Below, in pieces: positions 1 through 64,000 of a stretch of DNA of 64,000 nucleotides. The notes beneath the pieces are model-generated. The model had not been told where the DNA came from. It saw only the letters and a program-made list of their open reading frames with translations, and searched no databases. Location of the stretch: NCBI RefSeq assembly GCF_003285545.1, contig NZ_QLNV01000008.1, forward strand, positions 186,001-250,000. Reading direction: 5' to 3'. Made by a program: the position numbers and the translations under genes. Every line of letters begins with the position of its first letter. Position 1 is the stretch's first letter. The stretch is from Sinomicrobium soli. Its GTDB lineage: Bacteria > Bacteroidota > Bacteroidia > Flavobacteriales > Flavobacteriaceae.

Positions 1-1725
1 CACGCGCATCATGGTATCCTGGAACATTTTTATGGCCATGTTGAGTTCGTCGTATTCCTGTTCCACAGCCATCATGAATATCATCCCGATATTGGCACCT
101 ACCGAGAAGTTGGCCGCCTGGTTGCCGATCACCAGTCCGGCATACTCCTTTTCCGCCAGGTCGATGGCTTTATTGATCCCCTGCAGCACTTCTCCGCCTA
201 TCGTATTCATTTTGGAACGGAATTCCAGGTTGAGGATACCGTCTCCGAGATCTTCGACGATGGCATCGCTGTTGCTCCACACTTTTTTGCTTTCGCGGAT
301 ATTGTTCAGGATGATAAAGGCATCCTGTCCGGGCACCTTGACCTGCGATCCGGACGGAATGTCGTAATAACAGGTGTTTCCCTCTTTTACCGTATAGAAA
401 GTGTCACTGCCCTTACTGAGCATTTCTTCTACCCATGCTGCCGGTTTTTCCCCTTCGGCCTGCATCATTTCCAGTCCCTGTTTTACGCCTATGGCATCCC
501 ATATCTCAAAGGGTCCGTTCTCCCACCCGAACCCGGCCTTCATGGCGTCGTCAATTTTGTAAAGGTCATCGGTAATTTCCGGGATGCGGTGGGAGACGTA
601 GGCAAACATGGCAGAAAAGTTCTTCCGGTAAAACTCGCCGGCCTTGTCTTTTCCGCCCACCAGCACTTTAAAGCGGTCAATGGGGCGGTCTATACTTTTG
701 GTAAGCTCCAGGGTGTCGAAAGAAGCTTTTTTCTGAGGACGGTATTCCAGGGTATCCAGGTCGAGGGAAAGAATATTGCTTTTCCCGTCTTCCCCTTTTA
801 CCTTTTTGTAAAAGCCCTGTCCCGTTTTGCTTCCCAGCCACTTGTTTTCCATCATGGTACCGATGAAATCCGGAAGTTTAAACAACTCGTGGGCTTCGTC
901 GTCGGGACAATTTTCATACAGGCCGTTGGCTACATGAACCAGGGTATCGAGCCCTACAACATCTACCGTACGGAAGGTAGCTGATTTCGGGCGCCCGATT
1001 ACAGGGCCTGTGAGTTTATCTACTTCTTCTATGGTAAGCCCCATTGCTTTCACCTGATGGAAAAGGCTCATAATCCCGAAAATCCCTACCCGGTTTCCTA
1101 TAAAAGCAGGAGTATCTTTGGCTACGACCGAAGTCTTGCCGAGGAATTTCTCGCCATAGCCGTTGAGAAAATCCAGAACTTCCTGGGAGGTGTCCGGTCC
1201 GGGTATGATCTCGAAGAGCCTGAGGTATCGTGCCGGATTAAAAAAGTGTGTGCCGCAGAAGTGTTTCCGGAAGTCTTCGCTGCGGCCTTCGCTCATGAAA
1301 TGGATGGGGATTCCCGAAGTATTTGAGGTCACCAGCGTACCCGGTCTGCGGTGTTGTTCAATTTGTTCGAACACCTGTTTCTTGATATCCAGCCTTTCCA
1401 CAACGACCTCGATAACCCAGTCTGCATCGGCGATACGGTGCAGGTCGTCATCGAGGTTACCCGTAGTGATACGGTCTGCAAATTTTTTGTGATAGATAGG
1501 GGAAGGGCTGGATTTAAGTGCGGTAGCCAGGTGTTCATTGACGATGCGGTTTCTCACGGAGCTGTCTTCAAGAGAAAGCCCCTTTTGCTGTTCTTTTTCG
1601 GTCAGCTCACGGGGCACGATATCCAGAAGGAGTACTTCGACACCGATATTGGCAAAATGGCACGCAATGCCACTGCCCATGATACCGGAACCTATGACCG
1701 CTGCCTTTTTAATGTTTCGTTTCAT
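1..1725 (-). CDS. 3-hydroxyacyl-CoA dehydrogenase / enoyl-CoA hydratase (FadN-like), C-terminus off the window
   Basis: Fatty-acid beta-oxidation enzyme predicted to hydrate enoyl-CoA and oxidise 3-hydroxyacyl-CoA with NAD in the cytosol. The 575 visible residues begin with the Rossmann motif GSGIMGSG (12-19), followed by SNTSG (134-138), HFFNP (160-164) and KDTPAFIGNRVG (203-214), all typical of 3-hydroxyacyl-CoA dehydrogenases. Around residue 500 onward a crotonase-like part begins (NLEFRSKMN, then GNQAANFSVGAN). This order, dehydrogenase first and hydratase last, is that of Bacillus FadN rather than E. coli FadB. The ATG overlaps the stop of the upstream MarR gene in an ATGA, so translation is probably coupled. 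The reading frame is open to base 1; the remainder and any thiolase or acyl-CoA dehydrogenase partners lie outside. Confidence 0.93.
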   Translation of the reverse strand, partial: MKRNIKKAAVIGSGIMGSGIACHFANIGVEVLLLDIVPRELTEKEQQKGLSLEDSSVRNRIVNEHLATALKSSPSPIYHKKFADRITTGNLDDDLHRIADADWVIEVVVERLDIKKQVFEQIEQHRRPGTLVTSNTSGIPIHFMSEGRSEDFRKHFCGTHFFNPARYLRLFEIIPGPDTSQEVLDFLNGYGEKFLGKTSVVAKDTPAFIGNRVGIFGIMSLFHQVKAMGLTIEEVDKLTGPVIGRPKSATFRTVDVVGLDTLVHVANGLYENCPDDEAHELFKLPDFIGTMMENKWLGSKTGQGFYKKVKGEDGKSNILSLDLDTLEYRPQKKASFDTLELTKSIDRPIDRFKVLVGGKDKAGEFYRKNFSAMFAYVSHRIPEITDDLYKIDDAMKAGFGWENGPFEIWDAIGVKQGLEMMQAEGEKPAAWVEEMLSKGSDTFYTVKEGNTCYYDIPSGSQVKVPGQDAFIILNNIRESKKVWSNSDAIVEDLGDGILNLEFRSKMNTIGGEVLQGINKAIDLAEKEYAGLVIGNQAANFSVGANIGMIFMMAVEQEYDELNMAIKMFQDTMMRV

Positions 1726-2219
1726 GTGTTCTTAGTGGTTTGTTGTTTTTGTTTATGAGAAACCGGTTTTATCCGGTTTCCTGTAACAGGATATATTTTC
1801 TTTTCTACGATAAGACTGTTGATAATGTCTATAACTTCAAAGAAGTGGTTGAGTTTCTCCTCGGGAACATTCTGGTGTATCACTTCGTTAAAGGTGAGGA
1901 CCACCATTTTGGAGAGTTCCCTTTTTTCCCTCCCGAAAGGAGTGAGGCAGATCAATACACTGCGCCCGTCATCCGGATTGGGCCTGCGTTCGATCAGTCC
2001 CTTGGTCTCCATATTCTTGAGAATACGGGAAAGGCTGGTGGCTTCCATGCCCATTTTCGGGCCGAGTGCTGTAGAAGGAGTGCCCTTTTCCTTGTCGATA
2101 CTCAATAGTGTGAACCCCGTGGCCATGGTAGTGTCGTATTTTCCCGCTTCTTCATTATACATCCTGGCAACAGCCTGCCAGGTAGCTCTTAATGCGTAAT
2201 CAATGGTCTTTTCTTTCAT
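1722..2219 (-). CDS. MarR-family transcriptional regulator of the beta-oxidation operon
   Basis: Winged-helix regulator of about 165 residues. The core reads TALGPKMGMEATSLSRIL (recognition region) followed by GLIERRPNPDDGRSVLI, the classic MarR beta-wing with the DDGR motif. I chose the ATG at 2219 (MKEKTIDYAL) because the upstream in-frame ATG at 2264 lies inside the operator palindrome and upstream of the -7 element. The stop overlaps the start of the acyl-CoA gene by one base pattern (ATGA), so the two form an operon. Regulation is probably autogenous: a perfect palindrome sits over the -33 region of its own promoter. The ligand is likely an acyl-CoA, which is inference from the neighbour. 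Confidence 0.93.
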   Translation of the reverse strand: MKEKTIDYALRATWQAVARMYNEEAGKYDTTMATGFTLLSIDKEKGTPSTALGPKMGMEATSLSRILKNMETKGLIERRPNPDDGRSVLICLTPFGREKRELSKMVVLTFNEVIHQNVPEEKLNHFFEVIDIINSLIVEKKIYPVTGNRIKPVSHKQKQQTTKNT

Positions 2220-2238
2220 CTGAAATGGTCTGATATCC

Positions 2239-2246
2239 CAAATATA
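2239..2246 (-). promoter_or_regulatory. Bacteroidota -7 element for the MarR operon
   Basis: The minus strand reads TATATTTG, an exact match to the flavobacterial TAnnTTTG consensus. It lies about 20 bases upstream of the ATG at 2219 and directly downstream of the palindromic operator, which would cover the -33 region. Confidence 0.6.
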
Positions 2247-2250
2247 CAAA

Positions 2251-2276
2251 ATTTTACTATGCATGCATAGTAAAAT
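2251..2276. promoter_or_regulatory. Perfect 26-bp palindrome, probable MarR operator
   Basis: The 26 bases are identical to their own reverse complement; the centre is ACTATGCATGCATAGT flanked by ATTTT and AAAAT. MarR dimers bind palindromes of this kind. Its position immediately upstream of the -7 element of the marR-fad operon predicts repression by blocking the -33 contact. It could also act on the divergent fucosidase gene, but that promoter lies about 150 bases away. Confidence 0.8.
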
Positions 2277-2428
2277 GAATGTTAAATTTATCCCTGCTGT
2301 CCTATCATATTCTTTTGTTTCAGGAAGTTAATTTTACAAAATGATATTGCCGGTCCGGATATGGGTGGTGCTCTTTGCGGGAATAACCCGGTCAAACCAC
2401 AGGCCAGCGGAGCATCAAAAAAAATGCT

Positions 2429-2436
2429 TACATTTG
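2429..2436 (+). promoter_or_regulatory. -7 element for the fucosidase gene
   Basis: TACATTTG matches TAnnTTTG exactly and ends 33 bases before the ATG at 2470. It supports that start over an upstream in-frame ATG at 2341. Confidence 0.5.
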
Positions 2437-2469
2437 TTTTCGAACACACTAAATGGTAAACGCAGAAGT

Positions 2470-3807
2470 ATGAAAACACCTGTTACTGTACTGGGATGTA
2501 TGTTGTTTGCCGTATTGGTATACGGCCAGGGGAACGAGAAGTTGTCGGAAACTACGAATGAAAAGAAAATGGAATGGTTTTCCGATGCCAGGCTCGGGAT
2601 ATTCATACATTGGGGAATATACGCTGTAGACGGAGTAGACGAATCGTGGTCTTTTTACAACGACAAGATCTCCCATAAAGATTATATGAAGCAACTGGAC
2701 GGTTTTACGGCCAACCGGTACGACCCGGAGTACTGGGCGGAACTCATCAAAAAGAGCGGAGCGGGATATGCCGTACTCACTTCCCGTCATCACGACGGGG
2801 TGGCCTTATGGGACACCGGGAAAGGCGGGCTGAGTGTGGTACATGATACCCCTGCAAAACGGGAACTGATCGCCCCTTTTGTATCGGCCTTGCGAAAAGA
2901 AGAGTTAAAGGTGGGTATGTATTATTCCCTTTCGAACTGGTCTCATGACGACTATAACGAATTTACCAAAGAGAAAAAGCGGTATGACATTGCCAGGGAA
3001 CCCGAAAGGTGGGAACGGTATAAAGAATATATGTTCGGCCAGATAGAAGAGATCGCCTCGCGGTTCAATCCCGATCTGTGGTGGTTCGACGGTGACTGGG
3101 AGCACAGTGCGGAAGAGTGGGATGCTGCCGGGATCAGGAACCTCCTGCTGCGCTATAATCCGGAAACCATATTGAATTCCCGTTTGCAGGGTTACGGGGA
3201 TTATTCCACCCCGGAACAGGGCGTTCCGGTTTTTAATCCTCCCGCCAGGTACTGGGAACTCTGCCTTACCATGAACGGTAACTGGGGGTATCAGCCGTCG
3301 GACACAGACTATAAGACCCCGGATGAGATCGTTCGCATCTTTGCCGACATGATCGGAATGGGCGGGAACCTGTTGCTGAATATCGGTCCGAAGGCCAGCG
3401 GGGAGATCCCGGAAGAGCAGGTAGCGATACTGGAGGAAATGGGGCGGTGGACCGGCAAGCATGCCGAAGCTGTGTACGGCACCGGGAAAGGGATCGACCT
3501 GCATTATTTTTACGGGCCTACCACTTTGTCTGCCGACAGAAAAACACTCTTCCTGTTTACCTCTGGCACACCTGCAAACAACCTTGTGCTGAAAGGGATA
3601 AAAAACAACATCAGGGAGATCAGCGTGGTAGGAAGCGGAACCAGACTGGAATATCATACCACGGGGGCCATTGACTGGGCCGATTACCCGGGGATAACCT
3701 ATATCAGTTTGCCCGAGGAAGAGGCAGATCCTTCGTTGACCGTTTTAAAGGTAGTGCTGGACGGCGAGATAGACCTGTTTAACAAATACGGACCCAAAGA
3801 GGAATAG
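2470..3807 (+). CDS. GH29 alpha-L-fucosidase, secreted
   Basis: Glycoside hydrolase expected to remove alpha-L-fucose from glycans or polysaccharides in the periplasm or at the cell surface. The protein has 445 residues, starting with a signal peptide of about 20 residues (MKTPVTVLGCMLFAVLVYGQ). Then come the family hallmarks: WFSDARLGIFIHWG near the N-terminus, SRHHDG, and LWWFDGDWE, whose Asp207 aligns with the GH29 nucleophile; GGNLLLNIGP follows. The ATG at 2470 is chosen because it gives the signal peptide and has a -7 element just upstream. The gene stands alone: no SusC/SusD pair or other glycosidase is visible nearby, so no polysaccharide utilisation locus can be claimed. Confidence 0.93.
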   Translation: MKTPVTVLGCMLFAVLVYGQGNEKLSETTNEKKMEWFSDARLGIFIHWGIYAVDGVDESWSFYNDKISHKDYMKQLDGFTANRYDPEYWAELIKKSGAGYAVLTSRHHDGVALWDTGKGGLSVVHDTPAKRELIAPFVSALRKEELKVGMYYSLSNWSHDDYNEFTKEKKRYDIAREPERWERYKEYMFGQIEEIASRFNPDLWWFDGDWEHSAEEWDAAGIRNLLLRYNPETILNSRLQGYGDYSTPEQGVPVFNPPARYWELCLTMNGNWGYQPSDTDYKTPDEIVRIFADMIGMGGNLLLNIGPKASGEIPEEQVAILEEMGRWTGKHAEAVYGTGKGIDLHYFYGPTTLSADRKTLFLFTSGTPANNLVLKGIKNNIREISVVGSGTRLEYHTTGAIDWADYPGITYISLPEEEADPSLTVLKVVLDGEIDLFNKYGPKEE

Positions 3808-3826
3808 GGGATATGTTCGTGGTGCC

Positions 3827-3854
3827 GTAGAGACGCAATATTTTGCGTCTCTAC
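3827..3854. repeat. REP-like hairpin between convergent genes
   Basis: Perfect inverted repeat with 12-bp arms (GTAGAGACGCAA and its complement) and a TATT loop, located between the convergent fucosidase and acyl-CoA ligase genes. No run of T follows on either strand, so it resembles a dispersed REP-type palindrome more than an intrinsic terminator, although it may still affect mRNA 3-prime ends. Confidence 0.7.
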
Positions 3855-3869
3855 AACTATAATATTTGG

Positions 3870-5657
3870 TTATGATTCATCCGGTTGACGGTATATCTTA
3901 TCGTATAAATCCTTGTATTGTTCCTTGATGACCCTCCGTTTCAGTTTAAGGGTAGGAGTGAGCTGCCCGTTTTCCACCGACCACACATCGGGGGTCAGTT
4001 CGAATTTCTTGATCTGTTCCCAGTGTCCGAACTTGCTGTTGTGTGAAGCGACCTCTTCCTTGAACCGGGCAATAACCCCGGGGGTTTGCACCAGTTCTTC
4101 ATCGGTCTTGCCTACATCTACCTTTTTCCTTGCCGCCCATTCGCGAACGAATTCGAAGTTCGGCTGAATAAAGGCCGCCGGCAGTTTTTCCCCTTCCCCG
4201 ATCACCATGATCTGTTCGATAAAGCGGGACTGTTTCATTTCATTCTCTATGATCTGGGGAGCGATGTATTTTCCTCCGGACGTCTTGAACATTTCCTTTT
4301 TGCGGTCGGTAATCCGCAGGAACCCTTCGCTGTCTATTTCCCCGATATCCCCGGTATGGAAATAACCGTCTGTCATGGCCGCTGCCGTTTTCTCAGGGTC
4401 CTTGTAATATCCCATCATAAGGCTGGGGCCCTTACACAGTATCTCTCCGTCTCCGGCTATTTTCACATCCACTTCGGGGATCATCTTCCCTACGGTACCT
4501 ATTTTCCATCCCTTGTTTTTCTGACAGTTTACGGCAATTACAGGAGAGGTTTCGGTAAGGCCGTAACCTTCCATGACCGGGATGCCTGCGGCTGCAAATA
4601 TCCGGCTCAGGCGCGGTTGCAGGGCGGCACTTCCCGATACCATGATATCCAGTTGCCCCCCGAGCCCTTCCTGCCATTTGCTGAATATCAGTTTCCGGGC
4701 AATACCGAGTTTTGTTTCATACCACCATCCGTTTGCCCCGTAGGGCTCGAATTTCTCGCCCAGTCCGAGCGCCCAGAAAAAGAGTTTTTTCTTGACTCCC
4801 GTAAGTTCTGATCCCCTGGCGTATATCTTGTCGTATACTTTTTCCAGCAGTCTCGGCACCACTGTCATGACGTTGGGTTTTACTTCTTTCAGGTTGTCGC
4901 TCATCTTGTCTATGGACTCTGCAAAATATACGGAAATCCCGTAATACTGGTACAGGTATACCACCATTCTCTCGAAAATATGACAGATGGGAAGAAAGCT
5001 CAGCGCCCTGGAATCTCCTTCATTCAGGGGGACCCTCTCTGCACTGTTGAGCACATTGGAAACAATATTGCGGTGCGAGAGCATGACCCCTTTGGGCCTC
5101 CCGGTGGTTCCCGAGGTATAGATCAGCGTAGCGAGGTCTTCGGGGTTTATGTCTTTCATACGGGATTCCACCTCGTCCTGGTTGCTGTCGTCTTTGCCCA
5201 GCTCCAGTATTTCCGTCCAGTGCTTCACTCCCGGGATCCTGTCGAAGGAATACACCTCCTTAAAAGCAGGTAACCCGGAACGTATGGCATTTACCTTGGC
5301 CAGGACCTCTTCGTCGGAAACAAAACAGTACTGTGCTTCGGAGTGGCCCAGAACGTATGCGTAATCTTCTTCCGATATGGTAGGATAGATAGGTACGGTT
5401 TGTGCACCGGTCTGCAGTACTCCGATATCCAGGAGATGCCACTCCGTCCTGTTGTTTGAAGATATTACCGCGATCTTGGTGTCTTTTTCGACCCCTATGC
5501 GCAAGAGCCCCCTGCTGATGGCACAGGCCTGTTCTACATAGTCCTTACTCGACGTCTTATGCCAGTCTCCGTCCTGCTTTGTGACCAGGGCATCTTCCAG
5601 CCGGTATTTTTCCAGTTGATAATAAGGGATATCGAAAATACGGGTTACGTTTGTCAT
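3870..5657 (-). CDS. Long-chain fatty acid-CoA ligase (AMP-dependent synthetase, FadD-like)
   Basis: Activates fatty acids to acyl-CoA through an acyl-adenylate, feeding beta-oxidation or lipid synthesis; probably membrane-associated in the cytoplasm. The 595 residues carry the ANL-superfamily motifs in order: LIYTSGTTGRPKGVMLSH (178-195, phosphate-binding loop), GYGLTETSPV, YFHTGDIG, ITDRKKEMFKTSGGKYI and a C-terminal LKLKRRVI segment. Length and motifs fit the eukaryote-like LACS branch common in Bacteroidota. The start ATG (MTNVTRIFDI) is the only good one. It is transcribed alone, convergent with the fucosidase. Functional link to the nearby beta-oxidation operon is inferred. Confidence 0.93.
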   Translation of the reverse strand: MTNVTRIFDIPYYQLEKYRLEDALVTKQDGDWHKTSSKDYVEQACAISRGLLRIGVEKDTKIAVISSNNRTEWHLLDIGVLQTGAQTVPIYPTISEEDYAYVLGHSEAQYCFVSDEEVLAKVNAIRSGLPAFKEVYSFDRIPGVKHWTEILELGKDDSNQDEVESRMKDINPEDLATLIYTSGTTGRPKGVMLSHRNIVSNVLNSAERVPLNEGDSRALSFLPICHIFERMVVYLYQYYGISVYFAESIDKMSDNLKEVKPNVMTVVPRLLEKVYDKIYARGSELTGVKKKLFFWALGLGEKFEPYGANGWWYETKLGIARKLIFSKWQEGLGGQLDIMVSGSAALQPRLSRIFAAAGIPVMEGYGLTETSPVIAVNCQKNKGWKIGTVGKMIPEVDVKIAGDGEILCKGPSLMMGYYKDPEKTAAAMTDGYFHTGDIGEIDSEGFLRITDRKKEMFKTSGGKYIAPQIIENEMKQSRFIEQIMVIGEGEKLPAAFIQPNFEFVREWAARKKVDVGKTDEELVQTPGVIARFKEEVASHNSKFGHWEQIKKFELTPDVWSVENGQLTPTLKLKRRVIKEQYKDLYDKIYRQPDES

Positions 5658-6006
5658 TGTCGTTGTGGTTTTGATTCCGTATCGGGGCAGACAGGGAATA
5701 TATCTTTCTGCAAAATAGGAAAATTGCGGATATAAATCAATGCAGCATTTTAAAAAATGACAGTATATCGGGCTCAGGGATACATAAATCCGAAAAAAGG
5801 GGGAGCGCAGTTACCAGGTTGTCAGTTATTGAAGGATCAGGTTACGGGTTTCTTTTCAACCACTTACTGTTTTAATAGGCGGGTAACCGGGTGACAGAAT
5901 CATAAAATAATTATAAATCAGCAAATTATCCTTTCATTCCTCTTGAAGGTAGCGGAGAAATTTTAACTTTGTAGCTCAACAAGATACAAATCTGATACAT
6001 TTATTT
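5658..6006. other. Intergenic region between divergent genes
   Basis: About 350 bases without a credible gene. It holds the divergent control regions of the acyl-CoA ligase (minus) and the FKBP gene (plus). Apart from the FKBP promoter at 5943-5971, no convincing motif or repeat was found. Confidence 0.5.
5943..5971 (+). promoter_or_regulatory. Promoter of the FKBP gene
   Basis: TTG (5943-5945) followed after 18 bases by TAACTTTG (5964-5971) matches the Bacteroidota primary-sigma consensus TTG-N17-23-TAnnTTTG. It ends 35 bases before the ATG at 6007. Confidence 0.65.
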
Positions 6007-6435
6007 ATGACTAAAGTAAAAGCAACCGACACGGTAAGAGTACATTACACGGGAAAACTGGATGACGGACAGGTCTTTGACAGTTCGGTAGACCGGGAAC
6101 CTCTTGAAGTACAATTAGGGCAGGGAAGTCTTATTCCCGGTTTTGAGAAGGGGCTTGTAGATATGGAGGTTAATGAAAAGAAAACCATAACCATACCCAA
6201 AGAAGATGCTTACGGCGAGGTACGCGAGGAGCTTTTTCACCAGGTAAAGCGGGAGGAGCTGCCTTCCGACATCACTCCTGAAGTGGGCATGGGCCTTGTT
6301 GCCAGGAATCCGGACGGAACGGAATACCAGTTGCGTGTGGCACAGGTAGCCGACGACCATGTAGTACTGGATGGCAACCATCCGCTGGCGGGACAGGACC
6401 TTACTTTTGACCTGGAGTTGCTGGAAATAAAGTAA
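6007..6435 (+). CDS. FKBP-type peptidyl-prolyl isomerase, SlyD-like
   Basis: Cytoplasmic folding helper that isomerises peptidyl-proline bonds. The 142 residues begin with [18 protein letters not shown], then [17 protein letters not shown], the FKBP active-site strands and loop. A middle insertion containing [14 protein letters not shown] corresponds to the chaperone insert-in-flap domain of SlyD. The metal-binding His/Cys-rich tail of E. coli SlyD is missing; the protein ends soon after the last FKBP strand ([11 protein letters not shown]). No signal peptide is seen. It is monocistronic with a good promoter and a terminator. Confidence 0.92.
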
Positions 6436-6478
6436 CAAAACAGACAGAAAGGGGAAAAAAATATTCCCCATTCCATAT

Positions 6479-6516
6479 AAAAAAACAGGGGCCCGGGAAC
6501 GGGCCTCTTGTTTTTT
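6479..6516. terminator. Bidirectional intrinsic terminator
   Basis: A GC-rich hairpin (GGGCCCG, GGAA loop, CGGGCC) is flanked by a run of A on the left and TTGTTTTTT on the right, so it can stop transcription from both the FKBP gene and the convergent small gene, whose stop codon it touches. Confidence 0.75.
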
Positions 6517-6748
6517 ATCTATCCCTGTACAGTTCACAGGGCACCTCGATGGTGTCCAGTAATTCCACAATACGACCGGTGTTGATCGGGACGACGGATT
6601 CCATACGGAGGATATTGTCGGTATCCTCAAGATCAAAATCAATGATGGCATCCGGAAAATGGGACGATAGCAGGGATATACATTTTTCGGCAAGTACCTC
6701 ATCGGTTACGCCGGTACGATATATTTCTACGGTTTTGGGTGTGAACAT
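6515..6748 (-). CDS. Small conserved hypothetical protein (77 aa)
   Basis: I do not recognise a named family. The protein has 77 residues, no signal peptide or membrane segment, and alternating helix and strand pattern (MFTPKTVEIYRTGV, then FPDAIIDFDLEDTDNIL and GRIVELLDTIEVPCELY), which would suit a small ferredoxin-like fold. It lies 32 bases downstream of the DUF4249 gene in the same direction and just before the terminator, so it is probably the last gene of the FecR/TonB operon. Confidence 0.6.
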   Translation of the reverse strand: MFTPKTVEIYRTGVTDEVLAEKCISLLSSHFPDAIIDFDLEDTDNILRMESVVPINTGRIVELLDTIEVPCELYRDR

Positions 6749-6780
6749 GGCTTTTATTTCCGGTATTTCTTTTTGTTGTT

Positions 6781-7593
6781 CTACTCTACGGTAACCGACC
6801 TGTCCGTAGTCTCCGACAGGCGGAAATATCCGTAAGGATAATTATTCTCGTTCGTCGTATTCAGGATGTTTCCCTTTATACTGGATGCAGGAACCCCGAA
6901 AGGGTTGCCTTCGGACGACTGGATAATCAGGGACATATAATTGTAAAACCGTTTTGAAATGCCATACAGGTTCATGGTCACCTCGCTCCCCGTATCCAGG
7001 TCTTCATGCGTAAAAATATCGTATACCAGGTTGCCCTGGGTAAATGAATCGTCATTGACACTGTATTCTACATAGGGCAATACATGGCTCGAAAAACCGG
7101 TGAGATAGTAGTTTTCCGTATCGGGGTCGTCCTGGTAATATCCCCTGACTTCAATGGCATCTCCGAGAAACCCGGCATCTTCAGCATATTCCATCGCAGT
7201 AATTTCGGGTACGGCGACAAGTTGCTCGGTTGCCGTGTAGGTTTCTCCTTCCACGACTACGGTAAGGGTATAGTTTGTGCCGATGACGGGAACAAAATCC
7301 GTACAGCGGTATATTCCGGTACCCGGGTCTTCTTCAAAATCGAAGATTTCCCCGGTTTCGGCCGCAACAGATACCATAGCCCCGGATACGGGCGGAAGTT
7401 CACGGTCATAGTAATCGGTAGTCGTAGTGAGCCTGACGGTCTGCTCTTTTCCGGTGGTCCCCTTTTTCCATTCGATCCCGGCGTCGATCACCAGCCTGGG
7501 GTCGGCGGTATCCAGGTCTACTTTAACGGTATCCTCACAGGAGGCCAGTACAAAGGTCAGAAGGAGGACGGAGATATATCTGAGTTTTTTCAT
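6781..7593 (-). CDS. DUF4249 lipoprotein, partner of the TonB receptor
   Basis: Predicted outer-membrane or periplasmic lipoprotein of 270 residues. The N-terminus MKKLRYISVLLLTFVLASCE has a lipobox LASC with Cys19 as the lipidated residue. The rest is beta-rich with the opening VDLDTADPRLVIDAGIEW and a YYLTGFSSH segment, matching the DUF4249 family as I remember it. Genes of this family in Bacteroidota habitually follow a carboxypeptidase-regulatory-domain TonB receptor, as here (96 bases downstream). A role as accessory substrate-binding protein of that receptor is inferred; the substrate is unknown. Confidence 0.85.
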   Translation of the reverse strand: MKKLRYISVLLLTFVLASCEDTVKVDLDTADPRLVIDAGIEWKKGTTGKEQTVRLTTTTDYYDRELPPVSGAMVSVAAETGEIFDFEEDPGTGIYRCTDFVPVIGTNYTLTVVVEGETYTATEQLVAVPEITAMEYAEDAGFLGDAIEVRGYYQDDPDTENYYLTGFSSHVLPYVEYSVNDDSFTQGNLVYDIFTHEDLDTGSEVTMNLYGISKRFYNYMSLIIQSSEGNPFGVPASSIKGNILNTTNENNYPYGYFRLSETTDRSVTVE

Positions 7594-7689
7594 CTGTTCT
7601 TTTTTATTTGTTTTTCATAGGTCAGATGGAATGCCCAATGATCATTTCGGTTGGTACCCGAAAAATTTGGTTATGGGCATTTCATGGTG

Positions 7690-10293
7690 CTAAAATTTGA
7701 AATTATAGGTTACACTGGGTATCAGGCCGAAGACAGACAGGCGGGCCGCTTCGCTGTAGCCGGTATCCTCATTGGGCCGGAAAGTGATGGAAGCGGCATT
7801 TTTACGTCCGTACAGGTTAAAGATACTGAATACCCATTCGCCCTGCCATCCCTTTTTCTTCTGAGGTTTGGGCACATAGGTGGCAGAAATATCGAGGTGG
7901 TGGTACGAAGGCAGCCTGCTGTCGTTTCGCGACCGGTAATCGGGAACACTGATGCCGCCTATTTCATATCGCCCTTCCGGAAAGGTGACCGGTCTTCCGC
8001 TCTGAAAGGTGAAATTTCCCCCGAGAGACCATTTGTCATTGAGTTCATATCCTGCCGTTATGGCGAGGTTGTGAAGCTTGTCGTAAGGAGTAAGATACCA
8101 CGCTCCGTCGTTTATCCCGGTTTCCTGCGGGGTTCTTCCGGGGGTTTGCTGCTCTGCCCTGGACAGGGTATAGGATATCCACCCGGTGAGTTTTCCGGTA
8201 TTCTTCTTCAGCAGTACTTCCAGTCCGTACGACCTTGCCCTTCCTTTCAGTATTTCGGTTTCGAGATGGTCGTTGGCAATGAGTTCGGCATTGTCTACAT
8301 AATCGATGCGGTTTTTTACCTTTTTGTAAAAAACTTCCGTTTCCAGGGAATATGCCGCATTGTTAAAGTTCCTGAAATATCCCAGGGCTACCTGGTCCAG
8401 TATCTGTGGTTCTATATAAGGGCCGCTGGGCGTCCACGTATTGACCGGGGTGGGAGATAGGGTGTTGGACAGCAGGTGGAGGTATTGCGCCATCCGGTTG
8501 TAGCTCAGTTTCACCGAGGTTTCCCCGTTAAAGGCATAAGATAAGCCTGCCCGGGGTTCGAGATTGCCGAAATCCGCTATTTTTTCACCGCTTCCGTAAT
8601 GTGTACTGCCGGTAGGCGGGGCGTCTTCATAGATCCCGAGTTCCGGGTTGAAGACCACGGGAGTATTGTTTTCATAGGTATTGATGTCCTCCTGTCCGTA
8701 GCGGTAAAACATGCTGTACCGCAACCCGTAGTTCAGTGACAACTGGTCGGTGAGCTTGTGTTCTGCCTCGACGTATACCGAGGGCTCCAGGGCGTATTTT
8801 TTTTCCAGTTGCCTGAAATTGAAACTGGATTCACCCCGGGGCTTTATCGTTCCCGGGTTAAAGTCGTAATACTGTGCATGTGCTCCGTAGCGAAGCCTGA
8901 AATTATCGGATATATGCTGGTTGAGATCGTATTTGACCGTATAGGTCTCAATGCTGTTGTCCCATGAAAAATCGTAGAAAGACAAGTCTAACCCGAAGCT
9001 GTAATCACTGTATATCAGTGACAGGTCAGACATAAGCGATCCCGAAAAACGGTGATTCCACCTCAGGTTCAGCATGGCGTTGCCATAGGAGGTGGAAAAA
9101 CTGCTGCTCAGTTTAAACACATCCCTTCCGAAGTACCCGGACAGGAACAGGGTGTTGTTGTCGTTGAACTTATAGCTCAGCTTGGTGTTGAGATCATAGA
9201 AATACCCGCTGTTATCATTGTCGGCAAGTTTCAGGAACAAGTGGGCATACGAGCTTCGTCCTGCCACCATGAAGGTTCCCCTCCCGTTGTCGAACGGCCC
9301 TTCTGCAAGCAGCCTGCTCGATATAAGGCCTATTCCGCCGTTCATGCTGAAGCGATCGGTACTCCCGGTTTTCTGGTGTACGTCCAGTACCGAGGATACC
9401 CTGCCCCCGAACCGTGCCGGGATACCTCCCTTGTAGAGTTCCATTTCCTGTACTATATCCGGATTGAACACGGAAAAGAACCCCAGTAAATGGGAGTCAC
9501 TGAATATGGGAGCGCCGTCCAGTAGTATCAGGTTCTGGTCGGTAGCCCCTCCGCGGACATTAAACCCGGAGGAAGCTTCCCCGGCATTGGTGACCCCGGG
9601 AAGCTGCAACAGGGTTTTTAACGGATCTGTTTCCCCCAGTACCGCAGGGATACGTTTGATCTCTTCAGACGACAACCTGTTGACACTCATCTGCGGTTTC
9701 CTGATCTCGGTAATACTGCGATTCCTGGTCACCACCACTTCATCGAGAAGGGCGGCATCCGGTTCCAGACGGATCTTCATGAAACCGTCACCGGCTTCCG
9801 GGTATGAGGTCTTATAGCCCATATAGGACACTTCGAGCCCTGCCCCGGGCTGCGAAACGGCTATGCTGAAATTCCCGTTCATATCTGTGACCACCCCGTT
9901 CCGGGTACCGCGTTCCAGTACGGTAGCCTGGGGGAGCGGAGTACCGGTCTCGTCCAGAACCTGTCCGCTCAGCCTGGTACTCTTGCCCGGGTTTCGGCGC
10001 TTCAGGTATATGATACCGTTTTTGATCTCCCATTGAAGTCCGTGCTTTTTCCGGATTACTTCAAGCAGCTCTTTAAGAGTATAGGCACCCCTGTTTATTC
10101 CTGAGTCTGTTATATTGTCAATTTCCCCGTTATTGTACGCAAAGGTATACGCTGTTTGCGCTTCCGTTTGTCTTATAATGTCGTACAGCTTTCCCGGTAC
10201 GATACGTACTTTTTCCTCCTGCCCGAACAGCAGGGTGTACTGGCATAAAAGCATAAAGGTAAAGAGACACGGTCTCCTGAGCAGGTATTTCAT
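7690..10293 (-). CDS. TonB-dependent outer membrane receptor with STN and carboxypeptidase-regulatory domains
   Basis: Energy-coupled outer-membrane transporter of about 867 residues. After a signal peptide (ending LLFGQ) comes an STN signalling domain (roughly residues 30-95, GAYTLKELLEVIRKKHGL), which in FecA-type receptors contacts the FecR anti-sigma factor. Next is a CarbopepD-reg-like beta domain (TRLSGQVLDETGTPLPQATV), the plug (SSGFNVRGGATDQNLILLDG and YKGGIPARFGGR) and a beta-barrel ending in aromatic YNFKF. I prefer the ATG at 10293, which starts the signal peptide directly; another ATG at 10335 would overlap fecR by 14 bases. It lies in the fecR-receptor-DUF4249 operon and is probably controlled by the ECF sigma factor at 12085-12651. 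Confidence 0.93.
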   Translation of the reverse strand: MKYLLRRPCLFTFMLLCQYTLLFGQEEKVRIVPGKLYDIIRQTEAQTAYTFAYNNGEIDNITDSGINRGAYTLKELLEVIRKKHGLQWEIKNGIIYLKRRNPGKSTRLSGQVLDETGTPLPQATVLERGTRNGVVTDMNGNFSIAVSQPGAGLEVSYMGYKTSYPEAGDGFMKIRLEPDAALLDEVVVTRNRSITEIRKPQMSVNRLSSEEIKRIPAVLGETDPLKTLLQLPGVTNAGEASSGFNVRGGATDQNLILLDGAPIFSDSHLLGFFSVFNPDIVQEMELYKGGIPARFGGRVSSVLDVHQKTGSTDRFSMNGGIGLISSRLLAEGPFDNGRGTFMVAGRSSYAHLFLKLADNDNSGYFYDLNTKLSYKFNDNNTLFLSGYFGRDVFKLSSSFSTSYGNAMLNLRWNHRFSGSLMSDLSLIYSDYSFGLDLSFYDFSWDNSIETYTVKYDLNQHISDNFRLRYGAHAQYYDFNPGTIKPRGESSFNFRQLEKKYALEPSVYVEAEHKLTDQLSLNYGLRYSMFYRYGQEDINTYENNTPVVFNPELGIYEDAPPTGSTHYGSGEKIADFGNLEPRAGLSYAFNGETSVKLSYNRMAQYLHLLSNTLSPTPVNTWTPSGPYIEPQILDQVALGYFRNFNNAAYSLETEVFYKKVKNRIDYVDNAELIANDHLETEILKGRARSYGLEVLLKKNTGKLTGWISYTLSRAEQQTPGRTPQETGINDGAWYLTPYDKLHNLAITAGYELNDKWSLGGNFTFQSGRPVTFPEGRYEIGGISVPDYRSRNDSRLPSYHHLDISATYVPKPQKKKGWQGEWVFSIFNLYGRKNAASITFRPNEDTGYSEAARLSVFGLIPSVTYNFKF

Positions 10294-10321
10294 ATGAACT
10301 GGATGTTTTATATATTGATGT

Positions 10322-11311
10322 TTAGTGTTTCGCATCGCCGGTCTGCGGTTTCAGTACGACGGTATGTTCATCAGTAAAATCAGCCTTTAATTCAAGAAGC
10401 ACGGTAATCCCTTCTATGGCCTCCCCGAACGAGGTCTGCCGGGGATACGTCAGGGTAATGCGCGTTTTCATGACCGATTCCGGAATAGCGCCGGTATGGA
10501 TGCGGGCATGATAATGCTCCTGAATGCGCCCGATGACCTTTTCGAGAGGAACACCCCGGAAGTCCAGCGGTATTTCCCCGTTCGTATCGTTGAATTTACG
10601 GTGCTCTATCCTGGCCATGCCATTGTTACGGTTTATGAGCAACCTGGTATTTTTAACCAGGTCTGTACTGTTCTCATGATGATAGACCCTTACGCTTCCT
10701 TCCTCTACATCCACCCGCGATACGGTATCTTTTTTAAAAGAGCTTACAAGGAATTTTGTACCGGTAACCAATAGCCTGTTCCCGTCGAAATTTACGTAAA
10801 AGGGATGCCGGGTATCGTGCTTTACCTCGAAATACGCCTCTCCCTGCAACCTTATTTCCCTGTCGGTGATAAAATTTTCCCGGTATTCCAGGACCGAAGC
10901 TTCCCGGAGCGCTACCCTGGAGCTGTCCGGAAGCAGAAAAATGCTTTCAGGCTCTCCTTCGGCGACCTCGATACGTACAAAATTTTCAGTGTGGTAATGG
11001 GAGATAAAAAAGTAGGAGAGCCCCGCAGTAAGCATAACCAGTATACTGGCGGCAATGGCAAAACGGTACGCTTTCCGGACCGGTTTGCGGGACGTGCCCA
11101 TTCCGGCGCCTTTCCTGATCTTTTCCAGTACCCTGGAATTATATGCCGGCGAAGAGGTATCCGGCACGGCATTTTCCCACTCGGCCTTCAGCAACCGGGA
11201 AAACCACAGTTCGTTTTCCGGCCTTTGCACGGCCTTGAGCAATACATCCGCCTCTTCCGGAGATAAGGTCCCGTCGAGATGCTTTTGCCATAACAGGTGA
11301 AGTTCGTCCAT
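10322..11311 (-). CDS. FecR-family anti-sigma factor
   Basis: Inner-membrane transducer of 329 residues. An N-terminal cytoplasmic part (LWQKHLDGTLSPEEADVLL) would bind the ECF sigma factor. One transmembrane segment lies at about 83-103 (RFAIAASILVMLTAGLSYFF). The periplasmic FecR domain follows (VEVAEG-like IEVAEGEPESIFLLPDSS, then GEAYFEVKHD and FYVNFDGNRLLVTGTKF) and a DUF4974-like C-terminus (ITLTYPRQTSFGEAIEGI). It is immediately followed by the TonB receptor. The unusual feature is its distance from the sigma gene: 773 bases filled by repeats, whereas sigma and anti-sigma genes are normally adjacent. Confidence 0.93.
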   Translation of the reverse strand: MDELHLLWQKHLDGTLSPEEADVLLKAVQRPENELWFSRLLKAEWENAVPDTSSPAYNSRVLEKIRKGAGMGTSRKPVRKAYRFAIAASILVMLTAGLSYFFISHYHTENFVRIEVAEGEPESIFLLPDSSRVALREASVLEYRENFITDREIRLQGEAYFEVKHDTRHPFYVNFDGNRLLVTGTKFLVSSFKKDTVSRVDVEEGSVRVYHHENSTDLVKNTRLLINRNNGMARIEHRKFNDTNGEIPLDFRGVPLEKVIGRIQEHYHARIHTGAIPESVMKTRITLTYPRQTSFGEAIEGITVLLELKADFTDEHTVVLKPQTGDAKH

Positions 11312-11408
11312 GTCCGATACTGTTTATTCTTGCCAGATATAGCCGGACAGGGCAGAAAACACCCAGTCTTGTTTTGTTAAAAAAATATTAAATCTTTTGT
11401 TGAGTTAT

Positions 11409-11530
11409 TGAGTTGCTGCCTGAATAACTCAATAACCCGTTAACCAAGTAACTGATTACTGAGTTGCTGCCTGAATAACTCAATAACCCATTAACCGAGT
11501 AACTGATTACTGAGTTGCTGCCTGAATAAC
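11409..11530. repeat. 51-bp tandem repeat, about 2.4 copies
   Basis: Units begin with TGAGTTGCTGCCTGAATAAC at 11409, 11460 and 11511, giving an exact 51-base period. The first two units are nearly identical (CCCGTTAACCAAG versus CCCATTAACCGAG); the third is cut after about 20 bases. Confidence 0.9.
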
Positions 11531-11595
11531 TTATCGTTAGTTTGTAAATGGCGAAATGGTCGGGAGTCGGAAGTCCGAAGTTGGGGTTGGGAGTT

Positions 11596-11695
11596 CATTC
11601 CGACAGCCTGTCCCGAACATCGGAAAAGGAGAACTCTGAAGGGCTCAACGCAGTTAAATCTCCGGCGCTTCCGTTATGCTGTTAAAGCTCCTTTG
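11596..11695 (+). repeat. Dispersed 100-bp repeat, copy A
   Basis: The reverse complement of 35581-35680 aligns here without gaps over 100 bases with 8 mismatches by my count. It starts CATTCCGACAGCCTGT and ends TTAAAG-TCCTTTG. The two copies are in opposite orientation, 24 kb apart. Confidence 0.85.
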
Positions 11696-11990
11696 ATCGC
11701 GGGGGGAGATTCTTCCTCCGCTGCGCTTCGATCAGAATGACAGAGGCTTGTCATTCCGACGATAGGAGGAATCTCAGGTCTTTCGGTGATGCTGTTAAAT
11801 TTCCTTTGATCGCGGGGGGAGATTCTTCCTTCGCTGCGCTTCGATCAGAATGACAGAGGCTTGTCATTCCGACGATAGGAGGAATCTCAGGTCTTTCGGT
11901 GATGCTGTTAAATTTCCTTTGATCGCGGGGGGAGATTCTTCCTTCGCTGCGCTTCGATCAGAATGACAGAGGTCTTGTCATTCCGACGAC
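11675..11990. repeat. 113-bp tandem repeat, about 2.8 copies
   Basis: CTTTGATCGCGGGGGGAGAT begins at 11691, 11804 and 11917, an exact 113-base period. Each unit contains GAGATTCTTCC, CAGAATGACAGAGG and TGTCATTCCGACGA, i.e. the two facing halves of the GTCATTC/GAATGAC palindromic text often dispersed in Bacteroidota genomes. The third unit diverges after about 70 bases. Confidence 0.9.
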
Positions 11991-12084
11991 AGAGCCTGTC
12001 CCGGCCTTTTCGGTCGGGGAGGAACCTCCGGCACCTCCGTTGACAGCAACTAACAACTAAGAACTAATAACTAATAACTATTTA

Positions 12085-12651
12085 TCAGGAGAATACGTTT
12101 ATTCCCAGAAGTACTATCCCTATGGCAGAAAATCCGGAGAGTTCTTCCCGGAGTATGGTCAGGGCACGGTTCATATGATTTTCCACGGTGCTTTTACTGA
12201 TCCCGAGTTCAAGGGCTATCTCTTCGGTAGAATATCCTTTTATTCTTTTGAGTATCAATACCTGTCGGGCCCGTTCCGGAAGCTTGTCCATAGAGGTTTC
12301 CAGTGCCCTGTGAATGGCTTCCCTGGCATGGACGGCCTCGATATCCTCTTCTTCCGTAATATTCCTGTCGGCGGCCAGCAGCTGCCATTCTTCTTTCAGG
12401 TATTTCAGGGCGTGATTTTTGGCGATAGTGAAGATGTAGGCACTGATATTGCCGGAGGGTTCTATGGTATGCCTCCTGTTCCATATCGTTATAAACGTTT
12501 CCTGGATGATGTCGTCGCTGTGCTTGTCCAGCCGCAGGCGGAGCAGGAAGCCCCTTATTTTACCGGTATATCTTTGGTACAACAAGGTAAACGCACTTTC
12601 ACTGTCCTGCAAAAGTTGCTGAGCCAGCATACTGTCTGATACGTGTTCCAT
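12085..12651 (-). CDS. ECF RNA polymerase sigma factor, FecI-like
   Basis: Alternative sigma factor of 188 residues that would direct transcription of the fecR-receptor operon when the receptor signals. Region 2 is visible as SAFTLLYQRYTGKIRGF and DDIIQETFITIWNRR, and region 4 as LPERARQVLILKRIKGYS followed by TEEIALELGISKSTVENHM. The C-terminus ends in a hydrophobic tail (SAIGIVLLGINVF), frequent in Bacteroidota ECF factors. It points toward fecR but is separated from it by repeats. Confidence 0.93.
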   Translation of the reverse strand: MEHVSDSMLAQQLLQDSESAFTLLYQRYTGKIRGFLLRLRLDKHSDDIIQETFITIWNRRHTIEPSGNISAYIFTIAKNHALKYLKEEWQLLAADRNITEEEDIEAVHAREAIHRALETSMDKLPERARQVLILKRIKGYSTEEIALELGISKSTVENHMNRALTILREELSGFSAIGIVLLGINVFS

Positions 12652-12706
12652 AGGAATGAGAAAGCATTTTGACGACCTTGTCCGGATGGTTCAGGAAGTA
12701 TTAACG

Positions 12707-12714
12707 CGAAAGTA
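12707..12714 (-). promoter_or_regulatory. Possible -7 element of the sigma gene
   Basis: The minus strand reads TACTTTCG, one mismatch from TAnnTTTG, 55 bases upstream of the sigma start codon. Confidence 0.35.
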
Positions 12715-12915
12715 TCACTAAAAATTTTATCTGGCCATAATAATGTTATTTATAAGAAAAATTTAATATTTCCCTGTTTTATGAAATTACGACGCTATTC
12801 TTCAACAAGCCTTGAGAGGCCAGGTAAAACGCAGATCGCCGGGATGGTAGTAAAATCCCTATACCTACAGTAGAAATAATTGGCCGTAAGACTTTATCAA
12901 ACCATTTGTTTACAA

Positions 12916-12923
12916 TAAATTTG
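12916..12923 (+). promoter_or_regulatory. -7 element of the tamB-tamL operon
   Basis: TAAATTTG is an exact TAnnTTTG match, 20 bases before the proposed TTG start at 12944. No good -33 TTG is present at the usual spacing. Confidence 0.45.
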
Positions 12924-12943
12924 AGGTTCAGTTTATAAGTGGT

Positions 12944-15900
12944 TTGGAAAAAAAGAAGAAAAAAAGATCCGGGTTCGTAAAAATAACCCTCCGGGTATTG
13001 CTCGGTTTCCTGGTATTGCTGGTGTTGCTCCTGCTTTTTATAAGGAGTCCCTGGGGACAGGACATTATTACGGGACGTATCGTGTCTTACCTGTCCGGGA
13101 AAACGAATACCCGGGTTGCCGTAGATCGCCTGTATATTACATTTTCCGGGGGAGTTTCCCTGCAAGGCCTTTACCTGGAAGACCGGGAGGGCGATACGCT
13201 GCTGTATTCGAAGGCCCTGGAGGCGGAAGTCCCGGTATGGCCGCTGGTTACCGGCGGGGACATAGCCATTAACCGCGTAGAGTGGGAGGGGCTTCGCGCC
13301 AGGATATATCGTAAAGACACTGTTGAAGGGTTCAATTTCCAGTTTCTCATCGATGCTTTTGCCCCGGAGGATACTACAGCCGTGGAAGTCCCCGACGACA
13401 GTGGCGGAGCGGGAATTGGGATCAACCTCCGGAACCTGAGGTTTAAGGATTTTGACTTGTCGTATAAAGATGACGTCAGCGGCATGGATACCCGGCTTGT
13501 TCTCGGGGAACTCTACCTGAGAATGAAGAAATCGGACCTGCAGCGGATGGATTTTCATATTGCCGATGCAGCCATCAGGGATACGGATGCCCGCTACCTG
13601 CAAACCCTGCCTCTGGTGAGTGAAGACGAACCGGAAACGGAGGAAACGCCATTGCCGCGGATTGTGGTGGATAATCTTGAAATCACATCCCTGAATGCCC
13701 GCTATGAGTCCGTCCCCGACGGTATGAAAGCTATGGCGGCCATCGCGGATTTCAGGCTGAAACTCCCGGAGGCCGATCTGGAAAACAATACAATAACCCT
13801 GGATGCCCTGGAGTTGTCAGGCTCTGATATACTATATGAAAGTACTTCTTTAAACAAAGACCCAAAAGATAGTTTAAACCAGGATATTACCGAAACCGGT
13901 AAAGAAGGGTTTTCATGGCCGGAATGGAGAGTCACAGCCGGAGCGGTAACACTGGAAGACAACCATCTGGTTTACACCATTGACGGGGCCGGGCCACAGC
14001 CCGGGGTGTTTAACGCCAATGCCCTTACCCTTGACCACCTCACGCTACTGATCAACGATATTTACCTGGGCGACCAGAGGGCTGGCCTGGCCATAGAGAC
14101 ATTCCGTTTTGACGAAGCTTCCGGGCTGCAGTTAAAGGAACTGACCGCCAGGGCCGGTATCGATGAGAAAAGAATGACCCTGGACGGGTTGCGCCTCCAT
14201 CTCAATGACAACCGCCTCGATGCCCGGGCCGAGGTATCGTATAAAGATCTCGAATCCTTTTTTCAGAACCCGGAAAGGGCAACGGCCGGTTTTGATATCG
14301 ACAACCTGCAATTATCTCCCGGGGATGTCTTCTACTTTCAGCCCGGGTTAAAGGAGAACCCTTATATAACAGCCCTCGCTGAAAAAGACGTGGGGGCAGT
14401 GATCAGGGGGAAAGGAACCCTGGCCAGACTGTCCCTTACCGAGGGTAAGGTAAACTGGGGAAAGGACACCCGTATTGATGTACAGGGGAAACTGAGCCGT
14501 CTTGCGGAACCGGATAGCCTTGGATTTGAACTTGATGACATCCGTTTTTCCACATTAAAAAAAGACCTCCTGGTTTTTGTGAATGAAGAGGAAACAGGGA
14601 TCTCCCTTCCCGACAGCCTGGAACTCGAAGGAAAGCTCCACGGAAACCTGCAACAGGTTTCCACGGCCCTGGACCTGAGATCTACCGACGGGGATATTAC
14701 TTTTGAAGGGGCATTGTCGCAACTGGGGGAGAAGCCTTTTGAGGGGACACTGAATGTAACCGGATTAGCATTGGGAAAACTGCTTCAGAACCCGCAGCTG
14801 GGAGCCTTGTCTATGGAGTTGAAGTCCGCCGGAAAGCTCAGGGAGATCTACGATATGGATGCAGCACTTGATCTCAATGTCGCCCGGTTCAGTGCGGGGG
14901 AGATTTCCGTACATGAACTACCGCTTACCGCTGATATCATTCGGGGGGAAGGGGAGATAAAATCGGCTTATAAAGACAGTATTGTAGATTTTGATCTCCG
15001 GGCCGGGGTAACCCTCGATTCGGTGTCTCCGCAGGTAATTGCGGATATCGATCTCAACGGGGCCGACCTTCATGCCCTGGGCGTTATGAGCATGCCGGTA
15101 AAAGGGGCGGTAAAGGTACATGCTGATTTTAAGGGAAATGCAGAACGTTTCCGGCTAAACTCGGATATTACCGGGGGAGTAGCCGTCTACGACCAGAATT
15201 CATACCCTCTTGGCGACCTTTCCATCAAGGCATTCGCCGATAAGGATACCACTTCCGTGGTGGTGAGAAACAAAATGCTGGACCTCGACCTGCATTCCAA
15301 TGTAGATCCCGGAAGTTTTACCGGGGCCCTGCAATCGCATTTCCGCGAACTGATTACGGAACAACAGGATTCGGTAACAGGGCGCAAAGACACTGTTCCC
15401 GGAACCCTGCCGCCACCTGCCCGCCTGGAGCTGAAAGGGCGGCTGAACAGCGCCCCGATACTGAGTGATATTTTTTTACCGGGATTAAAGGAACTGGATA
15501 CCGTAAAGATCACGGCAGATTTTCAACAGGAAAACCAGGTTCTGCAAGCTGATATTACTGCTCCGCATATCAATTATTCGGGAAGTGAAATAGACAGTCT
15601 CCTGCTCAGGCTGAATTCCGCGAACGGGGTACTGGCGGGGCATTTCGGGTTCAGGGAACTCAGTACCGGGCCGATATCAATTCATCATACCACGCTCGAT
15701 GCCAGTGTGAAGGACAACAGGATGCTCCTCGACTTCAACGCTTTTCACCAGGAGGAAAAGCTTATGGGTATCCGGACGGAGATCAGCAGGAAGGGGGATA
15801 CGGTCTATGCCCGGCTGGACCCGGCAGAACTGGTATTTGACAAGAAACAATGGAGCATTCCTGCAGATAACCAGGTCATGATATATCCCGGGCAGGTCCG

Positions 15901-18037
15901 GTTCAGTGATTTTGTACTGCGGCAGAGCGGGCAGCAACTGGAACTGGTGAGCACCGAAGCGGATGATAAATTCCCGAAAGACCGCCTCGCCCTCAGGTTC
16001 GACAATTTCACCCTGTCGTCGCTTTTAACCTATCTGAACCCGGATGAGCCCCTGGCCGACGGGATCATAGATGGAAATATCGTCATGGCAGACCCTTTCG
16101 GTACCCCGGGATTCCTGGCAGGGCTTAACATAGATAGCCTGGAAGTCATGACGGCACCGCTGGGAACGCTGAAACTCCGGGGCATTTCCCCACAGGGAGA
16201 GCACTATAAGATGGACCTGTCGGTTAAGGGAGGAGACCTCGACCTGGATATGAAAGGGGATTATACGGCGGATACGGGAGGAGCGGTAAACCTGGAAATG
16301 AACCTGAACAGCCTGAAAACAAGCCTGGCAGAAAAATTGTCGGGAGGAGAGATCAGTGAACCCGGCGGTTCTGTTTCGGGAAAAGTGGAAGTTGGGGGTA
16401 CTGTGGACGCCCCGCAGTACAACGGAAATTTCAATTTTAACGATGTAAGCTTCCGGGTCAACATGCTCAATACACTGTTTCGCCTGCCTTCCGAAAAACT
16501 GTCACTGGACAATGAAGGGATGACCGTTGACCACTTTACCATAAGGGATGAGAATGATAATACCTTTGTGATAGACGGCAGGGTGGTTACGGAAGATTTC
16601 GGCAATCCCGGTTTTGATCTTACGCTCAAAGCCGAAAATTTCAGGGCACTGGATTCGGAAAGGGAGAATAACGACCTGTTTTACGGCAAGGCATTTTTTG
16701 ATACGGATGCCCGTATTACCGGCAACCTGAAAATGCCGAAAATAGACATGCAACTGCATGTAGGTCCTGATACGGATGTGACGTATATCATCCCCGAGTC
16801 TGAACTGGATGTCGTGGAGCGGGACGGAGTGGTGCTCTTTGTGAACCGGGAAGATCCCGACGATATCCTCACCAGGACCAGGGAAGAATCGGTTACCCTC
16901 TCCGGGATGGAAGTCAAGGCCCGGATATCGCTGGATAAAAAGGCTGTTTTCAGGGTTGTTATCAACGAAAAGACCAATGACAACCTCGAGGTGTCGGGAG
17001 AATCCGATCTTATATTCAACCTGTACCCCAACGGGCGAACGACCCTGTCGGGAAAATATACGCTCAGCAAGGGGCATTACGAGCTGAACCTCTACAACCT
17101 GGTACGCCGGAGGTTCGAGTTTAACCAGGGCAGCAGCATTACCTGGGCGGGAGATCCGCTGGATGCCGATCTCGATCTCAGGGCCATTTACCAGGTAAAG
17201 GCAGCTGCTTCCCCGCTGATGGCCCTTCAGCAATCGGGGGATGCCTCTGCGAATATGAGGTTCAGGCAGCAGTTGCCTTTCCTGGTGTATCTCAATATAG
17301 AAGGGGAGCTGATGCAGCCGGACCTCAGCTTTAACCTGGATATGCCCGAGGACCAGCAGGGGGCCATAGGAGGCCAGGTATACGGCAGGGTACAGCAACT
17401 CAACGAGCAGGAAGATGAGCTCAACAAACAGGTATTCTCACTGCTGGTATTCAACCGCTTTTTCCCGGCCAGCGGCAGCGATGGCAGTGGAGGAGGGGCA
17501 GCCTCCATAGCCAGGGATAACCTGAACCAGGCCCTGTCGGGACAGCTGAATGCCCTTTCGGATAAACTGATGGGAGAGTCGGGGGTAGAACTGGATTTCG
17601 GGCTCGACAGTTATACCGACTACCAGGGAAGCAGTCCGCAGGAACGCACACAACTCGATATTACCGCCCGTAAAAAACTCTTTGACGACCGCGTGGTCAT
17701 CAGCGTGGGAAGTGAAGTGGACATTCAGGGCAGCAATCAGGCCCCCGGCCAGGAAAACCCGCTTATCGGCAATGTCAGCATAGAATACCTGCTTACCGAA
17801 GACGGCCGGTACCGCCTGAAAGGGTTCCGGAAGAACGAATATGAAAATGTGATCGACGGACAGCTTATCGTAAACGGAATAGCCCTTATATTTACGAGAG
17901 AGTTTAACAGGTATGAGGAGCTTTTCAGGAAAACACTGCAGGAAAAAATAGAAGAAGAGAAGGAAGCGGCCCGTAAAAAAGAGAACGATAAAAAGGACGA
18001 AAAGGAAGAGGAGAAGAAGGATGAAAAACAGCTTTGA
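12944..18037 (+). CDS. tamB: TamB-like translocation and assembly module protein
   Basis: Very long envelope protein (1697 residues) thought to bridge the inner and outer membranes and to work with an Omp85 partner in outer-membrane assembly or lipid transport. It has an N-terminal anchor at about 14-33 (LRVLLGFLVLLVLLLLFI), then AsmA/TamB-type repeating beta-strand text, and a C-terminal DUF490/TamB domain containing LSGKYTLSKGHYELNLYNLV and FLVYLNIEGELMQPDLSFNL. A charged Lys/Glu tail (EEEKEAARKKENDKKDEKEE) closes it. No in-frame ATG precedes the conserved region; the frame opens after a stop at 12887, so TTG at 12944 is the most likely start. Its end overlaps tamL by 17 bases, implying coupled translation. 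Confidence 0.9.
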   Translation: MEKKKKKRSGFVKITLRVLLGFLVLLVLLLLFIRSPWGQDIITGRIVSYLSGKTNTRVAVDRLYITFSGGVSLQGLYLEDREGDTLLYSKALEAEVPVWPLVTGGDIAINRVEWEGLRARIYRKDTVEGFNFQFLIDAFAPEDTTAVEVPDDSGGAGIGINLRNLRFKDFDLSYKDDVSGMDTRLVLGELYLRMKKSDLQRMDFHIADAAIRDTDARYLQTLPLVSEDEPETEETPLPRIVVDNLEITSLNARYESVPDGMKAMAAIADFRLKLPEADLENNTITLDALELSGSDILYESTSLNKDPKDSLNQDITETGKEGFSWPEWRVTAGAVTLEDNHLVYTIDGAGPQPGVFNANALTLDHLTLLINDIYLGDQRAGLAIETFRFDEASGLQLKELTARAGIDEKRMTLDGLRLHLNDNRLDARAEVSYKDLESFFQNPERATAGFDIDNLQLSPGDVFYFQPGLKENPYITALAEKDVGAVIRGKGTLARLSLTEGKVNWGKDTRIDVQGKLSRLAEPDSLGFELDDIRFSTLKKDLLVFVNEEETGISLPDSLELEGKLHGNLQQVSTALDLRSTDGDITFEGALSQLGEKPFEGTLNVTGLALGKLLQNPQLGALSMELKSAGKLREIYDMDAALDLNVARFSAGEISVHELPLTADIIRGEGEIKSAYKDSIVDFDLRAGVTLDSVSPQVIADIDLNGADLHALGVMSMPVKGAVKVHADFKGNAERFRLNSDITGGVAVYDQNSYPLGDLSIKAFADKDTTSVVVRNKMLDLDLHSNVDPGSFTGALQSHFRELITEQQDSVTGRKDTVPGTLPPPARLELKGRLNSAPILSDIFLPGLKELDTVKITADFQQENQVLQADITAPHINYSGSEIDSLLLRLNSANGVLAGHFGFRELSTGPISIHHTTLDASVKDNRMLLDFNAFHQEEKLMGIRTEISRKGDTVYARLDPAELVFDKKQWSIPADNQVMIYPGQVRFSDFVLRQSGQQLELVSTEADDKFPKDRLALRFDNFTLSSLLTYLNPDEPLADGIIDGNIVMADPFGTPGFLAGLNIDSLEVMTAPLGTLKLRGISPQGEHYKMDLSVKGGDLDLDMKGDYTADTGGAVNLEMNLNSLKTSLAEKLSGGEISEPGGSVSGKVEVGGTVDAPQYNGNFNFNDVSFRVNMLNTLFRLPSEKLSLDNEGMTVDHFTIRDENDNTFVIDGRVVTEDFGNPGFDLTLKAENFRALDSERENNDLFYGKAFFDTDARITGNLKMPKIDMQLHVGPDTDVTYIIPESELDVVERDGVVLFVNREDPDDILTRTREESVTLSGMEVKARISLDKKAVFRVVINEKTNDNLEVSGESDLIFNLYPNGRTTLSGKYTLSKGHYELNLYNLVRRRFEFNQGSSITWAGDPLDADLDLRAIYQVKAAASPLMALQQSGDASANMRFRQQLPFLVYLNIEGELMQPDLSFNLDMPEDQQGAIGGQVYGRVQQLNEQEDELNKQVFSLLVFNRFFPASGSDGSGGGAASIARDNLNQALSGQLNALSDKLMGESGVELDFGLDSYTDYQGSSPQERTQLDITARKKLFDDRVVISVGSEVDIQGSNQAPGQENPLIGNVSIEYLLTEDGRYRLKGFRKNEYENVIDGQLIVNGIALIFTREFNRYEELFRKTLQEKIEEEKEAARKKENDKKDEKEEEKKDEKQL

Positions 18038-20327
18038 AAAAATACGATCTGCCTGTCACGGGTATGTCTGGGCCTTATGGGCCGTATTAATGGCCTCCTG
18101 CGGAGTGAACAAATATATTCCCGAGGAAGAAATGTTGTTTAAGGGTTCTGATCTTGAACTTCATGTACCGGACAGCTTAAAGGATAAGGTGAAGGATTAC
18201 GCCGCCCTGGAATCTGAACTGGAAGAGGTGCTTCGCCCTGTTCCCAACAGTAAAGCACTCGGGGTATACTGGGGGCTGAGAGCGCATTATAAATCCCGGA
18301 AAGAGAAGCCCGGGTTTATCAACAGGTTCCTGAACAAAAAAATAGGGGAAGCGCCTGTTTACGCTTCAGATGCCGATCTGTCGCGTACGGAGGCCATTAT
18401 ACGCAACCGCCTGGAAAACCGGGGATTTTTCTATAGTGATGTGCAGTCGCAGATGGAGGAAAACGAAAAGAAAAAACGGGCAGAAGCCCATTATACCGTA
18501 AGCCTTCCGGAGCCCTACACGCTGGAACGCTATATCGTGGACCCTGATTCGGCCCCTGTGATCAAAGAGATTGAAAAAAATATCAGGAAATGGATCATAC
18601 GTCCCGGAATGCGTTTCGACCTGCAGGCCCTGAAATCGGAAAGAGAGCGGCTCGACAATGCCGTGAAGGCCAGGGGATATTACAATTTTAACCCGGATTT
18701 CCTGGTTTTCGAGGCAGACACCAACCAGTATAAGGAGAAGAAATTCGACCTGTTCCTCAGGCTCAAGAAGGATGTACCTGAAAAATCGAAAGTTCCCTAT
18801 CGTATTGAAAAAGTGACAGTATATCCCAATTACATACTGGAAAGCGATACGGTATCGATAGACACCGTAAAGCTCAACAACAAGGACTTTATACAAAGCG
18901 AAACCTTTTTCAAGCCTTACCGGCTCGACCCTTTTATACAGATCGCCAGGGGCGCGTACTACAACCCCGACGTTTCCCGGAATACCAGCCGGAGGCTTAC
19001 TTCCATAGGAGCCTACAAGTTTGTCAATATACGCTATGACGAGATCGACTCCCTGGCCACGGACAGCACCCGGTCGCTGGCAGCCAACATATTTCTGTCG
19101 CCGTTGAACAAGAGGGCGTTACGGGCAGAATTGCAGGGTGTAGTAAAATCGAATAATTTCATGGGGCCCAACCTGGCGCTTACGCTTACCAACAGGAACC
19201 TTTTCAAGGGAGGTGAAATACTGAGTATTACCGCCAGCGGGGGATATGAACTACAGGTAGCCAGCGGCGATAATACGGGAATGAACAGCCTGCAGCTCGG
19301 GTTGAAGGGTGATCTGATTTTCCCGAGGGTATTGTCGCCCATACGCATTCGCGAGAACTGGTTCAAATATGCCATTCCCAAAACAAAGATCAGCATGGGG
19401 GCCGATTACCTGAGAAGGAGCAAGCTGTACAGCCTGGCGACAATCAGTACGACCTTCGGGTATATATGGGACTCCAACCGCTATATTACCCATGAGTTCA
19501 ACCCGGTATCCCTCAACTATGTGAACCTGGCGGAAACCACACCGGAATTTGAACAGATACTGGACGACAATCCTTTTCTGCGCAATAGCTTTGACCAGAA
19601 GTTTATTCCGGGGCTCACGTATTCGTTTACGTATAACGGGATGGTAGACCAGTACAAAAAACACCAGCTTTTCCTCAATTCTACCGTAGACATTGCAGGC
19701 AACCTGATCGACCTCTTCAGCCAGAGAGACAGCGACAGGCCGCGTTCTTTCCTGGGGCTGGAATACTCACAGTACGCCAAGGCCGATGTGGATGTCCGTT
19801 ATCACATATGTATGGGAAGAGAAAAAAAACTGGCTACCCGTATTTTTGCCGGGCTCGGGGTCCCTTACGGGAATTCCGGCATCATGCCGTACAGCAAACT
19901 TTATTTTTCCGGCGGGCCTTACAGCGTAAGGGCCTTTCGCATTCGCTCGCTGGGACCGGGAACCTTTAATCCCGAAAATAATTCGGGGACGACCTATTTC
20001 GACCAGACCGGGAGCCTTCGGCTGGAGTTTAACATGGAATACCGCTTTCCGCTGTTCTCCTATCTGAAGGGCGCCGTGTTTGCCGATGCAGGGAACGTCT
20101 GGAACACTTCTGAAAACGAAGCACTTCCGGGAGGAAAATTCAGCAGTAACTTTATGAAGGAACTCGGAATGGGAGCAGGAGTGGGGATGCGTGTCGATGT
20201 ACAGGGGTTTGTGATCCGTCTCGACCTGGCAGCTCCCCTGAGAAAACCCTGGTTGCCCGAAGACGAACGCTGGGACTTCGATTACAAAAACCCGGTGCTC
20301 AATTTTGCTATCGGTTACCCGTTTTAG
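18021..20327 (+). CDS. tamL: TamL-type lipidated Omp85 / surface antigen outer membrane protein
   Basis: Outer-membrane beta-barrel assembly-type protein, 768 residues. The N-terminus is a lipoprotein signal with LMASC and Cys27 as the acylation site, which distinguishes the Bacteroidota TamL form from TamA of Proteobacteria. POTRA-like segments follow (RYIVDPDSAPVIKEIEKNI; ERLDNAVKARGYYNFNPD), then the bacterial surface antigen barrel (ELQGVVKSNNFMGPNLALTL, GGPYSVRAFRIRSLGPG, which includes the VRGF-like loop as VRAFR, and a terminal FAIGYPF). It starts inside the 3-prime end of tamB, so the two form one complex-encoding operon. Confidence 0.9.
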   Translation: MKNSFEKIRSACHGYVWALWAVLMASCGVNKYIPEEEMLFKGSDLELHVPDSLKDKVKDYAALESELEEVLRPVPNSKALGVYWGLRAHYKSRKEKPGFINRFLNKKIGEAPVYASDADLSRTEAIIRNRLENRGFFYSDVQSQMEENEKKKRAEAHYTVSLPEPYTLERYIVDPDSAPVIKEIEKNIRKWIIRPGMRFDLQALKSERERLDNAVKARGYYNFNPDFLVFEADTNQYKEKKFDLFLRLKKDVPEKSKVPYRIEKVTVYPNYILESDTVSIDTVKLNNKDFIQSETFFKPYRLDPFIQIARGAYYNPDVSRNTSRRLTSIGAYKFVNIRYDEIDSLATDSTRSLAANIFLSPLNKRALRAELQGVVKSNNFMGPNLALTLTNRNLFKGGEILSITASGGYELQVASGDNTGMNSLQLGLKGDLIFPRVLSPIRIRENWFKYAIPKTKISMGADYLRRSKLYSLATISTTFGYIWDSNRYITHEFNPVSLNYVNLAETTPEFEQILDDNPFLRNSFDQKFIPGLTYSFTYNGMVDQYKKHQLFLNSTVDIAGNLIDLFSQRDSDRPRSFLGLEYSQYAKADVDVRYHICMGREKKLATRIFAGLGVPYGNSGIMPYSKLYFSGGPYSVRAFRIRSLGPGTFNPENNSGTTYFDQTGSLRLEFNMEYRFPLFSYLKGAVFADAGNVWNTSENEALPGGKFSSNFMKELGMGAGVGMRVDVQGFVIRLDLAAPLRKPWLPEDERWDFDYKNPVLNFAIGYPF

Positions 20328-20332
20328 TAGGG

Positions 20333-20358
20333 AGCGCGGTTTATAATTAAACCGCGCT
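20333..20358. terminator. Hairpin terminator between tamL and purL
   Basis: Perfect 11-bp stem (AGCGCGGTTTA and its complement) with a TAAT loop, six bases after the tamL stop. It is followed by ATTTGTTATAT, a weak T tract. It can serve both convergent genes. Confidence 0.65.
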
Positions 20359-20431
20359 ATTTGTTATATAAGGTGTTGTGGGTAGTATTTTTTCTGGTGA
20401 CAGGATTTGAATAATATTATACACTGACGCT

Positions 20432-23400
20432 TTACTTCTTCCGGCTTTCAATCCATTTTCTCGCATTGACAAACGCCGCTATCCACGGAGAAACTTCATC
20501 TTTGCGATCTCCGGGGTAATACGCCCAGTTCCAGGGGAATATGGAGCGTTCGAAATGCGGCATGGTCACCAGGTGCCTTCCGTTGTCAGAAACCATCATG
20601 GCCGTATTAAAATCAGAACCGTTGGGGTTTGCCGGGTAGCCTTCATAGGCGTATTTTGCTACGATATTGTATTTTGATTCCTCATAGGGAAAACTGAATT
20701 TCCCTTCTCCGTGTGCCGACCAGATCCCGAGTTTGCTCCCCGCAAGGGAGCCGAGCATCACCGAGTTGTTGGGTTGGATTTCTACGGCGGAGAAGGTGCA
20801 CTCGAATTTATGGGAGTCGTTGTGCAGCATTTTCGGTTTCTGTCCGTGGTCCGGATTGATCAGCCCGAGCTCTACGAACAGCTGGCAGCCGTTACATACC
20901 CCGAGCGAAAGGGTATCCTCCCTTTCAAAGAAATTTTCCAGGGCTGTCCTCGCTTTTTCGTTATAGAGGAACGCCCCGGCCCATCCTTTGGCTGAGCCCA
21001 GCACATCGGAATTGGAAAATCCGCCCACAGCCCCGATAAACTGTATGTCTTCCAGTGTTTCCCGACCTGATATCAGGTCGGTCATATGTATGTCTTTCAC
21101 ATCAAAACCGGCCATGTACATGGCATTGGCCATCTCCCTTTCCGAATTGCTTCCCTTCTCGCGGAGTATGGCTGCTTTCGGTCTTTTTCCGGCCGGTACA
21201 GGACGTTTTCCGTCAAAGCCTTCCGGGAACTGATACCTTACCGGCTGTTTTTTATAGTTCTCAAAGCGTTCGTCTGCCTTGGTCCCGCCGCTCTGTTTTT
21301 TGTCGAGCAGGTAAGAGGTTTTATACCAGGTATCCCTCAGGGCACTTATTCCAAAAGAAAAACGGTCACTGCCGTTTTTCAGCTGCAGCCTGTCGCCTTC
21401 CACAACTTCCCCGACACGGATAACTTTTATACCGTGTTGTTCAAGCAGTTGTGCTGCTTCATCCCCGGCCTGGAAAACAATACCGGCGTTTTCATTGAAC
21501 AGGGCTTTTACGGTATCCGTTTCCCCGATGCCTGTAAGGTCTATCCGGGCCCCGAGATCGTGATCTGCAAAACACATTTCGAGCAGGGTAGTGATCAGTC
21601 CGCCACTGCCTATATCATGCCCGGCCTTTACTTTTCCTTCCTGCACCAGTTGCTGTATGGCGTTAAAGGCATTTTTAAAATATTCCGGATCCTTCACCGT
21701 CGGTGCTTCGGTACCGATACGGTTACAGATCTGGGCAAAAGACGATCCTCCCAGTTTAAAACGGTCTTGAGAAAGGTTTATATAGTATATGCTTCCTCCG
21801 TTGCGCTGTAAAACCGGTTCTACCACGGCGGTGATATCAGAACAGTTTCCCGCAGCAGATATGATAACCGTCCCGGGAGCAATGACTTCATCGTCGGGGT
21901 ATTTCTGTTTCATGGAAAGGGAATCCTTTCCGGTAGGGATATTGATACCCAGGGCCACGGCAAATTCGGAACAGCCTTCAACAGCCTCATACAGGCGGGC
22001 ATCTTCACCTTCATTCTTGCAGGGCCACATCCAGTTGGCCGAAAGCGAAATACTTTTCAGCCCTTCTTTCATCGGTGCCCATACTATATTGGTCAGTGCC
22101 TCCGCGATACTGTTACGGCTACCGGCCACGGGATCGATAAGGGCCGAAACAGGGGAGTGCCCGATAGAAGTAGCGATCCCTTCCTTGCCCTGGTAGTCGA
22201 GGGCCATCACCCCGCAGTTGTTCAGCGGCAGTTGTAAGGGGCCCGCACATTGCTGTTTGGCCACACGCCCGCTCACACAGCGGTCTACCTTGTTGGTAAG
22301 CCAGTCTTTACAGGCCACGGCTTCAAGCTGCAGTAATTGTACCAGGTATTCTTCGATCTGTGATTTATTGTATTCAACCTCCCTGTAATCCGTCTTTACG
22401 GTACGGTCGTTCATTATGGTTTTGGGCGAACTGCCGAACATATCGTCCAGTTCGAGGTCCATCGGCTTCTCCCCGCCGGAGGAAGACTCAAAAGTAAAAC
22501 GGTGATCCCCGGTAACATCGCCTACCTGGTACATGGGAGCGCGCTCCCTTTCCGCTATGCGTTGCAGGGTCTGTGCGTCTTTTTCACCGATCACCAGGCC
22601 CATACGTTCCTGCGATTCGTTTCCTATGATCTCCTTGGCCGAAAGGGTAGGGTCTCCCACCGGAAGCTTGTCCAGGTCTATTTTTCCGCCGGTTTCCTCC
22701 ACCAGTTCGGAAAGGCAGTTCAGGTGGCCTCCGGCACCGTGGTCGTGTATGGAGACGATGGCATTATGGTCACTTTCCACCATACCCCTTACCGCGTTGG
22801 CGGCCCTTTTCTGCATTTCCGGATTGGAACGCTGAATGGCATTGAGCTCTATACCGCTGCTGAACTCCCCGGTATCTGCCGAAGAAACGGCTGCTCCCCC
22901 CATCCCGATACGGTAGTTGTCACCGCCCAGGATAACGATCTTGTCGCCTTTTTCCGGGGTTTTCTTCCTGGCCTGGTCGGCTTTGCCATAGCCAATACCC
23001 CCGGCCAGCATGATCACCTTGTCATACCCCAGTTTCCGCGATGCTTCTTCGTGTTCAAAAGTGAAAAGCGAACCGGCGATCAGGGGTTGTCCGAACTTAT
23101 TTCCGAAATCAGAGGCGCCGTTGGAGGCCTTGATCAGGATATCCATAGGGGTCTGGTACAGCCATTTGCGTTCTTCCATCCCGTTTTCCCAGGGGCGATC
23201 CTGTTCCAGGCGGGAATAGGCGGTCATATACACCGCGGTACCGGCGAGGGGCAAAGATCCCTGTCCGCCTGCAAGACGGTCCCTGATCTCACCACCCGAT
23301 CCCGTAGCGGCACCGTTAAAAGGTTCTACGGTAGTAGGGAAGTTATGGGTTTCTGCCTTGAGGGAAATTACCGAATCGAAATCCCTGACCGCATAAAAAT

Positions 23401-24091
23401 CGGGCTTGTCAGCGCTTTCGGGAGCAAACTGTTGTATCCTGGGGCCTTTCAGGAAGGCTACATTATCCTTATATGCCGAAACAATATCATTCGGGTGCGC
23501 TTCCGAGGTTTTTTTGATCAGTTTAAAAAGCGATACGGGTTTTTCTTCCCCGTCTATAATAAAAGTGCCGTTAAATATTTTATGGCGGCAGTGTTCGGAG
23601 TTTACCTGGGAGAACCCGAATACTTCGGAATCCGTAAGTTTTCGCCCGATCTTTTCCGATAGTCGTTCCAGGTATTCCACCTCTTCGGGGCTCAGCGACA
23701 AACCTTGCTGTCGGTTATACGCCGCAATATCATCAATTTCCAGAACGGGTTCCGGTGCTATGCTGACCGTAAAAATATCCTGGTCCAATCCGTCGAATTT
23801 CTGGAAGAGCATGGGGTCGAAGCCGGTATCGTCTTTTGCGACCCCGTGGAATTCCTCGATACGGATAATTCCGGATATCCCCATATTCTGGGTGATTTCC
23901 ACCGCATTGGTACTCCAGGGAGTGATCATGGCAGCCCGAGGCCCAACAAAAAAGGCGTCGAGAGACGCCGCTTCGAGCTTTGGCGCACCGCCAAACAACC
24001 ATGTTAATTTTGAAATATCTTCTCTGCTGAGTTCTTTACCGGCCTGAACCGCAAAAACTTTCTGTTCGGGGTTTCCGAAGAAAAGGATCAT
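20432..24091 (-). CDS. purL: Phosphoribosylformylglycinamidine synthase, long single-chain form
   Basis: Fourth step of de novo purine synthesis: converts FGAR, ATP and glutamine to FGAM. At 1219 residues it is the fused type containing the N-terminal PurS-like part, two AIR-synthase-like domains (FSQVNSEHCRHKIFNG; AETHNFPTTVEPFNGAATGS; SIHDHGAGGHLNCLSE) and a C-terminal class I glutaminase (AILREKGSNSEREMA onward). The glutaminase nucleophile is Cys1066 in SLGVCNGCQ, and its His/Glu pair is in SAHGEGKF. The gene is monocistronic, convergent with tamL. The small-subunit genes purS and purQ are not needed with this form. Confidence 0.97.
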   Translation of the reverse strand: MILFFGNPEQKVFAVQAGKELSREDISKLTWLFGGAPKLEAASLDAFFVGPRAAMITPWSTNAVEITQNMGISGIIRIEEFHGVAKDDTGFDPMLFQKFDGLDQDIFTVSIAPEPVLEIDDIAAYNRQQGLSLSPEEVEYLERLSEKIGRKLTDSEVFGFSQVNSEHCRHKIFNGTFIIDGEEKPVSLFKLIKKTSEAHPNDIVSAYKDNVAFLKGPRIQQFAPESADKPDFYAVRDFDSVISLKAETHNFPTTVEPFNGAATGSGGEIRDRLAGGQGSLPLAGTAVYMTAYSRLEQDRPWENGMEERKWLYQTPMDILIKASNGASDFGNKFGQPLIAGSLFTFEHEEASRKLGYDKVIMLAGGIGYGKADQARKKTPEKGDKIVILGGDNYRIGMGGAAVSSADTGEFSSGIELNAIQRSNPEMQKRAANAVRGMVESDHNAIVSIHDHGAGGHLNCLSELVEETGGKIDLDKLPVGDPTLSAKEIIGNESQERMGLVIGEKDAQTLQRIAERERAPMYQVGDVTGDHRFTFESSSGGEKPMDLELDDMFGSSPKTIMNDRTVKTDYREVEYNKSQIEEYLVQLLQLEAVACKDWLTNKVDRCVSGRVAKQQCAGPLQLPLNNCGVMALDYQGKEGIATSIGHSPVSALIDPVAGSRNSIAEALTNIVWAPMKEGLKSISLSANWMWPCKNEGEDARLYEAVEGCSEFAVALGINIPTGKDSLSMKQKYPDDEVIAPGTVIISAAGNCSDITAVVEPVLQRNGGSIYYINLSQDRFKLGGSSFAQICNRIGTEAPTVKDPEYFKNAFNAIQQLVQEGKVKAGHDIGSGGLITTLLEMCFADHDLGARIDLTGIGETDTVKALFNENAGIVFQAGDEAAQLLEQHGIKVIRVGEVVEGDRLQLKNGSDRFSFGISALRDTWYKTSYLLDKKQSGGTKADERFENYKKQPVRYQFPEGFDGKRPVPAGKRPKAAILREKGSNSEREMANAMYMAGFDVKDIHMTDLISGRETLEDIQFIGAVGGFSNSDVLGSAKGWAGAFLYNEKARTALENFFEREDTLSLGVCNGCQLFVELGLINPDHGQKPKMLHNDSHKFECTFSAVEIQPNNSVMLGSLAGSKLGIWSAHGEGKFSFPYEESKYNIVAKYAYEGYPANPNGSDFNTAMMVSDNGRHLVTMPHFERSIFPWNWAYYPGDRKDEVSPWIAAFVNARKWIESRKK

Positions 24092-24148
24092 ATGTTGTCG
24101 AATTAGTCCTGTTTTACACTGTATTTGTAGTGCCTTTATTCAAAGTTG

Positions 24149-24156
24149 CAAAGTTA
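24149..24156 (-). promoter_or_regulatory. -7 element of purL
   Basis: The minus strand reads TAACTTTG, an exact TAnnTTTG match, 57 bases upstream of the purL start. Confidence 0.5.
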
Positions 24157-24196
24157 AGGATTTATTGTCAGGTCGGGGAGGTTAAAAGCTGCAATT

Positions 24197-24322
24197 TTAA
24201 CTCTGTCGTTTCCAGATACCCGGATGCCTTGGACGTATTGAATACCGCTGTTCGTCATAATAATCAATGGCTTCCTGTATGTCAATAATAGCCACAGGTT
24301 CTATAACAACAGCGTAAGCCAT
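24197..24322 (-). pseudogene. Truncated ParE/RelE-family toxin
   Basis: Only 41 residues are encoded before a stop: MAYAVVIEPVAIIDIQEAID, then YYDEQ, which is the typical N-terminal helix of ParE/RelE toxins (normally about 95-105 residues). After YYDEQ the reading frame turns into unrelated text ending WKRQS. The start lies three bases after the stop of the upstream antitoxin-like gene, the usual toxin-antitoxin spacing. The catalytic or gyrase-binding half is absent, so it is almost certainly inactive. Confidence 0.75.
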
Positions 24323-24325
24323 TGA

Positions 24326-24535
24326 TTATAATTTACTTTTAAAAGTAAACTGTTCACGGGCCTCTTCCCAGGGAATCAGGTTCTCGGGTTTAGAATTTTT
24401 AATACGCTCCCTTACAATGGCCTTGTGTTCTTCGGGGATTTCAATGTCTTCGGCTACCTGGATTCCCAATTGCCTGATCAATTCCATAAAGAAAGAGAAT
24501 TTTTTATCCGGTATTTTAAGTGTTATTTCCCTCAT
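24326..24535 (-). CDS. Antitoxin-like small protein of a decayed toxin-antitoxin pair
   Basis: The product has 69 residues: an N-terminal strand-like stretch (MREITLKIPDKKFSFFMELI) and a charged helical C-terminus (EEHKAIVRERIKNSKPENL, then WEEAREQF) of the type that wraps a ParE/RelE toxin. The partner toxin directly downstream is truncated. Family membership is inferred mainly from position and overall layout, since I do not recognise a specific DNA-binding fold. Confidence 0.65.
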   Translation of the reverse strand: MREITLKIPDKKFSFFMELIRQLGIQVAEDIEIPEEHKAIVRERIKNSKPENLIPWEEAREQFTFKSKL

Positions 24536-24632
24536 CGGACATCGGTTTTATACAAATATACGAATTCATCAGGTACATTTCTGTACACATCAGGACATTT
24601 TAAACCTCATTTAACGAAGTTGGCCGGGAATA

Positions 24633-25247
24633 TCAGCGATCAACCCGGGTTACCCTTACACCGTAAAGCTGTTCGAATATGTTTTCCACCGTTCCGGCGT
24701 CCCTTTTCCGCACGGCGAGGGTAATGCGGCAGTCCATTTCCATCTGCTGCCCCGTGATATTCAGGTTTTTTTCCTTTATGACCCGCATCACCTTGTTCAT
24801 ATCCTTATAGTCGAAGTTCAGCTCATAGACCACATCAATGGTCCTTTCCTCGATCTCCGAAGCTTCGAGGGCCAATTGTGCCGCGGTACGATAGGCATTT
24901 ATGAGTCCGCCCACCCCCAGTTTCACCCCGCCGAAATAGCGTACCACCACGATGAGGACATCGGTAACATCAAACGATTGTATCTGTCCGTAGATCGGCA
25001 TACCGGCCGAATTGCTGGGTTCCCCGTCATCATTGGCCCTGTAGGCCGTATTTTCGGTACCCATCTGCCAGGCATAGCACCAGTGCCGGGCCGAATGGTG
25101 CTTCTTTTTAAGGGTTTCCAGGTGTTGCCTGACCTCTTCTTCGGATATCACGGGAAATGCATACCCTATGAACTTGCTGTTCCTGTCCTTGAACAGCACT
25201 TCCGGAGCAGCATTGACAATGGTCTTATACGTATCCTTTTCTGTCAA
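24633..25247 (-). CDS. yigZ: YigZ/IMPACT-family protein
   Basis: Conserved protein of 204 residues of the UPF0029/IMPACT family, related to translation regulation, exact role unsettled. The signature run is visible as ARHWCYAWQMG, RANDDGEPSNSAGMPI and VVVRYFGGVKLGVGGLINAY. The C-terminal half has an EF-G domain V-like fold. Its stop-start arrangement with ribD (two bases between the genes, ribD upstream) points to one transcript. Confidence 0.92.
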   Translation of the reverse strand: MTEKDTYKTIVNAAPEVLFKDRNSKFIGYAFPVISEEEVRQHLETLKKKHHSARHWCYAWQMGTENTAYRANDDGEPSNSAGMPIYGQIQSFDVTDVLIVVVRYFGGVKLGVGGLINAYRTAAQLALEASEIEERTIDVVYELNFDYKDMNKVMRVIKEKNLNITGQQMEMDCRITLAVRKRDAGTVENIFEQLYGVRVTRVDR

Positions 25248-25249
25248 TA

Positions 25250-26293
25250 TCAGTGTTTTTCCGGTTTTACATAGATCAGCCTGTCGCCTGCAATGCCGTA
25301 CTCCCCGGCGACCGTTCCTTTTAAAAGGGGCGCCGGGGTGCCCCCGTTAAGCATTACATTACCCTGAAATACCCGGGCCTCGTCCCATATATCTGCATCT
25401 ATAAAAGCCTGAAGCGTTTGCCGTCCGCCTTCAACGATAAGGCTCTGAATATTGTGGCCGTACAATACGCTGCAAATTTCCCCGGCAAGGTCTTTACCGA
25501 AACCGATGGTCTCGAAAAAGGTATTTTTTTTCTGCCTTTTTTCCTGTCCGGTGAGCACAATGGTTTTCACACTGTTGTCGAACAGGGCCATTTCCCCGGG
25601 AAGGCGCAGGTTTCTGTCCAATACAATCCTTACCGGCGAATTTCCGTACCAATCCCTGGTATTCAGCGCAGGATTGTCCTGCAATGCGGTTTCCGTACCT
25701 ACCAGGACGGCCTGTTCTTCACTCCGCCAACGGTGTACCAGCTGCCGGGAGTACCGATTGCTGATCCATACCGGGGCCCGGTGTTCCCGTTTTTCCGGGC
25801 TGATATACCTATCGGTGCTTTCTGCCCATTTGAGAATGATATAAGGCCGTCTTTTGTTGTGAAAGGTAAAAAAACGCTTGTTGAGTTCCCTGCATTCCTC
25901 TTCCAGGACCCCGACAGTCACATTACACCCGGCTTCCATGAGTTTTTTTATGCCCCTTCCCGCCACGGCATCAAACGGGTCTATGATCCCGATAACCACA
26001 TTCCTGATCCCCGATCTTATGATCAGGTCGCTGCAGGGCGGGGTTTTTCCGTGGTGGCTACAGGGTTCCAGGCTTACGTATATGGTCGCTTTTTCCAGCA
26101 GTGACCTGTCCTTTACGGCATTAATGGCATGTACCTCAGCATGAGGTTCACCGGCTTTGCGGTGCCAGCCTTCGCCTATTATGACGCCATCGTGCACCAC
26201 TACACTGCCCACCATAGGATTGGGGCTGGTAGTACCCAGTCCGTTTTTGGCCAGCTGAATACAGCGGTTTACGTATTTTTCATGTATATTCAC
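25250..26293 (-). CDS. ribD: Riboflavin biosynthesis protein RibD (deaminase/reductase)
   Basis: Bifunctional enzyme of riboflavin synthesis: deaminates the diaminopyrimidine product of GTP cyclohydrolase II, then reduces the ribosyl side chain. About 347 residues. The zinc deaminase domain shows TSPNPMVGSVVV, PHAEVHAI (His and catalytic Glu) and EPCSHHGKTPPCSD (zinc cysteines). The reductase domain shows PYIILKWAESTD and SLIVEGGRQTLQAFI. I favour the GTG at 26293 (VNIHEKYVNRC), preceded by GGGAG; a far upstream ATG at 26395 would add about 34 unrelated residues and overlap the divergent prmC reading frame. Confidence 0.93.
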   Translation of the reverse strand: MNIHEKYVNRCIQLAKNGLGTTSPNPMVGSVVVHDGVIIGEGWHRKAGEPHAEVHAINAVKDRSLLEKATIYVSLEPCSHHGKTPPCSDLIIRSGIRNVVIGIIDPFDAVAGRGIKKLMEAGCNVTVGVLEEECRELNKRFFTFHNKRRPYIILKWAESTDRYISPEKREHRAPVWISNRYSRQLVHRWRSEEQAVLVGTETALQDNPALNTRDWYGNSPVRIVLDRNLRLPGEMALFDNSVKTIVLTGQEKRQKKNTFFETIGFGKDLAGEICSVLYGHNIQSLIVEGGRQTLQAFIDADIWDEARVFQGNVMLNGGTPAPLLKGTVAGEYGIAGDRLIYVKPEKH

Positions 26294-26454
26294 CTCCCGA
26301 AAAATAAATGGTTCCCGCAAACGCGGGCCCGGTTTGTTCCACAAAAGTAATATAATCCGGCAGACTGGCAGGAGTGTGGAGAGTTCCAAAATCAAACATC
26401 CGCAACCTCGTACGGAAAAGAAAGGGGCAGGGCAGGGTAACGGGGGGCAGGGAG

Positions 26455-27330
26455 ATGATTGCGGACCGAGAACTTAAAGATGTGATACTAAAGGAGATCA
26501 AAAACATATTTCAGGCAGAACTGAAGGGAATATATGCCCCGGAAGAAACAGATGTATTGTTTTTCAGGCTTACGGAAGCCTATTTCGGCATCAACCGTAT
26601 CGGGCTTGCGCTGCAACCGGAACTGGTGCTCCGGAAGGAAGAGGACGACAGGCTTTTTGCCGCACTCCACGAGCTGAAACAACATCGTCCTGTACAACAG
26701 ATACTGGGGAGTACCCTGTTTTATGGTCTCGAACTAAAGGTGAACGAACACGTGCTTATTCCAAGGCCGGAAACCGAAGAACTGGTAGACTGGATATGCA
26801 GTGATTACGGCCATAAAAGCGGGCTGTCGGTACTCGATATAGGTACGGGCAGCGGCTGTATAGCCATAGCCCTGGCCAGGAACCTGCCGGGTGCCAGGGT
26901 AACGGCTGTAGACCTATCTGAAGCGGCGCTTGAAACGGCACGGGAAAATGCCGGAATGCACGGTGCGGATATTCGCTTTATCCGGGAAGACATCCTGAAA
27001 GCACATAAGTTACCTGAAGAAAACATTGATATCATAGTGTCCAACCCTCCTTATGTCAGGAATATGGAGGCGAGGGAGATAAAAAAGAATGTCCTGAAAC
27101 ACGAACCTCATAAAGCTCTTTTTGTTCCCGATGACACCCCCCTTGTCTTTTATGAAAAAATTGCACGGCTGGCTTCGGGGCACCTGGCAAAAGGAGGAAG
27201 CCTGTATTTTGAGATCAACCAGTACCTGGGTAAGGAAATGATAAAAATGATCGGTGATACCGGGTTTAAAAACAGTATTTTGAAGAAAGATGCTTCCGGG
27301 AACGACCGTATGCTGAAGGCTTTTTGTTAG
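26455..27330 (+). CDS. prmC: Release factor glutamine methyltransferase PrmC (HemK)
   Basis: Methylates the glutamine of the GGQ motif in peptide-chain release factors using S-adenosylmethionine. The 291 residues include a helical N-terminal domain, the SAM-binding motif VLDIGTGSGCIAIALA and the substrate-binding NPPY motif in IVSNPPYV. The ATG at 26455 (MIADREL) is preceded by a purine-rich GGGGGGCAGGGAG. A longer reading from 26374 would overlap the ribD upstream region and adds no conserved sequence. It is divergent from ribD. Confidence 0.93.
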   Translation: MIADRELKDVILKEIKNIFQAELKGIYAPEETDVLFFRLTEAYFGINRIGLALQPELVLRKEEDDRLFAALHELKQHRPVQQILGSTLFYGLELKVNEHVLIPRPETEELVDWICSDYGHKSGLSVLDIGTGSGCIAIALARNLPGARVTAVDLSEAALETARENAGMHGADIRFIREDILKAHKLPEENIDIIVSNPPYVRNMEAREIKKNVLKHEPHKALFVPDDTPLVFYEKIARLASGHLAKGGSLYFEINQYLGKEMIKMIGDTGFKNSILKKDASGNDRMLKAFC

Positions 27331-27399
27331 AATAAGAGGCCTAAAGAAACCGAAGGATAAAATTTAGACCGCCTCTAAGCCCTTATGTTTTTTCAGGAA

Positions 27400-29665
<2,266 letters not shown>

Positions 29666-30052
29666 TCAATCGATCCTCGTTGCAGTGCCCCGGTGCTTGT
29701 TTTTGGAATCTCCTACTACGGAATATTCAAAGGTATAAGAGTCTTTGCCGGTGGAAAGGATCCTGACCTGTACGGCTTTTTTCTCCTGTAGCGAATGCGG
29801 GTGCAGTTTCCTCATTATAAATTCGCAGTCGCTCACCCAGGTTACCGATGCCGTGTCTACTTCTTCTCCTATATAATCGATGTTGATGGAATCGTTCCTG
29901 ACAAAGGTAGAGTGTACTTCCTCCCCGTTCAGTATATAGGTAAACTCAAAGGTTCCGGTCTTAAAATCCTTGCAATTGCGCTCTGCTTCATAACAGGACA
30001 CAGTGATCACAGCCAGAATAAAAATACAGAAGATTTTTTGTAGTTTGCTCAC
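29666..30052 (-). CDS. Small conserved lipoprotein
   Basis: The product has 128 residues with a lipoprotein signal (IFCIFILAVITVSCY, Cys20) and a compact beta-rich domain with FKTGTFEFTYILNGEEVHST, CEFIMRKLHP and DSYTFEYSVVGDS. I recall similar small proteins in Flavobacteriia, often next to core genes and sometimes mislabelled as topoisomerase; no function is established. The stop codon abuts the ligA stop (convergent genes, no gap). Confidence 0.75.
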   Translation of the reverse strand: MSKLQKIFCIFILAVITVSCYEAERNCKDFKTGTFEFTYILNGEEVHSTFVRNDSINIDYIGEEVDTASVTWVSDCEFIMRKLHPHSLQEKKAVQVRILSTGKDSYTFEYSVVGDSKNKHRGTATRID

Positions 30053-30245
30053 GACGGAAGAATAGGTTTAGGTTTAACGTCCTGCAAAGGTACGGATTAA
30101 AATACTCTTGCCAACCCATGTGGAAATGTTCATTTTTTTCATATTTTATCAACTTTCATAAGCTTTTTCCAACGTGGCTATATCCAGCTTCTTCATCTGA
30201 GGGGGCGTAGGTTTAACTTTGAACAGGATAGGATGGCTAAAAAGT

Positions 30246-30653
30246 TTACTCTTTCCTGTATTCCTTAAAAGTCCCGTCTTTATAGAAGAAGACAATACGT
30301 TCCAGTTCGGGATGTTTGCCGGGAGCATCGGTCTCCTTACCCGTATCCTGTGCGGGAGAAGTTCCGGAAAACAGGTCGGGAGAGGTAGCCGGAAGAACCG
30401 TTTTCCCGGTTTCCGGTTTTTCCTTTCCGGCAGGAAAAGTCCCCTTGCCGTTCAGCAACCAGTAAAGTTCCACTTCAGGGTAAGCCTGTAAAATACGCAA
30501 TACAAACTCCAGGCTCGGCTTGTTCCTTCCCGAAAGAATATGGGAAATGGAAGAGCGCTGTACCCCGATACGATCGGCGAAGGCAGAAGCACTTACCCCG
30601 TAATATTCCAGCACCTGCTGCAGCCTTTTGGTGAAATCCTCCGTGTTTACCAT
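30246..30653 (-). CDS. XRE-family helix-turn-helix regulator
   Basis: Cytoplasmic DNA-binding protein of 135 residues. The N-terminal Cro/C1-type domain is clear: VLEYYGVSASAFADRIGVQR, SSISHILSGRNKPSLEFVLR. A low-complexity linker rich in Pro, Thr and Lys follows, then a short C-terminal block (LERIVFFYKDGTFKEYRKE). The ATG at 30653 is chosen over TTG at 30662. It is divergent from the M14 carboxypeptidase, and GTAAAC/GTTTAC sites overlap both -7 elements, suggesting that it controls itself and its neighbour. Confidence 0.9.
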   Translation of the reverse strand: MVNTEDFTKRLQQVLEYYGVSASAFADRIGVQRSSISHILSGRNKPSLEFVLRILQAYPEVELYWLLNGKGTFPAGKEKPETGKTVLPATSPDLFSGTSPAQDTGKETDAPGKHPELERIVFFYKDGTFKEYRKE

Positions 30654-30696
30654 TGTAAACAATGTTTAATCTAAAGTGTTCGTTACAAATGTAAAC
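30645..30696 (-). promoter_or_regulatory. XRE promoter with GTAAAC sites
   Basis: The minus strand has a perfect -7 element TACATTTG at 30686-30693. GTTTAC/GTAAAC hexamers occur at 30645-30650, 30655-30660 and 30691-30696, one overlapping the -7 element and one just upstream of the start codon. Confidence 0.5.
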
Positions 30697-30880
30697 ATAA
30701 TTGATCGAAATAGCAATTTTAATGTGCTTTTAAACTGTAATACATTAAAGTTTTAGTATAGATAAATATATATAATTAATTGATATTTATTTAAATATAT
30801 CCTAAGTAATAACATTTCTCCTGAAGATGTAGGAAACAGGGGCTACAGGAAGCGATTTCTTCTTTTAGAAGTTTATTGTT

Positions 30881-30940
30881 GTAAACAGCCGGAGCATCCT
30901 TTCCTGTTTACAGATGTAAAAAGCAGATTGTTTACTTTTG
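30881..30940 (+). promoter_or_regulatory. M14 peptidase promoter with GTAAAC/GTTTAC sites
   Basis: TACTTTTG (30933-30940) matches TAnnTTTG, 20 bases before the ATG at 30961. GTAAAC/GTTTAC hexamers lie at 30881-30886, 30906-30911 and 30930-30935, the last overlapping the -7 element exactly as in the divergent XRE promoter. Confidence 0.5.
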
Positions 30941-30960
30941 TAATCTTAAAAAATCAACCT

Positions 30961-32079
30961 ATGGAATTGACAACCTGGCACGATGCTAATTATCACTCCG
31001 GACTGGCAGGAAGGTATATCACATCTGCCGATATAGTACCGCTTATACACACTTATGAAAAACAGGGAGAAATTTCCGTTATCGGAACTTCGGTAAAACA
31101 GGAGCCCATTTACCTGCTGAAAACGGGAGAAGGTAAAAAAAAGATACTGATGTGGTCGCAGATGCACGGAAACGAATCGACAACGACCAAAGCCGTGATC
31201 GATCTTCTGGAGTTCCTGAACCGGGGAGAGGGCCCCGCACGGCATATCCTGGAACAATGTACCTTATATATTATCCCCATGCTTAACCCTGACGGGGCAA
31301 AGGCCTATACGCGTGTAAATGCCAATGAAGTGGACCTCAACCGGGATGCGGCTGATCTCAGCCAGCCGGAAAGTTTTGCGCTCCGGCATGCTTTCGACCG
31401 GATCAAACCCGATTTCTGCTTTAACCTGCACGATCAGCGTACCCTGTTCAACACAGGAAACAGTGACAAACCGGCAACGCTTTCGTTCCTTTCTCCTGCT
31501 ACCGACGAAGCACGGACCATAACTGCGCCCCGGAAAAAGAGTATGGAGGTGATCGGCACCATGAACCGGGTATTGCAGCAATACATTCCCGGACAGGTGG
31601 GGCGGTACGACGACAGTTTTAATATAAATTGTGTCGGTGACAGCTTTCAATCATTGGGAACACCCACCATACTTTTCGAAGCAGGCCATTTTAAGGAGGA
31701 TTACGACAGGGACATCACCAGGAAATTTGTCTTTACTGCCCTTATAACGGCGCTGGAATATATTTCCGGTACTGAGGTAAGCGGGGAGGGGTACGGGGAG
31801 TACTTCGATATTCCCGAAAACGGAAAACTTTTTTTTGATATTCTCATCCACCGTTTTCCCTTTGCGGGGAATGAGGGCGATGTGGTATATAAGGATATAG
31901 GAATACGCTATAAAGAAGTACCCGAAGACGGTAAAATCAAATTTGACCCTTTCGTATCAGAAATTGGTGATCTTGAAGGGTTTTACGGGCATAAAACTTT
32001 TGATGCCGGCGGAAAAAAGATCAGTCCGGTAGAAGAAAAAAACTTAAAAACAACTGCTTTGCTTAAATTATTTCTTTAA
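30961..32079 (+). CDS. M14-family zinc carboxypeptidase-like protein
   Basis: Predicted metallopeptidase of 372 residues without a signal peptide. Zinc ligands are His69 and Glu72 in MHGNES, and His157 in FNLHDQR; the likely catalytic Glu is Glu240 in ILFEAGHF. Asn-Arg substrate contacts are suggested by VDLNRDAA. This set is typical of the M14 carboxypeptidase/succinylglutamate desuccinylase clan. Cytosolic location and lack of neighbours leave the substrate open (peptide, cell-wall fragment or amidated small molecule). The divergent XRE gene probably regulates it. Confidence 0.87.
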   Translation: MELTTWHDANYHSGLAGRYITSADIVPLIHTYEKQGEISVIGTSVKQEPIYLLKTGEGKKKILMWSQMHGNESTTTKAVIDLLEFLNRGEGPARHILEQCTLYIIPMLNPDGAKAYTRVNANEVDLNRDAADLSQPESFALRHAFDRIKPDFCFNLHDQRTLFNTGNSDKPATLSFLSPATDEARTITAPRKKSMEVIGTMNRVLQQYIPGQVGRYDDSFNINCVGDSFQSLGTPTILFEAGHFKEDYDRDITRKFVFTALITALEYISGTEVSGEGYGEYFDIPENGKLFFDILIHRFPFAGNEGDVVYKDIGIRYKEVPEDGKIKFDPFVSEIGDLEGFYGHKTFDAGGKKISPVEEKNLKTTALLKLFL

Positions 32080-32204
32080 ATTAACCCTATCTTAACAAAA
32101 AACATAAATATTTACGTGTATATATTGAATATTTTTTATTTTTTTGCACTCTGATTTGTTATTAAAAAGAGAGTTAAAAATTATTGGTTAAAAGTAAGAT
32201 TAAT

Positions 32205-32684
32205 ATGGCAAAGTTTAGATTAGACGAAGTAGATCACCAGATTCTGGATATGCTTATCGACAATACGCGTACACCTTTTACCGACATCGCAAAAAAATTG
32301 CTGATTTCTGCGGGGACAGTACACGTACGTGTCAAGAAAATGGAAGAAGCGGGTATTATACGGGGTTCTTCCCTTACACTGGATTATGTAAAACTGGGAT
32401 ATGCCTTTATCGCTTATGTAGGGATATTCCTGGAAAAGACGCATCAGACAAAGTTTGTTATCGAACGTCTTAATGAGATTCCCAACATTACGGTGGCGCA
32501 TGTAACCACGGGCAAATTCAATATCTTCTGTAAGGTAAGGGCAAAAGATACCAAGCACGCCAAGGATATTATTTTTAGAATTGATGATATAGACGGAGTG
32601 GCGAGAACAGAGACCATGATCTCCCTCGAAGAGAGCATCAACGACAAGAAACGATTGATGCACTCCATATTTAACGAAATGTAA
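32205..32684 (+). CDS. Lrp/AsnC-family transcriptional regulator
   Basis: The product has 159 residues: an N-terminal HTH (LDEVDHQILDMLIDNTRTPF, then FTDIAKKLLISAGTVHVRVK) and a C-terminal RAM ligand-binding domain (AHVTTGKFNIFCKVRAKDTK). The start ATG (MAKFRLDEVD) is chosen over an earlier in-frame codon at 32184 because homologues begin so close to the HTH. It is followed by a strong terminator and then ppc. Leucine- or amino-acid-responsive global control is the family norm; here the ligand is unknown. Confidence 0.92.
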   Translation: MAKFRLDEVDHQILDMLIDNTRTPFTDIAKKLLISAGTVHVRVKKMEEAGIIRGSSLTLDYVKLGYAFIAYVGIFLEKTHQTKFVIERLNEIPNITVAHVTTGKFNIFCKVRAKDTKHAKDIIFRIDDIDGVARTETMISLEESINDKKRLMHSIFNEM

Positions 32685-32708
32685 AATTTTTGTTTACACA
32701 CAATAAAG

Positions 32709-32744
32709 AACCCTCTCCGATTGCTGTATTGGAGAGGGTTTTTG
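32709..32744 (+). terminator. Intrinsic terminator of the Lrp gene
   Basis: Perfect 10-bp stem AACCCTCTCC / GGAGAGGGTT with a 12-base loop followed by TTTTTG, 24 bases after the Lrp stop. Confidence 0.85.
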
Positions 32745-32752
32745 TATCTTCG
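32721..32752 (+). promoter_or_regulatory. Possible ppc promoter embedded in the Lrp terminator
   Basis: TTG in the terminator loop is followed after about 21 bases by TATCTTCG (32745-32752), one mismatch from TAnnTTTG, 24 bases before the ppc ATG. Confidence 0.35.
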
Positions 32753-32776
32753 GGCTGGAATAAAAGTAGCGTATAT

Positions 32777-35362
32777 ATGTTGAGAAAACCCAAAATTGAA
32801 CGTTTTAACGAGAATGTATTGTCTAAATATCAGATATACAATAGTATACTGATGACCCTGCCTTTTGATGAAATAACCAACACGGGGGTTTTGCTGCCCC
32901 TGTTCAGCGAGATATGTGAAAAGGGGTATGACGAGAGCAAAAACCCTACGGAAATCGTAGAGAATTTTTTCTCGAAATACTATGAAAATCCCGCCGAAGA
33001 GGAAAAGAATGATCTGCTGTTCCGTTTTATTCAGTATATCGAGCGACAGGTAGTGCTGTTCGACGCTATAGAGGATGCCGCATTTCCCGTTGTGAACAAC
33101 ATGGACGGACGGGGTACGCTGAGAAGCGTTAAGGAAGAAGCCGAGGAAAAAAATGAAACGGCAGACCTGCGCGATTTTTTGCAGAAGTTCAAGGTAAGGC
33201 CGGTGCTTACGGCCCATCCTACACAGTTTTATCCCGGCCCTGTACTGGGCATCATCACCGACCTGGCCAAGGCCATCAGGAATAACGATCTTAACGAGAT
33301 CAAGGTACTGCTTGCCCAGCTCGGGAAAACACCTTTTTTCAAAAAGGAAAAACCGACACCATACGATGAGGCCGTAAGCCTGATATGGTTCCTGGAAAAT
33401 GTATTTTATCCTTCGGTAAGCAAAATATACAATTATATACAACACAATATTTTTGAGGGAGAAAAGCTCGATAACCAGATCATAAATCTCGGTTTCTGGC
33501 CCGGGGGTGACCGCGATGGCAATCCTTTTGTCACCAGTGAAATTACCCTGAAGGTGGCCGAAAGACTTCGGCTCACCGTACTGAAAAACTATCACAGGGA
33601 CCTCAGGAAGCTAAAGCGCAGGATCACCTTTAAGGTGGTAGACAAGCTCATTGCCGACCTGGAAGAAAAAATATACAAGAGTATCTATGTATATGCCGAA
33701 AAACCGCTCACTACTGCTGAAGAGACCCTCACGGCACTGCAGGATATCAAGGATATACTGGTAAAGGAACACCAGTCACTGTTTGTGGAAGAAGTGAACG
33801 ACCTGATCAATAAGGTAAAGATCTTCGGATTTTATTTTGCTTCCCTGGATATCCGGCAGGACTCAAGGGTACACCACACTGTAATTTCCGACATTATTGC
33901 AGAGTCGAGAAACCTGGGGCTGGATATTTTTCCGGACAATTACGAGAAACTGTCTGAAAAGAAACAGATCGAGGTGCTGGGCAAGGTAAGCGGAAAACTC
34001 AATCCCAAACTCTTTAAGGAAGAGATCACCCGTTCGACACTGGAATCCATTTACGCCATGAAAGAGGTCCAGAAAGTCAACGGAGAACTGGGGTCCAACC
34101 GCTATATAATCAGCAATAACGGGAGTGCGCTGAACGTGATGGAAACTTTCGCGATGATACGTCTTTGCGACTGGAAAAACCCTACCCTGGATATCGTTCC
34201 GCTTTTTGAGACGGTAGACGATCTCAGGGTGGCCGATAAGGTCATGGAGGTGTTGTATACCGACAAGGCATATGCTGCTCTTCTGAAACGAAGAGGGAAC
34301 AAGCAGACCATCATGCTCGGATTCTCCGACGGTACCAAGGACGGAGGGTACCTGATGGCCAACTGGAGTATATACAAGGCCAAGGAAATACTCACCGAGG
34401 TATCGCGGAAATACGGTATAAAAGTGGTCTTCTTCGACGGCCGTGGCGGCCCGCCCGCAAGGGGAGGTGGTAAAACCCACCAGTTCTATGCCTCGCTGGG
34501 GCCTACCATTGAAAATGAGGAAGTACAGCTCACCGTACAGGGGCAGACCATCAGTTCCAATTTCGGGACCCTGGATTCCTGCCAGTACAACCTGGAGCAG
34601 CTTATCAGTTCGGGAGTCGCCAATGATGTTTTTGACGAAGCGCAGAACAAGTTGCAAAAAGAGGATAAAAAGACCATGCAGGAGCTCGCCGACATCAGTT
34701 ACCAGGCGTATGTCGACTTTAAAAAGCATCCCAAGTTCCTGCCCTATCTCGAAGAGATGAGCACGCTTAAGTACTATGCAAAAACCAATATAGGCAGCCG
34801 TCCTTCCAAACGGGGAAAATCGGAAAAACTCGATTTTTCCGATCTCCGGGCCATTCCTTTCGTAGGAAGCTGGAGCCAGTTGAAACAGAACGTCCCCGGT
34901 TTCTATGGAGTGGGGCTGGCTATTGAGGCGCTCGATAAAAAGGGAGAACTGGACAGGGTGAGGTCGCTCTATCAGAATTCTACTTTTTTCAGGACACTGA
35001 TCGAAAACAGTATGATGAGCCTTACCAAATCGTTTTTCAAACTTACCGAGTACATGAAAGATGATGCGGAATACGGAAAATTCTGGACGATCATTCACGA
35101 TGAATACCTCAGAAGCAAGAAAATGATACTGAAGGTAACGGGAGACCAGGACCTGATGCAGAATACCAGGTCGGGTAAGGCTTCTATCGAGATACGGGAA
35201 AAAATCGTACTGCCTTTGCTTACCATTCAGCAATATGCCCTGCGCAAGATCCATGAATTGCGAAAAGACCCGGAGGCTGATGAGAACCTGCTTGGTATTT
35301 ACGAAAAAATGGTCACCAGATCACTGTTCGGAAATATTAATGCCAGCAGGAACTCGGCATAA
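32777..35362 (+). CDS. ppc: Phosphoenolpyruvate carboxylase
   Basis: Adds bicarbonate to phosphoenolpyruvate to form oxaloacetate, replenishing the TCA cycle. The 861 residues carry the catalytic His147 in VLTAHPTQ (the family usually has TAHPTE), the substrate loop GFWPGGDRDGNPFVT and the mobile loop FFDGRGGPPARGGGKTHQF. The ATG at 32777 (MLRKPKIERF) is preferred; an open frame reaching back to 32690 would translate the terminator. The C-terminus ends NINASRNSA rather than the NTG of E. coli, as seen in other Bacteroidota-type enzymes. Confidence 0.95.
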   Translation: MLRKPKIERFNENVLSKYQIYNSILMTLPFDEITNTGVLLPLFSEICEKGYDESKNPTEIVENFFSKYYENPAEEEKNDLLFRFIQYIERQVVLFDAIEDAAFPVVNNMDGRGTLRSVKEEAEEKNETADLRDFLQKFKVRPVLTAHPTQFYPGPVLGIITDLAKAIRNNDLNEIKVLLAQLGKTPFFKKEKPTPYDEAVSLIWFLENVFYPSVSKIYNYIQHNIFEGEKLDNQIINLGFWPGGDRDGNPFVTSEITLKVAERLRLTVLKNYHRDLRKLKRRITFKVVDKLIADLEEKIYKSIYVYAEKPLTTAEETLTALQDIKDILVKEHQSLFVEEVNDLINKVKIFGFYFASLDIRQDSRVHHTVISDIIAESRNLGLDIFPDNYEKLSEKKQIEVLGKVSGKLNPKLFKEEITRSTLESIYAMKEVQKVNGELGSNRYIISNNGSALNVMETFAMIRLCDWKNPTLDIVPLFETVDDLRVADKVMEVLYTDKAYAALLKRRGNKQTIMLGFSDGTKDGGYLMANWSIYKAKEILTEVSRKYGIKVVFFDGRGGPPARGGGKTHQFYASLGPTIENEEVQLTVQGQTISSNFGTLDSCQYNLEQLISSGVANDVFDEAQNKLQKEDKKTMQELADISYQAYVDFKKHPKFLPYLEEMSTLKYYAKTNIGSRPSKRGKSEKLDFSDLRAIPFVGSWSQLKQNVPGFYGVGLAIEALDKKGELDRVRSLYQNSTFFRTLIENSMMSLTKSFFKLTEYMKDDAEYGKFWTIIHDEYLRSKKMILKVTGDQDLMQNTRSGKASIEIREKIVLPLLTIQQYALRKIHELRKDPEADENLLGIYEKMVTRSLFGNINASRNSA

Positions 35363-35386
35363 ACCCGAATGATCTTAATAGGAGAC

Positions 35387-35428
35387 AGCCATCGTTGACC
35401 TTGTGTAAACGATGGCTTTTTATTTTTC
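35387..35428 (+). terminator. Intrinsic terminator of ppc
   Basis: A 10-bp stem AGCCATCGTT / AACGATGGCT followed by TTTTATTTTT, 25 bases after the ppc stop. Confidence 0.85.
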
Positions 35429-35580
35429 AGCGCTCCCGTTTTGCAGGTTGCAGACCGATTTTGTAACTTACGGGAAGTACAACACTGTAAAATAGAAATC
35501 ACCGTTAGTTTGCAAATGTCGGAATGGGGGAAGTGGGGAGTTGTCATTCAGAACGCAGTGAAGAATCTCCGGCCCAGGAC

Positions 35581-35680
35581 CAAAGGAACTTTAACAGCAT
35601 AACGGAAGCCCCGGAGATTTAACTGCGTTGAGCCCTTCGGGGTTCTCCTTTCCCGATGCTCAGAACAGGCTGTCGGAATG
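35581..35680 (-). repeat. Dispersed 100-bp repeat, copy B, within a larger element
   Basis: Reverse complement of copy A (11596-11695), 92 of 100 positions equal by my count. Flanks on both copies also resemble each other but in direct orientation: CGTTAGTTTG-AAATG to the left and CAACTAACAAACTA / CTAAGAACTAA to the right. That pattern suggests an element with inverted ends. With the ppc terminator it fills the 359-base gap between ppc and the next gene. Confidence 0.8.
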
Positions 35681-35721
35681 CCAACTAACAAACTACGAAC
35701 TAAGAACTAAAAGACTAAATC

Positions 35722-36372
35722 ATGAAACAAGTTTTAATTGTCGGGGCCAACGGAAAGGTCGGGAGAATACTGTGTGAAAAACTAAAAGACGCTTCTGGCT
35801 ATATGCCCGTGGCCCTGGTACGAAAAGAAGAGCAGCAAGCTTTTTTTGACAGCCAGGAGATCACTTCCCGCGCAGGAAGTATTGAAAACAGCACGGATGA
35901 TATAGCAGCCTTGATGAAGGAGATCGATATTGTGGTTTTTACCGCGGGTTCCGGGGGTAAAACAGGGTATGATAAAACCCTTACTGTCGATCTTGACGGC
36001 GCCGTGAAATGTATGGATGCGGCCGGTAAGTGCGGGATCAGGCGCTTTGTTATGGTCAGTGCCCTCAATGCTGACAAAAGACCGGGCTGGGCGGCATCGG
36101 GGATAGCCCCCTATTATGTGGCCAAGCATTATGCAGACCGGCTTTTAAAAAAATCCGGACTGGATTATACCATTGTAAGGCCCGGCAGGTTACTGGATAG
36201 TCCCGGAAAAGGAAAAATAAACATAAAAGATCCCGAAAAAGAGCAGGGGGTACCCAGGGAAGACGTAGCTTCCGTAATTATAGAAACACTGGATCACGAC
36301 AATACCATAGGCAAGATTATTGAATTCAACGAAGGGGAGAGGCCGATAGAAGAAGCAGTGGCTGCTGTTTAA
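35722..36372 (+). CDS. NAD(P)-binding protein, NmrA/atypical SDR type
   Basis: Cytoplasmic Rossmann-fold protein of 216 residues starting MKQVLIVGANGKVGRILCEK, with the glycine-rich GANGKVG typical of atypical SDRs (YwnB/BVR-B-like). RRFVMVSALNAD and YYVAKHYADRLL give the SDR-like Ser and YxxxK positions, and LDYTIVRPGRLLD the family C-terminal signature. Probable quinone, flavin or NADPH-sensing role; the substrate cannot be read. It is the last intact gene before the mobile region. Confidence 0.88.
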   Translation: MKQVLIVGANGKVGRILCEKLKDASGYMPVALVRKEEQQAFFDSQEITSRAGSIENSTDDIAALMKEIDIVVFTAGSGGKTGYDKTLTVDLDGAVKCMDAAGKCGIRRFVMVSALNADKRPGWAASGIAPYYVAKHYADRLLKKSGLDYTIVRPGRLLDSPGKGKINIKDPEKEQGVPREDVASVIIETLDHDNTIGKIIEFNEGERPIEEAVAAV

Positions 36373-36375
36373 AGT

Positions 36376-36636
36376 TCAATGCCGCTCCCGGAACTGTTGC
36401 GGGGTCAAACCGGTACGCTGTTTAAAAAACCTGGAAAAACTGGCATGGTCGTAAAAACCGAGTTCATAAACTATTTCCTTGACGTATCTATCTGAAGTTT
36501 TCAGCAGTCTTTTGGCCTCGAGCAGGCTTCTGTCCTGGATACGGGAAGAAGCCGGAACTGAATCGATTTTAAACACTTCATTTACACTGCTCACTTTCAT
36601 CCGTTTTGGGTGGTTCACTTTATCCGTTCTTTCCAC
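36376..36636 (-). pseudogene. AraC-family regulator, C-terminal fragment
   Basis: Only the end of an AraC DNA-binding domain remains: from about VNEVFKIDSVPASSRIQD through LLEAKRLLKTSDRYVKEIVY and ELGFYDHASFSRFFKQRTGL, TPQQFRERH. That covers the recognition helix of the first HTH and the whole second HTH; the effector domain and the beginning of the first HTH are absent (a full protein has about 290 residues). The 5-prime end runs into the rteC gene with a 22-base overlap. It therefore probably marks the left junction of the inserted mobile region. Confidence 0.8.
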
Positions 36637-37442
36637 TCCATCTTCCTAATCAGAGCATCACGCAAACCGTCAAGGAATTTTGTCCGGTTTATTTTTCGAC
36701 TTTTAAGTTCCATATAGGTATGGTAAAAATCACCCAAGTTGATATTAAAAGCTAGTTCAAATGTTCTAGCAATGAGTTTGATATCCGCATTTCCATTGTC
36801 AAATACCGCTTGTGAATGGAGTGCATAAATCAATTCTGTTAAAGCGGTTTTATTTGCGGTCCAATTTAAAGGATAGCTTTCAGAAGTGTTTTTTTGTTTG
36901 TTATTACTTAGCTGGTCTTCAAGATAGACCTGTATAAGATCGTTCGCAATAATTTTGGCGACCTTATAGTCATGTGATGTTGAAAAGCGATGGTCTGCCT
37001 CAAAATAAAAAGTATCTAACCATAGCCCAATATTGTGTTTTCCACGTACAAAAAGGCACTCATCAAGGAAAGAGTTATTGCTTCGGTAATATTTATAAAA
37101 ATCAAGGTTATTATCAAAGAACCTTTTTAGTTTCTTCAGTTCTTTATTAAGATATTTCCTGGTGCGTTTGACTCCGTACGGTTTTCTGGTTTCGATTTTG
37201 TAAATGGCATTATAGTAGATGAGTTTTGAAACAATAAGAGGTTTTTGGTATTTGAAAAAATAGATTTCCTCTTCCGTGTTCTTAAAATCTTTCTTAAGTA
37301 TAAAATCCTTTAAATCCGAAAGGCTTGTGATGATGAGCTGTATAACAGCTTCGATACTTTTTGTAGGGCAGTCAGCTTCACTTACTATTTCTTGAATTGC
37401 AGTTTCCAATTTAAGATGTGTTTCATTGTAGAATTTTTCCAT
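36615..37442 (-). CDS. rteC: RteC-family regulator of a conjugative element
   Basis: RteC of the Bacteroides element CTnDOT activates excision genes; homologues mark integrative conjugative elements in Bacteroidota. This protein has 275 residues beginning MEKFYNETHLKLETAIQEI. It shows the family text FFKYQKPLIVSKLIYYNAIY, LNWTANKTALTELIYALHSQ, and NINLGDFYHTYMELKSRKI. The ATG at 37442 matches the start of a second copy at 42940 (MNKFYNETRTKLETAI). The gene is visibly AT-richer than the DNA to its left. No RteA/RteB two-component genes are nearby, so the regulatory circuit is incomplete here. Confidence 0.9.
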   Translation of the reverse strand: MEKFYNETHLKLETAIQEIVSEADCPTKSIEAVIQLIITSLSDLKDFILKKDFKNTEEEIYFFKYQKPLIVSKLIYYNAIYKIETRKPYGVKRTRKYLNKELKKLKRFFDNNLDFYKYYRSNNSFLDECLFVRGKHNIGLWLDTFYFEADHRFSTSHDYKVAKIIANDLIQVYLEDQLSNNKQKNTSESYPLNWTANKTALTELIYALHSQAVFDNGNADIKLIARTFELAFNINLGDFYHTYMELKSRKINRTKFLDGLRDALIRKMEWKERIK

Positions 37443-37481
37443 CCCCTTAGTTTGCAATATTGATGTTTGATTTATTAATAG

Positions 37482-37508
37482 AAAAGCCTAAACGGTACAT
37501 TTAGGCTT
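37482..37508 (-). terminator. Terminator of the nitroreductase gene
   Basis: Perfect 9-bp stem AAGCCTAAA / TTTAGGCTT with a 7-base loop; on the minus strand it is followed by TTTTC, downstream of the nitroreductase stop and before rteC. Confidence 0.65.
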
Positions 37509-37545
37509 AATGCGGATCATCAAGTTGAAGGATTATTCAATTGCC

Positions 37546-38178
37546 TTATTCAATAAAAGTTACAAACTCATCCATCGGGTTTCGAACTTTTCTCATTGGA
37601 GCCAGCCAATCATGTTCTGCACGATAGCCCACATACATTAAAACCACACTTTTTAAACCTTTCACTTTCAGTTCCAACGTTTTATCTACCTGAGCATTGT
37701 CAAACCCTTCAGCAGGCGTACTGTCTATTTTTAGCTCTGCAGCTTGAGCTAATGCCATTGCCAGGCCGATGTAGCACTGACGTGCGGCATTGTCAAAATT
37801 TTGTTCTATGGTTTGTGAAGCGAAAATGGCTTTTATCTTATCGGTATAACTTTTAAATTGTCCGTCCGGCAAGCCTCTTTGCCTTGTGGTATAATCGTAT
37901 ATCGTATCTATACGTTCATCTGTATAATTGTCCCAAGCTGCAAATACAAGGACATGTGAGCAATCCATCATAGATTCAGGATTTAGAGAGCCTTCTTTTA
38001 ATCTTTCTTTCATTTCCTGATTAGAAATAGCTAATACCCTATATTGCTGTAAGCCTGAAGATGTGGGTGCCAATCGGGCAGCTTCCAGAATCTTGTATAA
38101 ATCCTCCTCGCTTACCCTTTTTGTTGGGTCATAAGCTTTTGTGGCGTATCGCCAATTAAGATTTTCAATTAATGACAT
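37546..38178 (-). CDS. NAD(P)H-dependent nitroreductase-family oxidoreductase (NfsB-like)
   Basis: FMN enzyme of 210 residues expected to reduce nitro compounds, quinones or similar electrophiles. The start MSLIENLNWRYATKAYDPTK with the RYATKAYD FMN contact, then ARLAPTSSGLQQYRVLAI (substrate/FMN pocket) and ALAQAAELKIDSTPAEGFD place it with NfsB-type nitroreductases. It is the last gene of a run of five same-strand genes (41652 to 37546), 48 bases after the 3-hydroxyacyl-CoA dehydrogenase gene. Confidence 0.92.
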   Translation of the reverse strand: MSLIENLNWRYATKAYDPTKRVSEEDLYKILEAARLAPTSSGLQQYRVLAISNQEMKERLKEGSLNPESMMDCSHVLVFAAWDNYTDERIDTIYDYTTRQRGLPDGQFKSYTDKIKAIFASQTIEQNFDNAARQCYIGLAMALAQAAELKIDSTPAEGFDNAQVDKTLELKVKGLKSVVLMYVGYRAEHDWLAPMRKVRNPMDEFVTFIE

Positions 38179-38226
38179 ATTTAAATTTTGTATTATGTTA
38201 GTTAGAATGTTTTTTTAATAACTATT

Positions 38227-39132
38227 CTAAGGTTTTAGAAAATTATCCTGTTCGTAGCTCGGGTTTGGATACTTGTAAAAACCTTCACCGGTGGACACTC
38301 CGAGTTTATTTGGCTCTATAAAATTTTTTCTGATGAATTCTTTTCTTTTGATCCAAGTATTCTCACCAGTCTTCTCTACATTATTGGTGATAACGTTATA
38401 TGCAGTAGTCATTCCGATGATGTCCAAAAGGGCGAAAGGTCCGATATGCCTGTTTCCAATTGGTGTTAGTATCCAGGTTTTATCAATACTCTCTACATCT
38501 CCGACCCCATCTATCAACAAATCCAATGCGGTCATCAGCCACGGAACTGATAGTGCATTCATAATATAGCCGGGATTTTCTTTCTGAATGACAACTGGTA
38601 CCATCCCAATTGTTTTTGCAAATGCAAGAATGATTTCGATGTTTTGGGGATCCGTGCTGGCATGACCCATGATTTCTACAACGTTGTACTTCCAGACCAG
38701 GTTAGCAAAGTGCAGTGCCAAAAATTTCTTTGGCCTGCCTGTTTCAGCAGCAAAATCACTTGGGAGCAGTGTGGAGGAATTCGTACAAAAAATGGTTTTT
38801 TGCGGTGCCAGTGTACTTAATTTGACATAGAATTCTTTCTTTACTTCCAGGTTTTCAGGTACGGCTTCTATGGTAATATCTGCATCTGCAACAGATCCTG
38901 CGAGATTTGTAGTATAACTTATATTATTGAAAGCGTTATCCAAATCCTCATCAGTGGCATCGATATCGGTCTTATAAGATTCACGTAGGTTCTTAAACCT
39001 TTTACGGGCATTTTCAAGGAATTCATCTTTGATATCATATAAAGTGACTTTATGGCCGTGAAAGGCTGTTTGAAACGCTATTTGCGCACCCAGTACGCCT
39101 GCGCCAAACACTGTGACATTTTTTATATCCAT
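38227..39132 (-). CDS. 3-hydroxyacyl-CoA dehydrogenase, stand-alone
   Basis: NAD-dependent dehydrogenase of 301 residues. Rossmann motif VFGAGVLGAQIAF, catalytic-region FCTNSSTLLPSDFA and LALHFANLVWKYNVVEIMGH (family HFFNP equivalent is HFANL here), then NPGYIMNALSVPWL. The enzyme is shorter than the fused form at the left end of the window and lacks a hydratase domain. The change at the HFxNP motif suggests a hydroxyacid or other substrate than straight fatty acyl-CoA, which is inference. Confidence 0.88.
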   Translation of the reverse strand: MDIKNVTVFGAGVLGAQIAFQTAFHGHKVTLYDIKDEFLENARKRFKNLRESYKTDIDATDEDLDNAFNNISYTTNLAGSVADADITIEAVPENLEVKKEFYVKLSTLAPQKTIFCTNSSTLLPSDFAAETGRPKKFLALHFANLVWKYNVVEIMGHASTDPQNIEIILAFAKTIGMVPVVIQKENPGYIMNALSVPWLMTALDLLIDGVGDVESIDKTWILTPIGNRHIGPFALLDIIGMTTAYNVITNNVEKTGENTWIKRKEFIRKNFIEPNKLGVSTGEGFYKYPNPSYEQDNFLKP

Positions 39133-39279
39133 ATTATTTGCTTTTAAAATTGAACATTATATTCTTTAAACTAAAAATTCATATTTCAACAACTCTATCA
39201 CCTTACCGCAGAATGAATTAGCTACAATGGTTCGCACATATCTCAAAAAATCCATTTGGACTTTCATTGTATTGTGCAC

Positions 39280-40359
39280 TTAAATTGACGCAGATTGCTC
39301 AATTGAAGATAGAACTTGGTGCAATGCTGCTGCATCCTCAAATGTGGGGGCGTTATGGGTATTCTTGCGGATATCACCAGCTGCAAGTCTGTAAATGGCG
39401 GCAACATTTCTAACTAAAGGATCATTGGGTAGCCCTTGGTACATTTCAATAGGTGGAGTCAAGTTTCTCAATTCTTTTTCGCCGCTTTTCTTCCCAAGTA
39501 TGTTAAGTCTTAACAGTTGGGCGTGTCCTGAAGTACCGGTAACTTGTATATCTCCTTCGGTTCCATTAATCTCCCATACTAGGCTGGTTGCGTTGATACC
39601 GCCACGATAATGAGCAGAAAAAGCAGCTCCGCTTTTAAATGCACCAATAACCAGTATTTGGTCTTCAGTTGTTTTAGATTTAATTTCGTCTGTATCGGTT
39701 ACTTTTACAGAGGTGAAATTATTGTACATTTCTGTCTTAAATTTCCCAAATCCTCCCAATACTTTTATGACACCTGCTAAGGTGTGCGCGAATGGAACTG
39801 TAAATAATGTCGCTCCAAATGACTTATCATTAATATAGTAATTGTGAGAAATTACGTTATCCCCCCAGTTGTTAACAGAACCGTTCAAGGTAGAAGATAA
39901 AACCCTCCCCACATATCCCTCATTAACGAGTTGCTGTAGATAAAGCAACTCTGGAGCAGCAACTAGTTGAGTGCCGACCACGGCGACTACATTTTTTTTG
40001 GCGGCTAATGCAGCCAATGCTTTTGTTTCTTCCAGGCCATTGCCCAATGGATGTTCACAATAGACGTGCTTACCGGCTTCCAATACAGCCTTAACCAATT
40101 CATAGTGATGAGGCACCTTGACGGTGATAACCACCAGGTCGATTTCATTTGATTGTATCAATGCCTGAGCATTTGCAAAAGCTAAGGGAATCTGGAAAGC
40201 TTCTGCTGATCTTTTGGCGCTCTGGTAAGTAGAGTTTGCAACCCCTACAATTTCAAACTCTTCAACCAACGTTCGCAATGCAGGTATATGAGCGGTTGAA
40301 GCCCATTGTTTGTCTGGATTTAACCCAATAAATCCAATACGAATTTTCGATTTATTCAT
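39280..40359 (-). CDS. Gfo/Idh/MocA-family oxidoreductase
   Basis: NAD(P)-dependent dehydrogenase of 359 residues, typically acting on sugars or inositols. The N-terminal Rossmann part starts KIRIGFIGLNPDKQWASTAH, with the EHPLG motif in GKHVYCEHPLGNGLEETKAL (family EKP/EHP lysine replaced by His) and a C-terminal alpha/beta domain. A Pro next to His in EHP is common in fungal and bacterial galactose-dehydrogenase-like members. It follows the TetR gene by 20 bases, so it is probably one of its targets. Confidence 0.9.
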   Translation of the reverse strand: MNKSKIRIGFIGLNPDKQWASTAHIPALRTLVEEFEIVGVANSTYQSAKRSAEAFQIPLAFANAQALIQSNEIDLVVITVKVPHHYELVKAVLEAGKHVYCEHPLGNGLEETKALAALAAKKNVVAVVGTQLVAAPELLYLQQLVNEGYVGRVLSSTLNGSVNNWGDNVISHNYYINDKSFGATLFTVPFAHTLAGVIKVLGGFGKFKTEMYNNFTSVKVTDTDEIKSKTTEDQILVIGAFKSGAAFSAHYRGGINATSLVWEINGTEGDIQVTGTSGHAQLLRLNILGKKSGEKELRNLTPPIEMYQGLPNDPLVRNVAAIYRLAAGDIRKNTHNAPTFEDAAALHQVLSSIEQSASI

Positions 40360-40380
40360 TCTCTTTTATTTTTCACACTC

Positions 40381-41016
40381 TCAATAATGATTATTGAGTT
40401 CATGCGGTGTCAGATTATAGTCGTTTATAAGATTCATTACGTAAAGTATAGTCTCGTTCAGCATTCTACTCCTTAATTTCGGATCAGCATTTGACAACGT
40501 ATAATTCAAGCAAATATGCCCATGCATTACTGCTATGGCAGTCTGGCTTTTATGTAAAAGGTATTCTTCTGTACATACTTTCTTGCCGCACAGATTTTTC
40601 AGCGTTTCACTTAAAAAATTCAGAAATAGTCCCAACTCTTTGAATTGTGTAAAAGGATCGGTGCAAGTGCTACCAACCTCCCACATTAAATTATACATTT
40701 CTTTCTCGTCAATCGCAAAGTTCCAACATGTGGTCACTATTGCCGTCAACCTTTCTTCCGGGTTGGTCAGCTTTCTACAATTTTTCTCAATACATCCATT
40801 AAATTGCTGATAGCATAATTCGCATAGAGCAATTAAAATGGCTTCTTTATTTTTAAAGTAAGAATATATTACTGGTGGAGAGTACTCAATGCGGTCAGCT
40901 ATTTTTCGCAGGCTTAGGGATTGGCGTCCATCATTTTTTAAAATAGCAAGGGCTGCGTAAAGTATGTCTTTACGCAACTCGCTCTTTAATCTGGCTATCC
41001 TTTCTTTGCTGCCCAT
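40381..41016 (-). CDS. TetR/AcrR-family regulator
   Basis: One-component repressor of 211 residues. The N-terminal HTH is SLSLRKIADRIEYSPPVIYS followed by YFKNKEAILIALCE. The C-terminal half is the ligand-binding domain, of unknown specificity. It lies between an azoreductase gene (27 bases upstream) and the Gfo/Idh/MocA gene, all on one strand, so it probably regulates this oxidoreductase operon. I could not identify its operator. Confidence 0.92.
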   Translation of the reverse strand: MGSKERIARLKSELRKDILYAALAILKNDGRQSLSLRKIADRIEYSPPVIYSYFKNKEAILIALCELCYQQFNGCIEKNCRKLTNPEERLTAIVTTCWNFAIDEKEMYNLMWEVGSTCTDPFTQFKELGLFLNFLSETLKNLCGKKVCTEEYLLHKSQTAIAVMHGHICLNYTLSNADPKLRSRMLNETILYVMNLINDYNLTPHELNNHY

Positions 41017-41043
41017 TATTATCTATGCTGAATTACAAAATAC

Positions 41044-41652
41044 TTAGAAAGTAAACTCACTGACTGTTTCCTGTGCTTTAGATAAGGCAGTTTCTTTAAC
41101 TCCGGGGATAGCTGTTCCCTCCACCCTGAAGGCTGTGAGGTCTGTCAAGCCGATAAATCCCAGGATTGCCCTTAGATAGGGTTCTGTAAAATCATAGCTC
41201 TTCATTGGCTCTTCGCTATATATACCCCCTGAGGCGATGGCCAGATATACTTTTTTATCGGTTAAGAGACCTATCGGTGCATTATCTACGTAGCTGAATG
41301 TCTCGCCAACACGCGCCACGTAATCGATCCATCCCTTTAAACTGGCCGGAATACCTAAATTGTATATGGGTAAACCAATTACGATAAAATCAGCTTCTTT
41401 CAATTCAGTTATAGCCTGCCCGGAACGGCCAAACACTTCTCGCTGGATTGCAGTGTGATGTTCGGCAGGTGTAAAAAATGCCTCAAAATGTTTGGCTTCA
41501 AGATAAGGGAAATGTGACTCCGACAGGTCGAGTTTATTAACCTGGCTGTCAGGATAAGCATTTTTTAAGTTCTCAACGATTGTGTTTGATAACTGACTGC
41601 TGGAAGATGTTTCTCCGTGGATGCTTGAAATGATGTGCAATATTTTTTTCAT
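41044..41652 (-). CDS. azoR: FMN-dependent NADH-azoreductase
   Basis: Flavodoxin-fold reductase of 202 residues that reduces azo dyes and quinones by two electrons. The FMN-binding start HIISSIHGETSSSSQLSN matches the SxxxxxSxS phosphate loop, and LPIYNLGIPASLKGWIDYVA, RVGETFSY is the AzoR signature. First gene of the run that continues through TetR, Gfo/Idh/MocA, 3-hydroxyacyl-CoA dehydrogenase and nitroreductase. Confidence 0.92.
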   Translation of the reverse strand: MKKILHIISSIHGETSSSSQLSNTIVENLKNAYPDSQVNKLDLSESHFPYLEAKHFEAFFTPAEHHTAIQREVFGRSGQAITELKEADFIVIGLPIYNLGIPASLKGWIDYVARVGETFSYVDNAPIGLLTDKKVYLAIASGGIYSEEPMKSYDFTEPYLRAILGFIGLTDLTAFRVEGTAIPGVKETALSKAQETVSEFTF

Positions 41653-41736
41653 TTTTCTTTATTTTTAGTTATAATGATTTCTGTGGGACTACCTTTAGTA
41701 AGCGCTAGCAACTAATAAGTGCGACGCTCTAATATT

Positions 41737-42096
41737 TTATGCTCTATTTAATTTATGATAGTATCGGTGGGATACGATTAAGAAAATAAGTGGTAATAAT
41801 GGTGTTATCGCCGCTCCAACGCCGTCAACAACGGTATGTGCAATGATTGCCGACATAAAAACAATACCATAAGCGGCATAAGCCCATTCTTTTATTATTC
41901 TGGGAACAGCAGGGATAAGTAAAAGTGGAATGCCTATAATTTTGCCGATAGCCAGCTCAACTTTAAAATAGTCGGGAAAGCCTAAATGCCTGAACGCTTC
42001 TCCCATAGCATCTGTAAAGTAAAGGAAGGCAGAGGATGCACCGGTCAGGATTGTTAGTGAAGTGGACACCCAATAAATGATTTTGTCTTTTCTCAT
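41737..42096 (-). CDS. DoxX-like integral membrane protein
   Basis: Small membrane protein of 119 residues with four predicted helices (about 8-27, 47-64, 72-91 and 95-110). FKVELAIGKIIGIPLLLIPA and AYAAYGIVFMSAIIAHTVVD fit the DoxX_2 family, often tied to redox stress. It is divergent from an HxlR regulator, with the double palindromic operator between them, so it is the probable target of that regulator. Confidence 0.85.
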   Translation of the reverse strand: MRKDKIIYWVSTSLTILTGASSAFLYFTDAMGEAFRHLGFPDYFKVELAIGKIIGIPLLLIPAVPRIIKEWAYAAYGIVFMSAIIAHTVVDGVGAAITPLLPLIFLIVSHRYYHKLNRA

Positions 42097-42125
42097 ATTT
42101 TTTAATTATTGTTTGTTTAACTATG

Positions 42126-42133
42126 CAAAGTTA
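42126..42133 (-). promoter_or_regulatory. -7 element of the DoxX gene
   Basis: The minus strand reads TAACTTTG, an exact match to TAnnTTTG, 30 bases before the DoxX start. Confidence 0.55.
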
Positions 42134-42135
42134 CC

Positions 42136-42143
42136 TACATTTG
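42136..42143 (+). promoter_or_regulatory. -7 element of the HxlR gene
   Basis: TACATTTG on the plus strand matches TAnnTTTG exactly and nearly abuts the divergent DoxX -7 element, so the two promoters overlap. The operator lies downstream of it. Confidence 0.5.
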
Positions 42144-42155
42144 CTATCCAAAAGA

Positions 42156-42199
42156 TATTACTATCCCATTGGATAGCACTATCCAATGGGATAGTAATA
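42156..42199. promoter_or_regulatory. 44-bp double palindromic operator, probable HxlR site
   Basis: Two perfect 21-base arms (42156-42176 and 42179-42199) flank a 2-base centre. Each arm contains its own smaller palindrome, CTATCCCATTGGATAG and CTATCCAATGGGATAG. So two near-identical dimer sites sit side by side between DoxX and HxlR, ending 9 bases before the HxlR ATG. Confidence 0.85.
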
Positions 42200-42208
42200 C
42201 ATCACATT

Positions 42209-42568
42209 ATGATCACAGATAAAATAAATCAAGAGAAAAAACAGGAGTGCGTGAAGGCAATTCTACCTGTTAAGGACGCTTTAGAAGTTTTAAACGGGAG
42301 ATGGAAAATACCCATCATTATATCGCTAAAATTTGGAAATAAGCGATTTAAGGAAATATCGAGGGATGTTCAGGGTATTACTGACAAAGTGCTCTCAAAA
42401 GAATTGAAGGCCTTGGAGGTAAATCAACTTATAGCTAGAACAGTCTTTGATACTTTTCCCCCGACCGTAGAATATTCCTTGACCGAACACGGCTTTTCAC
42501 TACATAACGTTATAACGGCACTTGGCGAATGGGGTACGAGTCATAGGGAAAAGATTATTGGAAAATAG
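42209..42568 (+). CDS. HxlR-family winged-helix regulator
   Basis: The product has 119 residues. Core motifs are LNGRWKIPIIISLKFGNKRF and ISRDVQGITDKVLSKELKAL, then TVEYSLTEHG, characteristic of HxlR/YodB-type regulators that often sense quinones, aldehydes or disulfide stress. One Cys (Cys14 in KKQECVKAI) lies where YodB-like sensors have their reactive Cys; a sensing role is inferred. The ATG at 42209 follows the operator; longer in-frame readings would translate the operator. Confidence 0.92.
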   Translation: MITDKINQEKKQECVKAILPVKDALEVLNGRWKIPIIISLKFGNKRFKEISRDVQGITDKVLSKELKALEVNQLIARTVFDTFPPTVEYSLTEHGFSLHNVITALGEWGTSHREKIIGK

Positions 42569-42615
42569 CGTAAACCTTTCCAATGGTAAAGTGCAAACAA
42601 CCATGCCACGATATA

Positions 42616-42940
42616 TCATTTCTGCTGCACCAAATGCTGCAAGTTCATGTATTTCTTAATACGTTTTGCGCCGTATGGCTTCCTTGTATCTATCTTATAA
42701 ATGGCGTTATAATAAATGAGCTTTGAAACAATTACTGGTTTCTGATATTTGAAAAAATGGATTTTTTTCCTCCACATTTTTAAATCCCTTATTTACAACA
42801 TATTCCTTAACTTCTGACAAACACTTAAGAATGTTATCTATAACAGCTTCTCTCCGATGTAATGAACAATCGGCCCCAATCTCTAATTCATTGATTGCGG
42901 TTTCCAGTTTAGTTCGTGTCTCATTATAAAATTTATTCAT
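42616..42940 (-). pseudogene. rteC: Second rteC copy, frameshifted and truncated
   Basis: The start MNKFYNETRTKLETAINELE is parallel to the intact rteC. Near 42765 the frame shifts: the first frame reads FFQISETSNCFKAHLL and stops at 42707, while another frame continues FFKYQKPVIVSKLIYYNAIY, KIDTRKPYGAKRIKKYM and stops at 42616. The C-terminal two thirds are missing. It is a remnant of a second conjugative element or a partial duplication. Confidence 0.85.
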
Positions 42941-43134
42941 TTAGTTATTTGAAATCATGGCATTCTTATCTGTTACTAAATTTACAAACTACCTTATGTA
43001 TTCGGATCTGCACTATTTTAGAAATAGTCAGGCGTCATTAAGTTGGACAATTGTCCTCAAACTAAATAGACATTTACTTGTCGCTATTAGCTTATCTTTA
43101 AATCATTATACAGATGCAACTAAATTGACCACTT

Positions 43135-43446
43135 TTACCTTAATAATTTTTCAGTTTTCGTCAGAAACTTTTCTACAGCATCTTCAAAATCTATATCCAT
43201 CCGGTCGGCCAAAACCGCCAGCCACCAGACACATTCGCCCAATTTGTGTTCCAGCTCGGTATCCGTGTCCTTTGCCGGCCAACGTATTTGCTGAGACATT
43301 GTGTGGCGACCAACTAAACCCGCATCTGTTAAAAACGCCAGGGCATCTTCCTCAACAGTCCATTCACTGCCATGGTGCCGTTTCTCTAATTGATGATAGG
43401 CTGCCCTGATGTCCTTTGAGCGTCCGACAATTTCTTTAATATCCAT
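43135..43446 (-). CDS. MazG-like nucleotide pyrophosphohydrolase
   Basis: All-alpha protein of 103 residues. The segment DTELEHKLGECVWWLAVLAD has the E-x2-x-E spacing of MazG-like NTP pyrophosphohydrolases, which clear noncanonical nucleotides. Upstream TVEEDALAFLTDAGLVGRHT fits the first helical pair. Last gene of the run that begins at 47279, 24 bases after an SDR gene. Metal-ligand assignment is tentative. Confidence 0.7.
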   Translation of the reverse strand: MDIKEIVGRSKDIRAAYHQLEKRHHGSEWTVEEDALAFLTDAGLVGRHTMSQQIRWPAKDTDTELEHKLGECVWWLAVLADRMDIDFEDAVEKFLTKTEKLLR

Positions 43447-43470
43447 AGTCTATATTCTTATAATGATTTT

Positions 43471-44199
43471 TTACCAGGGCAAAGCGCCATTAGGCCCGAA
43501 AAATTTACCGCTTAAGGAAATGTCTTTCATCAGGGCATATTCAGCAATTAATTCAGCTGCACTTTCAGGTGTCGCAGTCCCGGTATTGTTGTTCAGGTCT
43601 GTTTTGATGTGGCCTGGTTCTATGGCAATGACAGGGATGCCAAATGGTTTCAGCTCTTTTGCAAACGCTACGACAAACGCGTTCAATGCCGTTTTGGAAC
43701 TTGAATAGCCAGCGAAATTTACCTGCCCGTAGACGGTACTTTCATCACCTGAAAGCGCGAGCGAACCGACAATACTGCTGATCATAACGATACTTGCATC
43801 TGGTGCAGATTTTAATAACGGAAGTAACTGCTGGGTTACGCGGACCGGGCCAAATGTATTCGCCTCATATTGTTTCCTGATCGAGGAAATGGGTTCTTCG
43901 CTCGGCGCTACTGAAAGGTCTTCGGCAAATCCTGCGTTATTGATAAGAATATCCAGTTTGCTTAGGTGTTGCTTCAGATATTGTGCGGCTGCAGCCACAC
44001 TTTCATCATTGGAAACGTCCACTTGCAACACGTGCACGTCCAGGTTTAGCGCTTTCAGAATACCATGCGCTTCTTTTCCTTTATGCATGTCCCGAACACC
44101 CATCCACACCTGAAAACCTTTTTCTGCCAGGAGCTTTGCCGTAGCAAAACCGATGCCTTTATTGGCACCGGTTATGAAAGCTGTCTTATTATTATCCAT
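43471..44199 (-). CDS. SDR-family NAD(P)-dependent oxidoreductase
   Basis: Classical short-chain dehydrogenase of 242 residues. Cofactor motif FITGANKGIGFATAKLL, NNAG in DILINNAGFAED, catalytic Ser in VMISSIVGSLAL and YSSSK with catalytic Tyr/Lys in NFAGYSSSKTALNAF. The sequence resembles carbonyl-reductase-like members, substrate unknown. The ATG at 44199 overlaps the end of the upstream NTF2 gene by 8 bases, so they are co-translated. Confidence 0.92.
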   Translation of the reverse strand: MDNNKTAFITGANKGIGFATAKLLAEKGFQVWMGVRDMHKGKEAHGILKALNLDVHVLQVDVSNDESVAAAAQYLKQHLSKLDILINNAGFAEDLSVAPSEEPISSIRKQYEANTFGPVRVTQQLLPLLKSAPDASIVMISSIVGSLALSGDESTVYGQVNFAGYSSSKTALNAFVVAFAKELKPFGIPVIAIEPGHIKTDLNNNTGTATPESAAELIAEYALMKDISLSGKFFGPNGALPW

Positions 44200-44653
44200 T
44201 ATTTTCAATGGTTTTTGGGTCAATGGTATTGGGTGCTGCGTGATGTGACAGATCACCGACTAAGGTAATCACCAGTTCACGAACAGAAAAATGCCATTTG
44301 CCGTTCGTTTTTTTGAACAGATCATGATAACGTGCGACAGCAACAGGCTGTAACGGAAAATCGCGTTCAGCATCCTGCTGAAAAATAGTAAGGTAGGACA
44401 CTGCGGTCGCTTCCTCTTCCTGAATATCCAGGACTGTATTGGTTGTAACGTGAGCTGTTCTTGGCGTACCATCTGCATACACCTGAAGATTTTGCGCCAA
44501 TTGGCGGGCTATGTTTTCTTTACCTTCCATAACGTTGCCTGGTGCGATGATCTTTCCATCGGCAAATAGTTCGCCTACTTTTTCAAAATTTCCCTGGTCA
44601 AGATAGTGGGTATATTGTCCAATCAGGTTTAGGATCTGTTGTTCGTTGCTCAT
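44192..44653 (-). CDS. NTF2/SnoaL-like protein
   Basis: Small alpha+beta barrel protein of 153 residues, opening QQILNLIGQYTHYLDQGNFE, then KVGELFADGKIIAPGNVMEG and HVTTNTVLDIQEEEATAVS, as in SnoaL-like hydratase/isomerase or binding proteins. Part of the SDR operon and overlapping the next SDR gene. Probably handles the same small substrate as its SDR neighbours, which is inference. Confidence 0.85.
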   Translation of the reverse strand: MSNEQQILNLIGQYTHYLDQGNFEKVGELFADGKIIAPGNVMEGKENIARQLAQNLQVYADGTPRTAHVTTNTVLDIQEEEATAVSYLTIFQQDAERDFPLQPVAVARYHDLFKKTNGKWHFSVRELVITLVGDLSHHAAPNTIDPKTIENNG

Positions 44654-44689
44654 AAAGCTTTTATTAAATTGATTAAAAATATGTTGTTT

Positions 44690-45688
44690 TTATGCTGTAA
44701 TGTCAATCAGGCGAGTATCCGGAATATCAGAGAGAATCGATACGCCATAAGCCGAACCCGGCGACTGGTAACCGATCTTAAAATCGTTGTTCAGGATACG
44801 GTTGGCTACCGCCACAACCGACAAGGGTGTGAGGGTATAACCCGATGGCGCATCCACAGCCGCGCGGAATAGTTCCCCGTTTTCTCCGACCACTTCAGCA
44901 GCAAGGCCATTTCGGCCGGCACCGCGTTCTTCGGCGGTTGGACCATCAGGCAGCGTTTCCGGGTTGAGGTCGGGTAACCCTGCAGCCGGTAATTTCAGTG
45001 AGAAAAACTCTTCGATATTCGGGATCTTCGTTGATCTATAGGAAAGGACAATGCCGCCTAAAGGCGTTGGCAGGCATTCTTCCTTGCGGTCTACAAAACG
45101 GAACACTTTAGGGCCGGCATGGGGGTTGACAATGATCTCATTGTCCTTCCGTATCAATATTCCCAGATCGGCTATGTTTTTACTGCTGATCACAGAACCT
45201 CTGGAAAATCCGCCAAAGTGCCGGAACCCTACTGAAAGCTTTTGCGGATTTGTAACCTTGCCTGCCACATAAACTGCCAGTGCATCGTAACTTACAAACA
45301 GCCCGGCACCTGCTATTAATTGGATATTCGCTTCTTTTGCTTTCATGTCCATGCTTTCCGCCAATTGATAGGTATCCAGTTCGGCGCTGATGTCGAGGTA
45401 ATGCACGCCTGATCGCAGGCACGCCGTCATTGCCTGTACTGCGGTAAACTTAAACGGGCCCGCAGCGTTAATCAGTACCTTTTTGTCCGCTAAAGCCGTT
45501 TTCCAGCCGTTTTCGTCTTCTACGGTAAATACGTGATACGCAACCTCTAATTCCGAAGCTAAATCCTGTATTTTGTCTTGTTCTCGTCCCGCTATTTCAA
45601 AATCTAGCCCTAATTCTTTAGCCCTTGCCGCAATGATTTTCCCGGTATATCCTGCTGCCCCGTAAATGAGCATTTTATTCTTTATCAT
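44690..45688 (-). CDS. Saccharopine-dehydrogenase-like NAD(P)-binding protein
   Basis: The product has 332 residues with an N-terminal Rossmann motif MLIYGAAGYTGKIIAARAKE and VLINAAGPFKFTAVQAMTAC, LRSGVHYLDISAELD, the pattern of the trans-acting enoyl reductase/saccharopine dehydrogenase superfamily. C-terminal text SPGSAYGVSILSDIPD is unlike lysine-pathway enzymes, so a reductase on an unsaturated carbonyl compound is more likely. In the SDR operon, 26 bases before the stop of the neighbour upstream. Confidence 0.87.
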   Translation of the reverse strand: MIKNKMLIYGAAGYTGKIIAARAKELGLDFEIAGREQDKIQDLASELEVAYHVFTVEDENGWKTALADKKVLINAAGPFKFTAVQAMTACLRSGVHYLDISAELDTYQLAESMDMKAKEANIQLIAGAGLFVSYDALAVYVAGKVTNPQKLSVGFRHFGGFSRGSVISSKNIADLGILIRKDNEIIVNPHAGPKVFRFVDRKEECLPTPLGGIVLSYRSTKIPNIEEFFSLKLPAAGLPDLNPETLPDGPTAEERGAGRNGLAAEVVGENGELFRAAVDAPSGYTLTPLSVVAVANRILNNDFKIGYQSPGSAYGVSILSDIPDTRLIDITA

Positions 45689-45714
45689 CTGTAATATTGT
45701 TTAAAGTGCATAGC

Positions 45715-46500
45715 TTAAAAAGTGGTAGGTATAGTGCCTCCGTCTATCACGTAATTTGTACCCGTGATATAGGAAGCTTTAGGGGAAGAAAGAAAGCCTA
45801 CCAAATGGGCAATTTCCTCCGGCTGTGCCAACCTGTTCATCGGGACACCGCCAAGGCTGTCCATGACCAATTGTTGTGTTTCGTCAAAACTTTTCCCGAT
45901 AGCGGAAGCGTAATTATGGAGAAAGGCTTTCATTGCTGTCGTATTGACCATTCCGGGGGAAACAGCGATCACCCGAATACCTTTTATAGCTACTTCATTG
46001 GCCAGTGCTTTACTGTAATTGTTCAGTGCCGCTTTAGAAACACCATACGACAAGTTGGAGGCATACAACGGCAGCTTACCGTTAAGGGAAGAGATGTGGA
46101 TCACCACGCCCGTGTTCCGTTCGATCATCGACGGAACAAGAGCCTTGTCCAGTTTTATGGCTGCCAGTAAATTCAATTGCAGGTCGTTTTCCCAGTCCTC
46201 GTCGGACAAGACGCTAAACCCACCCGCCGGGGCCGATGTGCCGCCCACATTATTGATCAGGATGTCCAAGCTTCCGAATTGGTTCAATACCTGTCCCGCT
46301 AGTTCGCTGATGCTATCACTATTCGTCACATCTGCTTGAATAAAATGATAGGGCAGCTTTTCCGCTGGCTCGTGTCTTGCCGATACGATTACCGTTGCCC
46401 CTAACGAAGCCAGTTCGTCAGCTATCGCTTTACCGATGCCCTTAGTTCCACCAGTAACGAGTGCGGTCTTACCGCTTAGTTCTTTTGTTATTTTTTCCAT
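45715..46500 (-). CDS. SDR-family oxidoreductase
   Basis: Classical SDR of 261 residues with ALVTGGTKGIGKAIADEL, DILINNVGG (in place of NNAG), HISSLNGKLPLYA and YGVSK in NLSYGVSKAALNNYSKAL. Ends with ASYITGTNYVIDGGTIPT, the usual SDR dimer segment. It follows the next SDR gene by 11 bases, forming a tandem pair. Confidence 0.92.
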   Translation of the reverse strand: MEKITKELSGKTALVTGGTKGIGKAIADELASLGATVIVSARHEPAEKLPYHFIQADVTNSDSISELAGQVLNQFGSLDILINNVGGTSAPAGGFSVLSDEDWENDLQLNLLAAIKLDKALVPSMIERNTGVVIHISSLNGKLPLYASNLSYGVSKAALNNYSKALANEVAIKGIRVIAVSPGMVNTTAMKAFLHNYASAIGKSFDETQQLVMDSLGGVPMNRLAQPEEIAHLVGFLSSPKASYITGTNYVIDGGTIPTTF

Positions 46501-46511
46501 TGTTGATAGGT

Positions 46512-47279
46512 TTAAAGTCCGAATATGCCGCCTGAAACGAAGATCTGTTCGCCGGTTACAAAGCCGGCCTCGTCAGAAGCTAAGAAAACAGCCACTTTGG
46601 CGATATCTTCGGGCTGCCCGATGCGGCCAAGCGCCGTATTGGCAATAACTTGCGCCTCGAATTCGCTACCGATAAAGCCATTGGTATGCGTACCCTCTGT
46701 TTCGATAGCGCCCGGTAAGAGCGAATTGATGCGGATATTCCTTCCTGAAAATTCTTTGTATAAGGCAATGGTGATGGCATCCAGGGCTGCATTCGTGGCA
46801 GAATAGACCGAGCCCGTTGCTATGGGTGTCCTGCTTGAACCCGAGCTTATGTTTATGATGTTGCCGCCTTTGTCTCCAAATAGCTTTAAGGCCCCCTGTA
46901 TCGCAAATATGGAACCCAGCACATTTACATTGAACTGACGGTGAAAGGAATCGGCGGTTACCTGCTCAATAGGCAGGTATTCAAAAACACCGGCGTTGTT
47001 CACCAGTATGTCCAGCCCGCCAAAAGCTTTCTGGGTTTCTTCAAAGATCTTGTTTACATCCGCTTCTTTCGATACGTCGCCTTGTACGGCAATGGCTTTG
47101 CCGCCGGCATCCGTTATCTGTTTTACTACTTTTTCTGCACCTTCCTTACTGGAGGCATAATTCACCACGACTTTAGCGCCCTCGGCGCCAAAATGCGCTG
47201 CTATGGATGCCCCGATACCTTTAGAAGCCCCTGTTACAAGCGTTACTTTACCTGTTAGTCTTTTTGCTATTGTTTCCAT
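46512..47279 (-). CDS. SDR-family protein with catalytic Lys replaced by Asn
   Basis: The product has 255 residues resembling 3-oxoacyl-ACP reductase/glucose dehydrogenase-type SDRs: LVTGASKGIGASIAAHFG, DILVNNAGVFEYLPIE and IISSGSSRTP-like NISSGSSRTPIATG are present. However, the active-site YxxxK reads YSATN (SVYSATNAALDAITIAL), with AAT in place of a Lys codon. The Lys is required for classical SDR chemistry, so activity is doubtful. It is the first gene of the operon and has a TetR operator 24 bases upstream. Confidence 0.88.
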   Translation of the reverse strand: METIAKRLTGKVTLVTGASKGIGASIAAHFGAEGAKVVVNYASSKEGAEKVVKQITDAGGKAIAVQGDVSKEADVNKIFEETQKAFGGLDILVNNAGVFEYLPIEQVTADSFHRQFNVNVLGSIFAIQGALKLFGDKGGNIINISSGSSRTPIATGSVYSATNAALDAITIALYKEFSGRNIRINSLLPGAIETEGTHTNGFIGSEFEAQVIANTALGRIGQPEDIAKVAVFLASDEAGFVTGEQIFVSGGIFGL

Positions 47280-47302
47280 TATTGATTATTGCTATTATTA
47301 TT

Positions 47303-47316
47303 GGAGCGAACGCTCC
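47303..47316. promoter_or_regulatory. TetR operator 1
   Basis: GGAGCGAACGCTCC, arms GGAGCG and CGCTCC around AA (TGGAGCG arms are 7 bp when the outer T/A pair is included). Located 24 bases before the start of the SDR operon. Matches operators 2 and 3. Confidence 0.75.
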
Positions 47317-47334
47317 ATATTTAGTTGAAAAAAA

Positions 47335-47949
47335 TTATATGCTCGTTACCGGGTCGCGAAGGATGGTTTGCAGGTGCGCCTGGCTTTGGCCCTTTTCAAA
47401 ATTAACCAGGTGGATCTCGTGGTGCATGCCTGATTTTTTTAGTCCGTTTGCTGTTGCAAACTGTTGCAGGATGGGCAGGGTTTCCAGCTCCCCGGCAAAA
47501 GGTCCGCGATGCAAAAGCTGTACACACGTTCCCGCAGTATATTCAAAACGCTCAAAGGCGCTGGCAAATGGAATATCCTGCCTTTCCCCGGCAACTTGCC
47601 TGATGTGTTCATCGGTAACAAATTCAGGGATGCGAATGGCAATCCTGTAACGGAGCAACGCCAGGTCCACCGTTGTGTAAAAGTCGCCGATATCTACATA
47701 ACCTACTTTGTCTTCATCAAACCAGTAGAATATTTCTATGACAGTACCGGTAAATGCGTTGCCCGTATGGGCAAAGCTCTTTTGCAGTGCTTTGTTAAAT
47801 GCCGCAATGGCCTTTTTCTTTGCATAAAAGGCATCGGTGCCCGGACTGCCGCTTCCTAAAATGGAAACATAGCTTGCCCTGGCTATTTTTACGATTTCCG
47901 GCTGGCCGCTTGCGGTGTAATAATCTGTATATTGCTGTTGTAGATCCAT
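47335..47949 (-). CDS. GyrI-like small-molecule-binding protein
   Basis: The product has 204 residues without an HTH. Two similar halves each with strand-helix patterns and a C-terminal segment TAGTCVQLLHRGPFAGELET, HEIHLVNFEKGQSQAHLQTI agree with the GyrI-like (SOUL/AraC effector-binding) superfamily, as free-standing binding proteins of aromatic or hydrophobic compounds. A TetR operator lies 15 bases upstream. Possible role: sequester or hydrolyse the same compound sensed by the TetR protein. Confidence 0.8.
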   Translation of the reverse strand: MDLQQQYTDYYTASGQPEIVKIARASYVSILGSGSPGTDAFYAKKKAIAAFNKALQKSFAHTGNAFTGTVIEIFYWFDEDKVGYVDIGDFYTTVDLALLRYRIAIRIPEFVTDEHIRQVAGERQDIPFASAFERFEYTAGTCVQLLHRGPFAGELETLPILQQFATANGLKKSGMHHEIHLVNFEKGQSQAHLQTILRDPVTSI

Positions 47950-47963
47950 GTGTTGATAATTTA

Positions 47964-47977
47964 GGAACGAATGCTCC
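47964..47977. promoter_or_regulatory. TetR operator 2
   Basis: GGAACGAATGCTCC, 15 bases before the GyrI-like gene. It differs from operator 1 at two mirrored positions (G to A and C to T), so the dyad is weakened but recognisable. Confidence 0.7.
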
Positions 47978-47994
47978 AGATTTAAATAAAAAAT

Positions 47995-48573
47995 TTATTG
48001 GCTGATCTGCCGGATTAAAAATTCAGCCATTTTCCTGATCCTCGTTTTGTCCTTGTGGATGATAAAAGATTCATGCCAGCCGGTAAACTGGTTGATGATG
48101 TAGTCGGTCAGCATCTCTGCATCATCACTTACCCTGATCTCCTTTAGCTCAATGGCTTTGCTAATCAGGCCTATCAGCAGGTTGTACGTAAATTCGTTGT
48201 CCGCTTTTATAATACGCTGCACCGCTTCATCACCTATGGCGACTTCAAAAGTAGTTTTAATGGTAAGGCAACTGTTTGGCTCGTTGGTAATGGCATATAC
48301 AGAAGAATTGACAAATTTCTCGATTGCTTTCAACGGTGATTTGATGGGCTGCAACAATTTTGTGGCGCTGTCCATCCTTGATTCCGTATAATACTTTATT
48401 GCTTTAATAAAAAGTTGGTGCTTATCGCCGAGCGTATTATAAAAGCTACTGTTGCTGATGCCCATAGCTTCGGTAAGGTCACGGGTGGACGCACCGTTAT
48501 AGCCTTTCTTCCAAAAGACATCCATTGCTTTTGAGACTGCTAACTTTTCATCGAATTCTACATTTCTTGCCAT
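47995..48573 (-). CDS. TetR/AcrR-family regulator
   Basis: The product has 192 residues with the HTH NGASTRDLTEAMGISNSSFY, NTLGDKHQLFIKAI and a helical ligand domain. The ATG at 48573 (MARNVEF) is used; upstream in-frame codons coincide with its -7 element. It probably represses itself, the GyrI-like gene and the SDR operon through three copies of GGAnCnnnnGCTCC, each 15-29 bases from a start codon. The ligand is unknown but targets suggest a reactive carbonyl or aromatic compound. Confidence 0.93.
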   Translation of the reverse strand: MARNVEFDEKLAVSKAMDVFWKKGYNGASTRDLTEAMGISNSSFYNTLGDKHQLFIKAIKYYTESRMDSATKLLQPIKSPLKAIEKFVNSSVYAITNEPNSCLTIKTTFEVAIGDEAVQRIIKADNEFTYNLLIGLISKAIELKEIRVSDDAEMLTDYIINQFTGWHESFIIHKDKTRIRKMAEFLIRQISQ

Positions 48574-48582
48574 AATAGAGTG

Positions 48583-48615
48583 CAAAGATATAAATTATTC
48601 TGGAACATACGCTCC
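48583..48615 (-). promoter_or_regulatory. TetR gene promoter and operator 3
   Basis: The minus strand has TATCTTTG (48583-48590), an exact -7 element, 10 bases before the ATG. Behind it lies GGAACATACGCTCC (48602-48615), the third copy of the operator, placed over the -33 region. Confidence 0.7.
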
Positions 48616-48627
48616 TGAAATATTTAA

Positions 48628-48966
48628 TTATCCTATCAGATCGGCTTTTGCTGCTGCGATCTTTCCCTCCCTGAAGGTAAAATCAAATGTCCCGCCTATT
48701 TTCCCCTCGGGAAAGTCGCCTGTAAATTCTACTTCAATGTGAGCTTCATTTTCGCTGATGACCTTCAGGCTTACAAGCCGTGTCTGAGTTTTGTAGCCAA
48801 TGAAATAGCTTTCAAAATAGTCCTTGATGCCCGGATGCCCTCTGAAAACCCGCCCTACGGAGGGGTCATCAAGAACAGCGTTGATGTGCCATTTTTCCAG
48901 ATAAATTTTTGTATTGTAAGCGTTACTTACAGCAATAAAATCCTGTATAAAGAGGTTAATATCCAT
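48628..48966 (-). CDS. NTF2/SnoaL-like protein
   Basis: The product has 112 residues, opening MDINLFIQDFIAVSNAYNTK, with the family pattern of N-terminal helix, VFRGHPGIKDYFESYFIGYK and strands LVSLKVISENEAHIEVEFTG. Length and pattern are those of single-domain SnoaL-like proteins. It follows tag by 6 bases, so the two are probably co-transcribed. Confidence 0.82.
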   Translation of the reverse strand: MDINLFIQDFIAVSNAYNTKIYLEKWHINAVLDDPSVGRVFRGHPGIKDYFESYFIGYKTQTRLVSLKVISENEAHIEVEFTGDFPEGKIGGTFDFTFREGKIAAAKADLIG

Positions 48967-48972
48967 AGTATC

Positions 48973-49518
48973 TTATTTTGTCCACATTGGCTGTAGCTTC
49001 AGGATCTGTTGCTGTACCGGGCAATGCTCCGAATGCGCCCCGCGTAAATAGCCAATGCTCATTAAAAATTCGTTTACTATCTCCCCGCCTGTAAAGCGGA
49101 ATGTTTTTTTGAACAGCTTTACCCACTGGTCTTTTGTTTTCGGGTGGTGGTGTTCCAGCCATTTTTCAAATGAGCCAAACTCTTTTTGTAAGGCAAGAAT
49201 GGTTTTTGCATTTTCTATGGCGGCATTCACTTTTAGCTTGTTCCGGATAATCCCTGCATCAGCCAAAAGCCTTTCCCTTTCGGCCTCGGTATATCCCGCC
49301 ACTTTTTTGATGTTGAAATTGTCATAGGCCTGACGGAAGTGCTCCTCCTTTTTCAGTATGGTTTCCCAACTCAACCCCGCCTGGTTGATCTCCATAATTA
49401 ACCTGCCAAACAGTTCGTTGTCATCGTGGATAGGAAAGCCGTAATGGTTGTCGTGGTAGTTTTTATGAAGGCTTCTGTTAGGCTCCTTCATTGACGGTAT
49501 ATAGCTGCAATAACTCAT
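48973..49518 (-). CDS. tag: DNA-3-methyladenine glycosylase I
   Basis: Base-excision repair enzyme removing 3-methyladenine, 181 residues. The family text is clear: HDNHYGFPIHDDNELFGRLI, EINQAGLSWETILKKEEHFR, YTEAERERLLADAGIIRNKL and a C-terminal HSEHCPV (zinc-binding His/Cys) after MSIGYLRGAHS. Usual length is about 185. Its presence in a region of electrophile-handling genes fits a role against alkylation. Confidence 0.93.
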   Translation of the reverse strand: MSYCSYIPSMKEPNRSLHKNYHDNHYGFPIHDDNELFGRLIMEINQAGLSWETILKKEEHFRQAYDNFNIKKVAGYTEAERERLLADAGIIRNKLKVNAAIENAKTILALQKEFGSFEKWLEHHHPKTKDQWVKLFKKTFRFTGGEIVNEFLMSIGYLRGAHSEHCPVQQQILKLQPMWTK

Positions 49519-49614
49519 TGTTTATGATTAATTAATTCTACTGCAAAGATGCACTAAAGCAGCCTGATAGGATTCGCCGAAACGGGTCATTTCCTCGCCG
49601 TTTTGACGATTCTG

Positions 49615-50016
49615 TTATTTTTCCAGATCACCACAGAAAAGCTCGTTCACATGAATGGTGTCCAGAAACTCCCGTTCCTCTATGATCAGGCCGCCTTCCA
49701 GTTTCATGAGTACCACGATCTCGTTATCGTAGACCTTGCCGTCAACACGTACCGCATAATTATTCAGGTGTACAGCCACATTATTTCCTTCGGCAATTAT
49801 TGACCGGATGGATATTGTCACACCTTTCGGAAAACGTTCCTGCAATAGTTTAAAAGTATTGCCCATATCTTCTGGCGTTCGCCAACCTCCCAAAGACCAG
49901 GAGTTTTCTCCACTGATCCAATAAGTAGCATCTTGGGATTTGTATTTTGGTAAATCTTCAAATCGGCCGTCTGTCACAGCCTGGTAGTACGCTTTTACGA
50001 TTTCTCTTGCTTCCAT
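49615..50016 (-). CDS. NTF2/SnoaL-like protein
   Basis: The product has 133 residues starting MEAREIVKAYYQAVTDGRFE. WSLGGWRTPEDMGNTFKLLQ and VAVHLNNYAVRVDGKVYDNE, IVVLMKLEGGLIIEEREFLD are the SnoaL-like core and C-terminal strand. Third protein of the fold in six kilobases. It follows an SDR gene (50032) by 15 bases on the same strand, so they form a pair. Confidence 0.85.
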   Translation of the reverse strand: MEAREIVKAYYQAVTDGRFEDLPKYKSQDATYWISGENSWSLGGWRTPEDMGNTFKLLQERFPKGVTISIRSIIAEGNNVAVHLNNYAVRVDGKVYDNEIVVLMKLEGGLIIEEREFLDTIHVNELFCGDLEK

Positions 50017-50031
50017 TTTTATATGTATAAT

Positions 50032-50793
50032 TTAAACTGCCAAATATCCTCCATCTATTGTCAAAACACTTCCAGTCATAAAGGGCGATTGTCCCGATCC
50101 AAGATAATAAATGCCATTGGCAATGTCTTCGGGCGTACCCAAGCGTTTCATTGGATGGATTGCTTTGGCATTTTCTAATGAAAATTTGCCGGTATCGATG
50201 AAATATTGAAACAGCTCGGTATGGATGGTGCCTGGTGCAATTGCGTTGATTTGGATTCCCATCTCTGCATACTCTAAAGCCGCACTTTTGGTGAGCCCCA
50301 CCACGGCGTGTTTGCTTGCGGCGTAGAATGCACCCATCTTGATACCGTTGAGCCCCGATACTGATGCAACATTGACTATAGCTCCCGACTTCTGTTTGTC
50401 CATTACTTGTAGCGCATATTTCATCGCATAATAAAGCCCGAAGACATTAGTGTCAAAAGTTTCTTTTAACGCTCCCGTTTCGGATTGTGCTAACTCTCCA
50501 CCTTGAAAAGGTGCAATACCTGCATTGTTGACCAATACATCTAAACAGCCAAATTGTTCTACGCTTTTTTTTATCAGATTTTCGACCTGAATTTCCTCGG
50601 TTATGTCTGTTTGTATAAAAATACATTCAGCAGTATATTTTTCTTTTATCTCATTGGCCACTTCTTTGCCTTTTTCTTCGTTTCTACCCGATAAGACAAC
50701 TTTATAGCCTTCCTGGGCAAACTTTTCGGCAGTGGCTTTACCCAATCCGGTGCTTCCGCCAGTTATGACAACTGTTTTTTCATTTTTTCTCAT
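50032..50793 (-). CDS. SDR-family oxidoreductase
   Basis: Classical SDR of 253 residues with intact motifs: VVITGGSTGLGKATAEKFAQ, DVLVNNAGIAPFQGGE, VNVASVSGLNG (Ser) and FYAASKHAVVGLTK (Tyr/Lys). C-terminal FMTGSVLTIDGGYLAV is the usual SDR end. Glucose-dehydrogenase/FabG-like by text, true substrate unknown. Upstream of the NTF2 gene in a two-gene unit. Confidence 0.93.
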   Translation of the reverse strand: MRKNEKTVVITGGSTGLGKATAEKFAQEGYKVVLSGRNEEKGKEVANEIKEKYTAECIFIQTDITEEIQVENLIKKSVEQFGCLDVLVNNAGIAPFQGGELAQSETGALKETFDTNVFGLYYAMKYALQVMDKQKSGAIVNVASVSGLNGIKMGAFYAASKHAVVGLTKSAALEYAEMGIQINAIAPGTIHTELFQYFIDTGKFSLENAKAIHPMKRLGTPEDIANGIYYLGSGQSPFMTGSVLTIDGGYLAV

Positions 50794-50945
50794 TATAGTA
50801 TTATCAAATTATAGAGCAAGCTTCGGCCTAATTTGTGCCATTAAACTTCGCCAACCTGTATTATGTTATTTCAAATCCCTTTTTCCTAATTGTCTTGTTT
50901 AATCTATTTTCATTATAATATTTTATGGTACAGAATTCTGGGCAA

Positions 50946-51593
50946 TCAGATAACCAATTCTTCACTTAAGTTAATTTTACTGCGCTTTTTTTGATTATGG
51001 TAAGATAGATCCTTAGGTATATCTTTTCCATCAAAAGGAAAATACCGGTAACAAAGCGAGCCGACATCATATATATCACATTGATAGGTACCACAGGATG
51101 TCGTATAATCCAATGGAAATTCTTCCATCTGTTCCAGATAGTCCATAGATAATAGGACATACGCATCAGAAGGAATGCTATTCTTTAATAACCGGTGGGC
51201 ATCTACAAGGATGTTTCCGTAGAGTTTGCTGAAGCGGTCTATTTTAAATTCTTCCATATGCCCGTAGTGTGCGATCGCTTTTAGCTCCAATTGGCCGACT
51301 TCGGGTAATTCCGGCCGGTACAGCTGGAGGACTTTTTTAAATGCCTTGCGCATCCGGGTGAACTGTCCCAAAATAGCTGCTATCGATGGTGGGCCTCCCA
51401 TCCGATAAAATAAGATCGCATCACCTTCTATTTCAGAAATTCTGAAAGAAAGATGGTTGCTTTCAATGATTCCATTGAGCAGGCGGCGAATGATGGTTAG
51501 TCCTTCAGTTGGATCGATTTTTCTGATAAACTGTGAATATCCGCTAATATCCACAATGAAGACCATACCCTGATTATCTTTTGACATAAGCAT
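50946..51593 (-). CDS. DUF2652 / class III cyclase-like protein
   Basis: The product has 215 residues. MVFIVDISGYSQFIRKIDPT and RISEIEGDAILFYRMGGPPS parallel the catalytic-domain start of class III nucleotidyl cyclases (the first metal-binding Asp in VDISGY and a second Asp in EGDAILF). AIAHYGHMEEFKIDRFSKLY, NILVDAHRLLKNSIP continue the match to DUF2652. Not all cyclase residues can be confirmed by eye, so enzymatic activity is uncertain. It lies between SDR and AraC genes. Confidence 0.75.
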   Translation of the reverse strand: MLMSKDNQGMVFIVDISGYSQFIRKIDPTEGLTIIRRLLNGIIESNHLSFRISEIEGDAILFYRMGGPPSIAAILGQFTRMRKAFKKVLQLYRPELPEVGQLELKAIAHYGHMEEFKIDRFSKLYGNILVDAHRLLKNSIPSDAYVLLSMDYLEQMEEFPLDYTTSCGTYQCDIYDVGSLCYRYFPFDGKDIPKDLSYHNQKKRSKINLSEELVI

Positions 51594-51678
51594 ATTTTTA
51601 ATACTGTAAAGTTGGCTGTTATCGTCCTGAAAAACTTAGCCGAATTCACCTTATACTTAGCCCGTTTTCCTGATCGGA

Positions 51679-52593
51679 TCAGTTAAACGACTGCCTGAAC
51701 TGAACCGGTGACATATTCGTTTTTTTCTTGAAAAGCCTGTTCAGCGACTGGGGCTGCTCAAAACCCAGCATATAGGAAATCTCTGCAACGCTCAGGTGCG
51801 AGGTGGTGAGCAATGTTTTGGCTTGTTCAATCAGACGATCCTGAATATGGCCCTGTGCACTTTGCCCCGTGTATAAACGCAGCAGGTCGCTCAGGTAATT
51901 AGGAGACATGTGTAACTGCTCAGCAAAATATTTTACATTCGGCAGGCCTGACTCCAGAAGTTTGCCGGAAGAAAAATAGGATTCCAGCATCGTTTCAAAT
52001 TTGACCACATAGTGCTCGTTGTTGGACTTCCTTGTGATGAACTGGCGGTTATAATACCGGTTTCCATATACCAGCAAGAGCTCAATGAAAACTACTATGG
52101 CCTCCTGGCTGAACCTGTCAATATTGTTGTTGTATTCCTGCATGATACCGGCCATCAGGCTGCGGATATGCACCTTTTCCCTTTCAGACAAAAACAATGC
52201 TTCATTTACCTCATAATCAAAGAATGCGTAATTCTTTAATTTTGAAGCCAGGGGAAATGAGCGGATAAAATCCGGATGGAAGACCAGCGAGAACCCCTCG
52301 GTCACCGGAGAACTTCCGCGTTCAACCGTCAATACCTGGCCGGGCTTGATGAATGACATTACCCCTTCCGTAAAGTCGTAGTGCTTTGGTCCGTACCGTA
52401 ACACGCAATCCGGATTCTGCTTGATGGAAATGAAGTACAGATCCATTACAATGGAGATATCTTCAGTTGGATTGACATAGGTGACCGCTGAGAAATCAAT
52501 AATGCTTACCAGCGGGTGCTGCGGCTTGTCCAGTTCAAGAAGCCTGTGATATTCTGTGATTGAAGTAATTACTGTGAAATTTTGATTTGACAT
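51679..52593 (-). CDS. AraC-family regulator (paralogue 1)
   Basis: The product has 304 residues: an N-terminal cupin-like sensor (HPLVSIIDFSAVTYVNPTED; SFIKPGQVLTVERG) and C-terminal double HTH (FAEQLHMSPNYLSDLLRLYT; VAEISYMLGFEQPQSLNRLF). Same length and layout as the AraC protein at 55821-56735. It sits at the downstream end of an AKR/NmrA cluster and points the same way, so the two AraC genes bracket it. Confidence 0.93.
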   Translation of the reverse strand: MSNQNFTVITSITEYHRLLELDKPQHPLVSIIDFSAVTYVNPTEDISIVMDLYFISIKQNPDCVLRYGPKHYDFTEGVMSFIKPGQVLTVERGSSPVTEGFSLVFHPDFIRSFPLASKLKNYAFFDYEVNEALFLSEREKVHIRSLMAGIMQEYNNNIDRFSQEAIVVFIELLLVYGNRYYNRQFITRKSNNEHYVVKFETMLESYFSSGKLLESGLPNVKYFAEQLHMSPNYLSDLLRLYTGQSAQGHIQDRLIEQAKTLLTTSHLSVAEISYMLGFEQPQSLNRLFKKKTNMSPVQFRQSFN

Positions 52594-52695
52594 GGTCGTT
52601 CGATTAAATTTTAAACCTGACTAGATTAACTTAATAATAGAAAACAAGCGGTCGAAAAGATCCTACCGCATGATTTCCCTAGCATAATGGTGCTA

Positions 52696-53676
52696 TTACA
52701 TAGTTTGTCTATTGCCGCTCTGGGTAGTCCCCAGGGGAAGGATCGATTCGAGGCGTACTATTTCCGCGGCGCTCAGTTCAATAGCTGCTGCGCCAATATT
52801 CTGTTCGAGATATTTCAACTTCCGGGTACCGGGAATGGGCACATGTCCTTTGGCAATACTCCAAGCCAGTGCCAGCTGGGCCGTGGTCGCACTCTTTTCA
52901 GCTGCCATTGCCGCCAGCTGGTCGACCAGTTCGAGGTTCTTCATAAAATTCTCCCCCTGGAAGCGCGGATAGTTCCTGCGTGGGTCTTCCTGTGGGAAAT
53001 CTTCCGGGCTTTTCAGCTCACCGGTGATAAAACCCCTGCCCAAGGGAGAATACGGGACGAGCCCGATGCCCAGTTCCTTTAAGACCTCCGTGGTACCGTC
53101 CTCATCCAGGGTCCGCTCAAATAACGAATATTCTGTCTGAAGCGCCGTGATGGGGTGGATCGCATGGGCACGCCTGATGGTCTCCTTTGTTACCTCGGAA
53201 AGGCCGATGTAACGCACTTTCCCTTCCTGAACCATATCTGCCATCGCCTCTATGGTTTCTTCAATCGGCGTGTCGGGATCCAGGCGGTGAAGGTAATACA
53301 GGTCGATATAGTCCGTTTGCAGGTTTTTAAGTGAGCGCTCCAGTGCCAGCCTGGCGTAGGCTTTGGTGCCATTTCGCCTTCCGGTCATTTGCTCCTGGTC
53401 ATTTATCTCAAATCCGAACTTGGTGGCGATGATTACCCGGTCACGTTGGCCTGCGACAGCTTTGGCTATCAGCCGTTCACTTAGATGAGGACCATAGATA
53501 TCCGCCGAGTCCAGAAAATTGACTCCAAGTTCAATTGATCTTTGGATAAGCGCTATGCTTTCCTGCTGGTCCGCTTTACCATAGATAAATTGTTTATCAC
53601 TTCCGGCTAGGTTCATGCAGCCCAGTCCCAGAACCGGCACTTCAAGGCCCTGGCTTCCTAATTTTGTCTTTTTCAT
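52696..53676 (-). CDS. Aldo/keto reductase (paralogue 1)
   Basis: NADPH-dependent carbonyl reductase of 326 residues, (beta/alpha)8 barrel. Tetrad positions: Asp and Tyr in NFLDSADIYGP, Lys in IIATKFGF and His in LYYLHRLDP; cofactor signature IPGTRKLKYLEQNIGA near the end. Opening KLGSQGLEVPVLGLGCMN is typical of the AKR12/13-like group of bacterial reductases acting on aldehydes. It follows the second aldo/keto reductase gene by 65 bases on the same strand. Confidence 0.93.
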   Translation of the reverse strand: MKKTKLGSQGLEVPVLGLGCMNLAGSDKQFIYGKADQQESIALIQRSIELGVNFLDSADIYGPHLSERLIAKAVAGQRDRVIIATKFGFEINDQEQMTGRRNGTKAYARLALERSLKNLQTDYIDLYYLHRLDPDTPIEETIEAMADMVQEGKVRYIGLSEVTKETIRRAHAIHPITALQTEYSLFERTLDEDGTTEVLKELGIGLVPYSPLGRGFITGELKSPEDFPQEDPRRNYPRFQGENFMKNLELVDQLAAMAAEKSATTAQLALAWSIAKGHVPIPGTRKLKYLEQNIGAAAIELSAAEIVRLESILPLGTTQSGNRQTM

Positions 53677-53741
53677 TTTTAATAATTTTAAACAGCAGCG
53701 ATTGTAGTTTTAACTGCTGGGGTACACTACTTTTAATACGC

Positions 53742-54728
53742 TTAGAAGGACTGTGAAATATTGCGGTCGCCGGTATTGGTGCCCAGCGGGATAATACGCT
53801 CGATACGGCCCATGTCCTCCCTGCTGAGTGAAACCTCTGCTGCTGCAATATTCTGCTCGATATATTTCACCCTTTTTGTACCCGGTATCGGTGTTACGCC
53901 TTTGGCAATCACCCAGGCAATCGATAACTGCGTTTCGGTGATCCCTTTTTCCGCAGCTATTTTTTTCAGTTCCTCGACCAGTTCTATATTCTTGTAAAAC
54001 TGTTCCCCCTGGAAGCGGGGTATGGACCTTCTGAAATCATCCGCATCAAAATCGTCGGGCGTTTTGATCTGCCCGGTCAGAAATCCCCTTCCAAGTGGCG
54101 AATAGGCTACCAGTCCTATACCGAGTTCCCAGGTAGCCTGGTATACGCCATCTTCTTCGGCAGTTCGTTCAAAGAGGGAATATTCATTTTGGACAGCCGT
54201 GATGGGAAAGGTCTTATTTGCCCTTCGTATGAGTTCATCTGTCACTTCGGAAATACCAATATACTTGATTTTGCCTTCCTTTACCAGCTCTGCCATTGCA
54301 CCGATGGTTTCTTCAATGGCAACCTCCGGATCGGGGCGGTGAAGGTAATACAGGTCGATCACGTCCGTCTGTAAGTTTTTCAGCGACCGTTCCACTGCTT
54401 TTTTCACATAATCCGGTCTGCCATTGATGCGCCAGGTAACCTGATCGTTGCTGTCGATCTCGAATCCGAACTTTGTTGCAATGATATATTTATCCCTGCT
54501 GCCTTTAATTGCATTCCCTACCAGGCGCTCATTAAGAAGAGGACCGTACAGATCTGCGGTATCCAGGAAGTTGCCTCCCAGTTCAAGCGAGCGGTGTATG
54601 GTTGCTATCGATTCTTTTTCGTCTGCCTTACCATAAGTATTAAAGCCAACGGACGTGCTCATTCCCATGCAGCCCAGGCCTATCAATGGGATCTCCAATC
54701 CCTGCGTTCCTAATTTTCTTGTTTTCAT
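53742..54728 (-). CDS. Aldo/keto reductase (paralogue 2)
   Basis: The product has 328 residues and closely resembles the neighbour at 52696: KLGTQGLEIPLIGLGCMGMS, NFLDTADLYGP (Asp/Tyr), IIATKFGF (Lys), LYYLHRPDP (His) and IPGTKRVKYIEQNIAAAE. The two probably arose by tandem duplication and diverged. Upstream is an NmrA-like NAD(P)H-binding gene. Confidence 0.93.
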   Translation of the reverse strand: MKTRKLGTQGLEIPLIGLGCMGMSTSVGFNTYGKADEKESIATIHRSLELGGNFLDTADLYGPLLNERLVGNAIKGSRDKYIIATKFGFEIDSNDQVTWRINGRPDYVKKAVERSLKNLQTDVIDLYYLHRPDPEVAIEETIGAMAELVKEGKIKYIGISEVTDELIRRANKTFPITAVQNEYSLFERTAEEDGVYQATWELGIGLVAYSPLGRGFLTGQIKTPDDFDADDFRRSIPRFQGEQFYKNIELVEELKKIAAEKGITETQLSIAWVIAKGVTPIPGTKRVKYIEQNIAAAEVSLSREDMGRIERIIPLGTNTGDRNISQSF

Positions 54729-54821
54729 CTGACTTTGATTTTATATTGATTGCTGATATAATGCCCTTCAATCCCTTTGCGAGCAAGTCTTACTATCAGG
54801 CTATAGATGCATTATCCCTTT

Positions 54822-55709
54822 TTATGAAGCGTTATATGTTGTCGAAAATTCCGTCACATATGCAGTGAATTTTCGCTCACCGTCCACCGGTGCCCCTGAA
54901 GCAAAGAAATCTCTGCTCATGAGGCCCGAGCCTATGGCGGAACCCATTTCTGCATAACCATCTGCTACGGAATCAGATAACCCGGCGCTGGTAATCGCTT
55001 CACGAACCTGTTGATCGGTAAAAGCAGTCCATTGAAGATCATCTTTGCCAATCGATGCCCCAAGCAGCGAAGCGGCTTCTCCAGCCTGGTAAATGTCGCT
55101 TACGATATATTTTACCTGCTGTCCATTGTCTGTGCCGGTAAGGGATTCAGCGGCGGAATCGGCAATATCCTTTGGATGTACGAGCGGCAGGATGGTATCG
55201 CCCGGATAATTGCCCCCTATAATACCCATCTGGCGAATAGTAGGTATATCACGAAAATAATTATAGTAAAAAAATCCTGCCCTTAGGATGGTAACAGTAA
55301 CATCTTCCATTCCCAGGAACAGGTGCTCGACCTGGTGCAGTGCTTTAACCGGACCCGTACCCGATGGCTGGTCAGCACCGATGCTGCTGAGCAGCACAAC
55401 GCGTTTCACCTTTGCTGCACCTATGGCGGCATTATAGGCCTGTCCGATTTTCAAAATATCCGAATTGATATCCCTGCTCGTCATATCTGTCGGTACCATG
55501 GCAAAAACAGCGTCAGCCCCTTTAAAGGTATGTGTCAGAAAACCGGTGTCAGAAAGGTTACCGATTTCCGGTTCGGCTCCAATTTGCACGATGGTTTCCG
55601 CTTTACGCGGATCGCTGCTGATGATCGTCACGCGGTGCCCTTCCCGGATTAGCTGCTCGGCCAATAGCCTGCTTATATTTCCCAGGGAACCCGTAAGTGT
55701 TATGTCCAT
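54822..55709 (-). CDS. NmrA-like NAD(P)H-binding protein
   Basis: The product has 295 residues. MDITLTGSLGNISRLLAEQL shows the atypical glycine-rich loop TGSLGNIS, followed by KGADAVFAMVPTDMTSRDIN and KRVVLLSSIGADQPSGTG, as in NmrA/quinone-reductase QOR2-type proteins. I used the ATG at 55709; an earlier frame opening adds 29 unrelated residues. No tyrosine/lysine catalytic pair of classical SDRs is visible, so it may be a redox sensor or quinone reductase. Confidence 0.88.
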   Translation of the reverse strand: MDITLTGSLGNISRLLAEQLIREGHRVTIISSDPRKAETIVQIGAEPEIGNLSDTGFLTHTFKGADAVFAMVPTDMTSRDINSDILKIGQAYNAAIGAAKVKRVVLLSSIGADQPSGTGPVKALHQVEHLFLGMEDVTVTILRAGFFYYNYFRDIPTIRQMGIIGGNYPGDTILPLVHPKDIADSAAESLTGTDNGQQVKYIVSDIYQAGEAASLLGASIGKDDLQWTAFTDQQVREAITSAGLSDSVADGYAEMGSAIGSGLMSRDFFASGAPVDGERKFTAYVTEFSTTYNAS

Positions 55710-55820
55710 ATCATGAAATTTATTTGATGAATAATGAACAAAATTAAAGGAGCCATTACAGGGTAGTGTTGCCCAATCACCGATTAATGTAACCAAATAC
55801 AGGAAAACAGGGGCGATACG

Positions 55821-56735
55821 TTAGTTCAATAACGATTTCTTATAGTCGGATGGTGAAAAGGAAGTTTTGCTTTTAAACAGTTTGTTGAAAGACTGGGGAT
55901 GTTCAAATCCCAGGTGATACGCAATTTCGGCTATGGTCAGCTCATCTTTTGCAAGGTACTCTTTTGACTTTTCTATGACCTTTTCGTGGATGAACTGTTG
56001 CGCGCTCAATCCAACGAGATTTCGCAAAAGATCGCTAAGGTAGCGTGGTGTCACTTGGAGGCTCTCCGCCAAAGCATTTACGCTAGGTAGTCCAGTAAAC
56101 AATGATTTGTCATCATTAAAGTAGTCTTCCAGCAGCTGTTCCAGCCTGGTAAGAAGATCATTATTGACAGCCTTTCTGGTCAGGAACTGGCGGTCATAAA
56201 AGCGGTTGGCATAATTGAGCAGTACCTCGATCTGTGAAATGATCACATCCTGGCTGAATTTATCGGTGCGTTCGCTGAGTTCCTCCTGGATGAACCGGTA
56301 GATACTGAGAATGGTTGCTTTTTCTTTTTCGGAAAGATATAGCGCCTCTGCTGCTGAATAGCTAAAATAGCCGTAATGCCTGATACCCGAACTCAACGGA
56401 TAGGTCCTGAGGAAATCAGGATGTATGTGCAGTGTCATGCCGTCATAATTGGCTTCTTCGTCCTGCATCCTGATAAGCTGGCCGGGAGCGATGAATGACA
56501 TTCCGCCTTCTTCAAAATCGTAGTAGCCCTGGCCATATTTAAGCCTACCGGAAAAACTTGTCTTGAAAGAGATCTTATAAAATTTCAGGATAATACCCTG
56601 TTCAAAATCTTTGGGATCGAACCGGGCCTCCCCGTAATTCATGATGCTGATCAGGGGATGGGATGGAGCCGGCTGTCCCATTGCTTTATGCAGTTGGGAT
56701 AAGGAATTAAATATGACCGGTTGCTTTTTCATCAT
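55821..56735 (-). CDS. AraC-family regulator (paralogue 2)
   Basis: The product has 304 residues. N-terminal sensor (HPLISIMNYGEARFDPKDFE, SFIAPGQLIRMQDEEANYDG) and C-terminal HTHs (LAESLQVTPRYLSDLLRNLV; IAEIAYHLGFEHPQSFNKLF). Same length as the AraC protein at 51679-52593 with matching block order. It is the first gene of the cluster AraC, NmrA-like, AKR, AKR, AraC, all on the minus strand. Likely activator of the reductases. Confidence 0.93.
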   Translation of the reverse strand: MMKKQPVIFNSLSQLHKAMGQPAPSHPLISIMNYGEARFDPKDFEQGIILKFYKISFKTSFSGRLKYGQGYYDFEEGGMSFIAPGQLIRMQDEEANYDGMTLHIHPDFLRTYPLSSGIRHYGYFSYSAAEALYLSEKEKATILSIYRFIQEELSERTDKFSQDVIISQIEVLLNYANRFYDRQFLTRKAVNNDLLTRLEQLLEDYFNDDKSLFTGLPSVNALAESLQVTPRYLSDLLRNLVGLSAQQFIHEKVIEKSKEYLAKDELTIAEIAYHLGFEHPQSFNKLFKSKTSFSPSDYKKSLLN

Positions 56736-56804
56736 ACAAATTTAAATAATTCATAAAAAGTAATTCCTGGTTGGCTAAAATCCGTCAAACAGGAATTACC
56801 ATAA

Positions 56805-57472
56805 TTAAAATATAAACTGGGCGCGGATCTTTTCAAACTGTCCTTCGGGTGTCAATTCCAGACGCTCTTTGTACAGGGCGATTGCATCATTACCTGCAAT
56901 ATACCTGAGCTGGGGCTTCCCATCGGTCGCCGCATCATATATGATTTGCGCCACATCCTCTGCTTTAGTATAATTGGCGATCTGCTCCTCACTGTAACCT
57001 TCGCTTACCTTTGCTACCAACTGGCCGTATGCCTCATGCATACCTCCTTGCAGGGACCGTCCTGCGAAGTCGGTCTGCATACCTCCGGGCGCTACGACTT
57101 TTACCTTGATGCCAAACTGCGCCAGTTCGTAGGCCAGGCCTTCTGAAAATCCATCTACCGCAAACTTGCTGGCGTTGTAAACAGAGCACGTCGGGTATCC
57201 CAATAAGCCGAAAGTACTGGTGACATTTATGAACGTCCCGCTTTTTCTTTCCCTGAAATAAGGAACAAATGCTTGCGTAATTTGAATAACACCCATTAAA
57301 TTAGTCTGGATCTGCATCTGTATCTGTTCCGCTGTGAAGGATTCCAAAGGTCCAATAAGGCCGTAACCGGCATTGTTCAGGACCACATCAACTGAATTCG
57401 ATTTTAAAATTTCAGCTATTGTTTCCTGGCTTTTTACGGTATCGGTAACGTCCAATCCTATTAAGGTTACGC
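56805..57472 (-). pseudogene. SDR-family gene truncated at its N-terminus by an IS3 element
   Basis: The frame continues from the IS edge through VTLIGLDVTDTVKSQETIAE, DVVLNNAGYGLIGPLESFTA, FINVTSTFGLLGYPTCSVYN, ASK and onward to FEKIRAQFIF. The cofactor-binding TGxxxGxG strand-helix of the first about 55 residues is missing. The IS inserted edge lies immediately upstream of VTLIG. It cannot bind NAD(P) normally and is considered broken. Its closest relative in the window is the intact SDR at 59612-60415. Confidence 0.85.
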
Positions 57473-57536
57473 TGGAATGGAGTTAGTACATTTGAGTGGA
57501 GACAGATTTAAAGATGAATAATTAAATTTGTTTACT

Positions 57537-57839
57537 ATGGGAAATCGAATGTTTGATGAACATTTCAAAAAAATGGCTGTAGAGCTTTCGACGGCAAAAG
57601 GCTCGGTAAAAGCAGCGGCAGAGGAACTGGAAATGGATCCGAGTTTACTCAGTAAGTGGCGGAACGATCCCCGCTATAATGGGGGGCATATTGTAATAGA
57701 TAAGCCCGGGCTTAGCGAAGAGGAGCAGAAGATACGCCGTCTTGAAAAAGAGCTGAAAGAAGCCAGAATAGAGCGCGACATCCTAAAAAAGGCGGTCAGC
57801 ATCTTCTCCAAGGGAGATTGGAACGGTTCAGGTTCATAG
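57537..57839 (+). CDS. IS3-family OrfA
   Basis: The product has 100 residues: an N-terminal HTH (FKKMAVELSTAKGSVKAAAE, ELEMDPSLLSKWR) and a leucine-zipper-like helix (EEQKIRRLEKELKEARIERD). OrfA recognises the IS ends and inhibits transposition; fusion with OrfB gives the transposase. The ATG at 57537 is used; a nearby ATG at 57549 is also possible. Confidence 0.9.
   Translation: MGNRMFDEHFKKMAVELSTAKGSVKAAAEELEMDPSLLSKWRNDPRYNGGHIVIDKPGLSEEEQKIRRLEKELKEARIERDILKKAVSIFSKGDWNGSGS
57785..57791 (+). other. Programmed -1 frameshift heptamer
   Basis: A AAA AAG in the orfA frame (CTA AAA AAG), 48 bases before the orfA stop. It is the standard IS3 slippery site, and orfB lies in the -1 frame, so slippage makes the OrfAB transposase. 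Confidence 0.75.
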
Positions 57840-58696
57840 CCTCCAACCTGAACAGGTATCCAGTTGAGAAGATGTGTAAAATGCTACTGGTAAGCAGTAG
57901 CGGTTATTATAAATGGGTAAAGCGCCCATTATCAAAGCGGGTGATGGAAAATGAAGCACTAACGGGTAAGATACGGCAGGTTTATGATGAAAGCCGGGGC
58001 ATCTATGGCAGCCCAAGGATAACAAGACATCTGGTGAACCATGGCGTCCATGTATCACAGCCCAGAGTAGCCAGATTGATGAGAAAGATAGGGCTGAAAA
58101 GTATCACCAGAAAAAAATACCGGATATGCACAACTGATTCATCACACGGTTACCGTATATGTAAAAATCACCTTGACAGGGATTTCAGCACCCAGGAAAT
58201 CGGCAGGAAATGGGTAAGCGACATGACCTATATCACAACCCGGCAGGGATGGCTGTACCTTACTACGGTGATGGACCTTGCCGATAGGAAAATCATCGGG
58301 TGGTCGTTGAGTGATGGCATGAAGGCCGGTCAAACGGTAATACCCGCTTTTAAAATGGCGCTGGCAAACCGTAAACCAAACGGAAGTTTTCTGTTCCATT
58401 CAGATCGTGGTGTACAATACGCATGTGATGAATTCAAGGCTCTACTGAAGAAATATTCGGTCCTGCAGAGCATGAGCCGTAAAGGCAATTGCTGGGACAA
58501 CGCTCCGATGGAAAGCTTTTTCAAATCGATGAAATCCGAATGGACATACCATCATGAATATCTTGACACACGACAGGCATCAGTAGCTGTATTCGAATAT
58601 ATTGAAAGTTGGTATAACAGGAAAAGGCTCCATTCAGCACTAGGTTATTTAACACCAGCTCAGTATGAAAAATTGCTGTCAAGTGAGGCGGCTTAG
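57818..58696 (+). CDS. IS3-family OrfB, DDE transposase domain
   Basis: The product has 292 residues with the integrase fold: GYRICKNHLDRDFS, then the first catalytic Asp in WVSDMTYITTRQGW, second Asp in FHSDRGVQYACDEF and the Glu in NAPMESFFKSMKSEW; ESWYNRKRLHSALGYLTPAQ is the usual end. The reading frame opens 22 bases before orfA ends and is probably expressed as an OrfAB fusion. The catalytic residues are intact, so the IS may be active. Confidence 0.93.
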   Translation: MERFRFIASNLNRYPVEKMCKMLLVSSSGYYKWVKRPLSKRVMENEALTGKIRQVYDESRGIYGSPRITRHLVNHGVHVSQPRVARLMRKIGLKSITRKKYRICTTDSSHGYRICKNHLDRDFSTQEIGRKWVSDMTYITTRQGWLYLTTVMDLADRKIIGWSLSDGMKAGQTVIPAFKMALANRKPNGSFLFHSDRGVQYACDEFKALLKKYSVLQSMSRKGNCWDNAPMESFFKSMKSEWTYHHEYLDTRQASVAVFEYIESWYNRKRLHSALGYLTPAQYEKLLSSEAA

Positions 58697-58768
58697 GATT
58701 ATAGTGTTAGGAAAAATCAACCTAACCTAAATACCAAAAAATGTCTCCACTTTTTTGTTGTAATTCCA

Positions 58769-58930
58769 GAACCGCCGTACCTTCCCAATGACCAGTACCA
58801 ATTACCAACGGAGCAGTTTCGTCTGTACTACACTTCAACGTCTTCCGTTTCACAATCATTTGATGTTTGGATTTCGGATAGCTTTGGAAATGAAAAGCAG
58901 ATAAGTTTTCAATTTAATAGTAGTGATTAG
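58769..58930 (+). pseudogene. traQ: traQ (DUF3872) C-terminal fragment
   Basis: Immediately after the IS a frame reads EPPYLPNDQYQLPTEQFRLY, YTSTSSVSQSFDVWISDSFG, NEKQISFQFNSSD and stops. This agrees with the C-terminus of TraQ/DUF3872 proteins of Bacteroidota conjugative transposons as I remember them. The lipoprotein signal and first half are gone. It shows that the mobile region once carried the end of a tra operon. Confidence 0.75.
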
Positions 58931-59033
58931 AATAGTAGCAAAAAGAAGTCCTGCCACAAAGCAGGATTTCTTTTTTGGAGTGATCGAAGCTAAATTTTTG
59001 TAAATTTATAAGATGGATGTTAAGTGATTTGTT

Positions 59034-59312
59034 ATGGTTTCATCATTGGTTATAGGGATAATATTTTTGGTTGCAGGCTTGGCACTTCGTTACTGGGTTA
59101 ACCGAAGAAAGTTTTACAGGCGCAGCCCTATGGGAGCAGAGGGCTTTTCTTCTTACGAAAGTTCGGTTTTCATTAAATTGATTGAAAAGGTTGGCAAATG
59201 GGTAGCTTATGCACTGATTATCTTCGGGCTATTGTCTTTATGGGTTTATTCCCGTGAGAAAAAAGATAAACAACGACAAGAAGTAAAAACGGAACAGCCT
59301 ACACAACGCTGA
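59034..59312 (+). CDS. Small membrane protein of the tra region
   Basis: The product has 92 residues with two membrane segments (about 4-20 and 55-72) around a basic loop (RKFYRRSPMGAEGFSSYESS). Genes for similar proteins are usually found just after traQ in Bacteroidota conjugative elements and are sometimes mislabelled as molybdenum transporter permease. It has no permease features. Function unknown; probably part of the transfer region remnant. Confidence 0.75.
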   Translation: MVSSLVIGIIFLVAGLALRYWVNRRKFYRRSPMGAEGFSSYESSVFIKLIEKVGKWVAYALIIFGLLSLWVYSREKKDKQRQEVKTEQPTQR

Positions 59313-59340
59313 CACAATTTTCCGTAATCATTAAGTAAAT

Positions 59341-59516
59341 AGGATAGCCCAAAAGGTTATCTGATTTTTTGTTTATGGCAAAAGTAAACCGCCAAATACT
59401 ACCTTTCAAAGCCAATGGCTACAATATTTCCTATCCTCTGTATAAAAGCCTTGATAAATTCAACCTGCAAGAAAAAATAAGCAGACTGTGGAAGTTATTA
59501 CCATACAAAAGTCCGA
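59341..59516 (+). repeat. Direct repeat, copy 1, upstream of the SDR-Crp cassette
   Basis: Shares with 61019-61192 a terminator hairpin plus T run, then a nearly identical core starting GTTTATGGCAAAAGTAAACC, and the start of the HTH gene (GAAGTTATTACCATACAAAA versus the same region of the intact gene). The open frame after GTG at 59488 matches only the first nine codons (M/V EVITIQKS) and ends at 59574, so it is a decayed duplicate of the HTH gene start. It fills the 299-base gap. Confidence 0.75.
59342..59371 (+). terminator. Terminator in repeat copy 1
   Basis: Stem GATAGCC/GGTTATC with one G-T pair and a CAAAA loop, followed by TGATTTTTTG. It is 29 bases after the small membrane protein stop. 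Confidence 0.55.
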
Positions 59517-59611
59517 TTTATTGACTTATCTGCTAAACTACTTCTTGCCAAATGGCAAGTCCTGGATATTTTAAAGGCTTGACCTTTGTAGCAGAAATTA
59601 AAAATGAAAAA

Positions 59612-60415
59612 ATGAACAAGACAATCTTTATTACAGGAGCCTCTTCAGGATTAGGAAAAGCAACTGCCAAATTATTTGCAGCAAAAGGATGGACCGTCAT
59701 TGCCACGCTGCGAAATCCAGAAAAAGAAACGGAACTTTCTCAATTGCCAAATGTACATCTTTTGCAATTGGACATCTGTAACACAAATCAAATCAAAGAT
59801 GTTACTACAAAAGCAGAACAGATAAGTTCGGTGGATGTATTGTATAACAATGCCGGGTATGCGCTTGGAGGCGACTTGGAAGCTACATCTGCCGAACAAA
59901 TCGAACGACAGATAAACACGAATTTTTTAGGAACAATTCTTGTCACCAAAGCATTTCTTCCTTATTTCAAGAAAAGAAAAAATGGCATTATTATTTCAAC
60001 GAGTTCTATTGCTGCTTATATTCCTGAGCCTTTTATAGCTGTTTATGGAGCAACCAAGGCAGCTTTGGAAATGTGGACGGCAAGTATGAGTTTTGAACTG
60101 GAGAAAGTTGGTATTTCTATTAAGACAATCGTTCCAAGTTCTATGCAAACATCCTTCTTAGGCAATGCCGATATGGCTTTTGAACCGGATTATCAGGCAG
60201 ATTTCAATAATTATATAGGCAAGTTAATGTCCGATGCAGATTCGGTTGCTGATAAACCAGAAGACATCGCAAATGTTGTTTACGATGCAGTTACAGATGA
60301 TAAAAAGCAATTATGTTACTTTGCAGGGAATGACGCTATACAGAAATATGAACGGCTAAAGAAAGAAGGTTTGGAATCCGTAATGGGTGATACGAAAAAA
60401 CTTTTTTTTGAATAA
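59612..60415 (+). CDS. SDR-family oxidoreductase
   Basis: Classical SDR of 267 residues with FITGASSGLGKATAKLFAAK, DVLYNNAGYALGGDLEATSA, ISTSSIAAYIPEPFIAV and YGATKAALEMWTAS (Tyr/Lys). The ATG at 59612 starts at the cofactor motif; longer frames begin within the repeat. It is followed by a Crp/Fnr gene after 6 bases and forms a two-gene cassette between two direct repeat copies. Confidence 0.92.
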   Translation: MNKTIFITGASSGLGKATAKLFAAKGWTVIATLRNPEKETELSQLPNVHLLQLDICNTNQIKDVTTKAEQISSVDVLYNNAGYALGGDLEATSAEQIERQINTNFLGTILVTKAFLPYFKKRKNGIIISTSSIAAYIPEPFIAVYGATKAALEMWTASMSFELEKVGISIKTIVPSSMQTSFLGNADMAFEPDYQADFNNYIGKLMSDADSVADKPEDIANVVYDAVTDDKKQLCYFAGNDAIQKYERLKKEGLESVMGDTKKLFFE

Positions 60416-60421
60416 GGAATT

Positions 60422-60994
60422 ATGGAAGAACTGATTAGCTATTTATTGCAATTCGGGCAATTGAATCAAAATCAAATTGATTTGGTTAAGGCTAAAGCGG
60501 AAGAAAAACTTTTGCCAAAAGGCGAGTATTTTTCAGAAGCAGGAAAAATTGCCCGGCAAATCGCCTTTGTGCAAGAAGGCGTTTTGATGATTTGTTACTA
60601 TAATAATAAGGGCGAAGAAATCGTCCATCATTTTGTAGATGAAAACCATTTTGTTGTGGACCTGGAAAGTTTCAACAATAAAATCACTTCTATGATTTAC
60701 ATACGGGCAGTTACGGATTGTACGCTAATTTCATTCTCGTATGATGGGTTAAAAGAGTTGTCCACCACAATTATTGACTGGGATAAAATCATCAATAAAA
60801 TCACGATAAAAACCTTGCTGGATAAAGTTAACTTAGTGCAGCCAAAGTTGAATACCGATGCCAAAACCCGATATTTGGATTTCTTGAAAAACTTCCCCAA
60901 GCTAGCAAATAGGATACCGCTTATTTATATCGCTTCTTACTTAGGAATTACAGCAACCTCGTTAAGCAGAATCAGGAAAAGTATCAGTAAATAA
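60422..60994 (+). CDS. Crp/Fnr-family regulator
   Basis: The product has 190 residues: an N-terminal cyclic-nucleotide-binding-like beta-roll (KLLPKGEYFSEAGKIARQIA, FVQEGVLMICYYNNKGEEIV) and a short C-terminal HTH (PLIYIASYLGITATSLSRIR). The cAMP-contact residues of CRP are not evident, so it may be ligand-free, as in many Bacteroidota. It is downstream of the SDR and probably controls it. Confidence 0.92.
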   Translation: MEELISYLLQFGQLNQNQIDLVKAKAEEKLLPKGEYFSEAGKIARQIAFVQEGVLMICYYNNKGEEIVHHFVDENHFVVDLESFNNKITSMIYIRAVTDCTLISFSYDGLKELSTTIIDWDKIINKITIKTLLDKVNLVQPKLNTDAKTRYLDFLKNFPKLANRIPLIYIASYLGITATSLSRIRKSISK

Positions 60995-61018
60995 ATTTCA
61001 AGTAATAAACTTTAAAAT

Positions 61019-61048
61019 CGGATAGCCTTTGGGTTATTCGATTTTTTG
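61019..61048 (+). terminator. Terminator after the Crp/Fnr gene
   Basis: A 9-bp stem with two G-T pairs (CGGATAGCC / GGTTATTCG) and TTTTTT after it, 24 bases after the Crp/Fnr stop. Confidence 0.65.
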
Positions 61049-61192
61049 TTTATGGCAAAAGTAAACCGCCAAACACTGCCTCTCAAAGCCAAATCCTACT
61101 ACGTTTTCCAACCCTGTAATAAGCCTTTATAAATTCGACTTCCATAGCAAAATAGAGCAAACAATGGAAGTAATCGCAATACAAAAGTCCAT
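61019..61192 (+). repeat. Direct repeat, copy 2, with terminator, upstream of the HTH pair
   Basis: Second copy of the 59341-59516 repeat. The terminator stem CGGATAGCC/GGTTATTCG differs from copy 1 in both arms but keeps pairing, and it is followed by ATTTTTTG (61041-61048). The core and HTH start are intact here. Confidence 0.75.
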
Positions 61193-61475
61193 ACTGGACG
61201 GAATGAAAAATGAGCTGAAAACACTTTTGGAACTGACCGAAAATGCCACACGGAAATATACCCCGATTTTCAAAGAAGAGCAATGGCTCGATAACCAGGA
61301 AGTCTGTTTGATGATGAAAATTACCAAACGGACTTTGCAGACTTACAAGGATAAAGGGTTATTGCCATATTCCAAACTGAACCGCAAGAATTATTACAAA
61401 CTATCGGACGTACGGGCTTTGCTCGAAACCGGACTGCCGTACAATACCAATGATAATGGATTTACTAACCAATGA
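61164..61475 (+). CDS. Excisionase-like HTH protein 1
   Basis: The product has 103 residues: an N-terminal helix (MEVIAIQKSILDGMKNELKT) and a MerR/excisionase-type HTH (WLDNQEVCLMMKITKRTLQT, YKDKGLLPYSKLNRKNYYKL). Pairs of such proteins are typical of Bacteroidota conjugative elements where they control excision. It overlaps the next gene by 26 bases. Confidence 0.88.
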   Translation: MEVIAIQKSILDGMKNELKTLLELTENATRKYTPIFKEEQWLDNQEVCLMMKITKRTLQTYKDKGLLPYSKLNRKNYYKLSDVRALLETGLPYNTNDNGFTNQ

Positions 61476-61755
61476 AGCCGAGGAAGTCATCGAACAAAAG
61501 GAGATGATATTACAGTTAAGAAACCGTATCGAAGAAATATTGAAAAACTACCGTCCTGTAATGAACGGTGAAATATATCTTTCGGGCGAAGACGTATGCA
61601 AGCTGTTACATATCAGCAGACGGACTTTACAGCAATATCGTGATGACCAAATACTCCCATACATCCAGATAGGCGGTAAAATCATTTTTAAGCAAACCGA
61701 CCTTTTACGGATACTTGAACAAAACTATGTCTTTAATGGAAAAAAGAACAAGTAA
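61450..61755 (+). CDS. Excisionase-like HTH protein 2
   Basis: The product has 101 residues of the same layout: IYLSGEDVCKLLHISRRTLQ, QYRDDQILPYIQIGGKIIFK. A start at the third residue (61456) is possible. It overlaps the upstream gene and thus is translated with it. Confidence 0.88.
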   Translation: MIMDLLTNEAEEVIEQKEMILQLRNRIEEILKNYRPVMNGEIYLSGEDVCKLLHISRRTLQQYRDDQILPYIQIGGKIIFKQTDLLRILEQNYVFNGKKNK

Positions 61756-61795
61756 TGGATTGGGCAATCATATTTCTAGATCGAAACGAGTTTAG

Positions 61796-61803
61796 TATCT
61801 TTG
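61796..61803 (+). promoter_or_regulatory. -7 element before the structured leader
   Basis: TATCTTTG, an exact match to TAnnTTTG, about 45 bases upstream of the structured RNA and 223 bases before the next ATG. Confidence 0.5.
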
Positions 61804-61848
61804 CGATGTAAAATATAGAAATACTTAAAGTGTTTTTGCTTTAAGTCC

Positions 61849-61958
61849 CACATTGAAAACTGGTAATTTTTAGACAACGGGACGATAAGGAAGAACGCTC
61901 ATGCCATAGGCGTGGGCGCTCGCTTATTCGTTGTCGGGTATACCAGTACCTCAATGTG
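61849..61958 (+). ncRNA. Rod-like structured RNA (leader or small RNA), candidate
   Basis: Five nested helices fold about 110 bases into one long hairpin. CACATTGA (61849-61856) pairs with TCAATGTG (61951-61958). ACTGGTA (61859-61865) pairs with TACCAGT (61941-61947). GACAACG (61873-61879) pairs with CGTTGTC (61929-61935). ATAAG (61885-61889) pairs with CTTAT (61923-61927). CGCTCATGCC (61896-61905) pairs with GGCGTGGGCG (61909-61918, two G-T pairs) over an ATA loop. It lies between a good -7 element and the receiver-like gene. A leader, 6S-like RNA or element-specific small RNA are all possible. Confidence 0.65.
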
Positions 61959-62026
61959 CGGTAAGTGTAGTTGCCTGCGCTTCTTTTTTTGTGCAGGGCT
62001 ACATCAACTTTAAAAAGTATGATGTT

Positions 62027-62476
62027 ATGGAAACCGGTACACCTCAACAAAAAATTACCCTTGCATTTATCAATGATAAAAGCCCAATTTTAGATGTCAT
62101 TTGCAACGACCTTGTTTCATCCGGAAAGGAAATCCTATGTCGGTCAGAAAGTATTGAGGATGGACTATCTCAATTGTTTTTATTGAATAAACTTCCCCAA
62201 ATCTGTATTATTGACTTGGACTTTTATGAGCAAAGTGTGTTAGCACAGCTTCAAAAATTAAGGATTGAATATCCTACAGTAAAACTAATTGCCCATAGTG
62301 ATATAGATGATGAGAGAGTTGGGAAATCTCTTTTGGAGATTGGTTTCACAGGTTATCTGCTTATTGGTAGCGATGCAGATGATTTTATAAAGGCCATCGA
62401 GGGAGTTTCCAACGGCAAAAGATATTTTAGTATGGGAGTAGCGGAAATAGCACAGGAATATTTTGGTAATACCTAA
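62027..62476 (+). CDS. Receiver-domain-like protein of a mobile element
   Basis: The product has 149 residues resembling a response-regulator receiver domain without an output domain: ITLAFINDKSPILDVICNDL, then QICIIDLDFYEQSV, where the phosphoacceptor position is Asp in IIDLD, and VKLIAHSDIDDERVGKSLLE, GFTGYLLIGSDADDFIKAIE. The usual acidic pair after the first strand is replaced by ND, so phosphorylation is questionable. The ATG at 62027 is used since the longer frame would translate the structured leader. Confidence 0.75.
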   Translation: METGTPQQKITLAFINDKSPILDVICNDLVSSGKEILCRSESIEDGLSQLFLLNKLPQICIIDLDFYEQSVLAQLQKLRIEYPTVKLIAHSDIDDERVGKSLLEIGFTGYLLIGSDADDFIKAIEGVSNGKRYFSMGVAEIAQEYFGNT

Positions 62477-62620
62477 GATTGCTTTTTTAAATCTTTAATT
62501 TTTATTTTCTCTTATAGTTCCATTTCGTCCTTCAATATTGGAATAGTAAACAACTTCATAAGACTATTTGCTGTAAACACGAGTTGAAGACTTATTCTAA
62601 TGAAAAGTCTTAAAAACGGT

Positions 62621-62636
62621 TGTGACAATGGTCACA
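62621..62636. promoter_or_regulatory. Perfect CRP-like palindrome TGTGA-N6-TCACA
   Basis: TGTGACAATGGTCACA is a perfect match to the Crp-type consensus TGTGAnnnnnnTCACA. It lies upstream of a possible amidase promoter (TTG at 62658-62660, then after 21 bases CAACTTTG at 62682-62689). The Crp/Fnr protein at 60422-60994 could bind it, but specificity in Bacteroidota is uncertain. Confidence 0.55.
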
Positions 62637-62718
62637 GAGAATTAGCGTCTTATGACCTTGTGCCCAAAGTCCCTTTTTTTTCAACTTTGTTAAAGCAATT
62701 AATAAAGAGATAAAGATA

Positions 62719-64000
62719 ATGGACACAAAAATCAATAACAATCTGCCGATCTACTATCAGGATGCAACAGCCTTAGCAAAAATGATTCGCAGTAAGAAAA
62801 TTTCTCCCGTTGAAGTTGTTCAGGCGCATTTAGACCGAATTGAGAAATATGATTCCTCAGTCAATGCCATCGTAACCATTGCAGACACAGCAATGAAAGA
62901 GGCTAAAGCAGCCGAGATAGCCGTGATGAAAGGCGAGAAATTAAAACCCCTGCATGGTGTACCTTTCACAGCAAAGGATTCAATAGATACCGAAAAAATA
63001 TTAACTCAAAGAGGTTCACCGATCTTTAAAGGGCGTTTACCCAATACGGATGCAATCAGCGTTGCAAGAATGAAGGCAGCAGGTGGAATTCTACTTGCTA
63101 AGACCAATCTTCCAGAATTTTCATACTGGATTGAAAGCAATAACTTACTTAGTGGCCGATCTAATAATCCGTGGGATTTAACACGAACTCCCGGTGGCTC
63201 GAGTGGAGGGGAATCAGCCGCAATTGCCGCTGGAATGTCACCCCTTGGATTGGGTACCGATCTTGCAATATCCGTACGTGGACCAGCTGCTCAAACCGGA
63301 ATTGTTTCACTAAAAGCTACTCACGGTAGTATTCCTATGACGGGTATTTGGCCTCGTGTGCCTCGTAGATTCTGGCATGTAGGACCAATGGCAAGAAGCA
63401 TCCGTGATTTGTCCCTTGCTTACTCAGTATTATCAGGACCAGACGGGTATGATGCCTATTCAAGCAGTAGGGGGCAATTTGATGCTGGATTTGGCAAAGC
63501 TCCAGTCGGACCGTTAAGAATTGGTTGGATGGTCGGTCCAGGTTTTGGTCCGGTCGATCCCGAAGTTATTTCAGTTGTTGAATCAGCTGCTAATGCCTTA
63601 CAAAACCTAGGGCATCGGGTAGAATCAGTTCAAATACCGGCACTTGAGAAGGACTTTGCATTAGATGTCTTTAATCGTCTTCATGTGATGGAAATGAAAG
63701 ATGCATTTAGAGAAGCTACAGCAGGAAGAAGTGATGACGAGATTTATAAAATGGCCAAAGCGATGCTTTCACTTCCGGATACATCTATGAAGGATTTTAT
63801 AGATGCTGAACAGGCGGCAGATAGGATTAGAGATGGTTTTGCTGAATACTTTAATCAGTATGATCTGCTACTGACCCATGTGCTGCCAATTGCTGCTCAT
63901 AAGCATGGCGTAGAAGAATTTATAATTAACGGACAAAAAGTGGATGCAACTTATTTACAAGGAGCTACAGTTCCTTTAAATGTTACCGGTTTGCCTGGGA
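62719..64000 (+). CDS. Amidase signature family protein, C-terminus off the window
   Basis: Hydrolase of amides, 427 residues visible. The Ser-cisSer-Lys triad is in place: Lys86 in PFTAKDS, Ser161 (first Ser of GGSSGGES) and Ser185 in ISVRGPA, with the family 24-residue spacing between the two Ser. The usual DTGGSIR segment reads DLAISVR, changing the glycine oxyanion stretch but retaining the nucleophile. It differs from GatA in that change and in context; no gatB or gatC is visible. Stand-alone catabolic amidase is the likely role. Confidence 0.9.
   Translation, partial: MDTKINNNLPIYYQDATALAKMIRSKKISPVEVVQAHLDRIEKYDSSVNAIVTIADTAMKEAKAAEIAVMKGEKLKPLHGVPFTAKDSIDTEKILTQRGSPIFKGRLPNTDAISVARMKAAGGILLAKTNLPEFSYWIESNNLLSGRSNNPWDLTRTPGGSSGGESAAIAAGMSPLGLGTDLAISVRGPAAQTGIVSLKATHGSIPMTGIWPRVPRRFWHVGPMARSIRDLSLAYSVLSGPDGYDAYSSSRGQFDAGFGKAPVGPLRIGWMVGPGFGPVDPEVISVVESAANALQNLGHRVESVQIPALEKDFALDVFNRLHVMEMKDAFREATAGRSDDEIYKMAKAMLSLPDTSMKDFIDAEQAADRIRDGFAEYFNQYDLLLTHVLPIAAHKHGVEEFIINGQKVDATYLQGATVPLNVTGLPG

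Follow-up and report, generated by a model that had tools for sequence, protein, structure and literature searches.

Upstream of a receiver-like gene in a conjugative element of Sinomicrobium soli, a stretch of about 110 bases can be folded into a single rod, which raises the question of whether this locus encodes a structured RNA and, if so, how such an RNA might act on the genes next to it. The locus is part of a window of 64,000 nucleotides, the whole stretch of DNA that was analysed (contig NZ_QLNV01000008.1, positions 186,001 to 250,000), and all positions given below without a contig or locus name are those of the window. A preliminary description had proposed a candidate new structured RNA at 61849-61958 with five nested helices of 8, 7, 7, 5 and 10 bp and an ATA tip. 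Fold prediction, shuffled controls and homologues confirm the rod as a real structure: the minimum free energy (MFE) of the 110 nt is -48.2 kcal/mol, compared with -24.6 +/- 3.1 kcal/mol for 200 dinucleotide shuffles, none of which was equally stable (0/200; z = -7.67). The helices of 8, 7, 7 and 10 bp and the AUA (ATA) tip are found in the MFE fold, with 6 plus 2 bp predicted in place of the helix of 5 bp. The perfect -7 element upstream (TATCTTTG at 61796-61803), the pyrimidine-rich tract behind the rod (TTCTTTTTTT at 61981-61990) and the start codon of the receiver-like gene 68 bases past the rod (ATG at 62027) also held. The proposed boundaries were too narrow; the conserved RNA extends from about 61819 to 61990 and additionally contains a 5' hairpin, a 3' tail and a pseudoknot strand (61845-61849, partner 61879-61883). 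From 5' to 3', the element is composed of a TAnnTTTG promoter-like site, the 5' hairpin, the pseudoknot, the rod, the 3' tail and a U-run (Table 1). TAnnTTTG is the -7 consensus of Bacteroidota promoters. Several features described below had not been part of the preliminary description: the pseudoknot, the alternative pairing of the tail as a terminator, the presence of many copies, the neighbouring SusC and HTH genes and the guides of dCas12f.

Table 1. Features of the element and its surroundings in the window.
Feature	Position	Strand	Basis or remark
Small HTH_17 gene in the mobile element, upstream of the RNA	61164..61475	+	Pfam HTH_17, E 7.5e-9
Second small HTH_17 gene	61450..61755	+	Pfam HTH_17, E 1.8e-12
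TATCTTTG, TAnnTTTG -7 element of a Bacteroidota-type promoter	61796..61803	+	Sequence match
Whole match to the family's covariance model	61819..61979	+	127.8 bits (locus L001:1560-1720)
Covariance model match in genome coordinates	C42:247819-247979	+	Genome search
P1, 5' hairpin ACTTAAAG/CTTTAAGT	61823..61846	+	Weakest helix in the family, 79.1% of cells paired
Pseudoknot strand GTCCC, partner 61879-61883	61845..61849	+	Covaries: CUC/GAG, CUU/AAG, CCC/GGG
P2 5' strand, partner 61951-61958	61849..61856	+	Two-sided changes in 7/8 pairs
P3 5' strand ACTGGTA, partner 61941-61947	61859..61865	+	99.7% paired; two-sided changes in 5/7 pairs
P4 5' strand GACAACG, partner 61929-61935	61873..61879	+	Two-sided changes in 6/6 pairs
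Pseudoknot strand GGGAC	61879..61883	+	Pairs with 61845-61849
P5 5' strand, partner 61923-61928	61884..61889	+	95% of cells paired
P6 apical hairpin, 61896-61905 with 61909-61918, ATA tip	61896..61918	+	100% of cells paired; one-sided changes only
Apical 3' strand GGCGTGGGCGCTCGCTTAT, variant form of the site matching dCas12f guides elsewhere	61909..61927	+	Sequence comparison
P2 3' strand, end of the rod as first described	61951..61958	+	Pairs with 61849-61856
Tail TGCCTGCGC	61972..61980	+	Sequence
U-tract TTCTTTTTTT, immediately 3' of the tail	61981..61990	+	T-run enrichment in homologues
GTGCAGGGC, potential hairpin with the tail around a U-rich loop in mobile-element copies	61991..61999	+	By eye
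Receiver-like gene, 149 aa, presumed under the leader	62027..62476	+	Response_reg, E 0.014, 16.0 bits

The first of the two HTH_17 genes is taken to be excisionase-like. The Response_reg score of the receiver-like gene lies below the Pfam cut-off of 30.2 bits, and a similar gene is also found behind the element in L003/L075. The covariance model score of the window copy (L001) is not independent evidence, as this copy is one of the model's own sequences. Two overlapping ORFs at 57528-58696 resemble an IS3-type transposase by eye.

The preliminary description had named an Rfam search and base-pair covariation in homologous leaders as checks, and a lack of covariation or a coding sequence running through the helices as possible refutations. 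Rfam 15 gave no match at the curated gathering thresholds over the whole window, and a search of ten element loci at E<=1 yielded only three weak matches, all of them outside the element. Coding through the helices can be rejected: no reading frame is conserved, the lengths of the core fall into all three classes modulo 3, and any given frame is open in no more than 25 of 130 sequences. A 6S-like RNA had been suggested as an alternative, which is supported by the rod shape; 6S-Flavo is a rod-like RNA of similar size in flavobacteria. However, no 6S match covers the element, the covariance model finds seven element copies in the S. soli genome, and the only match of this genome to 6S-Flavo (RF01685) is located elsewhere (C33:60751-60871, 98.8 bits with a cut-off of 85). 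Membership of the 6S family is thereby refuted, and a 6S-like RNA is all but excluded.

A blastn search with positions 61760-62060 gave matches in 19 of 99 related genomes, often at several places in each and chiefly in the rod. Twenty-five copies in sense orientation could be aligned end to end from the 5' hairpin to the 3' tail (alignment A1, from which L018, L019, L027, L028 and L030 were left out; L027, L028 and L030 were included in the later alignment A2). A pattern scan of named genomes detected at least 119 stretches in Flavobacterium, Chryseobacterium, Elizabethkingia, Pedobacter, Niabella, Parabacteroides and other genera, 80 of which were carried forward, and the covariance model has one match in each of these 80 loci and in each of two viral contigs. 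In a sample of 395 Bacteroidota genomes, the model matched 50, distributed over 26 of 171 genera; matches below about 60 bits in the more distant classes were counted without individual inspection. In Bacteroides sp. 519, Parabacteroides sp. PF5-9 and a Tannerellaceae MAG (L183, L193 and L209), copies with weaker scores of 65-69 bits are followed after approximately 50-70 nt by a RibD_C-like gene.

The homologous leaders covary strongly, as judged against slid and shuffled controls. In A2, which contains 57 distinct sequences, 94.2% of the cells of the named structure are paired, compared with 35.6-41.5% when the partners are slid by one to three columns, and the covariation score of 0.345 drops to 0.033-0.065 in the same controls. 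Changes on both sides of a pair were found for 25 of 46 pairs. Helices P2, P3 and P4 vary in sequence and keep their pairing, while P5 and P6 are well paired without two-sided changes in A2; in alignment A3, P5 shows two-sided changes in two of its six pairs, and P6 shows none there either. The pseudoknot connects the bases just before P2 with those between P4 and P5, and 99.4% of its cells are paired over three pairs, all three of which change on both sides in A2. The A2 counts lean toward the model, which was fitted on A2, and the A2 rows include related copies. In the A3 rows outside A2 (74 distinct sequences), 74% of the cells are paired for P1, 94% for P2, 96% for P4, 93% for P5, 93% for the pseudoknot and 91% for a further helix, T, which is described below; the loci of A3 were chosen by a pattern that fixes the 5' strand of P3 and the apical strand, so that the counts for P3 and P6 are uninformative there. 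Comparison shows that the RNA family is real and widespread in Bacteroidota, in the absence of transcript data. The claim of a candidate new structured RNA is thus supported by the lack of an Rfam match and the strong covariation, neither of the two sequence-based refutations was borne out, and transcription itself is only inferred.

A second pairing involves the 3' tail, which reads GAGTTCCACGCC or close to it in most copies and GTTGCCTGCGC or close to it in copies of the window's type. The tail complements the 3' strand of the apex, GGCGTGRGCTC, the same strand that is used by P6; therefore, the apical hairpin and the terminator-like helix T compete. When the T structure is counted together with the small hairpin P3b, 95.6% of cells are paired, compared with 36.3-51.5% for slid partners. 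The two strands also change together: among 131 sequences, the tail carries a T in 8 of the 10 with an A at the opposite apical position and in 9 of the 121 with a G. In the 17 sequences with window-type tails, the standard register places G opposite G, and duplex folding gives the pairing in a shifted register; in the window copy, the tail at 61964-61979 pairs best with 61910-61925 (-15.9 kcal/mol). The apical 3' strand is the best upstream partner of the tail in 130 of 130 sequences, with a mean of -17.4 kcal/mol compared with -11.2 kcal/mol for shuffled tails, and the strands of P6 average -15.1 kcal/mol. A run of at least five T within 16 nt 3' of the tail is present in 101 of 129 copies and in 6% of 2257 background windows, and a run of at least four T in 118 of 129 copies and 14% of background windows; 11 of the 129 copies lack even TTTT after the tail. 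At the other end, 117 of 130 distinct copies carry TAnnTTTG just upstream of the modelled start, counted in the 60 nt around its upstream side, compared with 52 of 2266 background windows (2.3%).

Tail and U-run are thus arranged like a terminator, with a stem in competition with the apical hairpin. An attenuator leader would be expected to possess two mutually exclusive helices, one of them directly followed by a U-run, and the element shows this arrangement, on comparative evidence only. The MFE fold of the full leader is the rod and not T. Furthermore, T crosses P2-P5 and cannot coexist with them in a nested fold, so its formation needs either co-transcriptional invasion or a bent, pseudoknotted fold. 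Terminator riboswitches and attenuator leaders likewise combine a structured 5' domain, two exclusive helices that share a strand, a U-run and a gene behind it. Unlike these, the element has no known ligand and no Rfam family, it is followed by varied genes, and T crosses the rod.

The genes adjoining the element include SusC/TonB receptors, ECF sigma-dCas12f operons and response regulators. Among 82 loci, i.e., the 80 from the pattern scan and the two viral contigs, 55 have a minus-strand ORF within 450 nt upstream. The upstream (45 of 55) and downstream (65 of 74) ORFs that were scanned for domains were chosen by hand, leaving out truncated and very long ORFs as well as small ones of doubtful status. 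HTH_3 was found in 30 of the 45 divergent upstream ORFs and HTH_26 in 30 of the 45, with the overlap unresolved, and the divergent HTH proteins are highly diverse (mean column identity 14%). The intervals between HTH gene and element (e.g., in L009, L011, L013 and L026) contain differing palindromes, as judged by eye, and it is conceivable on this basis that each small HTH protein has its own operator. The 65 first downstream ORFs comprise 24 with TonB Plug, seven with Response_reg, six with Sigma70_r2 and three with RibD_C. In the window and its relatives on mobile elements, the RNA precedes receiver-like or other small genes, and the next start codon of the mobile-element copies mostly lies 44-51 nt past the tail. 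At SusC loci, approximately 200 to 1400 nt separate the tail from susC, and a direct role as a leader is therefore less certain there. A conserved micro-ORF of 32-46 codons ending in (I/L)LF(K/R/A)KKPKxP(I/V)-stop occurs within about 440 nt past the tail at 14 loci (L005, L007, L016, L023, L037, L060, L064, L150, L172, L186, L196, L200, L211 and L214) and precedes susC wherever the next gene was inspected.

It is possible that the element is not a leader at all, but a free-standing, trans-acting sRNA that has its own promoter, is always terminated at the U-run and acts, for instance, on SusC mRNAs or RNA polymerase. This would agree with the promoter-like site and the terminator-like end, the several paralogues per genome and the large gap before susC in many loci. 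There is also a precedent in FopS of Bacteroides thetaiotaomicron, a family of sRNAs by which SusC mRNAs are repressed (PMC11697453) and which shares with the element the many copies per genome, a Bacteroidota promoter and the link to SusC. However, the short distances to start codons in the mobile-element copies and the covariation of the tail with the apical strand speak against this hypothesis. In addition, FopS has a length of about 65-70 nt, with a single-stranded 5' region containing the R1 seed and one terminator hairpin (PMC11697453), whereas the element comprises about 170 nt, is pseudoknotted and adjoins genes. Membership of the FopS family was rejected because size and fold differ; this comparison was made without the R1 sequence itself. 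Another hypothesis is derived from put, a processive antiterminator RNA: the rod would be the active part and modify RNA polymerase, and the U-run would merely be one terminator that is overridden. The compact conserved rod, the varied downstream genes and the long distances to some of them fit this idea, but it leaves the covarying complementarity of tail and apical strand just before the U-run unexplained and is considered unlikely.

The element is also linked to dCas12f-sigmaE, for which transcription initiation on the downstream side of the R-loop has been reported (Hoffmann, Sternberg and colleagues, 2025 preprint). In five of the first 20 loci with long flanks (L067, L069, L070, L077 and L083), three of which belong to the S. 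soli genome, the element precedes genes that encode an ECF sigma factor and a protein of 364-365 amino acids; in L077, the sigma factor was called as two ORFs. In L069, the protein of 364-365 amino acids matches the PDB entry 'Nuclease-deactivated Cas12f' along its length (E 4e-195); the sigma factor matches the RpoE chain of PDB 9n9q (E 6e-111). A conserved scaffold with a variable 3' end directly follows the dCas12f gene, and the variable end is inferred from its sequence to be the guide. In two of the three S. soli dCas12f operons, the guide is GCGTGGGCTCTCTTAT..., which reproduces the apical 3' strand of some elements exactly. In the 4.6 Mb genome, this 16-nt guide has exact sites only in both guide genes and in two elements (L068 and L071), one of which sits upstream of susCD. 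The sites with one mismatch are three elements and the site with two mismatches is one element, so that all sites with zero to two mismatches are guide genes or elements; each of the 12 remaining sites has three mismatches, and a reversed control pattern gave 24 matches in total. A 5'-G next to the target is the site motif of dCas12f-sigmaE, and other copies of the element meet the corresponding test of a guide match with an adjacent 5'-G. The window copy fails it: its strand GGCGTGGGCGCTCGCTTAT, a variant that occurs once in the S. soli genome, has four mismatches to the guide, is absent among the sites with up to three mismatches and is matched by no guide found. Because of these mismatches, the window copy is probably not, or only weakly, addressed by dCas12f.

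Of the 12 guide rows in the retrieved loci, eight start with (G)GCGTGRG like the apical strand, and several of these mismatch after about 8-12 nt (by eye); the remaining four (L067, L092/L123, L194 and L248) do not match the element. One pattern match inside a receiver gene (L056) was discarded, and L248 was counted without its surroundings. GGCGTG is present in 131 of 131 element sequences, and 80 loci had been preselected by a pattern that requires it. The guide of the third S. soli operon (L067, contig C41, after dCas12f) is CAAATTTTTCGGG...; it is unrelated to the element, and its target is therefore probably different. L083 (genome G036) has a tandem pair of dCas12f guide RNAs, whose guides differ slightly and each begin like the apical strand. 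Hits to dCas12f below 1e-100 were obtained in 8 of the 395 genomes, with a weak TnpB-like hit in two. Six of the eight dCas12f genomes contain the element; G177 and G451 have none by the covariance model, and G470 and G482 have none at the dCas12f locus itself. A guide-scaffold pattern was detected in 3 of 395 class genomes but missed the dCas12f-bearing G177, G451 and G470 and is thus a weak control. Conversely, no dCas12f was detected in 44 of the 50 element genomes, and the element therefore has a role of its own, which the guides exploit.

These data bear on two further hypotheses, both of which are regarded as very unlikely. The element could be a mere DNA target site of dCas12f-sigmaE with an incidental RNA structure, for which the shared start of the guide rows and the exact guide sites in the S. 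soli genome can be cited; however, most element genomes lack a detectable dCas12f, and two-sided base-pair changes occur in helices outside the guide site. Alternatively, dCas12f-sigmaE could use the element itself as its guide RNA and the sequence past the tail as the guide; in favour of this, the element is located just upstream of sigmaE-dCas12f operons. However, for 20 copies, the 22 nt after the tail had no advantage over shuffled 22-mers when matched to the surrounding 12-17 kb (mean best prefix scores of 11.2 and 10.5, respectively; exact stretches were checked in 11 copies), a search that did not cover whole genomes. Together with the distinct scaffold behind the dCas12f gene, this led to the rejection of the element as a dCas12f guide RNA, on sequence evidence alone.

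The reading that is preferred, by a modest margin, is a cis-acting, pseudoknotted leader that functions as a transcription attenuator and that dCas12f-sigmaE can address or bypass; the switch, its signal and termination are inferred. According to this model, RNA polymerase would start at the TAnnTTTG site and transcribe the rod. If P6 holds its own 3' strand, the tail would remain free, thereby allowing read-through into the downstream gene, which is the receiver-like gene of the conjugative element here and susCD or sigmaE-dCas12f elsewhere. If the tail instead captures the apical strand, helix T would form beside the U-run and transcription would stop, leaving a short RNA of about 170-180 nt. 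The decision would be made by some ligand, protein or RNA of unknown identity that binds the pseudoknotted body, and the varied downstream genes do not point to any single ligand. For many copies outside mobile elements, the promoter is probably under the control of the small HTH regulator encoded divergently. Where a genome has dCas12f-sigmaE, a guide that equals the apical 3' strand would address several copies at once, and the RNA-guided sigma factor would initiate a new transcript 3' of this strand, thereby bypassing the attenuator: with a start some tens of bases downstream, the transcript would begin past the apical strand but before the tail and could not form T. The support for the attenuator is comparative, without transcript data, and signal-dependent termination is inferred and ligand binding conjectural. 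A bolder reading, which is considered clearly less likely than not as a joint claim, holds that the element is a new, phylum-wide class of pseudoknotted switch RNAs that control import and mobile-element operons in Bacteroidota and that the guide of dCas12f-sigmaE, a domesticated CRISPR effector, overrides the switch at several copies, including that of its own operon; the guide would have evolved against the most conserved strand of the family, and transcription would start between the two competing strands.

The element resembles the known dCas12f-sigmaE systems (PDB 9n9c, 9n9m, 9n9o and 9n9q) in that three S. soli operons lie behind elements and two of their guides match the element; it differs from them by its wider distribution (50 compared with 8 of 395 genomes) and by a covarying RNA fold of its own. 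The literature searched yielded no description of the element as an RNA, a scope that excluded the dCas12f preprint and the supplement of PMC9723704, in which a supplementary table lists 64 structured 5' regions of F. psychrophilum (PMC9723704). Given the literature left outside the search, some of this may have been reported before. In kind, the element probably is an attenuator-like leader; it appears to be new both as a family and as a natural target of RNA guidance. Few switch RNAs have been characterised in Bacteroidota, and for many SusC-SusD importers the mode of control is not understood. With its wide distribution and extensive covariation, the element represents a directly testable layer of control, and its overlap with the guides suggests a natural role of dCas12f-sigmaE, which may reach a set of loci via one shared RNA element.
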